From Shouchella oshimensis (GTDB taxonomy: Bacteria > Bacillota > Bacilli > Bacillales > Bacillaceae_D), in NCBI RefSeq assembly GCF_002019765.1, contig NZ_KV917380.1, forward strand, positions 362,707 to 426,706: DNA of 64,000 bases. Reading direction: 5' to 3'. The notes under the pieces are model-generated. The model searched no databases. It saw nothing but the letters and a program-made list of their open reading frames with translations, and was not told the origin of the DNA. A program made the position numbers and the translations under genes. Of the stretch, positions 1 through 64,000 are shown piece after piece (the stretch's first letter is position 1; each line of letters begins with the position of its first letter).

Positions 1-727
1 TTGCATTCTTTTTAATTTCCGCACCGAGGGTTGTAGCAATCGTATTATTTAGTTCAATGTACGGCTTATAATAAGCTTTGTACGCTTCTTTTCTCTTATT
101 TCGATCTTCGTCTTCAATTAACTTTGCATACATGCCTCTTGTTAACTGAACTTTTTCTCCTTTTTCATTGGTTACGTCACCAAATTGTATGTCTGCATTA
201 TTCAACATACTAAATGTTGCGCCAGGAGCTTGAAACGATTCACTCAGTTGCGAAAGAAGTTCTTCTTTTTCTTTTGTAAGAACATGGTCTTTAAAACGAA
301 ACGATTTCCATAGTTCGTCTTCGAAATACTCAAGTTCTTTTTCTTCTTTTAAGTAAGAACGAAGCGTCTCCTCGTTCAAGCTTAAGAGGAATGGCATGAA
401 AAACGCCGTTGATTCACTAACTTTCACTCCAAGCTTTGTTGTGCGATCGTTTAACGTTTGCGCATGGGAATCCCTTGTATCAATGTCGGTTAAAAACATG
501 GTATAGGCAAATACTTTTCGCAAATGAAATGAAAGCTCTTCTTGTGTTTTTAAGTAGGCTAACAAATCGGAGCCATTTAAAATAGCGCCATCATATGTTT
601 GTAATTTGTCACAGATGCTTTCGCATTCTTCTAATTTAGCGCGCCATTCCTGTTCATTGTTAAATAAATCGGTCAAATCCCACTTTTCGTGATCAGGGAC
701 TTCTTTTCGTGTTGAATATGTCGTCAT
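1..727 (-). CDS. pepF: Oligoendopeptidase F (M3 family), N-terminal part
   Basis: The reverse strand is open from an ATG at 727 to the window edge, giving the first 242 residues of a protein beginning MTTYSTRKEVPDHEKWDLTD. The N-terminal pattern (EKWDLTDLF, then helical repeats, then QLTRGMYAKLIEDEDRNKRKEA) is typical of oligoendopeptidase F, a cytoplasmic zinc metallopeptidase of about 600 residues that cleaves short peptides. The HExxH zinc site would lie in the C-terminal half, outside this window, so activity cannot be judged. An AGGGGTG Shine-Dalgarno sits just before the ATG. The family assignment rests on the N-terminal half only. Confidence 0.85.
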   Translation of the reverse strand, partial: MTTYSTRKEVPDHEKWDLTDLFNNEQEWRAKLEECESICDKLQTYDGAILNGSDLLAYLKTQEELSFHLRKVFAYTMFLTDIDTRDSHAQTLNDRTTKLGVKVSESTAFFMPFLLSLNEETLRSYLKEEKELEYFEDELWKSFRFKDHVLTKEKEELLSQLSESFQAPGATFSMLNNADIQFGDVTNEKGEKVQLTRGMYAKLIEDEDRNKRKEAYKAYYKPYIELNNTIATTLGAEIKKNA

Positions 728-1074
728 CTAGACACCCCTTCGAAGTTAATAGCGTATTCGTTCTAGTGTAGCACGCAAGCGGTAAATTATGTTTGAATCT
801 AACATTTTAAAAACATTTCAGGTGATTTGTCAGCTTAAAAAATATATTTTTCGTTAGACAATTGAATTTTTAGATAGGATTATACTTTTTATCGTTGAAT
901 GAGTTACATAGTGAACTTTCTAATAAGTTCGAGAGATGTTATGAGTGCGTAAATATCTAGTGAAAGTGAATCATAGCAAAGAATAAAAAGTTTGGGTCAG
1001 TGAGAAGAATATTCTCTAGCTGCATTCTCGTGTTTTTACGGCTTATTCATTTTTATAAAGAGGGGTGATAATTA
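728..1074. other. AT-rich intergenic region, no gene seen
   Basis: This 347-base stretch lies between the divergent pepF and a small membrane-protein gene. It is AT-rich and all frames are broken by stops. It presumably holds promoters for both neighbours, but I see no strong consensus promoter or stable hairpin. Confidence 0.5.
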
Positions 1075-1245
1075 ATGTCTAAAGCAAAGATGTATACTTA
1101 CTTAGGAATAGTAATACTTGTAATTTCACTCGTAATAGCATTATTAGTAGATAGGATGATGATATTTATATCTGTAATCCCAGTGTATGGCACATTATTT
1201 TTCTATGCGCATAAAGAAAATGTGAATGATCAAAGAAGTGGGTAA
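1075..1245 (+). CDS. Small two-helix membrane protein, unknown function
   Basis: A 56-residue ORF starts at ATG 1075 behind a strong AGGGGTGAT Shine-Dalgarno at about 1061. The protein starts MSKAKMYTYLGIVILVISLV and has two hydrophobic segments (about residues 7-25 and 28-44) followed by a short charged tail. I do not recognise the family. The good ribosome-binding site and clear membrane topology argue that it is real, but it could be a chance ORF in AT-rich DNA. It precedes a GNAT gene on the same strand by about 160 bases. Confidence 0.5.
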   Translation: MSKAKMYTYLGIVILVISLVIALLVDRMMIFISVIPVYGTLFFYAHKENVNDQRSG

Positions 1246-1408
1246 ACAAAGTATGCCTTACTGAAATCAACATTCCAGGCAAATAAAATTTCTCGGCAAA
1301 AGATATGGAAACATTCAAAGCTTTTAAAAAATAGTCGATCACACGTAATTAAAATGAAAATTATAACCGTTTTCTGTGCTATACTGATGAGAAAAGGTGG
1401 TGAAAAAG

Positions 1409-2230
1409 ATGCTTGCCCCAGAGCAACGAAAAGCAATTCATGCGCTGCAGCAGAAGGTAGAACATTATGATAAGACGAAGTTAAAAATGAATTGGGATAT
1501 GCTTGCTCAACAAAATCGTTCTGAGTCTAAAACGGAAGATTACTTTCATTATGATGAAAAAGGTACATTACTTGGGTATTTAGCAGTTTTTCCATTTGGG
1601 AAAAAAGTTGAATGCTTGTGTCTTGTTGACCCAGAATACAGACGGAGAGGCATTGCCCGCCATTTAATGACTCAAGCGCTCAGCGATTGGCAACAGCAGG
1701 CAGCATCTTTTCTGATTAACACTCCTGAAAACGCTACGAATGGTCATGCTTTTTGTCGGGCCGTTGGGTCTGTCTATCAGTTTTCTGAGCATCAGATGGT
1801 TTGTCGCGAAATACCAATGCCTTGTTCAAAGGAGGGCATTCGAATTCGTCCAGCTGTTTCAAGTGATCAAGCATCCATTCAATGCTTAGATAAAGAGGGT
1901 TTTGGATTATCTATGGAAGAAACAAATCATTTGAGACCAGACGAAGTAAATGGAACTTATATTGTTGAAGCTGCTGGTGAAGTAGTTGGGAAATTAAGAG
2001 TACAGCGTCAAAAAGAAGAGAGTTGGATTTACGGCTTTGTCATTAAGAAAGAGGAGCGCGGCAAAGGTATTGGTCGAGCTGTGTTAACGGATATTGTCCA
2101 TCGTGAAGTTCGAAACGGAAAAACAGTTTGGTTAGATGTTGTGACGTCAAACGAGCAGGCGTTGTCATTATATAAAAAATGTGGGTTCACTGTAGAAGGT
2201 GCCCAAGCATATTATCGTTATAAAGCATGA
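1409..2230 (+). CDS. Tandem-domain GNAT N-acetyltransferase
   Basis: This 273-residue protein has two GNAT-like halves. The first (about 30-140) carries the acetyl-CoA loop pattern VDPEYRRRGIARHLM; the second (about 148-270) carries VIKKEERGKGIGRAVL and ends with the typical NEQALSLYKKCGFTVEG. GNAT enzymes transfer acetyl from acetyl-CoA to amines; the substrate is not predictable here. I chose ATG 1409 over GTG 1397 because AGGTGGTG (1395-1402) is well spaced for 1409. The gene ends in front of a strong bidirectional terminator shared with the convergent pbpG. Confidence 0.8.
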   Translation: MLAPEQRKAIHALQQKVEHYDKTKLKMNWDMLAQQNRSESKTEDYFHYDEKGTLLGYLAVFPFGKKVECLCLVDPEYRRRGIARHLMTQALSDWQQQAASFLINTPENATNGHAFCRAVGSVYQFSEHQMVCREIPMPCSKEGIRIRPAVSSDQASIQCLDKEGFGLSMEETNHLRPDEVNGTYIVEAAGEVVGKLRVQRQKEESWIYGFVIKKEERGKGIGRAVLTDIVHREVRNGKTVWLDVVTSNEQALSLYKKCGFTVEGAQAYYRYKA

Positions 2231-2232
2231 AT

Positions 2233-2267
2233 AAAGAGTATGGATCTTAATTAGATCCATACTCTTT
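2233..2267. terminator. Bidirectional terminator between GNAT gene and pbpG
   Basis: A perfect 15-bp inverted repeat (AAAGAGTATGGATCT and its complement) surrounds a 5-base loop. A- and T-rich flanks suit it to stopping transcription from both convergent genes. Confidence 0.85.
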
Positions 2268-2273
2268 GTCGTT

Positions 2274-4391
2274 TTATTCTTGTTCTCGCCGTTCCCACTG
2301 ATCTGTTTCGACTTCATTTCCACCAATCCAACGAAAGAAGCGTCTGAAAATGCCCTTGTCTTGATCTGGTTCTTCTTCAATTGGTTCTAATTCTTCCAGC
2401 TTACTGCAGGATTCGAGCGGTTCTGTTCCCATTAAGAAAGCGGTGGGTCTTCCTCCAGGACAAGAGTCATTCGTAAGCAATCCAGTATGAGGATCGACTG
2501 TTTTCATAACAACCCCAGGAGGGCGAGAGAACGGAAGCGTCAGTTCATCTTCCATGGCAGACTGCATGAAATCTGCCCAGATCCGTTTAGCAATTTGGCC
2601 TTCTGTAAATTGATTAATGTCTTTCTTCTCATCGTAGCCAGTCCAAACAACTGTGACAAGCTGTGGCGTGTAACCAATCATCCAGCTATCGCGGGGGGTA
2701 GATCCTGACTTACCAGCAGTCGGATGAGTCAATTTCTTTGCTACACTGCCACCAGTTACCGACGTATAGCTATTTAGTTCTGGTTCAAATACACCTTTCA
2801 TCATATCCGTTAAAATAAACGCTGTGTCAGCTCGAAGTACTTGCTGCTGTGAGTTAGTTGGTTCATATATCTTCTTACCCTCTCCATCCGTAATATGACG
2901 AATAAACACTGGTGCATGGATTTTCCCCCCGTTTGCAAGTGGTGTATACGCATTGGCCATATCAATAATGGATACGGGCTGTGCACCAAGAGCGAGAGAG
3001 GGTAGTTGTTTTAGTTTACCTAAGCCAACGGTTTCTGCAACTTTTACAAGTTCTTCCTCCCCGATAGACAAATGGGTTTTCACCGCGTAAATGTTATCAG
3101 AGTAGGAAATCGCTTCGAGCATTGTAATAAAATCGTTCGCATAAATATCGTTATAATTACTAGGCTCGTAAGAATCTCGACCTTCATCAAATGTGAAAGA
3201 GGTTGGCTCACTAAGAAATGTTGTCATTGGCGTGAAGCCATTTTCAAGTGCTGCATAGTAAAGGAACGGTTTCATCGTCGAGCCAGGATGTCGCTTCGAT
3301 TGTGTCGCTCGATTATAAGAACTATCCTCATATTCTTTTCCACCTACAAGTGCCTTCACCTCGCTTGTTCGAGGGTCAATGGCAACAAGTGCCACTTGCA
3401 AATCACCTTCCGGCATATAATGCTCAATAAGATCTTCTGCTTGTTGCTGAAGAGTAGGATCCAGTGTTGTCTGAACGCTTAATCCTCCTACTTTTAACTG
3501 TTGTTCTGTAAGTTGAGTGTAGTCTTTCATTAAGGCTTTTACATGGTCTTGAAAATAAGGTGCAAGCTCTTGTGCTTCAAGATCCTTTTGATCGGTAAAT
3601 TGGAGTTTTTCTTCTTTCGCTAAGGAAGCTTCTTCGGTTGTAATAAAGCCTGCCTCCACCATGCTGTTTAAGATAGTATGCTGGCGGGACGTCGCTCGCT
3701 CCAAGTCATTTAATGGTGAATAATAGCTGGGTCCTTTCGGCACACCTGCTAGCATAGCCGCTTCTGCTAAAGAGAGGTTCTTCGCATTTTTTCCGAAGAA
3801 GTGAGAAGAAGCCGCTTCAATACCGTAGTTACCATGTCCATAATAAATGGTATTTAAGTAGCCTGCCAAAATGTCGTCTTTCGAATAGTTCATTTCTAAT
3901 CGAAGTGAATAAACAAGCTCATTCCACTTTCGCACATACGTTTTCTCATGGGATAAGTATAAGTTACGAGCGTATTGCTGTGTGATTGTGCTAGCACCCT
4001 GTCCTTTTGAACCAGATTGCAGGTTCGCTAGGAGCGCTCCACCAATACGTTTAAGGTCAAATCCATAATGGGAATAAAATTTCCGGTCTTCCACAGCAAT
4101 TGTAGCATCTATTAAATAGGGTGATACCTCGTTTAACGGGACGGTTTTTCGATTTTGACCTGCTTCTTCACGATCAATCATGGAACCATCGTTCGCTAAG
4201 AATTGATTAGGGAAAGCAAGTTCAATTGGTGGAGGACCTTGCATTCTAGCATAGGATAAGAGCGCAAGGATGCTTATAATGATGCACATAATCGCAATTA
4301 GGCAGTATTTAGTCAACAATTTTACTTGTTTAAAGCGTTTTTTGTTGCCTCTTGTTGCTGGAATCAACTTGCTCACCCTTTCGTTCATCAT
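2274..4391 (-). CDS. pbpG: Class A penicillin-binding protein (PBP 2D type)
   Basis: This 705-residue bifunctional peptidoglycan synthase has a cytoplasmic N-terminus, one membrane anchor (about 27-48) and a glycosyltransferase domain with catalytic Glu101 in VEDRKFYSHYGFD and the ASTITQQYARN motif (133-143). The transpeptidase domain has S371-x-x-K374, S431-D-N and K561-S-G. It polymerises lipid II and cross-links the peptides outside the membrane. Its position next to speE-speB matches B. subtilis ywhE/pbpG, which is expressed in sporulation. The start is ATG 4391 (a second ATG follows at 4388) with a modest AGTAAAGAG ribosome-binding site. The speE promoter lies in the divergent gap. Confidence 0.9.
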   Translation of the reverse strand: MMNERVSKLIPATRGNKKRFKQVKLLTKYCLIAIMCIIISILALLSYARMQGPPPIELAFPNQFLANDGSMIDREEAGQNRKTVPLNEVSPYLIDATIAVEDRKFYSHYGFDLKRIGGALLANLQSGSKGQGASTITQQYARNLYLSHEKTYVRKWNELVYSLRLEMNYSKDDILAGYLNTIYYGHGNYGIEAASSHFFGKNAKNLSLAEAAMLAGVPKGPSYYSPLNDLERATSRQHTILNSMVEAGFITTEEASLAKEEKLQFTDQKDLEAQELAPYFQDHVKALMKDYTQLTEQQLKVGGLSVQTTLDPTLQQQAEDLIEHYMPEGDLQVALVAIDPRTSEVKALVGGKEYEDSSYNRATQSKRHPGSTMKPFLYYAALENGFTPMTTFLSEPTSFTFDEGRDSYEPSNYNDIYANDFITMLEAISYSDNIYAVKTHLSIGEEELVKVAETVGLGKLKQLPSLALGAQPVSIIDMANAYTPLANGGKIHAPVFIRHITDGEGKKIYEPTNSQQQVLRADTAFILTDMMKGVFEPELNSYTSVTGGSVAKKLTHPTAGKSGSTPRDSWMIGYTPQLVTVVWTGYDEKKDINQFTEGQIAKRIWADFMQSAMEDELTLPFSRPPGVVMKTVDPHTGLLTNDSCPGGRPTAFLMGTEPLESCSKLEELEPIEEEPDQDKGIFRRFFRWIGGNEVETDQWERREQE

Positions 4392-4434
4392 CTCTTTACT
4401 AGTTTGGAAAAAAAAGCAGATTTTTAAACAAGAG

Positions 4435-4462
4435 TTGCAATTCCGCTCTCATCCGCTATACT
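4435..4462 (+). promoter_or_regulatory. Sigma-A-type promoter for speE-speB
   Basis: TTGCAA (4435-4440), a 16-base spacer and TATACT (4457-4462) form a good vegetative promoter about 55 bases before speE. Confidence 0.7.
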
Positions 4463-4517
4463 TGCTCTTAGCAAAGAAATCATGGACACATGGTTTTAAC
4501 TAAATGAGGTGACAATA

Positions 4518-5345
4518 GTGGAATTTTGGTTTACAGAAAAACAAACAGAACGATTTGGCATTACGATGAAAATTAAACGCACGCTGCATTCTGAAAAGAC
4601 GGCGTTTCAGCAACTAGATATGGTGGAGACAGAAGAATTCGGAAATATGTTGTTATTAGATGGTATGGTAATGACAACAGAAAAGGATGAGTTTGTGTAT
4701 CATGAAATGGTGACACACGTTCCATTATTTACACACCCTAATCCAAAGCATGTATTAGTAGTAGGTGGTGGAGATGGCGGAGCGATTCGCGAGGTCATTA
4801 AGCATCCATCAGTTGAAAAAGCCACTCTTGTTGACATTGATGGAAAAGTGATTGAGTACTCAAAAAAATTCTTACCAACCATTGCTTGCGCCCTTGAGGA
4901 TGCTCGTGTGGATGTTCAAGTAGACGATGGATTTATGCATATTGCAAAATCAGAAAACGAGTATGATGTCATTATGGTTGATTCAACCGAGCCAGTTGGT
5001 CCTGCTGCTAAGTTATTTGAACGTGGTTTTTATGAGGGGATATCAAAAGCATTAAAAGAAGATGGGATTTTCGTAGCGCAGACCGATAACCCTTGGTTCC
5101 ATCAAGACCTTATTACAAATGTATATAAAGATGTACAAGAGATTTTCCCGATTACACGTTTGTATACATGCAACATCCCTACATATCCTAGTGGCATGTG
5201 GACATTCACAATCGGCTCAAAAAAACACGATCCTTTAAAAGTGGAAGCAACTCGTTTCCATGAGATTGACACAAAATATTACACAAAAGACATTCACAAC
5301 GCTGCTTTTGTATTACCTAAATTTGTGCAAGATCTATTGAAGTAA
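4518..5345 (+). CDS. speE: Spermidine synthase
   Basis: Transfers aminopropyl from decarboxylated S-adenosylmethionine to putrescine to make spermidine. The 275-residue protein shows the nucleotide-binding VVGGGDGG (81-88), catalytic Asp155 in MVDSTEP, and AQTDNPWF. Residues match B. subtilis SpeE along the whole length as I recall it. I place the start at GTG 4518 ([10 protein letters not shown]) rather than GTG 4509, because GAGGTGA at 4506-4512 is correctly spaced only for 4518 and the family begins here. It forms an operon with speB 12 bases downstream, so agmatine is converted to putrescine and on to spermidine. Confidence 0.95.
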
Positions 5346-5357
5346 GGAGTGACATGT

Positions 5358-6236
5358 ATGCGATTTGATGAATCTTATTCTGGCAAGGTCTTTATTATGA
5401 GTCGGGCAACTTATGAAGAAGCTGATGCTGTCATTTACGGAATGCCGATGGATTGGACCGTCTCTTTTCGTCCCGGTTCCCGTTTTGGTCCAGCCCGCAT
5501 CCGAGAATCTTCTCTTGGATTAGAAGAATACAGCCCTTACGCAGACAAGCATTTAGAAGAGGTTGCATATTTTGATGCTGGCGATATCCCTCTTCCATTT
5601 GGGAATGCAGCAAAGAGTTTAGACATGGTTGAGGAATACGTGGAAGGTCTTTTAAATGACGGCAAGTTCCCCCTCGGTTTAGGTGGTGAACACTTGTTAT
5701 CGTGGCCGATTTTTAAAGCCATGTATCGTAAATATCCAGATTTAGCCATTATTCATATTGATGCACATGCAGATTTACGTGAGGAGTATGAGGGAGAGGT
5801 ATTATCTCATTCCACCCCCATTCGGAAGGCGTGTGAATTAATTGGACCAGAAAACGTCTATTCATTTGGCATTCGTTCGGGCATGCGTGAAGAATTTGCT
5901 TATGCAAAGGAATCAGGAATGAACCTATTTAAGTTTGATGTTGTTGAGCCGTTGAAGCGAGTATTGCCTAAGCTAAAAGGAAGACATGTCTACGTCACGA
6001 TTGATATTGACGTACTCGACCCGGCTTATGCTCCAGGTACGGGTACTGCTGAGGCTGGCGGTATTACATCAAAAGAATTGCTGGAAGCGCAAATTCATTT
6101 AGCAAAAGCAGATCTTTCTATTGTTGGTGCAGATCTTGTTGAGGTAGCCCCTGCCTATGATCCAACGGAACAAACAACTATTGCAGCTAGTAAATTTGTA
6201 CGCGAAATGCTATTAGGATGGGTAAACAAACGATAA
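5358..6236 (+). CDS. speB: Agmatinase
   Basis: Hydrolyses agmatine to putrescine and urea. The 292-residue arginase-fold protein has the binuclear Mn site: His112 (GGEHLLSW), Asp135-x-His137-x-Asp139 (DAHADL), and Asp216/Asp218 (TIDIDVLDPAYAPG). ATG 5358 (MRFDESYSGKVF) is preferred to GTG 5349 because AAGGAGTGA at 5344-5352 is optimally placed and SpeB proteins begin this way. It is co-transcribed with speE; an imperfect hairpin at 6248-6298 probably ends the operon. Confidence 0.95.
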   Translation: MRFDESYSGKVFIMSRATYEEADAVIYGMPMDWTVSFRPGSRFGPARIRESSLGLEEYSPYADKHLEEVAYFDAGDIPLPFGNAAKSLDMVEEYVEGLLNDGKFPLGLGGEHLLSWPIFKAMYRKYPDLAIIHIDAHADLREEYEGEVLSHSTPIRKACELIGPENVYSFGIRSGMREEFAYAKESGMNLFKFDVVEPLKRVLPKLKGRHVYVTIDIDVLDPAYAPGTGTAEAGGITSKELLEAQIHLAKADLSIVGADLVEVAPAYDPTEQTTIAASKFVREMLLGWVNKR

Positions 6237-6247
6237 ATACACCTGAT

Positions 6248-6298
6248 AAAGTGCTAAAGGTAGGTTTTTGACAGAGGACCTTACTGCTAGCGCTTTTT
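6248..6298 (+). terminator. Probable terminator after speB
   Basis: AAAGTGCTAAAGGTAGGT can pair imperfectly with the downstream ACCTTACTGCTAGCGCTTT, followed by a short T run. Confidence 0.5.
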
Positions 6299-6417
6299 CA
6301 TTTTATTGTTCCTTTTTTGAGAATGGAAACTCTATTCAATTGCAAGACGTATATAAACGAAGTAAAATGGATAAGGAAGTAATGATTGTATGAATAATAG
6401 AATGGAATGAACAAATC

Positions 6418-6852
6418 ATGAAGAGGAAAGTCCAAATCTCTTTTCAAACCATGACATATTTAGAAGGTCAGCCACCTGATTCCTTCTCTTTTGTAACGGA
6501 AGGCGATTATTATATAAAAAACAACGCCTCTTATTTGCGTTTTAAAGAAGCCCATACTCACGGACAAGATGTGTATTCAACAATGAAATGGGATGGTGAA
6601 GAGCTGATGCTGATTCGACAAGGTGGGATTATTATGCGTCAGAGTTTTGCACCGAAACAAGAAACGTTTGGACGTTATGTCACACCCGAAGCTTCATGGG
6701 AAACAAAAGCGATTACTGAAACCCTTATTGTGCAACTTCCTAAAGCAAATAAAAGCAAAGGGAAGATTTATGTACGCTACCATTTCTTCTTACAAGGGCA
6801 AGCAACAGGCGAGCATGAGATTCGATTGACCATTGAGCGCAAAGAAGAATAA
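6418..6852 (+). CDS. ywiB: DUF1934 beta-barrel-like protein (YwiB family)
   Basis: A 144-residue protein starting MKRKVQISFQTMTY. Its strand-rich pattern, position directly before argS and length match the YwiB/DUF1934 family of Firmicutes, a calycin-like small beta-barrel of unknown function. No catalytic motif or signal peptide is visible. The ribosome-binding site is weak (GGAATGAAC). A hairpin separates it from argS, so the two may be only partly co-transcribed. Confidence 0.8.
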   Translation: MKRKVQISFQTMTYLEGQPPDSFSFVTEGDYYIKNNASYLRFKEAHTHGQDVYSTMKWDGEELMLIRQGGIIMRQSFAPKQETFGRYVTPEASWETKAITETLIVQLPKANKSKGKIYVRYHFFLQGQATGEHEIRLTIERKEE

Positions 6853-6868
6853 ATGACAAGCCAAAAGA

Positions 6869-6895
6869 GCAAGGGATTGTTCCCTTGCCTTTTCT
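6869..6895 (+). terminator. Hairpin between ywiB and argS
   Basis: GCAAGGGA pairs with TCCCTTGC across a TTGT tetraloop, followed by CTTTTC. It is terminator-like, though the T run is short. Confidence 0.55.
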
Positions 6896-6923
6896 ATGAG
6901 TGAAAAAGGAAAGGAAGTCTAAC

Positions 6924-8594
6924 ATGAACCCATTAGATCAAATGAAACAGTCGCTACAAACAGAAATTAAACATGCCATTATAAAGGCCGGGCTAGCAAC
7001 GGAGGAAGAGGTACCGGAAATATTCTTGGAAGTGCCAAAAGAGAAAGCACATGGTGACTATGCTACGAATGTGGCGATGCAATTAGCTCGTATTGCGAAA
7101 AAGGCACCACGTCAAATTGCAGAAAGCTTTACTGAGCAATTAAATAAAGAAAAAGCTAAAATTGAAAAAGTAGAAATTGCCGGTCCTGGCTTTGTGAATT
7201 TCTTCTTAGACAATAGTTATTTAAGAGAGATTATCCCAACGGTGCTTGCTGCAGGTGAGCGTTATGGTGAGAGTGATTCTGGGAAACAAGAGAAAGTATT
7301 AATTGAGTTTGTCTCTGCTAATCCAACAGGTGATTTGCATTTAGGACATGCCCGTGGCGCAGCAGTTGGCGATTCTTTAGCAAATATTATGGCAAAGGCC
7401 GGTTACAATGTCTCTCGTGAATACTATATTAATGATGCTGGAAACCAAATTGATAACTTAGCCTTATCTCTTCAGGCTCGTTACATGCAGGCGCTTGGTT
7501 ATGACTTTCCTATGCCGGAAGATGGGTACCAAGGTGCCGATATCATTGAGATTGCGGCACAGTTAAAAGCAGAAGTTGGCGATGAATACGCAGCATTAGA
7601 AGAGCAGGAAAGACTAGAAATTTTGCGTCATTACGGTCTAAACAAAGAGCTAGAGAAAATAAAAAAAGACTTAAGCGTGTATCGAGTTTCGTTTGACCAT
7701 TGGTTTTCAGAGACTTCCCTTTACGAGTCAGGCCAAGTAGAAAGAGGGCTTGATGTCTTAAAAGAAAAAGGAAAGACTTATGAGCAAGATGGGGCGACAT
7801 GGTTACGCTCAACTGAGTATGGTGATGATAAAGACCGTGTTCTTGTGAAAAATGACGGCAGCTATACGTACTTGACGCCAGATATTTCTTATCATCTCGA
7901 TAAGTATGATCGTGGACATGATCGTTTAATTGACATTCTAGGAGCCGATCACCACGGCTATATTCCACGAATGCGAGCAGCTATTCAAGCATTAGGCTAT
8001 AATGCCTCCCGTTTTGATGTTGAGATTATTCAAATGGTTAGCTTGTACCAAGGTGGCGAAAAAGTGAAAATGAGTAAGCGTACTGGAAAAGCGGTTACGC
8101 TAAGGGATTTAATGGATGAAGTGGGAATTGATGCGACGCGTTACTTCTTTGCAATGAGAAGTGCTGATACGCACATGGACTTTGATATGGATCTTGCGGT
8201 TTCCAAATCAAATGAAAACCCGGTTTATTATATTCAATATGCTCATGCTCGTATCTCTTCTATCCTTCGCCAAGGGGAAGAAGCAGGTATGACCGATTAC
8301 AATCAAGCAGATTTAACACAGCTAAATGGTGAGAAAGAATACGAGTTATTAAAAGTAATTGGTGATTTTCCAATAGCTGTTGCTGATGCAGCGAAAAAGC
8401 AAAATCCACAACGAATGGCCAATTATACGTATGATCTTGCACAAACACTTCACAGTTTCTATAACGGAAATCGTGTTGTTGATGGGGACAATGAAGCACT
8501 TTCTTATGCACGACTGGCACTCATGAAAGCAACACAACTAACGATTAAGAATGCACTGGCTCTTTTAGGGGTTCATGCACCTGAGAAGATGTAA
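6924..8594 (+). CDS. argS: Arginyl-tRNA synthetase
   Basis: Charges tRNA-Arg. The 556-residue class I enzyme has an N-terminal Add-1 domain (1-110), the HIGH-type HLGH at 139-142 within [15 protein letters not shown], the KMSK signature at 382-385 and a C-terminal DALR anticodon-binding domain. ATG 6924 is chosen over the in-frame GTG 6900 because AAGGAAAGGAAG lies just before it and the protein then starts [10 protein letters not shown], like other bacilli. A DUF456 gene follows by two bases. Confidence 0.95.
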
Positions 8595-8596
8595 CA

Positions 8597-9079
8597 ATGG
8601 AAATCCTTTGGTGGCTTCTGATTGTCGTCTTCTTCGTTGCAAGCTACGTTGGTCTAATTGTACCCATTATTCCATCCGTCCTTGTATTATGGGGTGGTTT
8701 CCTTATTTACTTGTTTGGACTGTCAGGAAGTTTAAGTACGTGGTTTTGGGTCGGTATGGCAGTGTTGACCATTTTCCTATTAGTTGTGGATTTTCTTGCA
8801 AATGTTCTTTTTGTGAAACGAACAGGAGGAACTAAATGGGGAGAACGGATGGCGTTGGTCGGTGTAATTATAGGTGCATTTATCTATCCGCCGTTCGGTT
8901 TAATTCTCGTGCCTTTTGTACTCGTTTTGACCGTGGAATTGCTACAGCAAAAAACGTTTAACGAAGCTATCAAGATTGCATTTGCTTCCTTCCTTGCGTT
9001 TTTAAGCGGCTCATTTGCTAAAGCCGTTGTTCAAACGGTGATGATCATTTGGTTCTTTATTGAAGTCTGGTTAACTTAA
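8597..9079 (+). CDS. DUF456 membrane protein
   Basis: A 160-residue hydrophobic protein with about four to five membrane helices. The pattern GLIVPIIPSVLVLWGGFLIY near the N-terminus and a Gly/Pro-rich central segment (GAFIYPPFGLILVPF) are typical of DUF456, whose role is unknown. It starts two bases after argS and is probably translationally coupled to it. The gene ends before a large hairpin shared with the convergent cls gene. I do not recall it at this place in B. subtilis. Confidence 0.7.
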   Translation: MEILWWLLIVVFFVASYVGLIVPIIPSVLVLWGGFLIYLFGLSGSLSTWFWVGMAVLTIFLLVVDFLANVLFVKRTGGTKWGERMALVGVIIGAFIYPPFGLILVPFVLVLTVELLQQKTFNEAIKIAFASFLAFLSGSFAKAVVQTVMIIWFFIEVWLT

Positions 9080-9089
9080 AACAGAAGCA

Positions 9090-9140
9090 AAAGCGCTATG
9101 GCGACGACTTCAGGTCTGAGGTGTCTGACTATAGCGCTTT
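9090..9140. terminator. Bidirectional terminator between DUF456 gene and cls
   Basis: AAAGCGCTAT (9090-9099) pairs with ATAGCGCTTT (9131-9140); the 31-base interior can form a smaller stem. It lies between convergent genes. Confidence 0.75.
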
Positions 9141-9141
9141 A

Positions 9142-10335
9142 TTATAGGAAATTGATAAGAGGCTTTGTAGCCTTTTCTTTTAAGCGATCCAATAGGGGTC
9201 GCTTTTTTAAGGCTTCCGCTGTTATAGTAATGGATCGTTCGAGGTCACGTTGAAAAAGTGTTTCTACATCGTGAATAAATAATTCATCATTAGTAAAACA
9301 GCTCATTTCATTATTTAAGTGTAAGCTTCGTTGATCAAAGTTAGCAGTACCAATAAGACAAGTAGCACGGTCAACAACGAGTACCTTTACGTGATAGAAA
9401 CCACGGTAGTAGTGATGGACAAGAGCCCCTGCTTCGATCATGGTCATAATAAACGGTGTAGCAGCATGTTTAACGAAAGGATGGTCAGCCTTTTCAGGTA
9501 GAAGAATCGTTACTTGTACGCCTCTTTGACAAGCTTCAACCAACGCTTTTTGAAGTGCTTTCGTTGGAATAAAATAAGGTGTTCCAATCGCGATAGATTG
9601 CGTTGCTGAATGAATAAGGTCCAAATATCGTTTTTCCAATCCGACTCCTTGAGTACTTAAAAACTGTATGTGTTGAGAGCCTTCTTCTAATGAGGGGAGG
9701 AGTCTAGATGGATTAGGGACCGCTTCTACTTTTTCAAAATCTCTCATAAACTGTGATTGAATCGCATGAACCCCAGTGCCAGTTAATCGAATATGAAAAT
9801 CTCGCCAATAGCCAAAAAAGGGATTGCGACCTAAGTATTCATCGCCGACGTTAAAGCCTCCTATGTAGCCAATACGGCCATCAATACAGGCAAGTTTTCT
9901 ATGGTTTCTTCGGTTCATTGAAAAAAAGATCCAAGGCATTTGTATTCTGGAAGAGGTTTGAAAATGCACCCCTGCTTGTTTTAATGCTTTTTTATTGGAG
10001 TTCGAAAGTTTACAACCAAATTGATCAATGAGTAGTCGAACAGATACGCCTTGTTCAGCTTTTTCACAAAGTGCCTGTATCATGCGTTTACCAATACCAT
10101 CGCTTCTAAAAATATAGAACTGAATATGGACATGGTCTTTTGCGTCTGCAATGTCTGCTAGTAAACAGGCGAATAAGGCCTCACCGTCTGAAAGTAACGA
10201 TACCTTGCTTGGATAGGAAGATGTCAGTTCACTTGATTCATGCTTGCGTAAATGGGTTAATCCGAACTGGTAATCAAACCGGAGCCAAAGAAAAATAGCA
10301 CACCCAATGATGATAATTATGAGCAATAATAGCAT
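9142..10335 (-). CDS. ywiE: Cardiolipin synthase (PLD family)
   Basis: Joins two phosphatidylglycerol molecules to cardiolipin at the membrane. The 397-residue protein has one N-terminal membrane helix (1-18) and two phospholipase-D HKD motifs: H145-x-K147-x4-D152 and H315-x-K317-x4-D322. It is shorter than the roughly 480-residue ClsA type, which has two helices, and resembles the minor synthase YwiE of B. subtilis, also found near argS. The start at 10335 follows AAAGGAG. Its promoter lies in the divergent gap shared with the fadF-like gene. Confidence 0.9.
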   Translation of the reverse strand: MLLLLIIIIIGCAIFLWLRFDYQFGLTHLRKHESSELTSSYPSKVSLLSDGEALFACLLADIADAKDHVHIQFYIFRSDGIGKRMIQALCEKAEQGVSVRLLIDQFGCKLSNSNKKALKQAGVHFQTSSRIQMPWIFFSMNRRNHRKLACIDGRIGYIGGFNVGDEYLGRNPFFGYWRDFHIRLTGTGVHAIQSQFMRDFEKVEAVPNPSRLLPSLEEGSQHIQFLSTQGVGLEKRYLDLIHSATQSIAIGTPYFIPTKALQKALVEACQRGVQVTILLPEKADHPFVKHAATPFIMTMIEAGALVHHYYRGFYHVKVLVVDRATCLIGTANFDQRSLHLNNEMSCFTNDELFIHDVETLFQRDLERSITITAEALKKRPLLDRLKEKATKPLINFL

Positions 10336-10413
10336 AGGAAAAGCTCCTTTCTGCCTCTTTATCGTTTCCGAAGAGAATGAAAATCATCCAAAAAAATAAA
10401 AAAGTTTGTTGAC

Positions 10414-10427
10414 TGAATGCTCATTCA
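10414..10427. promoter_or_regulatory. Palindromic operator candidate before fadF-like gene
   Basis: TGAATGCTCATTCA is a 6-2-6 palindrome between TTGACT (10409-10414) and TATACT (10440-10445), where a repressor would block transcription. It resembles the FadR consensus of B. subtilis (TGAATGA...TCATTCA) and shares the pattern YGARYGnnCRYTCR with a site before the thiolase gene. The regulator is probably the TetR protein encoded at 15877. Confidence 0.6.
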
Positions 10428-10474
10428 TTGAAGTTGTGATATACTACGCTTAACGAAACTTGAGGAGGTATATA

Positions 10475-12565
10475 ATGGGAGTTAGTACAGCTCTACTCAC
10501 GGTGAATTGGGTTTTATTTCTTCTTGTAACCGGTTACGCGGTGTATCTTTTTGCCAATCTCATCTGGACGAGAATTAAATTTATTAAATTGGGCAAAAAA
10601 GCAGAATTTGAACATACGCTAAATGAACGCATGCAAGCCATTTGGAAAAATGTATTTGGACATAAGAAGTTAATGAAAGACAAAAAGAGCGGCATTATTC
10701 ATCTCATGTTTTTCTATGGTTTTTTAATGGTTCAACTCGGTGCCATTGATTTAATATGGAAAGGGTTAAACCCCGGTAGTCATTTACCGTTAGGTCCAAT
10801 CTATCCGTTCTTTGTCTTATTCCAAGAACTCGTCGTTGCAATGATTTTAATCGCCGTCGTATGGGCCTTTTACAGACGCTATGTTGAAAAAATAGTACGT
10901 CTTAAGCGAAATTGGAAAGCTGGGCTAGTACTTATTTTTATCGGTGGATTAATGGTTTCAAAGACGATGGCAAAAGGGATGGAAATGATATGGCTTGGAA
11001 AAGACTTAACGTTTTTTGAGCCCTTGGCCTCATCAGTAGCGTTTGCAACGAACTGGATTCCGATTACGGTTGCAGGCGGACTATTCTTTGTGTTTTGGTG
11101 GATGCATCTTCTCTTTTTACTAAGTTTTCTCGTCTATGTTCCTCAGTCAAAACACGCGCACTTAATTGCTGGTCCTGCGAATGTCTTTCTAGGTCGGACG
11201 CATAAAGTAGGAAGATTAGCAAAAGTAAACTTTGAAGATGAGGATGCGGAAAGCTTTGGCGTTGGTAAAATCGAAGACTTCAATCAAAAGCAGCTACTTG
11301 ATTTGTATGCGTGTGTTGAATGTGGTCGTTGTACCAATATGTGTCCAGCAACAGGAACTGGGAAAATGCTGTCACCAATGGATTTATTATTAAGAATGCG
11401 CGATCATTTAACCGAGAAAGGTGCCGCTATAACGTCACGCTCGCCGTGGATGCCTTCCTACGCATTTTCAAACACAGCTGCCAATTCTTTAGCGGCGAAA
11501 GGCCATGAAGAAGCAGCAGCTAGTTATGATGTCAGTTTGATTGGAGACGTCATAACAGAAGATGAAATTTGGGCATGCACAACATGTCGTAACTGTGAAG
11601 ATCAATGTCCTGTGATGAACGAACACGTGGATAAAATTATTGATTTACGCCGTTACCTTGTTTTAACAGAAGGAAAAATGGATCCCGATGCCCAACGTGC
11701 GATGCAAAACATTGAACGACAGGGGAACCCTTGGGGAATCAGCCGTAAGGAACGTGAAAATTGGCGTGATGGCCGTGAAGATATTTATGTCCCAACAGTT
11801 AAAGAATTAAGTAAAAAAGGTGAAGAGTTTGAGTATTTATTCTTTGCTGGCTCAATGGGTGCTTACGATAACCGCAGTCAAAAAGTCGCACAATCATTCG
11901 CGAAGCTGCTTAACCTTGCGGGTGTCTCATTTGCAATTATTGGGAATAAAGAAAAGAACTCTGGTGATACGCCAAGACGACTAGGAAATGAATTTTTGTT
12001 CCAAGAACTTGCAAGCGCTAACATTGAGTTATTTCAGAAGCATAATGTGAAGAAAATTGTTACAATTGACCCGCATGCATACAACACATTGAAAAACGAA
12101 TACCCAGAATTCGGGTTGGAAGATGTCGAAGTTTATCACCATACAGAACTTCTAGCAACATTATTGCAGGAAGGAAGGCTGTCACCGACGAAAGAAGTAA
12201 ATGAAACAATTGTGTTCCATGATTCTTGTTATTTAGGTCGGTATAACGATGTGTATGATCCGCCGAGAGAAATTCTAAAGTATATTCCAGGTGTGAATGT
12301 TGTAGAAATGGATCGTAATCGTGAAAATGGCATGTGTTGTGGAGCTGGTGGTGGTATGATGTGGATGGAAGAAGATAAAGGTCAACGAGTAAACGTTGCC
12401 CGGGCTGAGCAAGCTCTTGCCGTTTCTCCATCTGTAATTGGTAGTGCTTGTCCATATTGCTTAACCATGCTTAGTGATGGTACGAAGGCTTTAGAAAAAG
12501 AAGATGATGTACAGACAATGGATGTTGCAGAAATTTTAGAGAAGTCGTTAGAAGAACCAGCATAG
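10475..12565 (+). CDS. fadF: FadF-like Fe-S oxidoreductase (beta-oxidation electron transfer)
   Basis: A 696-residue membrane-bound iron-sulfur protein related to B. subtilis YwjF/FadF and to heterodisulfide reductase. The first 250 residues hold about five to six membrane helices. Two ferredoxin-type 4Fe-4S motifs follow (C280-C283-C286-C290 and C368-C371-C374-C378), then two CCG domains, with Cys621-Cys622 in MCCGAGGG and CPYC near the end. It probably passes electrons from ETF and acyl-CoA dehydrogenase to quinone. ATG 10475 with GAGGAGG is preferred to the TTG at 10460, which overlaps that ribosome-binding site. Confidence 0.88.
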   Translation: MGVSTALLTVNWVLFLLVTGYAVYLFANLIWTRIKFIKLGKKAEFEHTLNERMQAIWKNVFGHKKLMKDKKSGIIHLMFFYGFLMVQLGAIDLIWKGLNPGSHLPLGPIYPFFVLFQELVVAMILIAVVWAFYRRYVEKIVRLKRNWKAGLVLIFIGGLMVSKTMAKGMEMIWLGKDLTFFEPLASSVAFATNWIPITVAGGLFFVFWWMHLLFLLSFLVYVPQSKHAHLIAGPANVFLGRTHKVGRLAKVNFEDEDAESFGVGKIEDFNQKQLLDLYACVECGRCTNMCPATGTGKMLSPMDLLLRMRDHLTEKGAAITSRSPWMPSYAFSNTAANSLAAKGHEEAAASYDVSLIGDVITEDEIWACTTCRNCEDQCPVMNEHVDKIIDLRRYLVLTEGKMDPDAQRAMQNIERQGNPWGISRKERENWRDGREDIYVPTVKELSKKGEEFEYLFFAGSMGAYDNRSQKVAQSFAKLLNLAGVSFAIIGNKEKNSGDTPRRLGNEFLFQELASANIELFQKHNVKKIVTIDPHAYNTLKNEYPEFGLEDVEVYHHTELLATLLQEGRLSPTKEVNETIVFHDSCYLGRYNDVYDPPREILKYIPGVNVVEMDRNRENGMCCGAGGGMMWMEEDKGQRVNVARAEQALAVSPSVIGSACPYCLTMLSDGTKALEKEDDVQTMDVAEILEKSLEEPA

Positions 12566-12594
12566 ATAAGATTCGCGTAAAGCGAATCTTATCT
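12564..12594 (+). other. Intercistronic hairpin without a T run
   Basis: AGATAAGATTCGC pairs perfectly with GCGAATCTTATCT around a GTAAA loop and overlaps the fadF stop codon. No T tract follows, so it may be an RNA-processing or stabilising hairpin, or the end of the fadF transcript, just upstream of a second operator. Confidence 0.6.
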
Positions 12595-12608
12595 GCTACT
12601 AAAATGAC

Positions 12609-12622
12609 CGAGCGTTCGCTCG
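12609..12622. promoter_or_regulatory. Palindromic operator candidate before thiolase gene
   Basis: CGAGCGTTCGCTCG is a perfect palindrome 17 bases before the thiolase start. It matches the fadF site in geometry and differs from it mainly by transitions (YGARYGnnCRYTCR). It is a likely second binding site for the local TetR regulator. Confidence 0.55.
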
Positions 12623-12638
12623 ATGAGGAGAGTGTCTT

Positions 12639-13826
12639 ATGAAATCGGTAATCATTGATGGTGCACGAACACCAATTGGAAAAATGGGTGGAGCATTGGC
12701 TTCATTCAAAGCAACCGATTTAGGTGGATTTGCTTTAAAAGAGGCATTAACTCGAAGTCAGCTAGACCCAGAAGCTGTTGATGAAGTCATTATGGGCCAT
12801 GTCCTGCAAGCAGGAGTAGGGCAATTACCTTCCAGACAGGCAATGCATGCAGCGGGTATTCCCTGGGAAGTGAAAACAGAGACAATTAATAAAGTGTGTG
12901 CATCCGGTATGCGAGCAGTAACGATGGCTGATCTATCAATTCGTTCTGGAGAAGCTGAAGTGGTTCTAGCAGGAGGGATGGAATCCATGTCTAATGCGCC
13001 TTACTATATGCCAAAAGCGCGCTTTGGGGCAAGGATGGGCGATACCACGCTTATTGATGGAATGGTTTATGATGGGTTAACATGTTCATTTACAAATGTT
13101 CATATGGGAGTGTATGGAAATCGTACTGCTGAAGATTTGAATCTGTCACGAGACGAACAAGATCTCTGGGCTGCACGAAGCCAAGAATTAGCTGTTAAAG
13201 CGATTGAAAGCGGTATCACGAAAGAGGAAATTGTTTCTGTCGAAGTAAAAGGGCGAAAAGGCGAGAAGACCATCATTGATCAAGACGAAAGCCCACGTAA
13301 AGGTACAACAGTGGAAAGCCTCAACCAACTAAAACCCGTATTTGGGCGAGACGGTACGATTACGGCTGGAAATGCACCGGGTGTAAATGACGGTGCATGC
13401 GCTATGCTCCTTATGAGTGATGAACGTGCTAAAAAAGAAGGGAAGACTCCACTTGCAACGATTGTTTGCCATGAACGTATTGCTGTAGAGCCAAAGGATT
13501 TTCCGAAAACACCGGGTCTTGTCATTAACAAACTTCTGGAAAAGGCATCTGTGTCTTTAAGTGATATCAAGCGATTTGAAATCAATGAAGCGTTTGCCGC
13601 TGTTGCCCTTGCAAGTAATCAATTAGCAGAGTTAGACGAAACAAAAGTAAATGTTAATGGTGGTGCGGTTGCTTACGGTCATCCGATTGGTGCGAGTGGT
13701 GCTAGAATTATTCTTACATTAGCATATGAATTAAAACGAATTGGTGGTGGATATGGCATCGCTTCAATATGTAGCGGCGGTGGCCAAGGTGATGCCGTTC
13801 TAGTGTACGTAGAGGAGAACGCTTAA
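12639..13826 (+). CDS. Acetyl-CoA acyltransferase (thiolase)
   Basis: Catalyses thiolytic cleavage of 3-ketoacyl-CoA, the last step of beta-oxidation, or condensation of two acetyl-CoA in reverse. The 395-residue protein has the acyl-enzyme Cys87 (NKVCASGM), His348 (GHPIGASGARI) and Cys378 (SICSGGGQG). It is similar to B. subtilis MmgA. GAGGAGAG precedes the ATG. Its stop overlaps the start of the dehydrogenase gene by one base, indicating coupled translation in the fatty-acid operon. Confidence 0.92.
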   Translation: MKSVIIDGARTPIGKMGGALASFKATDLGGFALKEALTRSQLDPEAVDEVIMGHVLQAGVGQLPSRQAMHAAGIPWEVKTETINKVCASGMRAVTMADLSIRSGEAEVVLAGGMESMSNAPYYMPKARFGARMGDTTLIDGMVYDGLTCSFTNVHMGVYGNRTAEDLNLSRDEQDLWAARSQELAVKAIESGITKEEIVSVEVKGRKGEKTIIDQDESPRKGTTVESLNQLKPVFGRDGTITAGNAPGVNDGACAMLLMSDERAKKEGKTPLATIVCHERIAVEPKDFPKTPGLVINKLLEKASVSLSDIKRFEINEAFAAVALASNQLAELDETKVNVNGGAVAYGHPIGASGARIILTLAYELKRIGGGYGIASICSGGGQGDAVLVYVEENA

Positions 13827-14677
13827 TGAAAACAAAAACGATAATGGTAATCGGTGCAGGGCAAATGGGGTCTGGCATTGCGGAAGTATTTGCAGCAAAA
13901 GGGTACGTGGTTCTGCTGCATGATCAAAAACAAGAGCTTTCGCAAGCCGCTGTGGACGGTATGGAAAAAAGGTTGCAACGACTAGTAAATAAAGGGTACA
14001 TGGAGCAGACAGCTGTCACGTCAACTCTCGCTCAAATCACGCCAATATCGGATATGCACCAAGCTGCATCGGCTGATCTTATTATTGAAGCGGCTACAGA
14101 AAACGTTGATATTAAGAAGCATATCTTTAAGGAGATGGATCGCTATGCCAAAGCAGACGCGATTCTAGCTACGAATACATCTTCCTTACCAATTACGGAC
14201 TTAGCAAGTGTAACCAATCGACCAGAAGCTGTTATTGGCATGCACTTTATGAACCCTGTACCGAGGATGAAATTAGTTGAAATTATCCGTGGCTTAGCTA
14301 CAAGTGAGGGCGTCTTTCAAACGATTGAAGCACTCTCCTACCAGCTTGATAAAGTGCCTGTGTGCTCAGAGGATTTTCCTGGTTTTGTCTCAAATCGTAT
14401 TTTAATGCCAATGATTAATGAGGCGGTTTTCACTCTTTATGAAGGTGTTGCCACAGCTGAAGATATTGATACCGTCATGAAGCTTGGCATGAACCATCCT
14501 ATGGGTCCATTAACGCTGGCAGATTTTATCGGATTAGATACATGTTTATCTATTATGAACGTGCTGCATGAAGGATTTGGTGATGATAAGTACCGCCCGT
14601 GTCCGTTACTAAAAAAATACGTGCAAGCAGGTTGGCTTGGAAAAAAAGTAGGCAGGGGGTTCTTCCAATATGAGTAG
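13826..14677 (+). CDS. mmgB: 3-hydroxybutyryl/3-hydroxyacyl-CoA dehydrogenase
   Basis: Oxidises 3-hydroxyacyl-CoA to the 3-keto form with NAD(P). The 283-residue protein has an N-terminal Rossmann motif GAGQMGSGIAE (about 9-19), the MHFMNPVPRMKLVE motif with the catalytic His, and the C-terminal helical domain (SNRILMPMINEAV). It resembles MmgB and clostridial Hbd. It overlaps both neighbours (1 base with the thiolase gene, 8 bases with acdA), so the three enzymes are made as a unit. Confidence 0.9.
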   Translation: MKTKTIMVIGAGQMGSGIAEVFAAKGYVVLLHDQKQELSQAAVDGMEKRLQRLVNKGYMEQTAVTSTLAQITPISDMHQAASADLIIEAATENVDIKKHIFKEMDRYAKADAILATNTSSLPITDLASVTNRPEAVIGMHFMNPVPRMKLVEIIRGLATSEGVFQTIEALSYQLDKVPVCSEDFPGFVSNRILMPMINEAVFTLYEGVATAEDIDTVMKLGMNHPMGPLTLADFIGLDTCLSIMNVLHEGFGDDKYRPCPLLKKYVQAGWLGKKVGRGFFQYE

Positions 14678-15812
14678 TGTTTTTTTTAATGAAGAACAAT
14701 TAATGATGAAGAAAATGGTGCAAGAGTTTGCGCGAGAACAAATTGCGCCTAAGGTCGAAAAGATGGAAGAGGAAGATTGGTTTCCGCGTGATATTCTCAA
14801 GCAAATGGGGGAGCTAGGTTTAATGGGGGTGCCTGTTCCTGAGAAGTATGGTGGTGCAGGGATGGACTTTGTTTCCTATATCATTGCCGTTCATGAAATT
14901 TCGAAGGTAAGCGCAAGTATTGGCTTAATTATGAGTGTGCATACTTCAGTTGGAACGATTCCAATTGTTTTATATGGAACAGAAGCGCAAAAGAAAAAAT
15001 ATGTCCCAAAACTAGCAGCAGGGGAATGGATAGGTGCGTTTTGTTTAACGGAGCCAAACGCAGGCAGTGATGCAAAAGCGTTACAAACAAGAGCAGTAAA
15101 AGACGGCGATGACTATATACTAGATGGCTCGAAAGTCTTTATTACCAATGGTGGAGAGGCAGGAACCTATCTTGTTTTTGCGGTAACGGACCCAAAGGCG
15201 GGCTCAAAAGGAATATCGTGTTTCATTGTGGAAGACGGCACACCTGGACTTATTATTGGTAAAAAAGAAAAGAAGCTAGGTCTCTATGGTTCATCCACAA
15301 CAGAAATCATTCTTGAACAATGTCGAATTTCAAAGGATCAACGCTTAGGAGAAGAAGGAGAAGGGTTGAAAATTGCTCTTGCTAACTTGAATTCAGGACG
15401 CATTGGAATCGCAGCCCAATCTCTAGGTATTGCAGAAGCAGCACTTGAAGCTGCGACAAATTACGCTAATGAACGAAAGCAATTTGGAAAGAAATTAAGT
15501 CAGCATCAAGGGCTCGCGTTTAAATTAGCAGATATGGCAACAGATACAGAGGCAGCCAAACAATTAACGTATTCTGCGGCGTTTCTTAAAGACAAAGAGA
15601 TTCCTTGTGCAAAAGAAGCGAGCATGGCGAAGTTATTTGCCTCTCGAGCGGCAATGGATGTTGCTACGAAAGCCATTCAAGTTTACGGTGGGTATGGGTA
15701 TATGAAAGAATACCCTGTAGAGCGTTATTTCCGAGATGCGAAAGTGTGCGAGATTTACGAAGGGACGAGTGAAATCCAGCAAATGGTTATATCGAGACAA
15801 CTTTCCTCGTAA
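14670..15812 (+). CDS. acdA: Acyl-CoA dehydrogenase
   Basis: FAD enzyme that introduces the alpha-beta double bond into acyl-CoA and hands electrons to ETF. The 380-residue protein carries the family signatures CLTEPNAGSDA (125-135) and the catalytic Glu364 in EIYEGTSEIQQM, as in the short-chain or butyryl type. It overlaps the dehydrogenase gene by 8 bases and sits directly before the TetR gene and rpoE, as acdA does before rpoE in B. subtilis. Confidence 0.93.
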   Translation: MSSVFFNEEQLMMKKMVQEFAREQIAPKVEKMEEEDWFPRDILKQMGELGLMGVPVPEKYGGAGMDFVSYIIAVHEISKVSASIGLIMSVHTSVGTIPIVLYGTEAQKKKYVPKLAAGEWIGAFCLTEPNAGSDAKALQTRAVKDGDDYILDGSKVFITNGGEAGTYLVFAVTDPKAGSKGISCFIVEDGTPGLIIGKKEKKLGLYGSSTTEIILEQCRISKDQRLGEEGEGLKIALANLNSGRIGIAAQSLGIAEAALEAATNYANERKQFGKKLSQHQGLAFKLADMATDTEAAKQLTYSAAFLKDKEIPCAKEASMAKLFASRAAMDVATKAIQVYGGYGYMKEYPVERYFRDAKVCEIYEGTSEIQQMVISRQLSS

Positions 15813-15876
15813 AAACGATTTGCGCTTATTCCCTCCGTGTTAAAATGGTAGAATCGTATTGACAGGAGTGGGTGAA

Positions 15877-16509
15877 GTGGCTGGGAAAAAAGTAATTCCT
15901 TCAATGGTGAAAGATGAAAAACTAATAAAAAAGCGTCGTCAACAGATGATTAAAGGTGCGGTAAGTCTTTTTATAGAAAAAGGTTTCCATCGAACGACAA
16001 CGAGAGAGATTGCCAAAGAATCAGGATTCAGCATAGGCACGCTCTATGAATACATTGGAACGAAAGAAGATGTGCTTTATCTTGTCTGTGACTCCATTTA
16101 CGATGAAGTGATGGAGAGTGTGAAGCGGCTGCTTGATGAAAGTGGTACCCCGTTAGACCGCTTAAAAATTGCCATTCGTGCGTACTTAGCGGTTGTCGAT
16201 GAAAAGCAAGACGAAGTACTTGTGATGTACCAAGAAACAAAGTCTCTCCCGAAGGAGACGTTGCCTTATGTTCTAAAGAAAGAATTAGAGATGGTAACGC
16301 TGATGGAATCGTTTATTGGTGCTTGTGTGCAAAATGGAGATATGCAAATAAGTGAGAAGCAACAGCATTTATTAGCTCATAATATTCTCGTTTTAGGACA
16401 AATGTGGACGTTTAGGCGCTGGTCCATGCAAAAGCAGTTAGATATTGACGAATACAGTGATTTACAAATTAAACAGTTACTTTCTTCGCATGTTTTGTTA
16501 GACTCGTAG
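15877..16509 (+). CDS. TetR-family regulator, FadR-like
   Basis: This roughly 210-residue regulator has an N-terminal helix-turn-helix (residues about 25-65: TTREIAKESGFSIGTLYEYIGTKEDVLY) and a C-terminal ligand-binding domain. Its place at the end of the beta-oxidation cluster suggests acyl-CoA-responsive repression of fadF and the thiolase operon, both preceded by palindromes. That role is inference. I prefer GTG 15877, preceded by AGGAG with good spacing, over GTG 15868 or TTG 15859. A small hairpin overlaps its stop codon. Confidence 0.8.
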   Translation: MAGKKVIPSMVKDEKLIKKRRQQMIKGAVSLFIEKGFHRTTTREIAKESGFSIGTLYEYIGTKEDVLYLVCDSIYDEVMESVKRLLDESGTPLDRLKIAIRAYLAVVDEKQDEVLVMYQETKSLPKETLPYVLKKELEMVTLMESFIGACVQNGDMQISEKQQHLLAHNILVLGQMWTFRRWSMQKQLDIDEYSDLQIKQLLSSHVLLDS

Positions 16510-16532
16510 TAAATGGTTGCTGCGAGTTTTTC
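16502..16532 (+). terminator. Terminator-like hairpin at end of TetR gene
   Basis: ACTCG pairs with CGAGT followed by a run of T. The stem is short and overlaps the stop codon. Confidence 0.4.
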
Positions 16533-16649
16533 ATTATGGCTAGAAATAAACGTAAATCTTGTTTATAATGGAACGTATGATTTTAGCAGTAAATGGCTTA
16601 CACTAATAGATGGTACGATTTATGAAGATGATGGAGGGTGTGCCCGATT

Positions 16650-17168
16650 ATGGTTGATTTGCAATCTTTGAATCAAGAACAACTTGATGAAATGTCCATG
16701 GTAGAAGCAGCGTTTGCAATTATGGTGGATCAGAAAAAGGCGTTTAATTTCTATGATTTACTAGAGGAAGTAGCGAAATTAAAAGGGTTGTCAAGATCAG
16801 AAGCAGAGGCAAGAATTTCTTTCTTATATACTGATTTAAATATTGATGGGCGTTTCCTAACGCTTGGAGATAACCAATGGGGTTTAAAAGCTTGGTATCC
16901 CCACGAGCAATCTGAAGAAGAGATTACGCACTCTGTTAAACCGAAGCGTCGTAAAACGGACGAAGATGAAGATGACTTTGATGCTATTGATGAGCTTGAA
17001 GAGGACGAATTTGAAGACTTGGAAGATGAGCTCGATGAATTAGCGGATGAGGAAGATCATGACGAAGAAGAAGACGAAGATGATGATTTCACGGATAAAG
17101 ACGAAGATGAAGACTTAGGTGATTTTGACGATGACGATGAATCATCAAGTGAAGAAGAGGAAGATTAA
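16650..17168 (+). CDS. rpoE: RNA polymerase delta subunit
   Basis: Gram-positive delta factor that speeds RNA polymerase recycling and affects promoter selectivity. The 172-residue protein has the N-terminal HARE-HTH domain (about 1-90, with [11 protein letters not shown] and [10 protein letters not shown]) and a long disordered Asp/Glu tail (about 105-172). ATG 16650 (MVDLQSLNQ) fits the family better than GTG 16638, which overlaps the ribosome-binding site GGAGGG. It lies upstream of pyrG, as in B. subtilis. Confidence 0.93.
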
Positions 17169-17177
17169 AAAGTCTGC

Positions 17178-17217
17178 TTGACTTCTACGTGATAACTCGG
17201 TAAAATCATTTTTGGGC
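17178..17217 (+). promoter_or_regulatory. pyrG promoter with GGGC initial transcribed region
   Basis: TTGACT (17178-17183), a 17-base spacer and TAAAAT (17201-17206) are followed 7 bases later by GGGC (17214-17217). In B. subtilis pyrG, transcripts begin GGGC, and low CTP causes stalling before C4 with repeated G addition. The same geometry here strongly suggests the same CTP-sensing start. Confidence 0.8.
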
Positions 17218-17247
17218 TTATCATGAGCTTATATAATGGAAATAATA

Positions 17248-17304
17248 AACAAAAGTGCGCCCCATAGTATGCCTATGGCGACGTGTCACTTTTGTTTTTT
17301 TTTT
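17248..17304 (+). promoter_or_regulatory. pyrG leader attenuator (terminator hairpin)
   Basis: AACAAAAGTG (17248-17257) pairs with CACTTTTGTT (17287-17296), an inner stem CCATAG/CTATGG tops it, and a 10-T run follows. The 5' arm contains GCGCCCC (17257-17263), a C-rich target that an extended poly-G 5' end could bind, preventing the terminator. About 200 more untranslated bases, with no structure I can name, separate it from pyrG. Confidence 0.8.
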
Positions 17305-17490
17305 GATAGATGAGCCAATTTTATAACGATCGAAGAAGTCGAATAGACGAACAAGATATAGAAAAACGCACGTACCTGTTCGTTAAGAAATTTTAAAGTA
17401 GGTGTTCACTTTGTACGCCATTAAAATTTACTAAGTGACTTATGATGTGTGAAATTGATTCAGGAGCATGTTAGCGCAAGATCCCCTTAA

Positions 17491-19122
<1,632 letters not shown>

Positions 19123-19133
19123 GAGAGTAGTCA

Positions 19134-19189
19134 AGAGGCTACGCCAAAAGGTGATAGGTTATCCCTTTATAGGCGTAGCCTCTTTTTTT
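19134..19189 (+). terminator. Terminator after pyrG
   Basis: AGAGGCTACGCC pairs with GGCGTAGCCTCT, followed by seven T residues. Confidence 0.9.
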
Positions 19190-19248
19190 GATTTGTAAGA
19201 GCCAGTCAACGACTGTGAGTTTAGATTTACTTTTCATGTCGTCCTATG

Positions 19249-19288
19249 AAAAAAAGACTAAAGGTGATGGCTCAACCATTAGTCTTTT
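19249..19288 (-). terminator. Terminator of ywjG
   Basis: Read on the minus strand, AAAAGACTAA pairs with TTAGTCTTTT and continues into a T run. It overlaps the ywjG stop codon. Confidence 0.75.
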
Positions 19289-19791
19289 AGTTCATTTACA
19301 ATATCAAGGGTGTTTAGATAGAGCTGGTTGTACATATAGAGTGTGGCAATTAAGCCTGGGTGTCCAATCCGTTCTCCTTGCTCGTTAGGGGTCAAGCCCT
19401 TTGTGAGGCCAAGCTCTATTACGCTATCAGCATCGATTTCGTTACCAATACAATCCCCAGTGATCATTAATACGACAGGTACGCCTGCTTCGCTGCAATC
19501 CTTTAGAAGTTTTGTTGTTTCAGAGTCGCTTGCATCAGGTGAAAAGAGAAGGAAGCGATCGACTGAAGAAAGGGTCTGATTTCTGTAGATTTCTCCATTT
19601 GGCAACGATTCATAACTTGCCGTTGTTGCATATTCAAGTGCTTTAAGTTCTGCTATCCCCTTGACATAGATGGTGCCATTTGCCATGATCGATTGTGATA
19701 AGAGTCTGGCGGCATTTTCAAGTTCATCTAGCTGGGTATCATTTATCTTTTTTAATAACCCTATAAGTTGAGTAGTGTAAATCTTATCCAT
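19279..19791 (-). CDS. ywjG: DUF2529 protein (YwjG)
   Basis: A 170-residue protein whose position between pyrG and spo0F matches YwjG of B. subtilis. The fold pattern (VKGIAELKALEYAT, RFLLFSPDASDSETTKLLKDC, GVPVVLMITGD) looks like a reduced SIS-type sugar-phosphate domain, but no catalytic residue can be assigned. It is transcribed opposite to pyrG and spo0F and has its own terminator. Its promoter must lie in the spo0F upstream gap. Confidence 0.8.
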   Translation of the reverse strand: MDKIYTTQLIGLLKKINDTQLDELENAARLLSQSIMANGTIYVKGIAELKALEYATTASYESLPNGEIYRNQTLSSVDRFLLFSPDASDSETTKLLKDCSEAGVPVVLMITGDCIGNEIDADSVIELGLTKGLTPNEQGERIGHPGLIATLYMYNQLYLNTLDIVNELKD

Positions 19792-19860
19792 ATCTGTACC
19801 TCTCTCACGAATTACTTGTTATTATTCTAGTTTCCTGTAAGATAAAATGCAAATTATTAA

Positions 19861-19887
19861 AGGAAACCCACGAAACAACACGAATAA
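19861..19887 (+). promoter_or_regulatory. Sigma-H-type promoter for spo0F
   Basis: AGGAAAC (19861-19867), 14 bases and GAATAA (from 19882) reproduce the spacing of B. subtilis sigma-H promoters such as spoVG. spo0F is a known sigma-H target in B. subtilis. Confidence 0.65.
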
Positions 19888-19925
19888 GTTTACAATGGAG
19901 AGGACGACTAGGAGGAGTGTTAACG

Positions 19926-20279
19926 GTGCATAATGTAATGATTGTAGACGATCAATTTGGAATACGAGTATTATTAACGGAAATCTTGCAAAAAGATGGC
20001 TATCAAATGTACCAAGCTGCTAACGGGAAAGAAGCGCTCGATATACAAGAACTTGAAAAGATCGACATTGTTCTGTTAGACATGAAAATTCCTGGTATGG
20101 ACGGAGTAGAAATACTAAAGAAGATGAAAGAGCGCCAACCGACCATTAAAGTCGTTATGATGACAGCCTACGGTGAGTTAAAGATGGTGAACGAAGCATT
20201 GGAAAACGGGGCGATTAGTTACATGGCCAAGCCGTTTGACATTGAAGATGTAAGGCAAGTGATTCGCCATAATCTCTAA
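19926..20279 (+). CDS. spo0F: Sporulation phosphorelay response regulator Spo0F
   Basis: Single receiver domain of 117 residues that relays phosphate from sporulation kinases to Spo0B. The acidic pocket is D8-D9 (MIVDDQFG), the phosphorylation site is Asp52 (VLLDMKIPGMDG), followed by the conserved MTAYGE and AKPFD (Lys). No output domain is present, as expected. I prefer GTG 19926 (MHNVMIVDD), well placed behind GGAGG at 19911-19915; GTG 19917 would overlap that site. A sigma-H-type promoter lies upstream. Confidence 0.93.
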   Translation: MHNVMIVDDQFGIRVLLTEILQKDGYQMYQAANGKEALDIQELEKIDIVLLDMKIPGMDGVEILKKMKERQPTIKVVMMTAYGELKMVNEALENGAISYMAKPFDIEDVRQVIRHNL

Positions 20280-20354
20280 AAGTGTCAAAGTTTGAAAATG
20301 GATCCGTTTACATTTAATTTCTAACTCTTTCCTAGGTCAAATCGAAAAAAGATA

Positions 20355-20363
20355 TGCTATAAT
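20355..20363 (+). promoter_or_regulatory. Extended -10 promoter of fbaA
   Basis: TGCTATAAT is a perfect extended -10 element about 145 bases before fbaA; the -35 region is poor. Identical CCTAGGT heptamers lie on both sides (20331 and 20387). Confidence 0.6.
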
Positions 20364-20508
20364 AGATTCGATTAAAGATTCGTGTGCCTAGGTAGAATAG
20401 TTATTTTATATTTATTTCTTTACATAACTTTCGAATATAAGGTTATTTTAACAATAAATGAAGATGGACTTATTCCACCTATGGTAAGAGAAATGAAGGA
20501 GGACAATC

Positions 20509-21372
20509 ATGCCTTTAGTATCGATGAAAGACATGTTGAACAAAGCGAAAGCGGAAAGCTACGCAGTTGGTCAATTTAATTTAAACAACTTGGAGTTTAC
20601 TCAAGCAATTCTGCAAGCAGCCGAAGAAGAGAAATCACCAGTTATTCTTGGTGTTTCTGAAGGTGCGGCTCGTTACATGGGTGGATTCAAAACAATCGTT
20701 GGATTAGTAGAAAACCTAATGGAAGAGTACAAAGTTACCGTTCCAGTTGCGATTCACTTAGACCACGGTTCAAGCTTTGAGAAATGTGTAGAAGCGATTC
20801 ATGCTGGTTTTACATCTGTCATGATTGACGGCTCTCACTATCCGTTAGAAGAAAATATTGCGTTAACGAAAAAAGTTGTTGAAGTTGCACATGCGCTTGG
20901 TGTTTCTGTTGAAGCAGAACTAGGTCGTATTGGTGGACAAGAAGATGACTTAATCGTTGATGATGCAGAAGCGGCGTATGCTATTCCTGAAGAGTGTAAA
21001 GAGTTAGTTGAAGCAACAAATGTTGATTGCTTTGCTCCTGCACTTGGTTCTGTACACGGACCGTATAAAGGTGAACCAAATCTTGGTTTTGATCACATGA
21101 AAACCATCGATTCACTTGTCGGTATTCCACTTGTGCTACATGGCGGAACAGGTATTCCGACGAAGGATATCCAAAAAGCGATTGAATTTGGTCATGCCAA
21201 AATCAATGTAAATACAGAAAGTCAAATTTCATCAGCTAAAGCTGTTCGTGAAACATTGGCAGCTCAACCTGAGCAATATGACCCACGTAAATATTTAGGA
21301 CCAGCTCGTGACGCGATTAAAGCAACAGTCGCTGGAAAAATGAGAGAATTTGGTTCTTCAAATAAAGCGTAA
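20509..21372 (+). CDS. fbaA: Class II fructose-bisphosphate aldolase
   Basis: Zinc enzyme interconverting fructose 1,6-bisphosphate with dihydroxyacetone phosphate and glyceraldehyde 3-phosphate. The 287-residue TIM barrel has catalytic Asp85 and zinc ligands His86 (HLDHGSSFE), His183 ([10 protein letters not shown]) and His211 (VLHGGTG). The ribosome-binding site AAGGAGG precedes the ATG. It has its own promoter and a terminator, and lies in the conserved spo0F-fbaA-tal-murA2 order. Confidence 0.96.
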
Positions 21373-21390
21373 GGCGAGACGAAATTTAAT

Positions 21391-21416
21391 AAAAGCAGTC
21401 TACGACTGCTTTTATT
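21391..21416 (+). terminator. Terminator after fbaA
   Basis: AAAAGCAGT pairs with ACTGCTTTT around CTACG, followed by a short T-rich tail. Confidence 0.8.
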
Positions 21417-21460
21417 TCCATTTATGAATGTAAACGTTTTTTTTAATAGGGGGATATGAC

Positions 21461-22096
21461 ATGAAGTTTTTTATCGATACGGCAAACCTTTCTGAAATTA
21501 AAGAAGCACACGAACTTGGTATTTTGGACGGTGTAACAACAAACCCTACTCTTGTAGCGAAAGAAAATGTAGAATTCCATGATCGAATTAAAGAAATTGC
21601 GGCAGTCGTCCCAGGAAGTGTCAGTGCAGAAGTCATTTCATTAAAGGCAGAGGAAATGATTCGTGAAGGAAAAGAGCTTGCAGCCATTGCAGAGAATATT
21701 ACCGTTAAAGTTCCGATGACAGTTGATGGCTTGAAAGCCGTTCATGCATTAACGGAAGCTGGAATTCAAACAAACGTAACGCTCATCTTCTCTGCTGCTC
21801 AAGCATTATTAGCGGCACGTGCAGGCGCTACGTATGTATCTCCATTTTTAGGTCGCTTAGATGATATTGGACATGACGGACTAAATTTAATTACAGATGT
21901 TCGTACCATCTTTGACACTCACGGTTTGGATACTCAAATTATCGCTGCCAGTGTTCGTCACCCAATCCATGTAAACGAAGCTGCAAAACGTGGTGCGCAT
22001 ATTGCAACCATTCCACTTAAAGTCATTAAACAACTTACACAACACCCACTCACAGATAAAGGCATTGAGCAGTTTCTTTCTGACTGGAACAAATAA
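21461..22096 (+). CDS. tal: Transaldolase (small, FSA-like subfamily)
   Basis: A 211-residue class I aldolase of the pentose phosphate pathway. The Schiff-base lysine is Lys83 in [28 protein letters not shown] and FLGRLDDIG are the family signatures. This short form is used as transaldolase in Bacillus (YwjH); some close relatives act as fructose-6-phosphate aldolases, and sequence alone does not fully separate the two. The start has AGGGGGATATGAC before the ATG. Confidence 0.9.
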
Positions 22097-22180
22097 TGTG
22101 GGAAAATTGGATTTGTGCATCAAGATTAACTCTGAACATACTTATTCAAAGGGGACTAGGTATAAAAGGAAGGGATTATC

Positions 22181-23467
22181 ATGCATAAACTGCTAATAAA
22201 AGGTGGGCAAACCCTTGAAGGTTCTGTGCAGATTAGTGGCGCAAAGAATAGTGCCGTTGCACTTATTCCAGCTGCTATTCTAGCAGATAGTCCAGTTGTA
22301 ATTGATAACTTACCATCCATATCTGACGTTGAGCTTTTAGCAGAGCTTTTACGTGAGATTGGTGGTGAAGTTACAATGGACGATCAACAGATGGAAATTA
22401 AACCAGAAAACATGGTTGCTATGCCATTGCCAAATGGACGAGTAAAAAAATTACGCGCATCGTATTATTTAATGGGCGCCATGCTAGGGAAATTTAAAAA
22501 AGCTGTAATTGGCTTGCCTGGTGGTTGCAATTTAGGTCCAAGGCCGATTGACCAGCACATAAAAGGATTTGAAGCGCTCGGCGCTCGTGTAACTAATGAG
22601 CAGGGAGCCATTTATTTGCGTGCGGATGAACTACAAGGAGCGAAGATTTACCTTGACGTTGTTAGCGTAGGTGCAACCATTAATATTATGCTTGCTGCCG
22701 TTAGAGCAAAAGGGCAAACCATCATTGAAAATGCTGCAAAAGAACCAGAGATTATTGATGTAGCCACACTTTTAACAAGCATGGGTGCTAAAATTAAAGG
22801 TGCTGGAACGAATGTCATTCGAATAGAAGGCGTGAATCATTTAAAGGGCTGTACCCACTCTATTATCCCAGACCGGATTGAAGCCGGTACATATATGATA
22901 ATGGCTGCGGCAATGGGACAACGGGTGCAAATTGATAACGTTATTCCAACTCATTTGGATTCCATCACAGCAAAGCTTAGAGAGATGGGCACGAAGGTTG
23001 AAGAAAAAGATGACCAAATGATTGTGGAGGGAATGTTGGATAAAAAAGGTGTCGACATTAAGACGCTTGTTTATCCAGGTTTTCCTACGGATTTGCAGCA
23101 ACCATTTACAAGCCTTCTAGTTAGTGCCAAGGGTACTAGCATAGTAACGGATACGATTTATGATGCCCGGTTTAAACACGTAGATGAACTCAGGCGCATG
23201 GGGGCTAACGTCAAAGTGGAAGGCCGATCGGCCATTGTGAATGGGCGTTCTCCGTTGCAAGGAGCTAATGTTCGTGCTAGTGATTTACGGGCAGGAGCTG
23301 CGCTTATCGTAGCGGGATTGATGGCTGAAGGAATTACAGAGATATCTGGTCTTGAGCACATTGATCGGGGTTATGAACATTTAGAAGAGAAACTTCGAAA
23401 CTTAGGTGCCATTGTATGGCGCGAAGAGTTAAACGAAGAAGAAATTGAGCAAGTGAATCAATCATAG
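22181..23467 (+). CDS. murA2: UDP-GlcNAc 1-carboxyvinyltransferase, second paralogue
   Basis: Adds enolpyruvate from PEP to UDP-GlcNAc, the first committed step of peptidoglycan synthesis. The 428-residue protein has Lys22-Asn23 (GAKNSA) and the fosfomycin-target Cys116 ([11 protein letters not shown]). It sits between tal and glpX, like MurZ/MurAB of B. subtilis; the primary MurA is encoded at 51833. AAGGAAGGG precedes the ATG. Confidence 0.93.
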
Positions 23468-23496
23468 GGGTCTTAGAATCGGGAGGATAATAGAGT

Positions 23497-24462
23497 ATGG
23501 AACGCAGTTTGTCAATGGAACTTGTCCGAGTAACAGAAGCAGCCGCACTTGCTTCAGGTCGTTGGATGGGCAGAGGAAATAAAGAAGAAGCTGATCGAGC
23601 GGCTACAGAAGCAATGAGAGATGTTTTTGATACGATACCAATGAAGGGTACAGTCGTTATTGGTGAAGGTGAAATGGATGAAGCGCCAATGCTTTATATC
23701 GGAGAGAAATTAGGAAATGGCTATGGTCCTCGTGTAGACGTAGCGGTTGACCCACTTGAGGGGACAAACATTCTTGCTTACGGTCAATGGAATGCACTTG
23801 CCGTTCTTGCTGTTGCAGATCACGGGAACTTGTTACATGCTCCTGATATGTACATGGACAAACTTGCCGTTGGTCCAGAAGCGGTTGGAAATGTCGATAT
23901 TGATGCACCGGTTCTTGATAATCTAAAGGCTGTTGCGAAAGCAAAAAATAAAGATATAGAAGACTTAGTTGTTGTTTTATTAAATCGACCTCGCCATGAG
24001 AAATTAATTCATGACATTCGAAAAGCTGGTGCGCGAATTAAATTACTATCTGATGGAGATGTCGCTGCGGCTGTAAATACAGGCTTTGATGACACAGGTG
24101 TAGACCTTTTAATGGGCTCAGGTGGCGCGCCAGAAGGCGTTTTGGCTGCGGTAGGTTTAAAATGTCTAGGTGGAGACTTCCAAGGGAAATTATTGCCTCA
24201 ATCAGAGCTTGAGCTTTCTCGTTGTAAAGAAATGGGCATCGCTGATGTAAACAAGATTCTTCGTATGGAAGACCTTGTGCGTGGTGATGACTGTATTTTT
24301 GCTGCAACAGGTGTAACCGATGGCGAATTGCTAACAGGCGTACGTTATAAAGGGACGAAAGCTAATACACAATCGATTGTCATGCGTGCGAAATCAGGTA
24401 CAGTTCGTTTCGTTGAGGGAACACATAGTATGAAAAAGAAACCAGATCTAGTGATGCGTTAA
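23497..24462 (+). CDS. glpX: Class II fructose-1,6-bisphosphatase
   Basis: Gluconeogenic phosphatase of 321 residues. Metal-binding motifs [10 protein letters not shown] (about 54-63) and VDPLEGTN (about 87-94) and the [12 protein letters not shown] segment mark the GlpX type. It follows murA2 by 29 bases with a GGAGG ribosome-binding site and is closed by a strong terminator. Confidence 0.94.
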
Positions 24463-24500
24463 CACAGCAATACCTTAAAGTGAATGTTTGTCGAATAGTG

Positions 24501-24525
24501 AAAAGGGAGTTTTCTCCCTTTTTTT
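24501..24525 (+). terminator. Terminator after glpX
   Basis: AAAAGGGAG and CTCCCTTTT form a stem with a TTTT loop, followed by more T. Confidence 0.9.
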
Positions 24526-24655
24526 ATTGATTAATTCTACTAAATGTGGTTAAAATAAAGTTTAGTTACTTTCCTTCTATAATAACTTTTCTCCATTTTC
24601 CTTCCCTGTTAAAAATTCATGACTAACGTTAAATGAAAATTTTATAAGTGTATCA

Positions 24656-24676
24656 AGACAATTTCGTTCATTGTCT
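24656..24676. promoter_or_regulatory. Inverted repeat upstream of rho
   Basis: AGACAAT and ATTGTCT flank a 7-base spacer, about 50 bases before the rho start. No T run follows, so it may be a protein-binding site or an RNA hairpin in the rho leader rather than a terminator. Confidence 0.4.
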
Positions 24677-24723
24677 ATAAAAAGGAATGAGTAGAACGAT
24701 AATGATAAAGCGTGGTGACTTTG

Positions 24724-25992
24724 ATGAGCGTAAATATAACAGAATTAGAGAATATGACGTTAAAAGAGCTGTATGAACAAGCGAAAACGTTTAAAGTCTC
24801 TTATTACAGCAAACTAACAAAACGAGAACTTATTTTTGCTATTTTAAAAGGACAAGCGGAGCAAGATGGGCTTTTATTTATGGAAGGCGTATTAGAAATT
24901 ATTCAAAGTGAGGGCTTTGGATTTCTGAGACCAATTAATTATTTGCCAAGTACGGAAGATATTTATATTTCTGCATCGCAAATACGTCGATTTGATTTAC
25001 GAAATGGAGATAAGGTTTCTGGAAAGGTTCGACCGCCAAAAGACAATGAGCGCTATCACGGACTGCTGCACGTAGAAGCGGTTAATGGTGATTCGCCGGA
25101 AACGTCAAGAGATCGTCCTCATTTTCCAGCACTTACCCCTTTATATCCTGATGTGAAGATTGATTTAGAGTCAAAGCCCGGTCGTGTTTCGTCCCGTATT
25201 ATTGATATGGTGTCACCAGTGGGTTTTGGTCAACGTGGACTAATCGTTGCGCCGCCGAAAGCCGGTAAGACTTCTTTAATGAAAGAAGTTGCCAATAGTA
25301 TAGCGGAAAAACATCCTTCGGTTGAATTAATTGTCCTGTTAATCGATGAGCGTCCAGAAGAAGTAACCGATATGGAACGTTCAATCAAAGGGGAAGTCGT
25401 AAGTTCAACATTTGACGAAGTGCCAGAAAACCATATTAAGGTAGCTGAGCTTGTATTAGAGAGAGCGATGCGTCTTGTCGAGCATAAGAAAGATGTCGTT
25501 ATTTTAATGGATTCCATTACTCGTCTTGCTCGAGCGTACAATCTTGTCATTCCACCAAGCGGACGAACGTTATCTGGAGGGATTGATCCAGCTGCTTTTC
25601 ATCGTCCAAAACGCTTTTTTGGAGCAGCGAGAAACATTGAGGAAGGCGGAAGTTTAACGATTTTAGCGACAGCCCTTGTCGATACAGGTTCAAGAATGGA
25701 TGACGTTATTTACGAAGAATTTAAAGGAACGGGTAATATGGAGCTTCATTTAGACCGCCGTCTTGCTGAAAGAAGAATTTTCCCGTCCATTGATATTCGT
25801 CGTTCAGGTACAAGAAAAGAAGAGCTTCTTATGCCAAAAGCGCAGCTCGATAAGCTGTGGACAATTCGTAAAACGATGAATGAATCACCAGATTTCACCG
25901 ATCAATTCATTCGCCGAGTGAAGGAAACGAAGACGAACGTCGAGTTCTTTGAGGAAATGCAGGCAGAAATGACAGGCAAGCGACGGTCATAA
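24724..25992 (+). CDS. rho: Transcription termination factor Rho
   Basis: Hexameric RNA-dependent ATPase that terminates transcription. The 422-residue protein has an N-terminal Rho-N helical domain, a cold-shock-like RNA-binding domain (FGFLRPINY, 65-73), Walker A APPKAGKT (176-183) and Walker [19 protein letters not shown] 24724 ([10 protein letters not shown]) with GTGGTGA just before it is chosen over the upstream GTG 24712. It lies before rpmE and tdk, as in B. subtilis. Confidence 0.96.
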
Positions 25993-26001
25993 AAGTTGAT
26001 C

Positions 26002-26030
26002 TTGCAAATTTGGTGTAGGCTTGATATAAT
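26002..26030 (+). promoter_or_regulatory. Sigma-A promoter for rpmE
   Basis: TTGCAA (26002-26007), a 17-base spacer and TATAAT (26025-26030). The leader of about 55 bases could carry autogenous control by L31, but I cannot show a known motif. Confidence 0.75.
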
Positions 26031-26091
26031 TTCGATTATGTGAGGAAAACTCTGTTTCGAATAGATTCAGGGCAAAAGGAGATGAAATGCA

Positions 26092-26334
26092 ATGAAAGCT
26101 GAAATCCATCCAACGTACCAAAAAGTTGTATTCTTAGATACAAGCACGGGCTTCAAGTTTCTAACTGGTTCTACTCGTGGTTCTAATGAGACAGTTGAGT
26201 GGGAAGATGGCAACACTTATCCACTTATTAAAGTTGAGATTTCTTCGGATTCACACCCATTCTACACTGGTAAGCAAAAGCTTGCTGATGCAGGTGGCCG
26301 TGTTGATAAATTCAAAAAGAAATACAACCTATAA
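26092..26334 (+). CDS. rpmE2: Ribosomal protein L31, type B (zinc-free)
   Basis: An 80-residue L31 starting [16 protein letters not shown] with [11 protein letters not shown]. It has no cysteine at all, so it is the C-minus type B form that needs no zinc. B. subtilis keeps a zinc-binding RpmE at this locus (between rho and tdk) and the type B YtiA elsewhere. AAAGGAG precedes the ATG. It has its own promoter and terminator. Confidence 0.95.
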
Positions 26335-26340
26335 GCAACA

Positions 26341-26373
26341 AAAGACAGGCAGTCATAGTGCCTGTCTTTTTTT
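26341..26373 (+). terminator. Terminator after rpmE2
   Basis: AAAGACAGGCA pairs with TGCCTGTCTTT, followed by T residues. Confidence 0.9.
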
Positions 26374-26400
26374 ATGACATAAGCGTATGAGGAGGGGCAA

Positions 26401-26973
26401 ATGGCACAGCTATTTTTTAAGTATGGTGCAATGAATAGTGGAAAATCATTTGAGATTTTAAAGGTGGCTTCGAACTACGAAGAGCAGAATAAGCCTGTTT
26501 TGTTATTTACTTCCGGCATTGATACACGAGATGAAGTCGGGTATGTATCAAGTCGTGTAGGATTAAGGAGAGCGGCTATTTCTGTTTTTAGTGATACAAA
26601 CCTTTTTGACGTTGTGAAGCATGCTGAGCAAAAGCCCTATTGTGTACTCATTGATGAGGTTCAATTCTTATCAAAGGAACATGTGCTGCAATTAGCTAGA
26701 ATTGTAGACGAATTGACCATTCCAGTCATGGCTTTTGGGCTGAAAAATGATTTTCAAAATGAATTATTTGAAGGAAGTAAGCAAATGCTTATTCAAGCAG
26801 ATAAAATTGAAGAAATGAAAACCATCTGCTGGTTTTGCCATAAAAAAGCGATTATGAATTTACGTGTAGATGAACAAGGAAAACCTATTTATACAGGAGA
26901 TCAAATTCAAATTGGAGGCAATGATCAATACTATCCTGTCTGCCGCAAATGTCACCGTAATCCGCCTTTGTAA
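26401..26973 (+). CDS. tdk: Thymidine kinase
   Basis: Phosphorylates thymidine with ATP for salvage. The 190-residue type II enzyme has the P-loop GAMNSGKS (9-16), the catalytic base Glu86 in IDEVQFL and a structural zinc site of four cysteines (143, 146, 181, 184). The lasso loop is complete. GAGGAGGGGC precedes the ATG. Confidence 0.95.
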
Positions 26974-27057
26974 GTTCAGTCATTAGAGTATGGAAAAAAA
27001 GTTCTTGTGGAACCCTAAAGGAGCCGTATAACTGTACGGCGCAAAAGGGGGAGAAGC

Positions 27058-27483
27058 ATGAAGAAGATCACAACTGGGTTCGTCGCTTTGGTCATTTTGG
27101 CAGGGTGTGGAAGTGACATGGGTGCAGCGGATGTTCATGAGAAGCATGATCATGGCAGAGGTGCCTTTGGACCAGGTCCTTTAAACTTTGAGCATATGAA
27201 ACATGAACAGGATTCATACCCACAAGGACAAACGAATCTTGGAGCAAGTTATGTGAATCCGAGTGCCAAACACAGAACGTTAGAAGAAGATGGGCAGCTT
27301 GTCGAAGAGATCATTGAGGAGCATGGATTCAGATCGGGCATTGCCATTGTGAATGGTGGCCATATCTATGCGAAAGCTCATCCAGACAATAGTTGGGATA
27401 AAGCGGAACAAGAGCAGCATAAGAGAGAATTAGAGAAGGCGCTCGAGAGAGGCATTCCACGCTACCAAGTTCATCTACGTTAA
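27058..27483 (+). CDS. Putative lipoprotein with histidine-rich N-terminus
   Basis: A 141-residue protein with a signal peptide ending in a lipobox (VILAGC, Cys17), so it should be anchored outside the membrane. After the Cys comes a His-rich stretch (HEKHDHGRG) and a C-terminal half with HIYAKAHPDNSWDKAEQE. The latter half recalls sporulation lipoproteins of the YhcN/YlaJ type, but the match is too weak to name it. A GGGGGAG ribosome-binding site and a small GCCGTA/TACGGC hairpin lie upstream. It converges on the CoA-disulfide reductase gene. Confidence 0.65.
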   Translation: MKKITTGFVALVILAGCGSDMGAADVHEKHDHGRGAFGPGPLNFEHMKHEQDSYPQGQTNLGASYVNPSAKHRTLEEDGQLVEEIIEEHGFRSGIAIVNGGHIYAKAHPDNSWDKAEQEQHKRELEKALERGIPRYQVHLR

Positions 27484-27524
27484 AAAAAGCTGACCCGAGA
27501 TGTACATCTTCGGGTCGGCTTTTT
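27484..27524. terminator. Bidirectional terminator, lipoprotein gene and cdr
   Basis: AAAAAGC-GACCCGA-GATGT pairs with its near-complement, flanked by A and T runs between convergent genes. Confidence 0.9.
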
Positions 27525-27528
27525 GCGG

Positions 27529-28848
27529 CTACGACCGTCTTCTTGCTGTTTGTTGAAGTGGATCCCAGACACTGTTAAATGGTGGAGAATAGCCAAGGTC
27601 TAGTTCCTCTAGATCTTGCATCGTCATCCCGTGATAGAGGGCTGTTGCTAACACATCGCATCGTTTATCGACACCTTTTGTACCAATAAATTGCCCCCCT
27701 AATACTTCTTCTGTTTTCTCGTTGTATTGAAGACGAATAAAAAGAGGTTCGTGGGTAGGGTAATAAGCAGCAACGTGAGGAAGTCTCGCTTGGACACATT
27801 TGTAGGCGTATCCTAGTTCTTCAATTTCACGGGAAGATAATCCGGTTCGTGCCAACGTTAAGTCGAAAAACTGATAAATTTGTGTACCGACAATGCCCTT
27901 AAACACCCGTGGCTTTCCGCACATATTTAATCCTGCTATCCGTCCTTGTTTATTTGCGTGCGTACCGAGTGGAAGATACGTGTCTTTATTGGTTATACGA
28001 TGGTATTGAGTAGCGCAATCACCAGCTGCATAAACATCTTTCAAATTTGTTTCCATATAACGATTTACTTTAATGGCACCATGCTTATCGAGGTGTATGC
28101 CTGTATCTGTTAAAAAGTCCGTATTAGGACGAACGCCAACAGCAACAATGACTAAATCGGTTTCGCATGTAGACAGGTTGGTGATAACAGATGTAACGTT
28201 GCCTTCTTCGTCTCCTTCAAACCCGATAATGTCATGATTTAAATCAAGCTGAATACCTTCTTCAATGGCTTTCTCGTGGATATGATCAGTCATTTCTTTA
28301 TCAAAGTTCATCGCTAGTCGAGCTGAACGTTCAAGAATTCGAACTTTGTGACCTGCTTTACATACATTTTCAGCAATTTCAAGACCAATGGAACCACCAC
28401 CAATAACGGTAATGTTTCTTCGTTTTTCTTTTAATCGCTGGATGATTTTCTTTGCGTCGGGAATCGTTTTTAATGTATAGATGCCTTTTAGGTGATTGTT
28501 GTTCCAATCAGGAACGAAAGGTCTAGCACCAGAAGCGATTAGTAATTTATCATAGCCGATCTCAAAATTCTTACCGATGACACGCTTTTCGTCCACGTTA
28601 ATGGATGTTACTTCGTGCTCTGTTCGGGCGTCGATGCCATGCTTAATACGATACGTTTCGGCATCTCGGGCAACGAGCTTTTCTTCCTTCTCGATATCGC
28701 CACCAATCCAATAAGGAAGACCGCATTGCGCATAAGAATAATATTCTCCTTTTTCAAGCACTGTAATGTCGGCTTGTGCATCATTTCGAACAAGCTGCAT
28801 TGCTGCACTCATTCCTGCTGCATCGCCACCTATAATGACATAGTTCAC
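27529..28848 (-). CDS. cdr: CoA-disulfide reductase-like flavoprotein
   Basis: A 439-residue pyridine nucleotide-disulfide oxidoreductase. FAD-binding GGDAAGMSAAMQ lies at the N-terminus, the single redox Cys42 sits in YAQCGLPYWIGG, NAD(P) binding is at VIGGGSIGLEIAE, and the second FAD motif is YAAGDCA. The C-terminal DLGYSPPFNSVWDPL is like the tyrosine-bearing tail of CoA-disulfide reductases. It probably reduces CoA or bacillithiol-type disulfides; NADH oxidase or persulfide reductase activity is possible. The start at 28848 follows CAGGTGA. Confidence 0.85.
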   Translation of the reverse strand: MNYVIIGGDAAGMSAAMQLVRNDAQADITVLEKGEYYSYAQCGLPYWIGGDIEKEEKLVARDAETYRIKHGIDARTEHEVTSINVDEKRVIGKNFEIGYDKLLIASGARPFVPDWNNNHLKGIYTLKTIPDAKKIIQRLKEKRRNITVIGGGSIGLEIAENVCKAGHKVRILERSARLAMNFDKEMTDHIHEKAIEEGIQLDLNHDIIGFEGDEEGNVTSVITNLSTCETDLVIVAVGVRPNTDFLTDTGIHLDKHGAIKVNRYMETNLKDVYAAGDCATQYHRITNKDTYLPLGTHANKQGRIAGLNMCGKPRVFKGIVGTQIYQFFDLTLARTGLSSREIEELGYAYKCVQARLPHVAAYYPTHEPLFIRLQYNEKTEEVLGGQFIGTKGVDKRCDVLATALYHGMTMQDLEELDLGYSPPFNSVWDPLQQTARRRS

Positions 28849-28934
28849 CTGTATCCCGCCTTTTTAAAAACTCAGTTCTATTTTAGGTAGTATTCCCAAC
28901 AAGGAATGGGTGCAAACCGTTCGAACAGGGTGCA

Positions 28935-28964
28935 TTGACCATTAGAAGTGCCATATACTATAAT
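28935..28964 (+). promoter_or_regulatory. Sigma-A promoter for prfA
   Basis: TTGACC (28935-28940), an 18-base spacer and TATAAT (28959-28964), 40 bases before the prfA GTG. Confidence 0.8.
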
Positions 28965-29003
28965 AGTAAGGATATGTAGCGGAAATAAAGATGAGGTGAC
29001 GTC

Positions 29004-30074
29004 GTGTTAGATCGTTTACAATCTGTTGAAGATCGTTATGATTTTTTAAACGAACAACTAAGTGATCCAGATGTAATTAGTGATACCAATAAATTACGTG
29101 AGTACTCAAAAGAGCAAGCACAAATAGAGGAAACCGTTCAAGCATACCGTGACTATAAAGAAGTTCACGAACAATTAAATGAAGCAAAAGCCATGCTTGA
29201 AGATAAATTAGATGATGAGATGTATCAAATGGTCAAAGAAGAGCTTGATGAGCTTTCCAATCGAAAAGAAGAATTGGAAGCTCGTTTGAAAATCTTGCTT
29301 TTACCAAAAGATCCAAACGACGATAAAAACGTTATTGTTGAAATTCGGGGAGCTGCTGGAGGAGATGAAGCCCAGCTTTTTGCTTCGGACTTATTTAAAA
29401 TGTACTATCGTTTTGCGGAGATGCAAGGATGGAAAACAGAGATAATTGAAGCCCAAGCAAATGAAATTGGTGGCTATAAAGAAGTTATCTTCATGGTGAA
29501 CGGAACAGGTGCTTACTCAAAGCTTAAGTATGAAAACGGTGCTCACCGTGTACAACGTGTGCCAAAGACAGAATCTGGCGGACGCATTCATACGTCTACA
29601 GCAACAGTGGCTGTATTGCCTGAAGCTGAAGAAGTCGAAATCGATATTCATGAGAAAGACATTCGTGTGGATACGTTCACTTCAAGTGGCCCTGGTGGTC
29701 AAAGTGTAAATACGACGATGTCAGCCGTTCGTTTAACTCATTTACCTACGAATACAGTTGTTTCGTGCCAAGATGAGAAATCACAAATTAAAAACAAAGA
29801 AAAAGCAATGAAAGTGCTTCGAGCACGTATCTTTGATAAAGTGCAGCAAGAAGCGCAGGCAGAATACGCAGATGCGCGTAAAACCGCTATCGGTACAGGT
29901 GATCGCTCTGAGCGAATTCGCACGTACAATTTCCCTCAAAGTCGTGTAACAGATCATCGCATCGGCTTAACGATTCAAAAGCTTGAGCAAATCTTGCAAG
30001 GTCAACTTGATGAAATTATTGATGCGCTTATTGTGGAAGAGCAATCTGAAGCGATGAAGAATGCGGAATCGTAA
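29004..30074 (+). CDS. prfA: Peptide chain release factor 1
   Basis: Recognises UAA and UAG and triggers peptide release. The 356-residue protein carries PKT (187-189) at the PxT anticodon-like position and GGQ (231-233) in [15 protein letters not shown] 29004 is the start, set by GAGGTGA at 28993-28999. It overlaps prmC by one base, so the factor and its methyltransferase are made together. Confidence 0.97.
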
Positions 30075-30913
30075 TGAAGAAGACAGTATACGAAGCTCTG
30101 AACTGGGCTTCGTCTTTTTTGCGAAGTCATGGGCTCGAGGAACCGGCAGGAGAATGGTTGCTGCGCCACCATCTGAAGACAAATCGTGCTGCGCTATTAG
30201 CCAGTTTTCATGATGATATGAGCGAAGACGTTTGGCTCGCGTTTAAAGCAGATGTTGAGACGTTACCTTCAGGTATACCCGTACAGCATATCATTGGCTC
30301 GGAGTCGTTTTATGGACGTGTTTTTAGCGTATCAGGGGATGTCCTCATTCCTCGGCCAGAAACAGAGGAACTAGTTGAAGCAGTTCTTGAAAGGTTAGAA
30401 GGAACGGAACGAATCGTTGATATAGGAACGGGAAGTGGCGCCATCGCCATAACTCTTCAATTAGAGTCACCCGGTACAGAAGTAACGGCGATTGATCTTT
30501 CAGAGAAAGCATTAAACGTTGCCCAAGAAAATGCAAAGACATTAGGTGCCACAGTACGGTTCAAACAAGGTGATCTGTGTCAGCCTGTTAAAGGGGAGTG
30601 TTTTGACGTTATTGTGTCAAACCCCCCTTATATACCGGAAAGAGATCGTGCTTCATTAGCTGAACAAGTGAGGGAGTATGAACCTGAGCTCGCTTTATTT
30701 GCTGGAGATGATGGACTAGCCGTTTACCGTCGTTTAGCGACTGAGCTTTTTGAGCATGTCCGTGATGGCTCTCTCATTGCTCTTGAAATTGGAACAGGGC
30801 AGGGAAATGCGGTAAAGCAGTTATTTCAGGAGCAATTTCCAAAAGCCGCGATTGAAATTCGCTTTGATATTAATGAAAAAGATCGAATTGTATTGATTGA
30901 TGTTCGATTATAG
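30074..30913 (+). CDS. prmC: Release factor glutamine methyltransferase
   Basis: Methylates the GGQ glutamine of release factors using S-adenosylmethionine. The 279-residue protein has the SAM motif DIGTGSG (116-122) and the substrate-binding NPPY (183-186), with an N-terminal helical domain. It is coupled to prfA by a TAATG overlap. Confidence 0.95.
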   Translation: MKKTVYEALNWASSFLRSHGLEEPAGEWLLRHHLKTNRAALLASFHDDMSEDVWLAFKADVETLPSGIPVQHIIGSESFYGRVFSVSGDVLIPRPETEELVEAVLERLEGTERIVDIGTGSGAIAITLQLESPGTEVTAIDLSEKALNVAQENAKTLGATVRFKQGDLCQPVKGECFDVIVSNPPYIPERDRASLAEQVREYEPELALFAGDDGLAVYRRLATELFEHVRDGSLIALEIGTGQGNAVKQLFQEQFPKAAIEIRFDINEKDRIVLIDVRL

Positions 30914-30992
30914 ATAAAGAGAATGTCGAACGATTTTGTGTTTAAACGGTGCTTGCCCTGTCCATGCTATGAGGGAAGGGGCGGTGCTCGGT

Positions 30993-31598
30993 ATGAAAGC
31001 AAAAGCAATTATCTATCTATTAATCTCTTTATTTGTAGGGCTAATGAGTTGGGAATCACAAAATGCACAAGCGGTTAGTCAGTTTCATCAAGAAGTGAAT
31101 GAAGAAGAGGCTATTCGCTTACGTATTTTAGCAAATAGCAATTCTGTTAGTGATCAAATGTTAAAACGGGATATCCGTGATGAAATAAATGCAGAAATTA
31201 CAAAATGGGTTCAAGAAGTGAAAACGTTTGAGGAAGCAGTAGCAATAATTGAAGGCAACATGGATGAAATGGAAGCAATTGTTGCACGTGAGTTGAGCAA
31301 ATACAACAAAAATCAAGATTATACTGTTGCATTTAACGAAGACGTTTCGTTTCCGACAAAGCTTTATGGAGACCTTGTTTATCCTGCAGGTGCCTACCAA
31401 GCCGTTCTCGTGACAATTGGAGAGGGAGAAGGCGAAAACTGGTGGTGTGTATTATTCCCGCCATTATGTTTTCTAGATATGGATAATGCAGAAGCAAAAG
31501 AAGTAGATTCAGAATCCAATGAAGACGATCTTGAAGTCGAAACATCTTTTTTTATAGTAGATATGTTTGAATCCGTATGGGATCGGTTATTTGGATAG
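30993..31598 (+). CDS. spoIIR: Stage II sporulation protein R
   Basis: Secreted forespore signal that triggers SpoIIGA to process pro-sigma-E in the mother cell. From ATG 30993 the protein has about 201 residues, with a signal sequence (KAKAIIYLLISLFVGLMSW) and the family core AIRLRILANSNSVSDQMLKR. The start could also be GTG 30984, which lies closer to the AGGGAAGGGG ribosome-binding site. Position after prmC matches B. subtilis. The C-terminal acidic stretch is less conserved. I could not find a convincing sigma-F promoter. Confidence 0.9.
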   Translation: MKAKAIIYLLISLFVGLMSWESQNAQAVSQFHQEVNEEEAIRLRILANSNSVSDQMLKRDIRDEINAEITKWVQEVKTFEEAVAIIEGNMDEMEAIVARELSKYNKNQDYTVAFNEDVSFPTKLYGDLVYPAGAYQAVLVTIGEGEGENWWCVLFPPLCFLDMDNAEAKEVDSESNEDDLEVETSFFIVDMFESVWDRLFG

Positions 31599-31653
31599 TA
31601 GTCATATTTGTACAAGCCTCCTCATAAAATGAACAAAAAGGAGGACGTCTCAT

Positions 31654-32100
31654 ATGTCATTAACGGTTCGGAAAATGGAAGAAACGGACGTGTTGGCGGT
31701 TCAACATTTATTTGCACGGGTTGGCTCTGCTAAAACGCCGAATCAAATAGATAGTTTTGTTGTGGTGGAAAATGAAGAAGGAACTTTAGTAGGCACAGTT
31801 GGGTTAGACAAAGTGCTAGATCTAGGGCTGTTACGCACCCTTGTTATAGACAGTCAAAAAACCCATGCTATGGCGGCTGTTGAGTTTATTCAATTAGCAT
31901 TAGCGTTTGCGCATTCTGAAGGCGTAAACCATGTGTATGCTCTAAGCAGCGGAAAGGCGTCTTTATTTGAGCCATTAGGCTTCCAACAAATTTCTAAACG
32001 ATTAATACCTGAAGAAATCAAGCAATTGGAGCATTATCAACATATATCGAGCATAGATGACACGATTGCATGGTCTTATAACTGTTCGCATATTGTGTAA
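31654..32100 (+). CDS. ywlB: GNAT N-acetyltransferase (YwlB)
   Basis: A 148-residue acetyltransferase with a degenerate GNAT core (GTLVGTVGLDKVLDLGLLRTLVID, then AVEFIQLALAFAHSEGVNHVYALSS and FEPLGFQQISK). The usual R-x-x-G-x-G/A loop is not evident, being replaced by DSQKTHAMA. Its place between spoIIR and ywlC matches YwlB. AAGGAGGACG precedes the ATG. Substrate unknown. The transcript probably ends at the terminator at 32175. Confidence 0.75.
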   Translation: MSLTVRKMEETDVLAVQHLFARVGSAKTPNQIDSFVVVENEEGTLVGTVGLDKVLDLGLLRTLVIDSQKTHAMAAVEFIQLALAFAHSEGVNHVYALSSGKASLFEPLGFQQISKRLIPEEIKQLEHYQHISSIDDTIAWSYNCSHIV

Positions 32101-32112
32101 GACTTGTGGATT

Positions 32113-32417
32113 TGTGTATAAGTATTGTGTATAAGCGCGGAAAAGTTCAATTATAGCTGAATTTATCAACTTATAAACAGTTTATCCACAGCGGTGGATA
32201 AACTGTTTTTTCTTTTGATGCAATCGATAGATTAGTCTGATAAAATAGAGTAAACCTTTATAGAATAGGCATTTGAAGATTAGGATAAAAAAGTTTCGTT
32301 AGAATGAAAGAGGCGAACAGATCGTGAGTTATAAACAGACAAAGATTTGGAATGTGGATAACGATGATATGAAGAAGGGGGAACCCCTATTATTACAAGA
32401 ACCGACAATGTGGATAA
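32113..32417. promoter_or_regulatory. DnaA-box cluster around the ywlC start
   Basis: Five perfect TTATNCACA boxes are visible: TGTGTATAA at 32113-32121 and 32126-32134, TTATCCACA at 32182-32190, and TGTGGATAA at 32353-32361 and 32409-32417, the last two inside ywlC. One-mismatch sites lie at 32171-32179 and 32193-32201. B. subtilis has a known DnaA-box cluster at ywlC that modulates replication initiation; this looks like its counterpart. Confidence 0.8.
32175..32211 (+). terminator. Terminator after ywlB containing DnaA boxes
   Basis: AAACAGTTTATCCAC pairs with GTGGATAAACTGTTT around AGCG, followed by T residues. Both arms contain DnaA-box sequence. Confidence 0.85.
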
Positions 32418-33346
32418 GGGATAATAAGCTTATTGCGTTTCCTACTGAAACGGTATATGGCTTAGGGGCAAACGCGCTATCTGATGAAGCGGTCAGCAAA
32501 ATCTTTTATGCAAAAGGAAGACCGAGTGACAATCCACTTATTGTCCACATAGGTGAGAAAGAACAGTTGAACGAATTAGTAGAGGACATTCCTGAAGTGG
32601 CCCATCGTTTAATGCAGGTTTTTTGGCCTGGGGCGCTTACGTTAATTTTTAAAGCAAAGCCGGTCTTATCAACTAATGTCACTGCAGGTTTAGAAACGGT
32701 AGGTATACGAATGCCGTCTAATCCGGTGGCAAGAGGTTTTTTAAAAGCGTGTCAGCTACCTATTGCCGCTCCTAGTGCAAATCAATCAGGTCGTCCCTCA
32801 CCAACAACAGCAGCCCATGTTCTACAGGATTTGAACGGGAGGATTGATGGGATCATTGACGGGGGGAAAACAGGCATTGGGTTAGAATCAACCGTATTAA
32901 GCATCGTTGAAGAGACTCCTGTACTCTATCGTCCTGGAGGGGTGACGAAAGAGGACATTGAAGAGGTTATTGGACCAATTGATGTGGATAAAGCGTTGTT
33001 AAGCACGAAGGAACAACCTAAATCACCTGGTATGAAGTATACCCATTATGCACCTGAAGCAGATGTGTATATAGTGGAAGAGCCAAAGCAATTTCATTCT
33101 GCTATTCAACGGGCAAAAGCAAACGGTAAGCGGGTAGGTGTAGTGGCAAGTGAGCTGTATAAGGAAGCAGATGAATCGTTTGTGGTTCACTCCGTACAGG
33201 ACTTAGCCCAATCGTTCTATTATTCACTTCGTTTATTTGATGAAAAAGCTGTATCGGTCATTTTAGTCGAAGCCGTTTCAACAAAAGGTGTTGGGGCCGC
33301 TATAATGAACCGGCTTGAAAAAGCAGCGGGTGGAAAACGTATATAG
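32324..33346 (+). CDS. ywlC: L-threonylcarbamoyladenylate synthase
   Basis: Makes threonylcarbamoyl-AMP from threonine, bicarbonate and ATP for the t6A modification of tRNA. The 340-residue protein has the YrdC core (FPTETVYGLGANA, KGRPSDNPLIVH, PSANQSGRPSP) and the C-terminal Sua5 extension (SPGMKYTHYAPEADVY to the end), so it is the long form. The start GTG 32324 gives an N-terminus aligning with B. subtilis YwlC. Two perfect DnaA boxes lie inside its first 31 codons. Confidence 0.93.
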   Translation: MSYKQTKIWNVDNDDMKKGEPLLLQEPTMWIRDNKLIAFPTETVYGLGANALSDEAVSKIFYAKGRPSDNPLIVHIGEKEQLNELVEDIPEVAHRLMQVFWPGALTLIFKAKPVLSTNVTAGLETVGIRMPSNPVARGFLKACQLPIAAPSANQSGRPSPTTAAHVLQDLNGRIDGIIDGGKTGIGLESTVLSIVEETPVLYRPGGVTKEDIEEVIGPIDVDKALLSTKEQPKSPGMKYTHYAPEADVYIVEEPKQFHSAIQRAKANGKRVGVVASELYKEADESFVVHSVQDLAQSFYYSLRLFDEKAVSVILVEAVSTKGVGAAIMNRLEKAAGGKRI

Positions 33347-33552
33347 AAAAGAAGAGTCTTCAGATTAAAGGAATGGTTTGCGGACAAGGTGAATAGTGTA
33401 GGAGAGGATTGGCTTACACACATTAACAAACAAGCTAGTGTCTACCGATAAGTAGAAAGAAAAGAATCACTAGCAGCCTCGCGGTTTAGTGGCACATGCG
33501 TCTGAATCTGCATGAAGAAAGAATAACGTCGTCATATGAAAAGGAGCGAAAA

Positions 33553-34356
33553 ATGGAGCGTTCAAAACAAGTGTTTTCTTACAAAACAGAAGTGGATCCG
33601 GAAACAGAGATCATTTATGGTCACGTCACAATGATGACGGATCGAAAAGCAGCGGATGTTCCATATTATGTAATATCAGATGAAGTATTCGCAGTAGACG
33701 AGGATTCTTTTGCAGACAAGCCTGGTGTAAATGATTTATTGGGAATGCTTGAGTTTTTTTATACGGAATCAGATCGTTTACTCGATACCGTAGTCGTATT
33801 TCCTCAAATGCGTGATGACCTTATTCGAATGGAGGCATTTGCTGATTGGTTGCAACAATGGCAGCGCTATTTCTATCTCTCCAATGTGAAAGATATTGGC
33901 TTTATCGTTTCCCATACTCAACCTGAGAGTGAGCGTTTTTGCATGATTTTAGAGGAATTAGGCTTTGAAGAGATGCTTTCTTCAGAAGAAGAACACCAAT
34001 CATTTTACTTTTACAATGTGACCTATATTACACCTGTAGATTTTCCTAATGATGATGATGGCGCTGTGTTACAGAGTTTGAAAGACTCAGGTGTTGATAT
34101 GAGTAAGCCACGAGAAGTGGAGTTTATATTACTTTGTCCTAATCGACGATCTGCTCGAAAAGTAGCAAAGTTAGTTGAACTCGAAGGCTATGAAGTTGAT
34201 GTTGACGAAGATGAAGAGCATGAAGAATTTGTTTTGGTGTGTAAGAAAGTGATTCATCTCACCCATGCTGAAATTGTGAAGCACCAACACGATCTAGAAG
34301 AAATAACGGCAAGATATGAAGTGAAAATAGATGGTTGGGGTGCGATGGTCGATTAA
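33553..34356 (+). CDS. RraB-domain protein with unknown N-terminal domain
   Basis: A 267-residue acidic soluble protein. Residues about 165-267 match the RraB fold pattern: DDGAVLQSLKDSGVDMSKPREVEF, then ARKVAKLVELEGYEVDV, LVCKKVIHLTHAEIVKHQHDLEEI and a final KIDGWGAMVD. In Proteobacteria RraB inhibits RNase E; bacilli use RNase Y, so the function here is open. The first 160 residues are an alpha/beta domain that I cannot name with certainty (possibly DUF695-like). ATG 33553 behind AAGGAG is preferred to an upstream start at 33496. Confidence 0.75.
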   Translation: MERSKQVFSYKTEVDPETEIIYGHVTMMTDRKAADVPYYVISDEVFAVDEDSFADKPGVNDLLGMLEFFYTESDRLLDTVVVFPQMRDDLIRMEAFADWLQQWQRYFYLSNVKDIGFIVSHTQPESERFCMILEELGFEEMLSSEEEHQSFYFYNVTYITPVDFPNDDDGAVLQSLKDSGVDMSKPREVEFILLCPNRRSARKVAKLVELEGYEVDVDEDEEHEEFVLVCKKVIHLTHAEIVKHQHDLEEITARYEVKIDGWGAMVD

Positions 34357-34375
34357 GGCTACCTAACATTAAAAA

Positions 34376-34408
34376 GACCCTCTCATTTATAAAATGAGAG
34401 GGTATTTG
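34376..34408 (+). terminator. Terminator after RraB-domain gene
   Basis: ACCCTCTCATTT pairs with AAATGAGAGGGT around ATA. A short T stretch follows. Confidence 0.8.
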
Positions 34409-34503
34409 CTGTTCCCATTTATATGACCATCTTATTAGCCTGTCTAAAATCTCTCGGACGTGCATACATTCGAATAGCATGTTTTTACGGGAGGAGTTAA
34501 ACA

Positions 34504-35046
34504 ATGCACGAGATTGTGACGATAATGATTATGGCAGCAGCTTTAGGAATGGATGCATTTTCGGTAACCTTAGGAATGGGGATGCTCGGTCTTACGGGAA
34601 AGCAAGTGTTCCGCATTGGTCTTACGATCGGTGCTTTTCACGTCTTTATGCCGTTACTCGGTATGATAACAGGCCAATGGCTTTCAGGTAAGTATGATGT
34701 GATCGCAACCTACATAGGTGGAGGACTTCTTCTAATTATAGGTGTACAAATGCTTCTAGCTTCTTTTTCGGAAGAAGAACATTCAAAACTAAAACCAGTA
34801 GGCATTGGATTGCTTTTGTTTGCTTTAGGTGTAAGTTTAGACAGTTTTTCAGCAGGCTTATCGTTTGGTATTTTAGGGACGAAGGTCATGTTGACGGTAG
34901 TAAGTATTGGAGCTGTCAGTATGATATTAGCTTGGTTGGGCTTACTAATTGGCTCTAAATTTCATAAACTCATTGGTTCGTATGGAGAACTATTAGGCGG
35001 GGTTATTTTAATTGGATTTGGTTTAAAAATCATGCTTCCACTTTAA
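34504..35046 (+). CDS. mntP: Manganese efflux pump MntP
   Basis: A 180-residue six-helix membrane protein exporting Mn2+. Repeated half motifs carry conserved aspartates in the membrane: Asp17 (ALGMDAFSVTLG) and Asp113 (GVSLDSFSAGLSFG). Position matches B. subtilis ywlD. GGGAGGAG precedes the ATG. I looked for a yybP-ykoY manganese riboswitch in the roughly 100-base upstream gap and saw none. Confidence 0.93.
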   Translation: MHEIVTIMIMAAALGMDAFSVTLGMGMLGLTGKQVFRIGLTIGAFHVFMPLLGMITGQWLSGKYDVIATYIGGGLLLIIGVQMLLASFSEEEHSKLKPVGIGLLLFALGVSLDSFSAGLSFGILGTKVMLTVVSIGAVSMILAWLGLLIGSKFHKLIGSYGELLGGVILIGFGLKIMLPL

Positions 35047-35110
35047 TGAATCAGTTAGTACACATGTGCTAAACTAGTGAAACATTGATGAAAAGTGAAG
35101 GAGTGGAACC

Positions 35111-35542
35111 ATGGATAAGAAGAATATTTTAGTCGTTTGTACAGGGAATACGTGTCGCTCACCATTAGCCGAGGCCTATTTAAAGAAATATGGAAGTGAG
35201 CACGTGAATGTTAAATCGGCAGGTGTAAGTGCTGCGTATGGACATGCAATTTCTAACGGTTCTAAAAAAGTATTGGAAAAAGAAGGAATAGAGCTGAATC
35301 ATGCGTCACAACCTCTATCAGAAGAACTGATTCAATGGGCAGATGAAGTACTAACCATGTCTTCTACTCATAAACAAATTGTAGAAGAACGTTACCCTCA
35401 TCAAAATGTGTCTACACTACAAGAGGCGGCTGGAAAAGAAGGCCATGATATACAGGATCCTTTTGGTGGTACAGATGAGGAGTATGAACAAACTGCAAAA
35501 ATGATTAAAAAAGCCGTTAAAGACTTTCTGCGGCAATCTTAA
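35111..35542 (+). CDS. ywlE: Protein arginine phosphatase
   Basis: Low-molecular-weight phosphatase fold that reverses McsB arginine phosphorylation. The 143-residue protein has the nucleophile loop C10-TGNTC-R16-S with Thr14, the residue that confers phospho-arginine selectivity in B. subtilis YwlE (Thr11), and the general acid Asp116 (IQDPFGG). AAGGAGTGG precedes the ATG. Confidence 0.94.
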   Translation: MDKKNILVVCTGNTCRSPLAEAYLKKYGSEHVNVKSAGVSAAYGHAISNGSKKVLEKEGIELNHASQPLSEELIQWADEVLTMSSTHKQIVEERYPHQNVSTLQEAAGKEGHDIQDPFGGTDEEYEQTAKMIKKAVKDFLRQS

Positions 35543-35556
35543 ATAGAAAAGGATGA

Positions 35557-36882
35557 ATGGGAATGGAAGCAGAAACAAGTGTCTCTAAAAGGTACAGATT
35601 CAGTATTCGGAAGAAAATTGTATTAGGGGTTAGCGCTGTTGCGGTTATAACGTTTGCTAGCAGTGCGATCATCCTGTACTTTTTAGCAGATTTTTTTGCT
35701 TCATTCCTTAATATAGATCCAACTTGGCTCACATTACTTGTTTTGCTAGCGGGTGTAGTATGGAGTGGGATACTTGGTTATTTTCTATCGAATATTATAA
35801 CGAAGCCTCTCGCTCAGTTAGAACAAGCCGTTGCGGAAGCGGCAGCTGGTGTCATTGATCAAACTGTCGAGCTTTCAAAATCAGATGATGAACTGCGTGC
35901 ATTAGGTGTCGCATATAATAAGATGCTTACGAATTTAAATGGAATGGTTCGTGAAATCGATCGAAACTTTGTTGAAACAGATGAGCGTGTTCAGCAATTA
36001 GGACTAGCAACAGCTACTTCCTCATCTCAAGCAGAGCAAATTGGCTTTACAATGGGTGAAATTGCTAGTGGAGCAGAAAATGCTGCACAAGCCATTCAAG
36101 AAACGGTTTTCTCTCTTGAAACGACAACGGAAATGGCCAACGAGATGCAAGAGAAAGCCTCTTTGTCGTCAAAGCAAGCATCAGAGATGGGGCAGCTTCT
36201 TGAAACAAGTCGGGTCATGACGACGAGTCTTGTAAAAGGGATAGGCGATCTAACGACAAAGCAAGAGCATTCGCTGGATTCAGTTCATCGCCTTGAAGAA
36301 CAAGCGCAAGAAGTAGAAGGGATTACAGCTGTCGTCGGTGCCATTGCCAAGCAAACAAATTTACTTGCGCTAAACGCCTCTATTGAAGCTTCGCGTGCTG
36401 GAGAGCACGGACGAGGATTTGCTGTAGTGGCGAGTGAAGTTCGGAAGCTGGCTGACGAAAGTACACAAGCGGTTGAATCCATTAACGAATTAATTACGAC
36501 CATTCAAGAAGAAGTGAAACAAGTTGTTAAGAATATTGAAGAACAAGTAGATGTGGCGAGAATCCAAACAGAGCAAGGTGAAAAAACGACAACGGCGCTA
36601 TTGGAGATGGAATCATCTGCCAAAACCGTTACAGATATGATTAAGATCATTTCTACTTTGTCGGACAAGCAGAAGGAATCCATTGAAGCCAGTTCTGTAA
36701 AAACAGAGGAAGTGGCAGCAATTGCAGAGCAAACGTCTGCTGGTGCACAAGAAGTCACAGCGATGACTGAGGAACAAACTGTGGCGTTGAATGAGATTGA
36801 GACATTATCTAAAGATTTATCAAATCAAGCCAAGGAATTGAAGACAACGATCGAAAAGTTTACAATAGAATCAAACCAATAG
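35557..36882 (+). CDS. Methyl-accepting chemotaxis protein lacking an ectodomain
   Basis: A 441-residue chemoreceptor. Two membrane helices (about 20-44 and 58-80) are separated by only about a dozen residues, so there is no extracellular ligand domain. A HAMP domain (80-132) and a long coiled-coil signalling domain follow, with the conserved tip near 262-305 ([36 protein letters not shown]). It may sense membrane state, energy or temperature, or a cytoplasmic partner. It sits between ywlE and rpiB, where I recall no receptor in B. subtilis. The start could be ATG 35557 or 35563. Confidence 0.88.
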
Positions 36883-36906
36883 AAGCGTCCTAAACAGGCG
36901 CTTTTT
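36883..36906 (+). terminator. Terminator after chemoreceptor gene
   Basis: AAGCG-CCT pairs with AGG-CGCTT around AAAC, followed by a T run. Confidence 0.7.
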
Positions 36907-36935
36907 GTAATGGTAAAAACGAAGGAGTGTACGAG

Positions 36936-37382
36936 ATGAAAATAGCTATTGCTTCCGATCATGGTGGAACTCGTTTAAAAGACGAACTCATTAATGTAAT
37001 AAAAGACTTAGGGTTTTCTTATGAAGATTTTGGTTGTAATTGTGAAGGGTCCGTTGATTATCCTGATTATGCCCTTCCTGTTGCTGAAAAAGTGGCAGCA
37101 GGAGAGTTTGATCGTGGAATTCTCGTATGCGGTACAGGAATTGGTATGTCCATCGCTGCAAATAAAGTAAAAGGTATTCGCTGTGCCCTTGTACACGATG
37201 TGTTCAGTGCAAAAGCAACAAGACAGCATAACGATACAAATATGATTTCAATGGGCGAACGGGTTATTGGCCCGGGATTGGCAGGAGAAATCGTGCGGAC
37301 ATGGCTAGGCGAAACATTTGAAGGCGGACGGCATGCAAATCGGATCGACAAAATTACTAGCTATGAAGACACGCATCGCTAA
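36936..37382 (+). CDS. rpiB: Ribose-5-phosphate isomerase B
   Basis: Interconverts ribose 5-phosphate and ribulose 5-phosphate. The 148-residue protein shows MKIAIASDHGG at the N-terminus, the active-site Cys in LVCGTGIGMSIAANK, and HNDTNMISMG. ATG 36936 is chosen over GTG 36927, which overlaps the GAAGGAG ribosome-binding site. It overlaps ywlG by one base (TAATG). Confidence 0.93.
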   Translation: MKIAIASDHGGTRLKDELINVIKDLGFSYEDFGCNCEGSVDYPDYALPVAEKVAAGEFDRGILVCGTGIGMSIAANKVKGIRCALVHDVFSAKATRQHNDTNMISMGERVIGPGLAGEIVRTWLGETFEGGRHANRIDKITSYEDTHR

Positions 37383-37924
37383 TGAAGATTGAAGAGCGTT
37401 TGATCGATGGATTACATGCGTTTCATAAGCAAGTCCCTGCTTTGCAAAACAAGCTATTTGTTATTGGTGTATCCACAAGTGAAATAGCTGGCAAGCCAAT
37501 TGGAAAAGAAGGTTCGATGGACATTGCAGAAGAGTTGTACAGGGGATTTGTCCATTTTCAAAAACAGTCAGGGGTTCATCTTATTTTTCAATGTTGCGAA
37601 CACTTAAATCGTGCGTTAGTAATGGAGAGAAGTGTAGCAGAGCAAAAAGGCTTAACGGAAGTAAGTGCTATACCTGTCCGTCATGCTGGAGGAGCCATGG
37701 CAACGTATGCATATCGCCAACTACAAGACCCCGTTTTAGTTGAATCGGTTCAAGCCGATGCCGGAATGGATATAGGTGATACGTTTATTGGGATGCATAT
37801 TAAACCAGTCCTCGTTCCAATTAGAATTGGCTATACGACTATCGGTTCTGCTCATGTGACGGTAGCGACTTCGCGACCAAGACTAATTGGTGGAGAACGT
37901 GCACAGTATAAAATTGGTGAATGA
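37382..37924 (+). CDS. ywlG: DUF436 / TIGR01440 family protein (YwlG)
   Basis: A 180-residue conserved protein coupled to rpiB. It shows IGVSTSEIAGKPIGKEGS, FQCCEHLNRALVMER and GGAMATYAY, family hallmarks without an assigned reaction. No signal peptide or membrane helix. The rpiB-ywlG-glyA order matches B. subtilis. Confidence 0.88.
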   Translation: MKIEERLIDGLHAFHKQVPALQNKLFVIGVSTSEIAGKPIGKEGSMDIAEELYRGFVHFQKQSGVHLIFQCCEHLNRALVMERSVAEQKGLTEVSAIPVRHAGGAMATYAYRQLQDPVLVESVQADAGMDIGDTFIGMHIKPVLVPIRIGYTTIGSAHVTVATSRPRLIGGERAQYKIGE

Positions 37925-38031
37925 TTTATTTAAAAAGTTGCTTAATTTACGGAAAAAGCTGTTATTTTTATCTATAATGAGCTAAAATCATAAATAAATT
38001 AAATTATTTACGAACAAAGGCGGGAGAAGAG

Positions 38032-39285
38032 ATGACAAATTTAAAAACACAAGATCCAACGCTTTTTGAAGCAATTGAATTAGAACTTGGTCGCCAACGA
38101 GACAAGATAGAATTAATTGCTTCAGAGAACTTTGTTAGTGAAGCCGTAATGGAAGCGCAGGGCTCCGTTTTAACAAATAAATATGCAGAGGGCTACCCTG
38201 GCCGACGTTATTACGGGGGATGTGAATATGTTGATATTGCTGAGGATATCGCCCGTGATCGTGCAAAGAAATTATTTGATGCGCATTATGTAAATGTTCA
38301 GCCTCATTCAGGGGCCCAGGCAAATATGGGCGTTTATTTCACTATTTTAGAGCATGGAGACACGGTTCTTGGTATGAACTTATCTCACGGTGGACATCTC
38401 ACTCATGGTAGCCCAGTGAACTTTAGTGGAGTTCAATACAATTTCGTTGAGTATGGTGTACGTGAAGAGGATCAGCGGATTGATTATGATGTCGTTCGTC
38501 AAATTGCCCTCGAGCATAAGCCGAAATTAATTGTAGCAGGAGCAAGTGCGTATCCACGTGCGATTGATTTCAAGAAATTCCGCGAGATTGCAGATGAAGT
38601 GGGTGCTTACCTTATGGTGGATATGGCACACATTGCTGGTTTAGTAGCAGCTGGCCTTCATCAAAACCCTGTTCCACATGCACATTTCGTCACAACAACA
38701 ACACATAAAACGTTACGTGGACCGCGTGGCGGAATGATTCTTTGTAATGAAGAAACAGGTGAAGAATTTGGTAAGAAGCTTGATAAATCAATCTTCCCAG
38801 GCATTCAAGGTGGTCCACTTATGCACGTCATTGCGGCAAAAGCGGTTTCTTTTGGCGAAGCATTATCAAATGATTTTAAAGCATACGGTAAAGCGATTAT
38901 TGAAAATGCACAGCGTTTAGGGCGTAGTTTACAAGAAGAAGGTGTCAATATCGTATCAGGCGGAACAGACAATCATCTTGTATTGCTTGATCTTCGTTCG
39001 TTACAGTTGACTGGTAAAGTTGCTGAAAAAGCACTTGATTCAGTTGGTATCACAACAAACAAAAATACCATTCCATATGATCCAGAAAAGCCATTTGTCA
39101 CTAGTGGTATTCGTATCGGAACAGCTGCCGTAACCTCTCGCGGGCTCGGTGTAGACGATATGGATGAAATTGCGAAATTGATTGCTTTAACATTGAAGAA
39201 TGTTGAGAACGAAGAAGTGTTAAATCAAGTTCAAGAGCGTGTATCGGCTTTAACAGCTAAGTTTCCTATGTACCCGAATCTTTAA
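38032..39285 (+). CDS. glyA: Serine hydroxymethyltransferase
   Basis: PLP enzyme that converts serine and tetrahydrofolate to glycine and methylene-tetrahydrofolate. The 417-residue protein has the PLP lysine Lys226 in [14 protein letters not shown] and [21 protein letters not shown] precedes the ATG. A lone ACGAACA motif at about 38010 resembles half a PurR box, but no partner is seen. A terminator follows the gene. Confidence 0.97.
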
Positions 39286-39291
39286 GGACAT

Positions 39292-39329
39292 AAAAAGCAG
39301 TAGCGACATTCACGTCGTTGCTGTTTTTT
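39292..39329 (+). terminator. Terminator after glyA
   Basis: AAAAAGCAG-AGCGAC pairs with GTCGTTGCTG (G-T pairs included), followed by a T run. Confidence 0.75.
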
Positions 39330-39383
39330 ACATGATTTTTTTCGTTAAGGGAACATTTAACACAGGTTTCTTTCTTTCAACAC

Positions 39384-39413
39384 TTGTATGAATAGGTGCT
39401 TTTCAGGTAAAAT
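39384..39413 (+). promoter_or_regulatory. Sigma-A promoter for upp
   Basis: TTGTAT (39384-39389), an 18-base spacer and TAAAAT (39408-39413), about 50 bases before upp. Confidence 0.6.
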
Positions 39414-39464
39414 CGTTCAGAGTGTGTCGAGAAATGACGATTTTTTAAAAAGGAAGTGACTAAA

Positions 39465-40094
39465 ATGGGTAAGGTTCATGTACTTGATCATCCACTAATA
39501 CAGCATAAGTTATCGTATATACGAGATAAGACAACAGGCACTAAAGAGTTTCGGGAGTTAGTGGATGAAGTGGCGGCGTTAATGGCATTTGAAGTAACAA
39601 GAGATTTGCCGTTAGAGGATGCAGACATTGAAACACCTGTAGGACCAGCACGTGTAAAAAAACTAGCTGGGAAAAAACTTGGTTTGATTCCAATTTTGCG
39701 TGCAGGGATTGGGATGTCTGATGGAATTTTAAATATGATTCCAGCGGCTCGGGTTGGTCACGTAGGTCTTTATCGTGATCCAGAAACATTTAAACCAATC
39801 GAGTACTATGTAAAACTTCCAAATGATATCGAAGAAAGAGAACTTCTAGTAATCGATCCAATGCTGGCAACAGGTGGCTCTGTCGTCGAAGCCATTAACA
39901 GTTTAAAAAAGCGCGGCGCAAAAAATATGCGCTTGATCTGTTTAGTAGCGGCACCTGAAGGCGTTCAGTATGTACAAGAAGAACACCCAGATGTTGATAT
40001 TTATCTCGCGGCTCTTGATGAAAAATTGAATGAAAAAGGATACATCGTACCTGGGCTTGGTGATGCAGGCGACCGACTATTTGGTACGAAATAA
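39465..40094 (+). CDS. upp: Uracil phosphoribosyltransferase
   Basis: Converts uracil and PRPP to UMP. The 209-residue protein matches B. subtilis Upp in length and sequence ([15 protein letters not shown]) and has the PRPP loop [18 protein letters not shown] 39465 is preferred to GTG 39456, because AGGAAGTGA serves the ATG. It is monocistronic, with its own promoter and terminator. Unlike in B. subtilis, a protease gene and a repeat separate it from the atp operon. Confidence 0.96.
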
Positions 40095-40108
40095 AACAAA
40101 AAACCGTT

Positions 40109-40141
40109 AAAAGAAGAGGGGCTAGTCCTCTCTTCTTTTTT
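40109..40141 (+). terminator. Terminator after upp
   Basis: AAAAGAAGAGGGG pairs with the downstream CCTCTCTTCTTTT, followed by T residues. Confidence 0.85.
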
Positions 40142-40205
40142 GTATAAAAACCTAGCTTCATTTGCATACTAATCGATACGACAAGCAGTAGGGGAGACGT
40201 AACGT

Positions 40206-42479
40206 ATGACGAAACGAGGTACAGTGTATCGGTTATTGCTCGGAATCCTGAGTGTTCTTATACTCTTGCAAGGTTTGAGTATGGCGATGGGGGTGAACGG
40301 AGTAGCCTTGGCAGCGGAAAACCAACAACCGACTATAGACAGTAGTAAAAGAGTCGTTATAGTATCGGCGTCTGGTGATGTGAATCGAGCTGTTGACGTT
40401 GTAGAAAACCGTATTTCTTCAGCAACGATTAGAAATATTTATGAGAATGTGTACGGTGGATTCTCATTAGAAATCGCTGAAAAAGACATTGAGCGTCTAA
40501 AGCAATTAAGCGTTATTGCCCGCGTAGATGATGTGGCTCATTACCAGCCAAGTCTTGAAGGAAGTATCCCTTTTATCGGTGCAGGGGACCGTTTAATGGA
40601 TAAACAAGACGGGAAAGAGCGCCTCTTAACTGGTAAAGGCGTAAAAGTTGGTGTGATCGATACAGGTGTGGATTACAAGCACCCTGATTTAGAGGCGAAC
40701 TATCGGGGTGGCTACGATATAGTCGATCAAGACGATGATCCGATGGAAACAAAGAAATCACAAGGGGAGCCGACATTGCATGGCACACATGTGGCAGGCA
40801 TTATTGCTGCTAATGGACGGATAAAAGGGGTTGCGCCAGAAGCTGAAATTTACGCATACCGGGCTCTTGGACCCGGTGGGCAAGGAACGACAGAGCATAT
40901 ATTAGAAGCCATTGAACGAGCGTTTAAAGATGATGTCGATGTGATCAATTTGTCATTAGGGAATACGGTTAATGGACCTGACTGGCCAACGAGTTTAGCT
41001 CTTGATCGAGTCGTAGAGAAAGGCATTGTTGCAGTAACGTCAAATGGAAATAGCGGACCGAGTATGTGGTCTGTTGGTTCGCCAGGGACTTCTACGAAAG
41101 CCATTTCTGTTGGTGCTTCTTTGCCACCTGTTGAAGTGCCAGTTATTAATGTAAATGGCTTAAAAGATGAATTAACGTTAACCCCAATTCTAGGTGCGAA
41201 AAGTTGGCAACTAAAAGCGAGCTTTGAACTGGTGGATGTCGGGCATGGACTATTGACAGACTATAAAGGAAAAGATGTTAAAGACAAGCTTGTGCTCATG
41301 AAAAGAGGGCGCTCAAATTTTGCAGAGAAATTAGCGCTTGCCTCAAAAGCTGGAGCGAAAGGAGTTCTTATTTACAACAATTTAGAAGGAGCTTTTGCAG
41401 GAGCCGTAACAGAACCTATCCCAATTACAGGAGCAACTCTATCGAAAACGGAGGGTGAGGCGCTTCGATCGCTATTAAAACAACGGAAGCATAAAGTGAA
41501 AGTGGATACCCAGTATAAAGTGAAACAAGACTTAATGGCTCCTTTTAGCTCTAGAGGTCCGGTTACAGAAACATGGGAAATCAAACCGGATCTTGTTGCT
41601 CCTGGTGTAGCAATTCAAAGCACCGTTCCGAAAGGCTATTTAGATTTAAATGGAACAAGCATGGCAAGTCCACATGTGGCTGGAGCGGCAGCCTTGTTGA
41701 TTGAACAACATCCAGATTGGAGTCCAGAGCAAGTAAAATCTGCATTACTTAACTCTACAAAGCGTTTGCAAGATGAACAAGGAAAAGAATATCTGCCGTT
41801 TGAACAAGGGGCAGGTCGTTTGCAAGTGGATAAAGCCATTCAGACTCGTACCCTTATATCACCAGCAACCCTCTCATTTGGTGAACTTGAAAAAGGTGAG
41901 GGTGTGGTGGAAAAAGAGGTGACCATCTCTATAGAAAACATCAGCAAATCCACAAAGGAGTATACCATTGATCCGCCAATTGGTGAGGTAGACGGTATTT
42001 CCTGGGAATTTGAAGAAAAAGTAACGGTTAAGGGTCAGTCTAAAAAAGCATTTACTCTTCAAGCAACCATCGATCAACATGCGATTCAAAAAGGGTTACA
42101 CACAGGCTACATTGCTGTTCGGGATAAGGATGAAGATATTCATCTCCCGTACATGCTTTTTATTGAGGAACCAAATTATCCTCGAGTGATGGCCTTTCAA
42201 ATGGCACACAGCGATAAAGCAAACGGCTACTATTACGAATACTATTTACCAGGTGGAGCAGAAGAATCAAGTGTTCATTTATTTGACCCAGATACATTGG
42301 AATTTGTAGCGACAATTATTGAAAACCAAGATCAAAGCAGAGGAATGGTAAATGGTGAGATAGACAATTTACAAGTAGCACCAGGTCGTTACAAAGCACT
42401 TATTTATGCAAAGAATGAAGGAAAAACAGATATTCTAGAAGCCATGATCCATATTGGAGAGGAATGGATTGGCCCGTAA
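40206..42479 (+). CDS. Secreted subtilisin-like serine protease (Vpr type)
   Basis: A 757-residue exported protease. A signal peptide (1-37, ending VALAA) and an inhibitor-I9-like propeptide (about 46-115) precede the S8 domain with the triad Asp152 (VIDTGVD), His192 (HGTHVAG) and Ser485 (GTSMASPH). A PA domain (about 320-430) is inserted before the serine. A C-terminal beta-rich region of about 220 residues follows. Architecture matches the minor extracellular protease Vpr. It lies between upp and the atp operon, a place where I know no protease in B. subtilis, so it may have been relocated or acquired. Confidence 0.9.
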   Translation: MTKRGTVYRLLLGILSVLILLQGLSMAMGVNGVALAAENQQPTIDSSKRVVIVSASGDVNRAVDVVENRISSATIRNIYENVYGGFSLEIAEKDIERLKQLSVIARVDDVAHYQPSLEGSIPFIGAGDRLMDKQDGKERLLTGKGVKVGVIDTGVDYKHPDLEANYRGGYDIVDQDDDPMETKKSQGEPTLHGTHVAGIIAANGRIKGVAPEAEIYAYRALGPGGQGTTEHILEAIERAFKDDVDVINLSLGNTVNGPDWPTSLALDRVVEKGIVAVTSNGNSGPSMWSVGSPGTSTKAISVGASLPPVEVPVINVNGLKDELTLTPILGAKSWQLKASFELVDVGHGLLTDYKGKDVKDKLVLMKRGRSNFAEKLALASKAGAKGVLIYNNLEGAFAGAVTEPIPITGATLSKTEGEALRSLLKQRKHKVKVDTQYKVKQDLMAPFSSRGPVTETWEIKPDLVAPGVAIQSTVPKGYLDLNGTSMASPHVAGAAALLIEQHPDWSPEQVKSALLNSTKRLQDEQGKEYLPFEQGAGRLQVDKAIQTRTLISPATLSFGELEKGEGVVEKEVTISIENISKSTKEYTIDPPIGEVDGISWEFEEKVTVKGQSKKAFTLQATIDQHAIQKGLHTGYIAVRDKDEDIHLPYMLFIEEPNYPRVMAFQMAHSDKANGYYYEYYLPGGAEESSVHLFDPDTLEFVATIIENQDQSRGMVNGEIDNLQVAPGRYKALIYAKNEGKTDILEAMIHIGEEWIGP

Positions 42480-42495
42480 TGAGGAGTGTAGTGAA

Positions 42496-42770
42496 GAGGC
42501 TGGGACAAAAGTAGATAGACAGACCAAAATGACGAACATTCCTGAAAATAGGAACGTTCGTCATTTGTTTTATATGAAAATGAGCGGAAGGAGAATCCGA
42601 AGACTCCTGGGGGATCAGCACGTGTCTGAAGACTCTGGAGTGGCGGTTTTTCACGGAGGAGGCTGAGGCCGTGTCCCCGGAAAGCGAAGGATTCTCCTGT
42701 AGCGGTGCTACTCAGCATATTTTAGACTATTCGTCTTTTCAAATACTACTTTTCGTTATGTCCCAGCCTC
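42496..42770. repeat. Structured intergenic repeat with inverted ends
   Basis: The element is bounded by GAGGCTGGGAC (42496-42506) and its exact complement (42760-42770). Inside lie a long hairpin (42527-42566; AAATGACGAAC paired with GTTCGTCATTT) and a larger stem from GGAGAATCC (42590-42598) to GGATTCTCC (42689-42697) enclosing GC-rich sequence with CTGGGGGA and GTGTCCCCGG. Similar sequences recur between genes in many Bacillaceae as I remember them. It carries no plausible gene and has no obvious target duplication. Function unknown. Confidence 0.75.
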
Positions 42771-43030
42771 TTTCTTACGCTTGTGCGAGTTTGTATTCAA
42801 ATGAATAGACGAGTAGAAGGTCATAACTGGAGTAGAAAGTCAATGTTTATGCTTAGTAGAAATGGTTTTAATGTTAAGGAAAGGTAAAAGTTTTGTAAAG
42901 ATAAAGAGATATAATACATACTCAAAGTACCGTACTTAAACGACTCTCCTCTACTTCGCGGTTTTTTTTGACAGTTATGTGAACAATCAATCCCCATTTT
43001 TAAACTCTTTTGAGATTCTTTCAAAATTCG
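42771..43030. other. Intergenic region before the atp promoter
   Basis: About 260 AT-rich bases between the repeat and the atp promoter. I see no gene, strong promoter or terminator. An ORF on the minus strand here is a shadow of atpZ and the gap. Confidence 0.5.
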
Positions 43031-43059
43031 TTGACAGAGGAAAGTAGCTATTGTACGAT
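43031..43059 (+). promoter_or_regulatory. Sigma-A promoter of the atp operon
   Basis: TTGACA (43031-43036), a 17-base spacer and TACGAT (43054-43059). Transcription would start near 43066, which supports the downstream atpZ start at 43134. Confidence 0.8.
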
Positions 43060-43133
43060 TACTAAGGGTTACCATGATAAGGGTTACATATGCGATTGTA
43101 GTGGCTTTCACTCTAATGAGAGGGGCTATTTCA

Positions 43134-43359
43134 TTGTCGAAACAAAGTAAGAATCCAATGCGAGCGTTCATGCTAGTTTCAACCATTTTATCATGCGTGA
43201 TTGGAGGTACGGTCGGAGGCTTATTTTTAGGGATATGGCTGGATAAGCTATTGAACGCAAGCCCAGTCTTCTTAATCATATGCCTATTAGTTGGAATGTT
43301 AACGAGTATATACAGCATTTCCAAAGTTGTTCAGCCATTTTTAGGAGACGATAACGAAG

Positions 43360-43370
<11 letters not shown>
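43134..43370 (+). CDS. atpZ: AtpZ, atp operon membrane protein
   Basis: A small two-helix protein of 78 residues (SKQSKNPMRAFMLVSTILSC, then FLGIWLDKLL) at the head of the atp operon. AtpZ precedes atpI in alkaliphilic Bacillus and has been linked to Mg2+ or Ca2+ handling and ATP synthase assembly. I prefer TTG 43134, with GAGAGGGG eight bases upstream, over ATG 43074, which would lie almost at the transcription start and has a weaker site. It overlaps atpI by 11 bases. Confidence 0.8.
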
Positions 43371-44519
<1,149 letters not shown>

Positions 44520-44554
44520 TACCTGCCTTGGCTTATTCCCGAGGCGATTTATAA

Positions 44555-44821
<267 letters not shown>

Positions 44822-44850
44822 CAAGAAGTCAATAATCGTTCAACATTGAG

Positions 44851-44884
44851 AGGCGATAGCGTTCTTTTCTAGAACCTCTCGCCT
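44851..44884 (+). other. Intercistronic hairpin between atpE and atpF
   Basis: AGGCGA-AG-GTTC pairs with GAAC-CT-TCGCCT around a T-rich loop. It could protect the atpE message or reduce readthrough and so help set the excess of c over b. Confidence 0.55.
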
Positions 44885-44926
44885 TTCCTTATGTAAGGCT
44901 GATTTTTGAGAATAAGGGGTGTAAAA

Positions 44927-45421
44927 ATGAACTTAGGTGATTTTGGTTGGGGTACGGTCCTTTTCCAACTTATTGGATTTGGTCTACTCTTATGGCTACT
45001 GTCGAAGTTTGCATTAAGACCGCTTCTTGGTGTTATGCAAAAGCGTCAAGACATGATTAACGATCAAATTGATTCTGCTGAACGCAACCGTAAAGAGTCA
45101 GAGAAAATGATCGAGGAACAAAAAGAGGAACTAAAACAAGCACGTGTAGAAGCACGTGAATTGATTGAAAACGCCAAAAAAGTTGGCGAGCAGCAGGGCA
45201 AAGACCTTGTCCGCGAAGCAAAAGCTGAAGCAGAACGGATTCAGCATCAAGCACTTGCTGAAATCCGTAATGAAAAAGAACAAGCTGTTACGGAATTACG
45301 TGAACAAGTCGCTTCTTTATCTGTCTTAATTGCGCAGAAAGTGATTGAAAAAGAACTGGATGCAAGTGAACAAGATAAGCTTGTTCAAGACTATCTTAAA
45401 CAAGCGGGCGAAGAGCTATGA
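44927..45421 (+). CDS. atpF: ATP synthase subunit b
   Basis: Peripheral stalk subunit of 164 residues: one N-terminal membrane helix (about 8-28) and a long charged coiled coil (about 38-150) that reaches delta on F1. ATG 44927 (MNLGDFGWG) behind AAGGGGTG is chosen over an upstream TTG. The stop overlaps the atpH start (ATGA). Confidence 0.95.
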   Translation: MNLGDFGWGTVLFQLIGFGLLLWLLSKFALRPLLGVMQKRQDMINDQIDSAERNRKESEKMIEEQKEELKQARVEARELIENAKKVGEQQGKDLVREAKAEAERIQHQALAEIRNEKEQAVTELREQVASLSVLIAQKVIEKELDASEQDKLVQDYLKQAGEEL

Positions 45422-45963
45422 GCAACAAAGCGGTAGCCAATCGTTACGCTGTTGCTCTTTTTGAGTTAGGTGTATCCAAAGGTCAAGCGAATGAATACGA
45501 ACAGGATTTAGCCTTAGTAAGAGACGTGTTTGTTCAAACACCGGAACTGCTAAAGGTACTTGAAACACCAGGACTTTCTCAAGAGAAAAAGGCTCAGGTC
45601 ATCAAGCAGTCGTTTCAAGGAAATGTACAAGAGACAACGTTAGCGCTTTTACTGACGCTAGTCGAAAAGAATCGCTATACCACGATGCCAGAACTACTTT
45701 CAGAGTATAAGAGATTAAATAACGAACTTAAAGGAATCGCTGAAGCAACTGTCTACTCAGCGAAACCAATCAGTGATTCAGAAAAAGAACAAGTTGCAGT
45801 TGTTTTTGCACCTAAAGTAGGCAAACGCTCTTTAGAGGTCACAAATGTTGTACAAGAACAACTCGTTGGTGGAATAAAAGTCCGTATTGGCGATCGTGTA
45901 TACGATGGCAGTGTAAAAGGACAGCTTGATCGCCTTGAAAAAGGGATTCTTGCAGGGAAGTAA
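45418..45963 (+). CDS. atpH: ATP synthase subunit delta
   Basis: Links the b stalk to the top of F1. 181 residues with the N-terminal helical domain (NKAVANRYAVALFELG) and the C-terminal signature GGIKVRIGDRVYDGSVKGQLDRL. Translation is coupled to atpF by a 4-base overlap. Confidence 0.95.
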   Translation: MSNKAVANRYAVALFELGVSKGQANEYEQDLALVRDVFVQTPELLKVLETPGLSQEKKAQVIKQSFQGNVQETTLALLLTLVEKNRYTTMPELLSEYKRLNNELKGIAEATVYSAKPISDSEKEQVAVVFAPKVGKRSLEVTNVVQEQLVGGIKVRIGDRVYDGSVKGQLDRLEKGILAGK

Positions 45964-45984
45964 CAATTTGTCAGTTAGGGGTGA

Positions 45985-47505
<1,521 letters not shown>

Positions 47506-47529
47506 GTTATTTTCTTAAGTTTTGCTTAG

Positions 47530-49851
<2,322 letters not shown>

Positions 49852-49855
49852 AAAA

Positions 49856-49887
49856 GAAAGGGAGCGGTTAAACCGTTTCCTTTTCTA
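49856..49887 (+). other. Intercistronic hairpin between atpD and atpC
   Basis: AGAAAGGGAGCGGTT can pair with AACCGTTTCCTTTTCT. A weak terminator or message-stabilising structure before the last gene of the operon. Confidence 0.5.
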
Positions 49888-49911
49888 AGCTAGCCGACGA
49901 GGAGGGGTTCT

Positions 49912-50313
49912 ATGAATACCGTGCAAGTAAGTGTCGTAACTCCAGACGGTGCAGTATACTCAAGTGATGCTGAGCTGGTTGTTGTGAAGACAACAGAAGG
50001 GGAGCTTGGAATTAAAGCAAAGCACATTCCCCTCGTTTCTCCGCTTACGGTTGGAAGGGCTCGTTTTTTGAAAGACGGCAAAGAAGACCAAGTATCAGTC
50101 AGCGGTGGATTTATTGAAGTTCGTCCAGACCAAGTGACCATACTAGCCGAGACTGCAGAAACACCAGAGCAAATTGATACGGAACGCGCTGAAAAAGCGA
50201 AGAATCGTGCAGAAAAACGCTTAAATGATGACAGTGCCCATATTGATAAAGCACGTGCAGAAGCGGCTTTAATGAGAGCTGTTACTCGTCTTAGTGTTGC
50301 TAAAGCAAAATAA
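49912..50313 (+). CDS. atpC: ATP synthase subunit epsilon
   Basis: Regulatory subunit of the central stalk, 133 residues: an N-terminal beta-sandwich ([31 protein letters not shown]) and two C-terminal helices rich in Ala, Glu and Arg. Last gene of the operon, followed by a strong terminator. GAGGAGGGG precedes the ATG. Confidence 0.96.
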
Positions 50314-50315
50314 AT

Positions 50316-50362
50316 AAAAAAATCACCAGACTGTTGATCATCAACAGATGGTGATTTTTTTT
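50316..50362 (+). terminator. Terminator of the atp operon
   Basis: AAATCACCA-CTGTTGAT pairs with ATCAACAG-TGGTGATTT, followed by eight T residues. Confidence 0.92.
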
Positions 50363-50699
50363 GTTTGATACGATCGTAAGCATGAAGTTGTACAAATGAC
50401 CGTATTAGGCATATACTCCAAAAAGAAGATTGTGCGCAGTATTGTATGAAAAAAACTCTTGTTAAAAAAAGGATGTTAGAAAACTACCGGATAAGGGTAA
50501 AGTGTATATGAATGCGCTTTACATGAAGATCATTCTAAACTGTAACCAAATCTTCATTTTTTGTTATGAAAGTGGAATGAATTCCTTAACGAAAGCGGTA
50601 GCTTTTTATGCGTAAATCCGTTATCATTGAAAATGGATTGCGAACTTTTAGCTTGACTTTTTGTTTGCCCGGGATTGAATAGGAAATGAGGTCATAAGG
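50363..50699. other. Intergenic region with an orphan terminator-like hairpin
   Basis: About 340 bases between atpC and ywzB. ATGAAGAT (50523-50530) pairs with ATCTTCAT (50550-50557), followed by six T residues, with no gene ending nearby. A possible promoter for ywzB (TTGACT near 50653) precedes that gene. No convincing ORF. Confidence 0.5.
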
Positions 50700-50933
50700 T
50701 TGACAAGCGATTTAGGTTTGGAAGCATTTATACATATTCTATTAAATCTCCTCGGTTTAGTCATAGCATGGTGGGCGTTACAATCGTTTCGCTTTGATTT
50801 GTTCGTGAAAAATCCAAAAAGTACCCAAGCCACTGTTTTAAAAGTGTTAGTGGCAATTACATTGGGACATTTACTTGCTCGTTTTTTTATTGAGTATGCC
50901 CAAGCTGTTCGGTACCTACCTTATCTTTTCTAG
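50700..50933 (+). CDS. ywzB: DUF1146 membrane protein (YwzB)
   Basis: A 77-residue protein with two membrane helices (about 10-28 and 44-64). The WWALQSFRFDLFV segment and the final YLPYLF match YwzB. The start is TTG 50700, supported by a GAGGT about 9 bases upstream. It lies between the atp operon and ywmB, as in B. subtilis. Function unknown. Confidence 0.8.
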   Translation: MTSDLGLEAFIHILLNLLGLVIAWWALQSFRFDLFVKNPKSTQATVLKVLVAITLGHLLARFFIEYAQAVRYLPYLF

Positions 50934-51035
50934 TAAAAAAAAGTCATAAGAACCTTTGTTTTTTATGTATGCTTTTTCTGCTTCAGGTAAAAATGGTAGT
51001 AAGAAAACCTTTTGGTCCTGGAGGGGAATGTTGAT

Positions 51036-51791
51036 ATGAATAAAGTGTATTCTGTCTGTTTTCTATTGCTTATCGTTGTTTTCTGTAGCGTGTTATTTGC
51101 TTTTGAGAAAGATACTTTAGGAAAAGAAGATACATTTTATCATCAAATGAATGCCTTTAACGACCTTGTTGAGAAAAATAAAATGACAATGACAGATTGG
51201 CAAGTCCGCATAAAAAATCAAAGCGAACATGTAGATAATTTTTATACTCAGCTAGACCAGTTCGAGAAGGAATATCCTGAATTTGAACGTGCTTCTTTGG
51301 AAGAAAATAAAAATTATGTTCATGTCACGTTTATAAATGGTGATTATGAGGAAACGTTACTGGAAAAAGTTAAATGGATAGTGTCGTCAACAACAAAAGG
51401 TTACAAAATAGAAAAAACGTATGAGCTCCTTTCAAATGGAAATGGTGAACTCAAAAATCAACAATTGTTTAAAGATCGATTAAGTACATTAGGTTTTGAT
51501 TTACAATCGTCTATGTTGTTTTATGAAGTAAAGGCAGAATTGGACGATACGCCTCAAGATTTAATGATTGAGGCTGAACATTTCGTAAGTCAATTAGGCG
51601 CGACCACATTAGAGGGCCTAGAAGAAAAAACGTTTGTATCTATCTCTGCATATCATAAAGGATGGACCAATGGTATTGCGACAAATGATGATAAAGAGAT
51701 GAACGTTCAAATCGCATTACGCGAAAATCAAGAGTTGGGCTCTAGAACAACAGTAACTTTTGGAACGCCTATAATTACGACTGAATATTGA
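51036..51791 (+). CDS. ywmB: YwmB family exported protein
   Basis: A 251-residue protein with an N-terminal signal or anchor (about 5-22) and an extracytoplasmic domain; the family is structurally TATA-binding-protein-like. Position between ywzB and murA identifies it as YwmB, of unknown function. ATG 51036 with GGAGGGG nine bases upstream is preferred to TTG 51012. Confidence 0.8.
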   Translation: MNKVYSVCFLLLIVVFCSVLFAFEKDTLGKEDTFYHQMNAFNDLVEKNKMTMTDWQVRIKNQSEHVDNFYTQLDQFEKEYPEFERASLEENKNYVHVTFINGDYEETLLEKVKWIVSSTTKGYKIEKTYELLSNGNGELKNQQLFKDRLSTLGFDLQSSMLFYEVKAELDDTPQDLMIEAEHFVSQLGATTLEGLEEKTFVSISAYHKGWTNGIATNDDKEMNVQIALRENQELGSRTTVTFGTPIITTEY

Positions 51792-51832
51792 TAATATAGA
51801 AGAGACAAATATCAGACGCGGAGGGGAATACG

Positions 51833-53131
51833 TTGGAAAAAATCATTGTCCGTGGCGGCAACAAGCTGCACGGCTCCGTGAAGGTAGAGGGTGCAAAGAA
51901 CGCCGTCCTACCTGTAATAGCAGCATCAATTCTAGCGGAAAACGGAAAAAGTGTTATCGAGGAAGTACCATCTCTTACAGATGTTTATACAATGAAAGAA
52001 GTTTTGACAAATTTAAACGTAGCAGTTGATTACGAAGATGGCCGTTTCGTTGTTCATGCGGATCGTACGCTTAAAACAGAAGCACCATTTGAATACGTTC
52101 GTAAAATGCGAGCATCTTTCCTAGTAATGGGTCCTTTACTTGCACGTGTTGGTCGCGCAAGAATTGCATTACCTGGTGGATGTGCCATTGGATCACGCCC
52201 AATTGAGCAACACCTAAAAGGGTTTGAGGCGATGGGTGCAACAGTTGAAATTGGAAATGGTTTCATTGAAGCGCGCATTGATGGAAAGCTTCAAGGAACA
52301 AAGATTTATCTTGATTTTCCAAGTGTTGGTGCAACAGAAAACATTATGATGGCTGCTGTTCTTGCAGAAGGAACAACAATCATTGAGAATGTCGCGGAAG
52401 AGCCGGAAATTGTTGATTTAGCCAATTATTTAAACGCAATGGGTGCGAAAGTAAGAGGCGCTGGCACAGGCGTTATTAAAATTGAAGGTGTAGCTGCACT
52501 TCATGGTGCGGTTCACTCAGTTATTCCTGATCGTATTGAAGCAGGGACATTCATGGTAGCTGCTGCTATTACAGGTGGAGATGTGTTTGTTGAAGGTGCC
52601 ATTGCTGAGCATATGCGTCCCCTTGTAGCAAAAATGCGCGAAATGGGTGTAGAGATCCAAGAAGGTGAAACAGGACTACGTGTTATTGGTCCTGAAGTGC
52701 TTAAGGCTGTTGATATTAAAACAATGCCTCACCCAGGCTTCCCAACAGATATGCAAGCACAAATGATGGCGTTGCTTATCCGAGCTGAGGGTACAAGTGT
52801 AGTAACTGAAACGGTTTTTGAGAATCGTTTTATGCACGTTGAAGAGTTCCGTAGAATGAACGGAAATATTAAAATTGAAGGCCGTTCTGCGATTGTATCT
52901 GGTCCTACGTCTTTACAAGGTGCAGAGGTTGGTGCAACAGACTTACGTGCTGGGGCGGCATTAGTTATCGCAGGATTAGTAGCTGATGGATATACTCGTG
53001 TTACAGAATTAAAGCACTTAGATCGTGGCTACGTTGGTTTAACGGAGAAACTTAAAGCATTAGGTGCTGATATTGAACGAGTGGAAGAGCAATTAGAGAA
53101 TGAATTTGAAAAAACAGCAGAATTGCTATAA
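51833..53131 (+). CDS. murA: UDP-GlcNAc 1-carboxyvinyltransferase, primary
   Basis: First committed step of peptidoglycan synthesis. The 432-residue protein has Lys22-Asn23 and the active-site Cys117 ([11 protein letters not shown]). TTG 51833 is the start, set by GGAGGGG at 51820-51826. It sits before spoIID like murAA of B. subtilis; a second paralogue is encoded at 22181. A terminator follows. Confidence 0.96.
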
Positions 53132-53189
53132 GCCTGTATTTCCGGGGAAATAGTGAATTCTTGTCGTTTTGCTGGGATTTAAGTCGAAG

Positions 53190-53215
53190 AAGCACACCAT
53201 TTGGTGTGCTTTTTT
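53190..53215 (+). terminator. Terminator after murA
   Basis: AGCACACC pairs with GGTGTGCT around ATTT, followed by T residues. Confidence 0.9.
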
Positions 53216-53293
53216 GCTGTGAAAGAACGTCTTTTTTATTACTTGAGTACATAGTCTTTAAAGTAAGTAATTGTCTAATGTAGGAGGAATGCC

Positions 53294-54313
53294 ATGAAAC
53301 AGATTTTCATTCCAGCTATACTTCTAATTGTTGTCATCCTTCTTATTCCTGCGGCAATGGTAAGTGTAAATGGTAGCAATCAAAGCGCTCAGGAACCATT
53401 TAAAATCGCGCCTTTAGAGAAGACAAGCCAAGCGAGTGAGCCTAGTGTACAATCAGAAGTTGTTAAACAAGAAGAGACAATTGACGTGTATCGCTCACAA
53501 AAGGAAGACGTAGAGACCGTTTCCTTAACGGAGTATGTAATAGGTGTCGTTGCCTCAGAGATGCCTGTAGAATACGAACTAGAGGCTTTAAAAGCTCAAT
53601 CATTAGCAGCTCAAACTTATTTGATGGCGCAGAAAAATGTGGCTGATGAAAGCCGCAACGTTCCTGAAGGTGCGCTTGTAACAGATACCGTAACGCATCA
53701 GGTGTATCAAAATAAAGAAGAATTGAAGAAGAAGTGGGGAGAAAATTTTGATGCTAACTGGGCAAAGGTGGAAAAAGCGGTTCTTGCGACGGCAGGAGAA
53801 GTGATTATCTATAACGAGCAACCTATCACCGCTGCTTTTTTTTCGACTAGTAATGGCTATACCGAGAATTCAGAGGATTATTGGGCGCAAGAAATTCCTT
53901 ATTTAAAAAGTGTAGAAAGTCCTTGGGATCAAGATTCTCCTCGGTTTGATGAAGAAATGACGCTGACAATAGATGAGTTTGAAGAGAAATTAGACGTAAC
54001 GTTAAAGGGTGACGGTTCAATTGGTGAAATTCAATCAAGAACAGAAGGTGGGCGAGTGGAGGTTGTTCAGATTGCAGATAAACAGTTTACTGGTCGGGAC
54101 ATTCGAGAAGCCTTAAACTTAGACTCATCTGATTTCTCTTGGTATATAAATGGAAATACTGTTGTCATTCAAACAAAAGGTTGGGGCCATGGAGTAGGAA
54201 TGAGTCAATTTGGTGCAAACGGAATGGCAAAAGAAGGGAAAACATATAAAGAGATTGTTTCACACTACTATTCAGGTGTATCCATTGAAACAATGGAACA
54301 GATAGAGGGATAG
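53294..54313 (+). CDS. spoIID: Stage II sporulation protein D
   Basis: Lytic transglycosylase acting in septal peptidoglycan removal and engulfment. The 339-residue protein has an N-terminal membrane anchor (6-26) and the SpoIID domain with SLTEYVIGVVASEMPVEYELEALKAQ (catalytic Glu in ASEMP), TNGYTE, and KGWGHGVGMSQFGANGMA near the C-terminus. Expected to be sigma-E-dependent, though I saw only a weak promoter match. GTAGGAGG precedes the ATG. Confidence 0.95.
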   Translation: MKQIFIPAILLIVVILLIPAAMVSVNGSNQSAQEPFKIAPLEKTSQASEPSVQSEVVKQEETIDVYRSQKEDVETVSLTEYVIGVVASEMPVEYELEALKAQSLAAQTYLMAQKNVADESRNVPEGALVTDTVTHQVYQNKEELKKKWGENFDANWAKVEKAVLATAGEVIIYNEQPITAAFFSTSNGYTENSEDYWAQEIPYLKSVESPWDQDSPRFDEEMTLTIDEFEEKLDVTLKGDGSIGEIQSRTEGGRVEVVQIADKQFTGRDIREALNLDSSDFSWYINGNTVVIQTKGWGHGVGMSQFGANGMAKEGKTYKEIVSHYYSGVSIETMEQIEG

Positions 54314-54317
54314 ATTC

Positions 54318-54359
54318 AAAAAGACTGGTTCTCTTAATGCAAGAGCCAGTCTTTTTTTT
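54318..54359 (+). terminator. Terminator after spoIID
   Basis: AAAAGACTGG-TCTC pairs with AAGA-CCAGTCTTTT, followed by T residues. Confidence 0.9.
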
Positions 54360-54440
54360 GATTGTTTAGCCTTGATAGACCCTTGCTATGAACGATTCTA
54401 CTGCTTCTATAAAATAAAAAAATATTTTTTTCGCATGCAT

Positions 54441-54470
54441 GTATATATTTCTATTAATTTGCTCAGAATG
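54441..54470 (+). promoter_or_regulatory. Possible sigma-F promoter for spoIIQ
   Basis: GTATA (54441-54445), 15 bases and GCTCAGAATG (54461-54470) resemble the sigma-F pattern GYWTA/GGnnAnAnTR with two mismatches. The resulting leader would be very short. Confidence 0.4.
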
Positions 54471-54490
54471 ATTGGCAGAGGTGATGAGAA

Positions 54491-55309
54491 ATGAAAGAAG
54501 AAAAAAATTCTTCAAACAAAATTCAAGATTTAATGCGTAAGCGTTGGGTGTTACCGAGTGTTTATCTTGCTGCTGCTGCTGGTCTTTTGAGTACGGTTTT
54601 ATTTCTTCAAAGCGGAGAAGATACAGAAAGAGAATTAGAGATTAGTGAAGGACCTGAACAAACAGAAGAGCCAACAGCTCCTGTAAACGTTGCGAATGAA
54701 TCCTTCCACCTACCTGTTGAAAATGAAACAGATTTTGATAGAGTAGGAATCTTCTATGATGCACAAGCAGAAGTAGAAGAGCAAGAGCAAGCTATTGTCT
54801 ATTTTAACAACATGTATGTAGAGAACAAAGGCGTTGATTTTGCAAGTAAGAATGGAGAAGCATTTCCTGTAATGGCTTCAATGAGCGGTGTTGTGACAAA
54901 AGCGATGAAAGATTCGTTATTAGGTTTTGTCGTAGAAGTTGATCATGGTGATGGCGTTGTCACACATTATTCTAGTCTTTCAGCTTTAGATGTGAAAGAA
55001 GGTAAAGAGGTTTCACAAGGTGATGTAATTGGTGAGGCAGGATCGAATTCATATAATCAAGAGGCTGGAATTCATGTTCACTTTGAAGTGCGTCATGATG
55101 GTGTAGCAGTGAATCCAACTGATGCAATGGAGAAATCAGTTGAAGATATAGCCGCTTTTGCTCCACAAGGTGAGAAGAAAGAAAAAGAAAAAGAGAACGA
55201 AAAAGAAGAAAACGAAAAGCCTGACGAGAACGAAAAGCCTGATGAAAATGAAAAGCCAGAAGAAAACAAGCCATCTAATGATGAAGAACTCGAAGGCGAA
55301 ACAGAATAA
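54491..55309 (+). CDS. spoIIQ: Stage II sporulation protein Q
   Basis: Forespore membrane protein that pairs with SpoIIIAH across the engulfment space. The 272-residue protein has one membrane helix (about 21-40) and a degenerate LytM/M23 domain (about 105-212). Asn112 replaces the first zinc-binding His of H-x3-D (D116 remains), while H195-V-H197 is intact, so it is probably inactive as a peptidase, as in B. subtilis. The C-terminus adds a low-complexity Lys/Glu stretch with near-perfect EKPDEN repeats (about 242-259). Confidence 0.92.
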   Translation: MKEEKNSSNKIQDLMRKRWVLPSVYLAAAAGLLSTVLFLQSGEDTERELEISEGPEQTEEPTAPVNVANESFHLPVENETDFDRVGIFYDAQAEVEEQEQAIVYFNNMYVENKGVDFASKNGEAFPVMASMSGVVTKAMKDSLLGFVVEVDHGDGVVTHYSSLSALDVKEGKEVSQGDVIGEAGSNSYNQEAGIHVHFEVRHDGVAVNPTDAMEKSVEDIAAFAPQGEKKEKEKENEKEENEKPDENEKPDENEKPEENKPSNDEELEGETE

Positions 55310-55431
55310 CAATTGAAAAAAGCAGAGCTCGTGCTAAATGGGCTATGCTTTTTTCTCATTTATAGGACTTGCGTTAAGGATATAGGTCAATCAGATTTTT
55401 TCGAAAAACAGATAAACTCTGTGAAAATGTG

Positions 55432-55460
55432 GTATATCATGCGCGACTTGCTAATACACT
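55432..55460 (+). promoter_or_regulatory. Sigma-E-type promoter for spoIIID
   Basis: GTATATC (55432-55438), 14 bases and AATACACT (55453-55460), the latter 7 of 8 against CATACANT. The spacing is exactly that of sigma-E promoters, and spoIIID is a known sigma-E gene in B. subtilis. Confidence 0.65.
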
Positions 55461-55498
55461 TTATCAATCACCTTAACAGAAATAGGGAGGCGAGTCGT

Positions 55499-55774
55499 GT
55501 GCACGATTACATCAAAGAGCGAACCATCAAGATAGGGAAGTACATTATTGAGACGAAAAAGACTGTTCGTACGATTGCGAAAGAATTTGGAGTCTCAAAA
55601 AGTACTGTACACAAGGATCTCACAGAACGTTTACCTGAGATTAATCCAGAGCTTGCTAACGACGTGAAAGAGATTCTTGAGTATCACAAGTCGATTCGCC
55701 ATTTAAGAGGTGGTGAAGCGACAAAAGTAAAGTATCGTAAAGTCGAACAACCAGCTGTCAAGACTCAGAGATAA
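55499..55774 (+). CDS. spoIIID: Sporulation transcriptional regulator SpoIIID
   Basis: DNA-binding regulator of mother-cell genes, 91 residues. It starts at GTG 55499 (MHDYIKERTIKIGKYI), set by GGGAGG at 55485-55490 and identical to the family start. The helix-turn-helix is KTVRTIAKEFGVSKSTVHKD (about 21-40), with the basic C-terminal tail after SIRHLRGGEATK. It precedes mbl, as in B. subtilis. Confidence 0.96.
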   Translation: MHDYIKERTIKIGKYIIETKKTVRTIAKEFGVSKSTVHKDLTERLPEINPELANDVKEILEYHKSIRHLRGGEATKVKYRKVEQPAVKTQR

Positions 55775-55937
55775 ATATTTCGACAAGATGAGTCGTTTCT
55801 CCCTAATTTGTGTTACTATTTATAATAGGTAAAAAGTGCGTCTTTAAATAGAGAATCAGGTATACATTACATAAGAATCGGTTGTTTTGCGCACATCACC
55901 ATATAAGTTGTAACGAGAAAGAAGGGGGAACAAAGTC

Positions 55938-56942
55938 ATGCTAGGTCGTGATATTGGAATTGATTTAGGAACAGCGAATGTATTAATTTATGTTAAAGGT
56001 CGAGGGATTGTACTAGATGAACCGTCAGTGGTAGCCCTTGATACGACGACAAAACGAGTGTTGGCTGTAGGAGAAGAAGCCTTTCGCATGGTTGGACGTA
56101 CACCTGGAAATATCGTAGCTATTCGTCCAATGAAGGACGGTGTCATTGCAAACTTTGAGATGACAGAGTCGATGTTAAAACATTTCTTAAACAAGATCAA
56201 TGTGAAAGGTTTATTCTCTAAACCTCGGATTTTAGTTTGCTGTCCGACTAATATTACATCAGTAGAGCAGAAAGCGATACGCGAAGCTGTTGAGAAGACT
56301 GGTAGCAAAAACATCTATTTGGAAGAAGAACCGAAAGTTGCAGCCATTGGAGCAGGAATGGACATTTTTCAACCTAGTGGAAATATGGTCGTTGACATTG
56401 GCGGTGGTACGACAGACATCGCTGTTCTATCTATGGGTGATGTTGTTACAGCCTCTTCCATTAAAGTAGCAGGTGACCGATTTGATTCTGATATCCTATC
56501 TTACATAAAAAAAGAGTACAAGCTTCTTATAGGTGAACGAACGGCTGAGGAAATCAAGAAACAAGTTGCAACAGTATTTCCAGGAGCGAGAAATGAGCAA
56601 ATGGATATTCGGGGGCGTGATATGGTGTCAGGTTTGCCACGAAACATCACCATTCGTTCTGAAGAAATCGAAAAAGCGCTTGTAGAATCAGTCGACTACA
56701 TTGTACAAGCAGCAAAACATGTTTTAGAACAAACCCCTCCTGAGCTGTCAGCAGATATTATTGATCGCGGTGTTATGCTTACTGGTGGAGGAGCATATTT
56801 GCATGGAATTGATACGTTGTTAGCAGAGGAATTAAAAATCCCCGTTTTAATTGCAGAAGAGCCAATGCACTGTGTGGCTACAGGTACGGGTATCTTACTT
56901 GAAAATCTTGATCGCATGTCAAACAAAAAGGTTTATATTTAA
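55938..56942 (+). CDS. mbl: MreB-like cell-shape protein Mbl
   Basis: Bacterial actin that guides cell wall synthesis along the cylinder. The 334-residue protein has the phosphate-1 motif DIGIDLGTANVLIY, phosphate-2 VVDIGGGTTDIAV and adenosine motif LTGGGAYLHG. Position after spoIIID and before flhO identifies it as Mbl rather than MreB. GAAGGGGGAAC precedes the ATG. Confidence 0.95.
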   Translation: MLGRDIGIDLGTANVLIYVKGRGIVLDEPSVVALDTTTKRVLAVGEEAFRMVGRTPGNIVAIRPMKDGVIANFEMTESMLKHFLNKINVKGLFSKPRILVCCPTNITSVEQKAIREAVEKTGSKNIYLEEEPKVAAIGAGMDIFQPSGNMVVDIGGGTTDIAVLSMGDVVTASSIKVAGDRFDSDILSYIKKEYKLLIGERTAEEIKKQVATVFPGARNEQMDIRGRDMVSGLPRNITIRSEEIEKALVESVDYIVQAAKHVLEQTPPELSADIIDRGVMLTGGGAYLHGIDTLLAEELKIPVLIAEEPMHCVATGTGILLENLDRMSNKKVYI

Positions 56943-56953
56943 GGAGGTAGCTC

Positions 56954-57741
56954 ATGTTAAAAGGGTTTTATACTGCAACGAGTGGTATGCTTTCGATGAT
57001 CGTCAAGACCAGTTAACGAACAATTTGGCTAACTCCAATACACCTGGTTTTAAAGCCGATCAGTCGGTAACACGTTCGTTTCCAACGATGCTAATGCAGG
57101 CGAATAATGCTTATCAATCGCCTAATAGACAAGTTGTCGGTGAATTGCCTACTGCAGTTTATTTGCAAGAACATTTGATGAACGCTCAACAAGGCGATAT
57201 TCAACAGACTGGACAAGCTACAGATCTAGCTTTGGTGCAAGGTGGAGCAACTGATGGCGCAGCTGTTTTTTTTGCGGTTGAAACAGAAAATGGTATCCGT
57301 TATACACGGAACGGTAATTTCCAAGTTGATTTGAATGGGAATCTTGTTACGGCTAGTGGCGGAAGGGTATTAGGAACCGACGGCAATCCTCTGCAAGTAG
57401 GAAATGAATCCTTTACGATTCAGCCTTCAGGTATTGTAGTAGTAGATGGAGAAGAAATTGGCTCTCTTGAAGTTGTCGTCGCTGACGATGTAAATGACCT
57501 CATAAAAGAGGGGAACGGATACGTACGTAATGATCAAACCGATATGCAATCCGCTTATAATGTTGATACCGTAACGTTTTCAGTGCAACAATATGCATTA
57601 GAAAACAGCAATGTCGATGTGACAAGTACGATGAATGAGATGTTACAAGCTTATCGATTATTTGAGGCCAATCAAAAGGTTATTCAAGCGTATGATCAAA
57701 GCTTAGAAAAAACAGTGAATGAAGTTGGGCGAATTAACTAA
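56954..57741 (+). pseudogene. flhO: Flagellar hook-basal body protein FlhO, frameshifted
   Basis: The expected start, ATG 56954 behind AAGGAGG, encodes MLKGFYTATSGMLS and then hits TAA at 57014 after 20 codons. The rest of the protein (RQDQLTNNLANSNTPGFKAD onward, to the final flagellar C-terminal domain with NSNVDVTSTMNEM) is open in the -1 frame up to 57741. The frame changes between 56996 and 57000, so one to four bases of the usual QQRR segment seem lost. No classical slippery heptamer is seen there. It is either a real mutation or a sequencing error. FlhO is a FlgG-like rod protein; flhP follows intact. Confidence 0.8.
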
Positions 57742-57755
57742 GGAGGGATAGAACG

Positions 57756-58535
57756 TTGATATCCGGATATAGCTCCGCGGCAACGCTTCAGCAGTTACAG
57801 AGAAAGCTAGAGACGCTGTCAAACAATATTGCAAATTCAAATACCGTTGGGTTCAAAAGTCGTTCTGTTTCTTTTTCGGATGTGCTTTCATCAGAATATA
57901 CCAATCAACCTAATGAAAACCGTTTAACACCTCATGGATTAAGGGTGGGAACAGGAGCGAGAGCATCTCTTACTTCTCTTTCTGCAGCACAAGGGGATGT
58001 GAAAGAAACGGATCGAGCTCTCGACTTTGCTTTGACGGAGCCTTCTCTTTTCTTTACAATAGCAACAAACGATGGTCAGCGTTTAACGAGAGACGGAACG
58101 TTTTATTTCTCTGAGACAGCAGGAGGAGAACTATCGCTCGTAACGAATAGTGGAGAAACACTTCTTAATGAAAATGGTGCACCTATACGTTTACCTGCTT
58201 CCACGATTTCATTAAGACTTGAGCAGGCTGGATTGATTGCAGAACTTGCTGACGGACAAGAACAAGTCATCCCTACATTTGGGTTAACACAGATTGGCCG
58301 ACCTCAAGCTTTGGAAGCTGTAGGGGAAAATCAATATGTTTACCTTCAAGAGGATGCTATTTTTGGACAAGCCCAAGCAAATCAAGTAAAACAAAGGGCG
58401 CTTGAGCAATCGAATGTGGATTTAAGTCAAGAAATGACTGAACTTATTTCCACACAAAGGCAAATCCAGCTACAAGCAAGAGCGTTTTCATTTTCCGATG
58501 ACATGGCTGGCCTCGTAAACAATATTAGGCGTTAA
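57756..58535 (+). CDS. flhP: Flagellar hook-basal body protein FlhP
   Basis: A 259-residue FlgG/FlgF-type rod protein. N-terminal flagellar rod motif LETLSNNIANSNTVGFKSR (about 17-35), central domain, and C-terminal ALEQSNVDLSQEMTELISTQR. The start is TTG 57756 with AGGAGGG at 57740-57746. It lies 14 bases after the flhO stop and should be in one operon with it. Confidence 0.92.
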   Translation: MISGYSSAATLQQLQRKLETLSNNIANSNTVGFKSRSVSFSDVLSSEYTNQPNENRLTPHGLRVGTGARASLTSLSAAQGDVKETDRALDFALTEPSLFFTIATNDGQRLTRDGTFYFSETAGGELSLVTNSGETLLNENGAPIRLPASTISLRLEQAGLIAELADGQEQVIPTFGLTQIGRPQALEAVGENQYVYLQEDAIFGQAQANQVKQRALEQSNVDLSQEMTELISTQRQIQLQARAFSFSDDMAGLVNNIRR

Positions 58536-58555
58536 AGCGAGGGGGAGGTGCGGAC

Positions 58556-59161
58556 TTGAGTGATAGAAGCAACGACACTTCGGATAAAGAAATAGAAGGG
58601 TCCTCGATGCAGAAAGAAACAAATGAGTCTGAAACGAAGTCTAATCATGATTCTTCTTCAGATTCAATGCTCGAGAAGAGTGACCAAGAGCAACTTGCCA
58701 ATCCTGAGACGTTAGAGAAAGAAAATGTCCAAGAACCAGTGCAAGATCATGACGATCATGATCAAGAAGAAGGGGATCATGCAGAGGGAGAAAATCCTGA
58801 ACAGGTTCTTTTACATGAGGAAAGTGAAGAGAACACGGTTGAATCAGAAAAAGAGGTGACCGATGAAAAATCTGTCGGTGCTGCTCCTGTTCACAACCAA
58901 GAGTCAATGACGAGAGAAGAAAGAAAGCGAAAACAACAAGAGGAAGAGAATGCCTCTCGTGAAGACGAACCAGTTAAACGAGGTCGTATAAGGCTTATTC
59001 CAATATGGGTAAGAATTATTCTTGTAACTGTATTGGCGGGCGCTGCACTCATAATGGGGTTAGTAATCGGTTTTTCGGTTATTGGTGGCGAAGACAATAC
59101 ATGGGAAGTATTAAAACCAGAGCTGTGGTACAACATTATTGATACCATAAGAGGTCAATGA
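58556..59161 (+). CDS. EpuA-like membrane protein (often annotated RNA polymerase subunit beta)
   Basis: A 201-residue protein in two parts: a hydrophilic, highly acidic low-complexity region (1-140, rich in Glu, Ser, Asp) and a short C-terminal module with basic RIRLIPIWVRI, one membrane helix (about 151-176) and DNTWEVLKPELWYNIIDTI. The C-terminal module matches the EpuA family. Its common label as DNA-directed RNA polymerase subunit beta is not supported by anything visible. TTG 58556 is the start, behind GGGGGAGGTG. A terminator follows. Confidence 0.75.
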   Translation: MSDRSNDTSDKEIEGSSMQKETNESETKSNHDSSSDSMLEKSDQEQLANPETLEKENVQEPVQDHDDHDQEEGDHAEGENPEQVLLHEESEENTVESEKEVTDEKSVGAAPVHNQESMTREERKRKQQEEENASREDEPVKRGRIRLIPIWVRIILVTVLAGAALIMGLVIGFSVIGGEDNTWEVLKPELWYNIIDTIRGQ

Positions 59162-59162
59162 T

Positions 59163-59206
59163 AAAGACACGGAAAGGATGAAGAAAAATCCTTCCGTGTC
59201 TTTTTT
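59163..59206 (+). terminator. Terminator after EpuA-like gene
   Basis: AAAGACACGGAAGGAT-type stem pairs with ATCCTTCCGTGTCTTT, followed by T residues. Confidence 0.92.
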
Positions 59207-59273
59207 GGTTCGTTTAGTTCTCGTTGATACACTTTGACATGTTAACTTGTCCTCTTCTTAAATAGAGGAACCA

Positions 59274-59303
59274 TGTATGATTTTACACTAGTCTCACATA
59301 CTA
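59274..59303 (+). promoter_or_regulatory. Sigma-G-type promoter for the germinant receptor operon
   Basis: TGTATG (59274-59279), 17 bases and CATACTA (59297-59303), a perfect sigma-G -10. Germinant receptor operons are forespore genes in Bacillus. Confidence 0.7.
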
Positions 59304-59330
59304 GAAAAAAATGTGGAGGGATAGGAATCA

Positions 59331-60845
59331 ATGGTTTTTTCAAATAAAAAATCGCCAAACCAACCAAAAAAGCATGTTGCTTCCTATCAAACCATTGAAG
59401 AAGTTTTGACCCATGCAAGCCAGTCTGATGATTTTATAACAAGGGAAGAATGGCAAGTTGCAAAACAAAAACTAACGATGTTTTATTTTGAATCCATGAT
59501 TGATATGCAAAAGCTACCTTCCCATGTTTTGCATCCTATCAGTAAGCTGACGCACTATACATTCGAACAACTGAAAGAACGGTTGTTTACAACTGAAATG
59601 AAGCGGTGTAATACGGCGTTAGAAGCGGATGAGGGGCTTTTAAAAGGCTCCATTCTATTGCTTGTTGAAGAAAGCAGGAAAACGAGTTATCTGTTAGTGG
59701 ATTTGTCTCATCAAGAGGATCGTGAAGTAACGGTACCAGAAATTGAGTTCAGTGTTTTTGGCTCGAAAGAATCATTTATTGAAACAGTTGAAGTCAATAT
59801 TAATTTATTAAGACGTCGAATTCCTTCCTCAGATTTATACATGAAAAAATATACGGTAGGCAGTCATTCAAAAACAGATGTATACGTCGTTTACTGTCAA
59901 TCCATTGCGAATGAGGAAAATGTGGCAACGGTTCAAAAGCGCATGAGTGAGTTAGACATTGATCAAATACAAGACGCTTCCATGCTTCTACAAGTGATTG
60001 AAGACACACGATCAATCTTTCCACAGATCATAGATACGGAACGACCTGACCGATCGGCAGGGGCATTATTAGAAGGGAAAATTGTCATCTTAACAAATGG
60101 TTCACCGCAAGCCCTTATTACACCTGTAACGGCATTTCAATTTATTTCCGCTTTTGAAGATTATCTTCTCTCTTGGCAAACGGCCTCTGCTTTACGCTTA
60201 GTACGTATTATGGCGGTGTTCTTTTCTATCTTTGCAACGCCTCTGTATGTAGCGATATTAACGTATCATCCAGAAATCATTCCACAAGATTTATTTTCAA
60301 GTCTAGTTGTTTCAAGAACGGCGGTCCCATTTCCACCCATTATGGAGGCGCTTTTTTTAGAAATAACGATTGAATTACTAAGAGAAGCTGGAGCGCGCCT
60401 TCCAACGAAGGTTGGTCAAACCATTGGTATCGTTGGGGGGATTGTCATTGGAACAGCTGCTGTTGAAGCAGGTTTAACGAGTAATGTTTTGCTCATTATT
60501 GTGTCATTGGCTGCATTAGCGTCTTTTACGATTCCAGTTTACCGGATGGGGACAACCATTCGTTTTGTTCGATTTCCATTTATCATTGCCGCTCAAGCAT
60601 GGGGATTAATTGCAATAGCACTTGTTTCAATTATTTGTATGAGCCATCTATTATCACTGACTTCATTAGGTAGACCTTATATGGCACCGATTTATCCTTT
60701 TTCCTTCACAGATATGAAAGACTCTCTATTACGGTTGCCCCAATCGATGCAAGGAACTCGACCACGATTTCTACAAACGAAGAGAAAGAAGCGGCCGTTT
60801 AATAGACATTCTAAGCCGAAAAAAGATATTGACGACGGTTATTAG
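59331..60845 (+). CDS. Spore germinant receptor, A subunit
   Basis: A 504-residue GerA-family protein of the spore inner membrane. A soluble N-terminal domain (about 1-240) is followed by four to five membrane helices (about 275-440) with the conserved PERPDRSAGALLEGK-like DRSAGALLEG, then a basic C-terminal tail (KRKKRPFNRHSKPKK). Receptors respond to amino acids or sugars; the ligand cannot be read from sequence. It overlaps the upstream frame of the B subunit gene and has a sigma-G promoter. Confidence 0.92.
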   Translation: MVFSNKKSPNQPKKHVASYQTIEEVLTHASQSDDFITREEWQVAKQKLTMFYFESMIDMQKLPSHVLHPISKLTHYTFEQLKERLFTTEMKRCNTALEADEGLLKGSILLLVEESRKTSYLLVDLSHQEDREVTVPEIEFSVFGSKESFIETVEVNINLLRRRIPSSDLYMKKYTVGSHSKTDVYVVYCQSIANEENVATVQKRMSELDIDQIQDASMLLQVIEDTRSIFPQIIDTERPDRSAGALLEGKIVILTNGSPQALITPVTAFQFISAFEDYLLSWQTASALRLVRIMAVFFSIFATPLYVAILTYHPEIIPQDLFSSLVVSRTAVPFPPIMEALFLEITIELLREAGARLPTKVGQTIGIVGGIVIGTAAVEAGLTSNVLLIIVSLAALASFTIPVYRMGTTIRFVRFPFIIAAQAWGLIAIALVSIICMSHLLSLTSLGRPYMAPIYPFSFTDMKDSLLRLPQSMQGTRPRFLQTKRKKRPFNRHSKPKKDIDDGY

Positions 60846-60861
60846 AAAAAGGAGCATTGCA

Positions 60862-61959
60862 ATGGCACAAACGCCCCCTAATCATCTACAAGTTCCTGCT
60901 TATATGGCTTTCTTCCTCGTACATGGCGCGCAATTTGGAGTAGGAGTATTAGGTTTTTCACGCTATATCGCTGAAATAGCAGGTTACCAATCTTGGCTTG
61001 CAGTAATCATTGCAGGTGCAGCCAACCAACTTATTATTTGGATGATATTTAAGACAATTAAACGAACCCAACAGCCTGATCTTTATATGGTCAACAAGAC
61101 TTTATTTGGAAAATGGCTAGGTAGCATGATGACGATTCTATTTAGCCTTTATTTTGCCACTCTAGCTGTTGTTGTTTTACGCACCTATATCGAGATCGTC
61201 CAAGTGTGGATCTACATAGAGCTAGCTACGTGGTCAATCGCTCTCGCCTTTTTACTTGTTGCTTATTATGCAATTATAAAGGGGTTTCGTGTTATAGCAG
61301 GATTGACCTTTTTATTTTCGTTTCTTCCTTTGCTGTTAACACCTACTATTGCGCCAGTTCTTGAATACGCCGAATGGTATCATCTGTATCCGATGATGAC
61401 GACGTCGTTTATTGATATTCTTAAAGCTAGTTTCATCTTAACATTAAGTTTTGCGGGAGCAGAGCTGATTTTTGTTTATTATCCTTTCTTACAAGACAAG
61501 GAGAAAGCACAGCAGTATGCCCATCTAGGTAGTTTAGCAACGACTATTGCCTATTTAGTGATAACGTTTTTAACCTTTATTTACTATAGCGCTGAGCAGT
61601 TGAAGCTGACAATTTGGCCGACTTTAAGCGCATGGAAAATTGCTTCCTTTGTTTTTATTGAACGCGTTGAATACATCGGGATAGCCATATGGTTACTTGT
61701 TATTTTTCCAAATATCATCTTAACAATTTGGGCGTCTAGTCGTCTTCTAAAGCTTCAGTTTCGTATAACACATAGAAAGACGGTATTCTTCTTACTCCTT
61801 TTAGTGTTTATAGCAACCATTCAATTTACGACTCGTGATGCGATTAATATGTTAAATGAAAGTATTAATTATATTGGACCAGTATTCATTTTCGGCTTTA
61901 TTCCATTCCTTTTAGTTGTAAGCTTCATACGGAAAAAGAAAGGAGGAGAATCAGCATGA
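60862..61959 (+). CDS. Spore germinant receptor, B subunit
   Basis: A 365-residue GerB-type permease of the amino acid/polyamine/organocation superfamily with about ten membrane helices. It probably binds the germinant. ATG 60862 (MAQTPPNHLQVPAYMAF), seven bases after AAAAAGGAG, is preferred to an upstream start at 60829 inside the A gene. It overlaps the C gene by 4 bases. Confidence 0.9.
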   Translation: MAQTPPNHLQVPAYMAFFLVHGAQFGVGVLGFSRYIAEIAGYQSWLAVIIAGAANQLIIWMIFKTIKRTQQPDLYMVNKTLFGKWLGSMMTILFSLYFATLAVVVLRTYIEIVQVWIYIELATWSIALAFLLVAYYAIIKGFRVIAGLTFLFSFLPLLLTPTIAPVLEYAEWYHLYPMMTTSFIDILKASFILTLSFAGAELIFVYYPFLQDKEKAQQYAHLGSLATTIAYLVITFLTFIYYSAEQLKLTIWPTLSAWKIASFVFIERVEYIGIAIWLLVIFPNIILTIWASSRLLKLQFRITHRKTVFFLLLLVFIATIQFTTRDAINMLNESINYIGPVFIFGFIPFLLVVSFIRKKKGGESA

Positions 61960-63032
61960 AAAAGAAGCTCTTTATTTTTTTAGTAACGGTAATGGTTGTG
62001 TTTCTTTTCTTTTCTAACGTACGTACGAATATTATTGACGAGCTTCAACTTGTGACAATAGTCGGCTTTGATCGGGCAGAAGACGAGCAGTTCCGTGGTA
62101 CGGTAACATTAACTGCTTACTCAATAGAAGAGGAATTGAATAATGTGACGCTTTCTGCAGTGTCCACATCAACGAGAGAACTTCGTTTAAAGCTGAATGC
62201 CATGTCTTCAAGACCTATCCATGGTGGGAAAATCTCCGCCATCGTTGTTCAAGACGAGCTTGCAAAGACTGGTCTTTTCTCCCTTTTGGATACGTATTAT
62301 CGCGACCCAACCATTGCACTAAGATCGTATCTATGTGTAACGAGAGGGAATGCAGAGACGATGTTAAACCGTGAGTTTCCTTTGCAAACAGAAATAGGTA
62401 CTTATCTAAGTGATATGCTTTCGCATAATGTAGACTATGGAAATTTACCGTTAACGAATATGCACTTGTTTATGAGAGCTTACTATGAAAAAGGCAAAGA
62501 CCCTATTATGCCGATAATATCGTATACAAAAAATGCGTTGCGAGTAGAGGGGATGGCTCTTTTTAAAGATGATCGGTTTGTGGCAGAAGTTGATTTAAAC
62601 GATTCGTTTTATTTGAAATTAATTCAAGATGGCTATCAGCATGGAGGTTTAATTGAAGTGGCCATGGATCAGGGAGAAAAAGTTGCGGTACTACGAGAAA
62701 TACGATCCAATTTAGATTTGAAAACAGATCTGGACAAAAACGTGATTCACCTTGACGTAACATTAAAGAGTCGAATCAGTGAATATTCAGGAGGGCTTAT
62801 TACAGAAGAAAAGGTAAAGGAAATTGTAGAAGCAGCTAAAGCCAATATTGCTTCTGGAATTCGTGATATCGTTTCGTTAATGCAAGAAAACCAGGTCGAT
62901 CCGATCGGTCTTGGTGCTAGGCAGTTAGAAAAAGAAAAGATAAGTGAGGAAGAGTGGTATGACATCTTCCAACAAATGGATGTTGACGTTACAGTCGATG
63001 TGAAGATTGTTGAATCAGGAGTTAGTCAATGA
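61956..63032 (+). CDS. Spore germinant receptor, C subunit, lacking lipobox Cys
   Basis: A 358-residue GerC-family protein. The N-terminal hydrophobic segment (about 5-20) leads into FFSNVRTNIIDELQLVTIVG, where family members have a lipobox and GCWDRREIDEL-like sequence. Here no Cys is present, so lipid attachment by the usual route is not possible and the helix probably stays as an uncleaved anchor. The remaining three-domain body looks complete and includes SRPIHGGKISAIVV and EGMALFKDDRFV. It is coupled to the B gene by a 4-base overlap. Confidence 0.88.
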   Translation: MKKKLFIFLVTVMVVFLFFSNVRTNIIDELQLVTIVGFDRAEDEQFRGTVTLTAYSIEEELNNVTLSAVSTSTRELRLKLNAMSSRPIHGGKISAIVVQDELAKTGLFSLLDTYYRDPTIALRSYLCVTRGNAETMLNREFPLQTEIGTYLSDMLSHNVDYGNLPLTNMHLFMRAYYEKGKDPIMPIISYTKNALRVEGMALFKDDRFVAEVDLNDSFYLKLIQDGYQHGGLIEVAMDQGEKVAVLREIRSNLDLKTDLDKNVIHLDVTLKSRISEYSGGLITEEKVKEIVEAAKANIASGIRDIVSLMQENQVDPIGLGARQLEKEKISEEEWYDIFQQMDVDVTVDVKIVESGVSQ

Positions 63033-63071
63033 CAGTATCTTTTTTATACTATATTTCCTTGAAGTACCTAC

Positions 63072-63099
63072 TTTACAAATGACCGTGTAGCGGTAAAAT
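63072..63099 (+). promoter_or_regulatory. Sigma-A promoter for azoreductase gene
   Basis: TTTACA (63072-63077), a 16-base spacer and TAAAAT (63094-63099), 37 bases before the ATG. Confidence 0.6.
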
Positions 63100-63135
63100 G
63101 AAAGACGTTCATTTTTTTAGTAGGAGGAAAAGATA

Positions 63136-63762
63136 ATGGCTAATGTACTAATGATTAATGCTAGTGATCGTCATGAGCATGGCGTCAGCGTGAAAATGTA
63201 TAATCAATTTGTTCAATCATATAAGGAAACCCATAAGCAAGATACAGTTGAAGAGGTGAACCTTTTCGAAGCAAACCTGCCTTACTACGGTGAAAAGGCT
63301 ATTGTAGCACTAACAAAGAAAGCGCAACAAGTCGATATGACGGTGGAAGAAGAGGAATTGGTAAATACGATTAGCTATTACCGTGATCAGTTCTCAAGAG
63401 CAGATAAACTAATGATTGCTTTCCCACTTTGGAATTTCACAGTACCGGCTCCCCTTATTACGTATCTATCGTATTTAGCTCAAGCTGGTTTTACATTCCA
63501 GTACACTGAAAATGGTCCGATCGGGTTAGCAGGAGATAAGGAAGTCGTTCTTTTAAGTGCTCGTGGTGGTATTTATTCAGAAGGTACACCGATGGAAAGT
63601 GCTGAGATGGCAATGAAACTAGTTCGTCAGACTATCTCTTTATGGGGGATTGTAAACCCGGAAGAGATTGTTATTGAAGGGCATAATGCGGCTCCAGATC
63701 AAAAAGAGCGCATTCTTGAAGAAGGACTTACAAGCGTTGCGACAGCTGCTGGACGTTTTTAA
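63136..63762 (+). CDS. azoR: FMN-dependent NADH-azoreductase
   Basis: A 208-residue flavodoxin-fold quinone and azo reductase. FMN-binding segments are INASDR at the N-terminus, FPLWNFTVPAPLITYLSY (about 96-113) and LLSARGGIYSEG. These enzymes reduce quinones by two electrons and protect from quinone or thiol stress. TAGGAGG precedes the ATG. It is monocistronic, with its own promoter and terminator. Confidence 0.9.
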   Translation: MANVLMINASDRHEHGVSVKMYNQFVQSYKETHKQDTVEEVNLFEANLPYYGEKAIVALTKKAQQVDMTVEEEELVNTISYYRDQFSRADKLMIAFPLWNFTVPAPLITYLSYLAQAGFTFQYTENGPIGLAGDKEVVLLSARGGIYSEGTPMESAEMAMKLVRQTISLWGIVNPEEIVIEGHNAAPDQKERILEEGLTSVATAAGRF

Positions 63763-63773
63763 GTGAAATCATT

Positions 63774-63809
63774 ACGCATGAGAGGGATTTCCCCTTTCAT
63801 GCGTTTTTT
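63774..63809. terminator. Bidirectional terminator, azoR and esterase gene
   Basis: ACGCATGA-AGGG pairs with CCCT-TCATGCGT, followed by T residues, between convergent genes. Confidence 0.85.
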
Positions 63810-63813
63810 ATTT

Positions 63814-64000
63814 CTATAAAAGTTCCAAATCTTCTAGTCGCTTTAACCAATCAGTTAAACAATCATTCCAGTAGGCCCACGTATGATCACCAGGTCCCTC
63901 AATGTATTGATAGGGAAGAGAAGTCATTTCAGCTTGCTGACGAAAGGTTTGATTGATCGGATAGAGAAAATCTTCTGTCCCACAGTATTGAAACAATGGT
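63814..64000 (-). CDS. Esterase (alpha/beta hydrolase), C-terminal end
   Basis: The minus strand is open from the window edge to a stop at 63814, giving the last 62 residues. FQYCGTEDFLYPINQTFRQQ and EGPGDHTWAYWNDCLTDWL match the end of the tributyrin esterase/S-formylglutathione hydrolase family: Asp in GTEDFLY and His in GDHTW would be the last two members of the catalytic triad. The nucleophile lies outside the window. The gene is cut by the window, not truncated in itself. Confidence 0.75.
   Translation of the reverse strand, partial: PLFQYCGTEDFLYPINQTFRQQAEMTSLPYQYIEGPGDHTWAYWNDCLTDWLKRLEDLELL

Follow-up and report, generated by a model that had tools for sequence, protein, structure and literature searches.

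A conserved DnaA-box array running from the ywlB-ywlC gap into the first codons of ywlC

INTRODUCTION

Why would a tRNA-modification gene retain an array of DnaA boxes, part of it inside its own codons, if a sink for the replication initiator could sit anywhere? The ywlC locus of Shouchella oshimensis raises this question. Extra-oriC DnaA-box clusters of Bacillus subtilis, the ywlB-ywlC region among them, were reportedly described by Okumura et al. in 2012, and the ywlC site itself is already known in that species. For this region, PMC4447404 gives 9 predicted boxes in 300 bp and an in vitro Kd of 0.25 μM for ATP-DnaA and 0.45 μM for ADP-DnaA. Depictions of extra-oriC sites mostly place them in the gaps of a single model species; the present analysis follows the ywlC site through the order and into other parts of the class.

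RESULTS

Gene context of the array

The window, which is the whole 64-kb stretch of S. oshimensis DNA that was analyzed, contains ywlC at 32324..33346 on the plus strand, with a GTG start at 32324. Its match to the tsaC/Sua5-type profile TIGR00057 (E value of 3.3e-60, 202.7 bits against a cut-off of 123.2) identifies the product as L-threonylcarbamoyladenylate synthase of the tRNA t6A pathway. Upstream on the same strand, an ORF at 31654..32100 encodes a GNAT acetyltransferase whose best profile match, the ArsN2 acetyltransferase family at 58.8 bits, falls under the curated cut-off, and this ORF is preceded by spoIIR, for which the profile match lies above its cut-off. We take the order spoIIR-ywlB-ywlC to be that of B. 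subtilis, and the name ywlB was assigned from this gene order. The array sits between ywlB and ywlC. Elsewhere in the window, ORFs 22181-23467 and 51833-53131 resemble, by eye, paralogous UDP-N-acetylglucosamine enolpyruvyl transferases (MurA-like).

Prediction of a ywlC promoter in the gap returned 3 promoter-like matches compared to 2.9 in shuffles and gave no location; the part of the gap between the two modules of boxes is poorly conserved. The ribosome-binding stretch at 32311-32320 before ywlC is conserved to the same degree as the boxes (0.93) in an otherwise variable gap.

Boxes of the array and their rank in the genome

Perfect DnaA boxes (TTATNCACA) number six in the window, all inside 32113-32991, and five of the six fall within 305 bp (32113-32417), as the sequence-only reading had stated. 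Two lie on the minus strand at the upstream edge of the gap, at 32113..32121 and 32126..32134 (both TTATACACA), with mean pairwise identities within the genus of 0.94 and 0.81, the latter being the lowest among the eight boxes of the interval. A third, on the plus strand at 32182..32190 (TTATCCACA, identity 1.00), is accompanied by one-mismatch boxes placed 11 bp ahead of it at 32171..32179 (TTATAAACA, plus strand, 0.94) and 11 bp past it at 32193..32201 (TTATCCACC, minus strand, 0.89). The last two of the five lie within ywlC, downstream of its start codon and on the minus strand, again as proposed beforehand: the box at 32353..32361 spans codons 10-13 (Asn-Val11-Asp12-Asn) and is perfect in 35/41 family genomes, and that at 32409..32417 spans codons 29-32 (Met-Trp30-Ile31-Arg) and is perfect in 33/41. 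A further one-mismatch box (TTATAAACA) on the plus strand at 32329..32337 spans codons 2-5 (Ser-Tyr-Lys-Gln); this place holds a one-mismatch box in 39/41 family genomes and exactly TTATAAACA in 29/41. The interval thus carries three one-mismatch boxes, one more than the two claimed initially. At its upstream border, a degenerate box with two mismatches (AAATCCACA, 32106..32114, minus strand) is strongly conserved within the genus, with a mean pairwise identity of 0.98 for the nine-base windows starting at 32106-32108. The sixth perfect box of the window, further into ywlC at 32983..32991 on the minus strand, recurs at the same place only in G000, G002, and G003 among 41 family loci and is probably incidental.

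Could such a cluster arise by chance in A+T-rich DNA? Boxes with a single mismatch are frequent everywhere (95 in the window, where 78 were expected), and 100 shuffles of the whole window gave a mean of 3.3 perfect boxes, with at least six in 9/100. The total for the window is therefore not unusual; the crowding is. Genome-wide, three pattern searches found 234 perfect boxes (95+62+77) in 4,058,377 bp, and the ywlC group was the sole place with five in 310 bp and the densest in the genome. This ranking covers perfect boxes only; the number of boxes does not measure affinity, and boxes at oriC can be imperfect. When 234 sites were placed uniformly at random in 20,000 runs, four in 310 bp occurred in 4/20,000 and five never did. 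The sequence-only reading had put the chance density far lower than that observed and had suggested a genome scan allowing one mismatch; the scan for perfect boxes ranks ywlC first and reveals no multitude of equal clusters. Chance is further opposed by the distance from box 32182 to box 32353, which is exactly 171 bp in 10/13 genus genomes (172 bp in 2 and 147 bp in 1), and by the lack of boxes at comparable loci outside the group, described below. Chance or base composition was rejected as an explanation and has a vanishingly small probability.

The runner-up, five perfect boxes in 319 bp at C1:153985-154303 (L073 2486-2804), lies between htrA and rlmH and corresponds to peak 8 of B. subtilis, the yydA (rlmH) region. 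Unlike the ywlC array, it is wholly in the gap, with no box seen in coding sequence. Box groups also flank dnaA (C1:122635-123984, minus strand) on both sides. The B. subtilis sites checked in this genome were ywlC, rlmH (yydA), the oriC pair, and gcp; for gcp/tsaD (C1:956568-957494) no perfect-box group was found, the nearest perfect boxes being at 950125 and 952835. Two three-box groups were also noted, one at C1:3415416-3415534 (L074) in the gap between convergent ORFs, with part of it inside the end of the second, and one at C1:3657738-3657828 (L075) between a GNAT ORF and a CsaA-like ORF; both are absent from the top B. subtilis regions in Table 1 of PMC4447404.

Conservation within the genus and family

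Conservation of box positions in relatives, which the sequence-only reading had predicted, was evident in the genus alignment, where the eight boxes of the interval had a mean pairwise identity of 0.94, compared to 0.55 for the remainder of the gap outside the stem described below and 0.57 for early non-box coding sequence. This alignment comprises 12/13 genomes, omitting G002, with YwlC identities to S. oshimensis of 57-89%. The two in-gene perfect-box places are 56 bp apart in 13/13 genus genomes, although in L037 and L042 one of the pair carries a single mismatch. Spacing within modules is 11-12 bp. Helical phasing between the gap module and the gene module was considered and is unsupported, given the three distances seen in the genus and other distances elsewhere in the family.

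Across the family, at least three perfect boxes were present in 33/41 loci (counted in the 450 bp before the codons for PTETVYG), and a single genome, L069, had no perfect box. A 65-bp pattern consisting of the two in-gene boxes matched 29/41 family genomes and lay at ywlC in 29/29; elsewhere in the 41 genomes it had 2 further matches.

Conservation beyond the family

The survey was extended to 80 genomes outside the family, drawn from 150 order genomes, and to 40 drawn from 151 class genomes, with perfect boxes counted in the same 450 bp upstream of the PTETVYG codons. This anchor was missing in 8/201 loci (L127, L137, L142, L147, L158, L160, L228, and L235, of which L147 was anchored later) and in 2/40 other-class loci (L244 and L246). 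Loci with at least three perfect boxes amounted to 63/78 in the order outside the family and 17/38 in other orders of the class, while 3/78 and 11/38, respectively, had none. Taken with the family counts, these numbers indicate conservation by descent and uphold the suggestion that the site is conserved well beyond B. subtilis. In the other-class set, at least three boxes were found in 13/24 loci with a G+C content of <50% and in 4/14 at ≥50%, and 9/14 of the latter were without any box. Of the 17 other-class loci with a box at −90..0, there are two (L245 and L277) in which this box directly precedes the start codon. The 53 anchored comparison loci, from Clostridia, Negativicutes, unassigned Bacillota, and one Paenibacillus, had 0 boxes in 53/53. 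Twenty-two named loci were counted as Bacilli by record titles and sequence, including L094, which is titled Roseburia.

Boxes inside ywlC, taken as the last 90 bp before the anchor, occur in 40/46 other families of the order. Named loci with in-gene boxes include Halalkalibacter hemicellulosilyticus (L087, which has the same N-terminal peptide as L056 and may be one genome with it), Litchfieldia salsa (L085), Cytobacillus eiseniae (L088), Peribacillus deserti (L084), and Lysinibacillus yapensis (L103); Pontibacillus salipaludis (L082) and Sporolactobacillus sp. (L096) are without perfect boxes. In L. yapensis, the boxes at −79/−49 retain the 30-bp spacing of the −88/−58 pair with a three-codon shift. 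Locus L292 (G357), from one of 44 genomes in the genus of G176 within the same order, is B. subtilis-like and has its ywlC on the minus strand at 3.79 Mb. Its perfect boxes lie in the gap, directly ahead of the start codon (one box), and within the codons for Leu-Ser-Thr (one box). For this lineage, the earlier idea that some boxes had moved into codons was rejected, since in-gene boxes are shared with these other families and with L292.

This distribution bears on whether the array is purely a DnaA sink that titrates the initiator. Reviews (PMC5295017 and PMC13220808) report that joint deletion of six extra-oriC clusters in B. subtilis leads to early initiation, and the S. oshimensis array, located ~271 kb from dnaA/oriC, would be replicated early, as suits a sink. 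A sink, however, needs no fixed host gene, whereas the array stays at ywlC, with at least three boxes, in 39/46 other families of the order and does so at a cost in codon choice; moreover, gcp, another B. subtilis host, is without a perfect-box group here. We consider a pure sink unlikely.

Codon-level constraint in ywlC

Relative to the P of PTETVYG, in-gene boxes recur at −88 and −76 (both x-Val-Asp-Lys/Asn), −69 (Leu-Ser-Thr, encoded TTA TCC ACA), −58 (x-Tyr-Pro-Gln), and −32 (x-Trp-Ile-x). Such a pattern might be a by-product of protein-level constraint, with W-x-V-D, Y-P-Q, and W-I-K kept for enzyme function; the peptide words are indeed conserved, and the Asp in the region is also found in relatives without boxes. 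Codons were resampled with the protein fixed in 65 genera, using one genome per genus and pooled, not per-genome, ywlC codon usage as the null. The observed 87 boxes compare with 10.0 expected (standard deviation 3.0, maximum 20 in 500 draws), in a set in which genera are not independent. Among compatible peptides, a box was present in 33/39 at −88 (3.6 expected; 6/39 without), 13/17 at −76 (1.7 expected), 20/25 at −58 (3.8 expected; 5/25 without), and 13/13 at −32 (0.5 expected). The first 270 bp past the anchor also showed an excess, with 19 boxes compared to 1.9 expected. A reversed control motif gave 3 compared to 0.2 expected, which is above expectation in tiny numbers, and the best excess among 300 letter-permuted motifs was 5.9, compared to 77 for the DnaA box. 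In a motif-free search, the 8-mers with the top excess were DnaA-box fragments.

Val11 is GTG in 40/40 family genomes, which places it at rank 1 among 111 near-invariant columns in 41 genomes, and Ile31, at rank 2, is ATA in 34/38; in the gene body ATA is rare (76/732 Ile codons). In the genus of G176, Leu-Ser-Thr is present in 44/44 genomes and a perfect box in 34. Protein-level constraint is further opposed by the occurrence of the same nine bases on both strands in differing frames and by solved homologues (five best matches), which align only from about residue 22-34; the N-terminal part of YwlC is thus not catalytic core. We regard protein-level constraint as a very improbable explanation of the boxes. 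The Trp at residue −10 occurs in 51 loci over three sets, 45 with the box and 6 without, so Trp has some protein-level tolerance of its own; as judged from these loci, it is linked to the box yet not wholly explained by it. By these comparisons, the in-gene boxes are held at the DNA level, beyond protein and codon use.

Overlap of boxes with the ywlB terminator

Boxes 32182 and 32193 are an inverted pair that forms the arms of a predicted intrinsic terminator hairpin of ywlB (32175..32208, plus strand), with 15 pairs, a T tail, and a folding energy of −23.1 kcal/mol (z −7.6; 0/200 shuffles as low). By the criteria used here, a terminator was found in the gap of 30 of 65 genera; in these, the stem holds a box in 27 and an inverted box pair in 25, compared to a box in 34% of terminators under random placement.

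The repeats could be an RNA-level feature, forming mRNA hairpins (terminator or leader) to which DnaA is irrelevant. The strength of the terminator formed by the gap pair and its recurrence among genera agree with this, as does L044, representing one genus, in which the stem is retained with both arms altered to TTGTCCACA/TGTGGACAA. Hairpins do not account, however, for the two in-gene perfect boxes, which have the same orientation here and cannot pair together, or for boxes 32113 and 32126, which are kept though far from any stem. The kept sequence is always near the DnaA consensus, and boxes are present in many of the 35/65 genera without a detected terminator. An RNA feature as the sole explanation is very improbable.

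DISCUSSION

Together, these comparisons point to the ywlB-ywlC gap and the first ~32 codons of ywlC as one DnaA-binding array. We consider it probable, at roughly four chances in five, that this DnaA site represses ywlC and also holds DnaA, with its downstream half in coding sequence. DnaA would occupy the gap boxes, which flank the ywlB terminator with a helical spacing of 11 bp, as well as the in-gene boxes, which would lie across the ywlC promoter from them and might be bridged to them. As free DnaA-ATP rises, ywlC would be repressed, by occlusion or by a roadblock, and the occupied boxes would keep some DnaA off oriC. DnaA represses ywlC in B. subtilis (PMC12112137); the PywlC-lacZ fusion given there covers 240 bp ahead of the start codon and 73 bp past it and would include the in-gene Leu-Ser-Thr box. 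We give regulation more weight than titration, since the array has remained at ywlC despite a coding cost.

With the downstream half of the array in the ywlC frame, selection for DnaA binding would fix codons and bias some amino acids in the N-terminal extension toward the words Val-Asp-Lys/Asn, Trp-Ile-Lys/Arg, Leu-Ser-Thr, and Tyr-Pro-Gln. More tentatively, and with less than even confidence, we propose that the N-terminal extension of YwlC in Bacilli has been shaped mainly by the DnaA array, that the inverted boxes serve as the ywlB terminator, and that DnaA couples replication status to tRNA t6A synthesis and thereby to translation. If so, one site would combine the roles of promoter control, terminator, protein coding, and sink for DnaA, and it would offer a case, open to testing, in which a replication initiator constrains protein sequence. 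Our literature search found no description of the coding overlap, its codon and amino acid effects, the terminator role, or the spread of the site, though Okumura et al. (2012) may mention in-gene boxes or conservation.

The S. oshimensis site is, as the sequence-only reading held, a counterpart of the B. subtilis ywlC site, with several boxes in about 300 bp of the same gap between the same gene pair; the B. subtilis region is peak 6 of PMC4447404. In the B. subtilis-like locus L292, as here, the ywlB terminator has a stem made of gap boxes. The in-gene sets differ, being at codons 2-5, 10-13, and 29-32 here and at the Leu-Ser-Thr codons in L292, and binding and repression were measured in B. 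subtilis, whereas the S. oshimensis site is known from its sequence. The datA locus of Escherichia coli is likewise a group of DnaA boxes outside oriC and reduces the level of free or active DnaA (PMC5295017), but it works differently, stimulating DnaA-ATP hydrolysis with IHF; B. subtilis is without IHF and datA, according to a 2026 review (PMC13220808). In dual-coding "duons," codons and amino acids are constrained by a motif for DNA binding, and codon choice in ywlC is likewise constrained beyond protein and codon usage. In contrast to duons, the factor here would be a replication initiator, and its motif recurs at set codon positions throughout an order.
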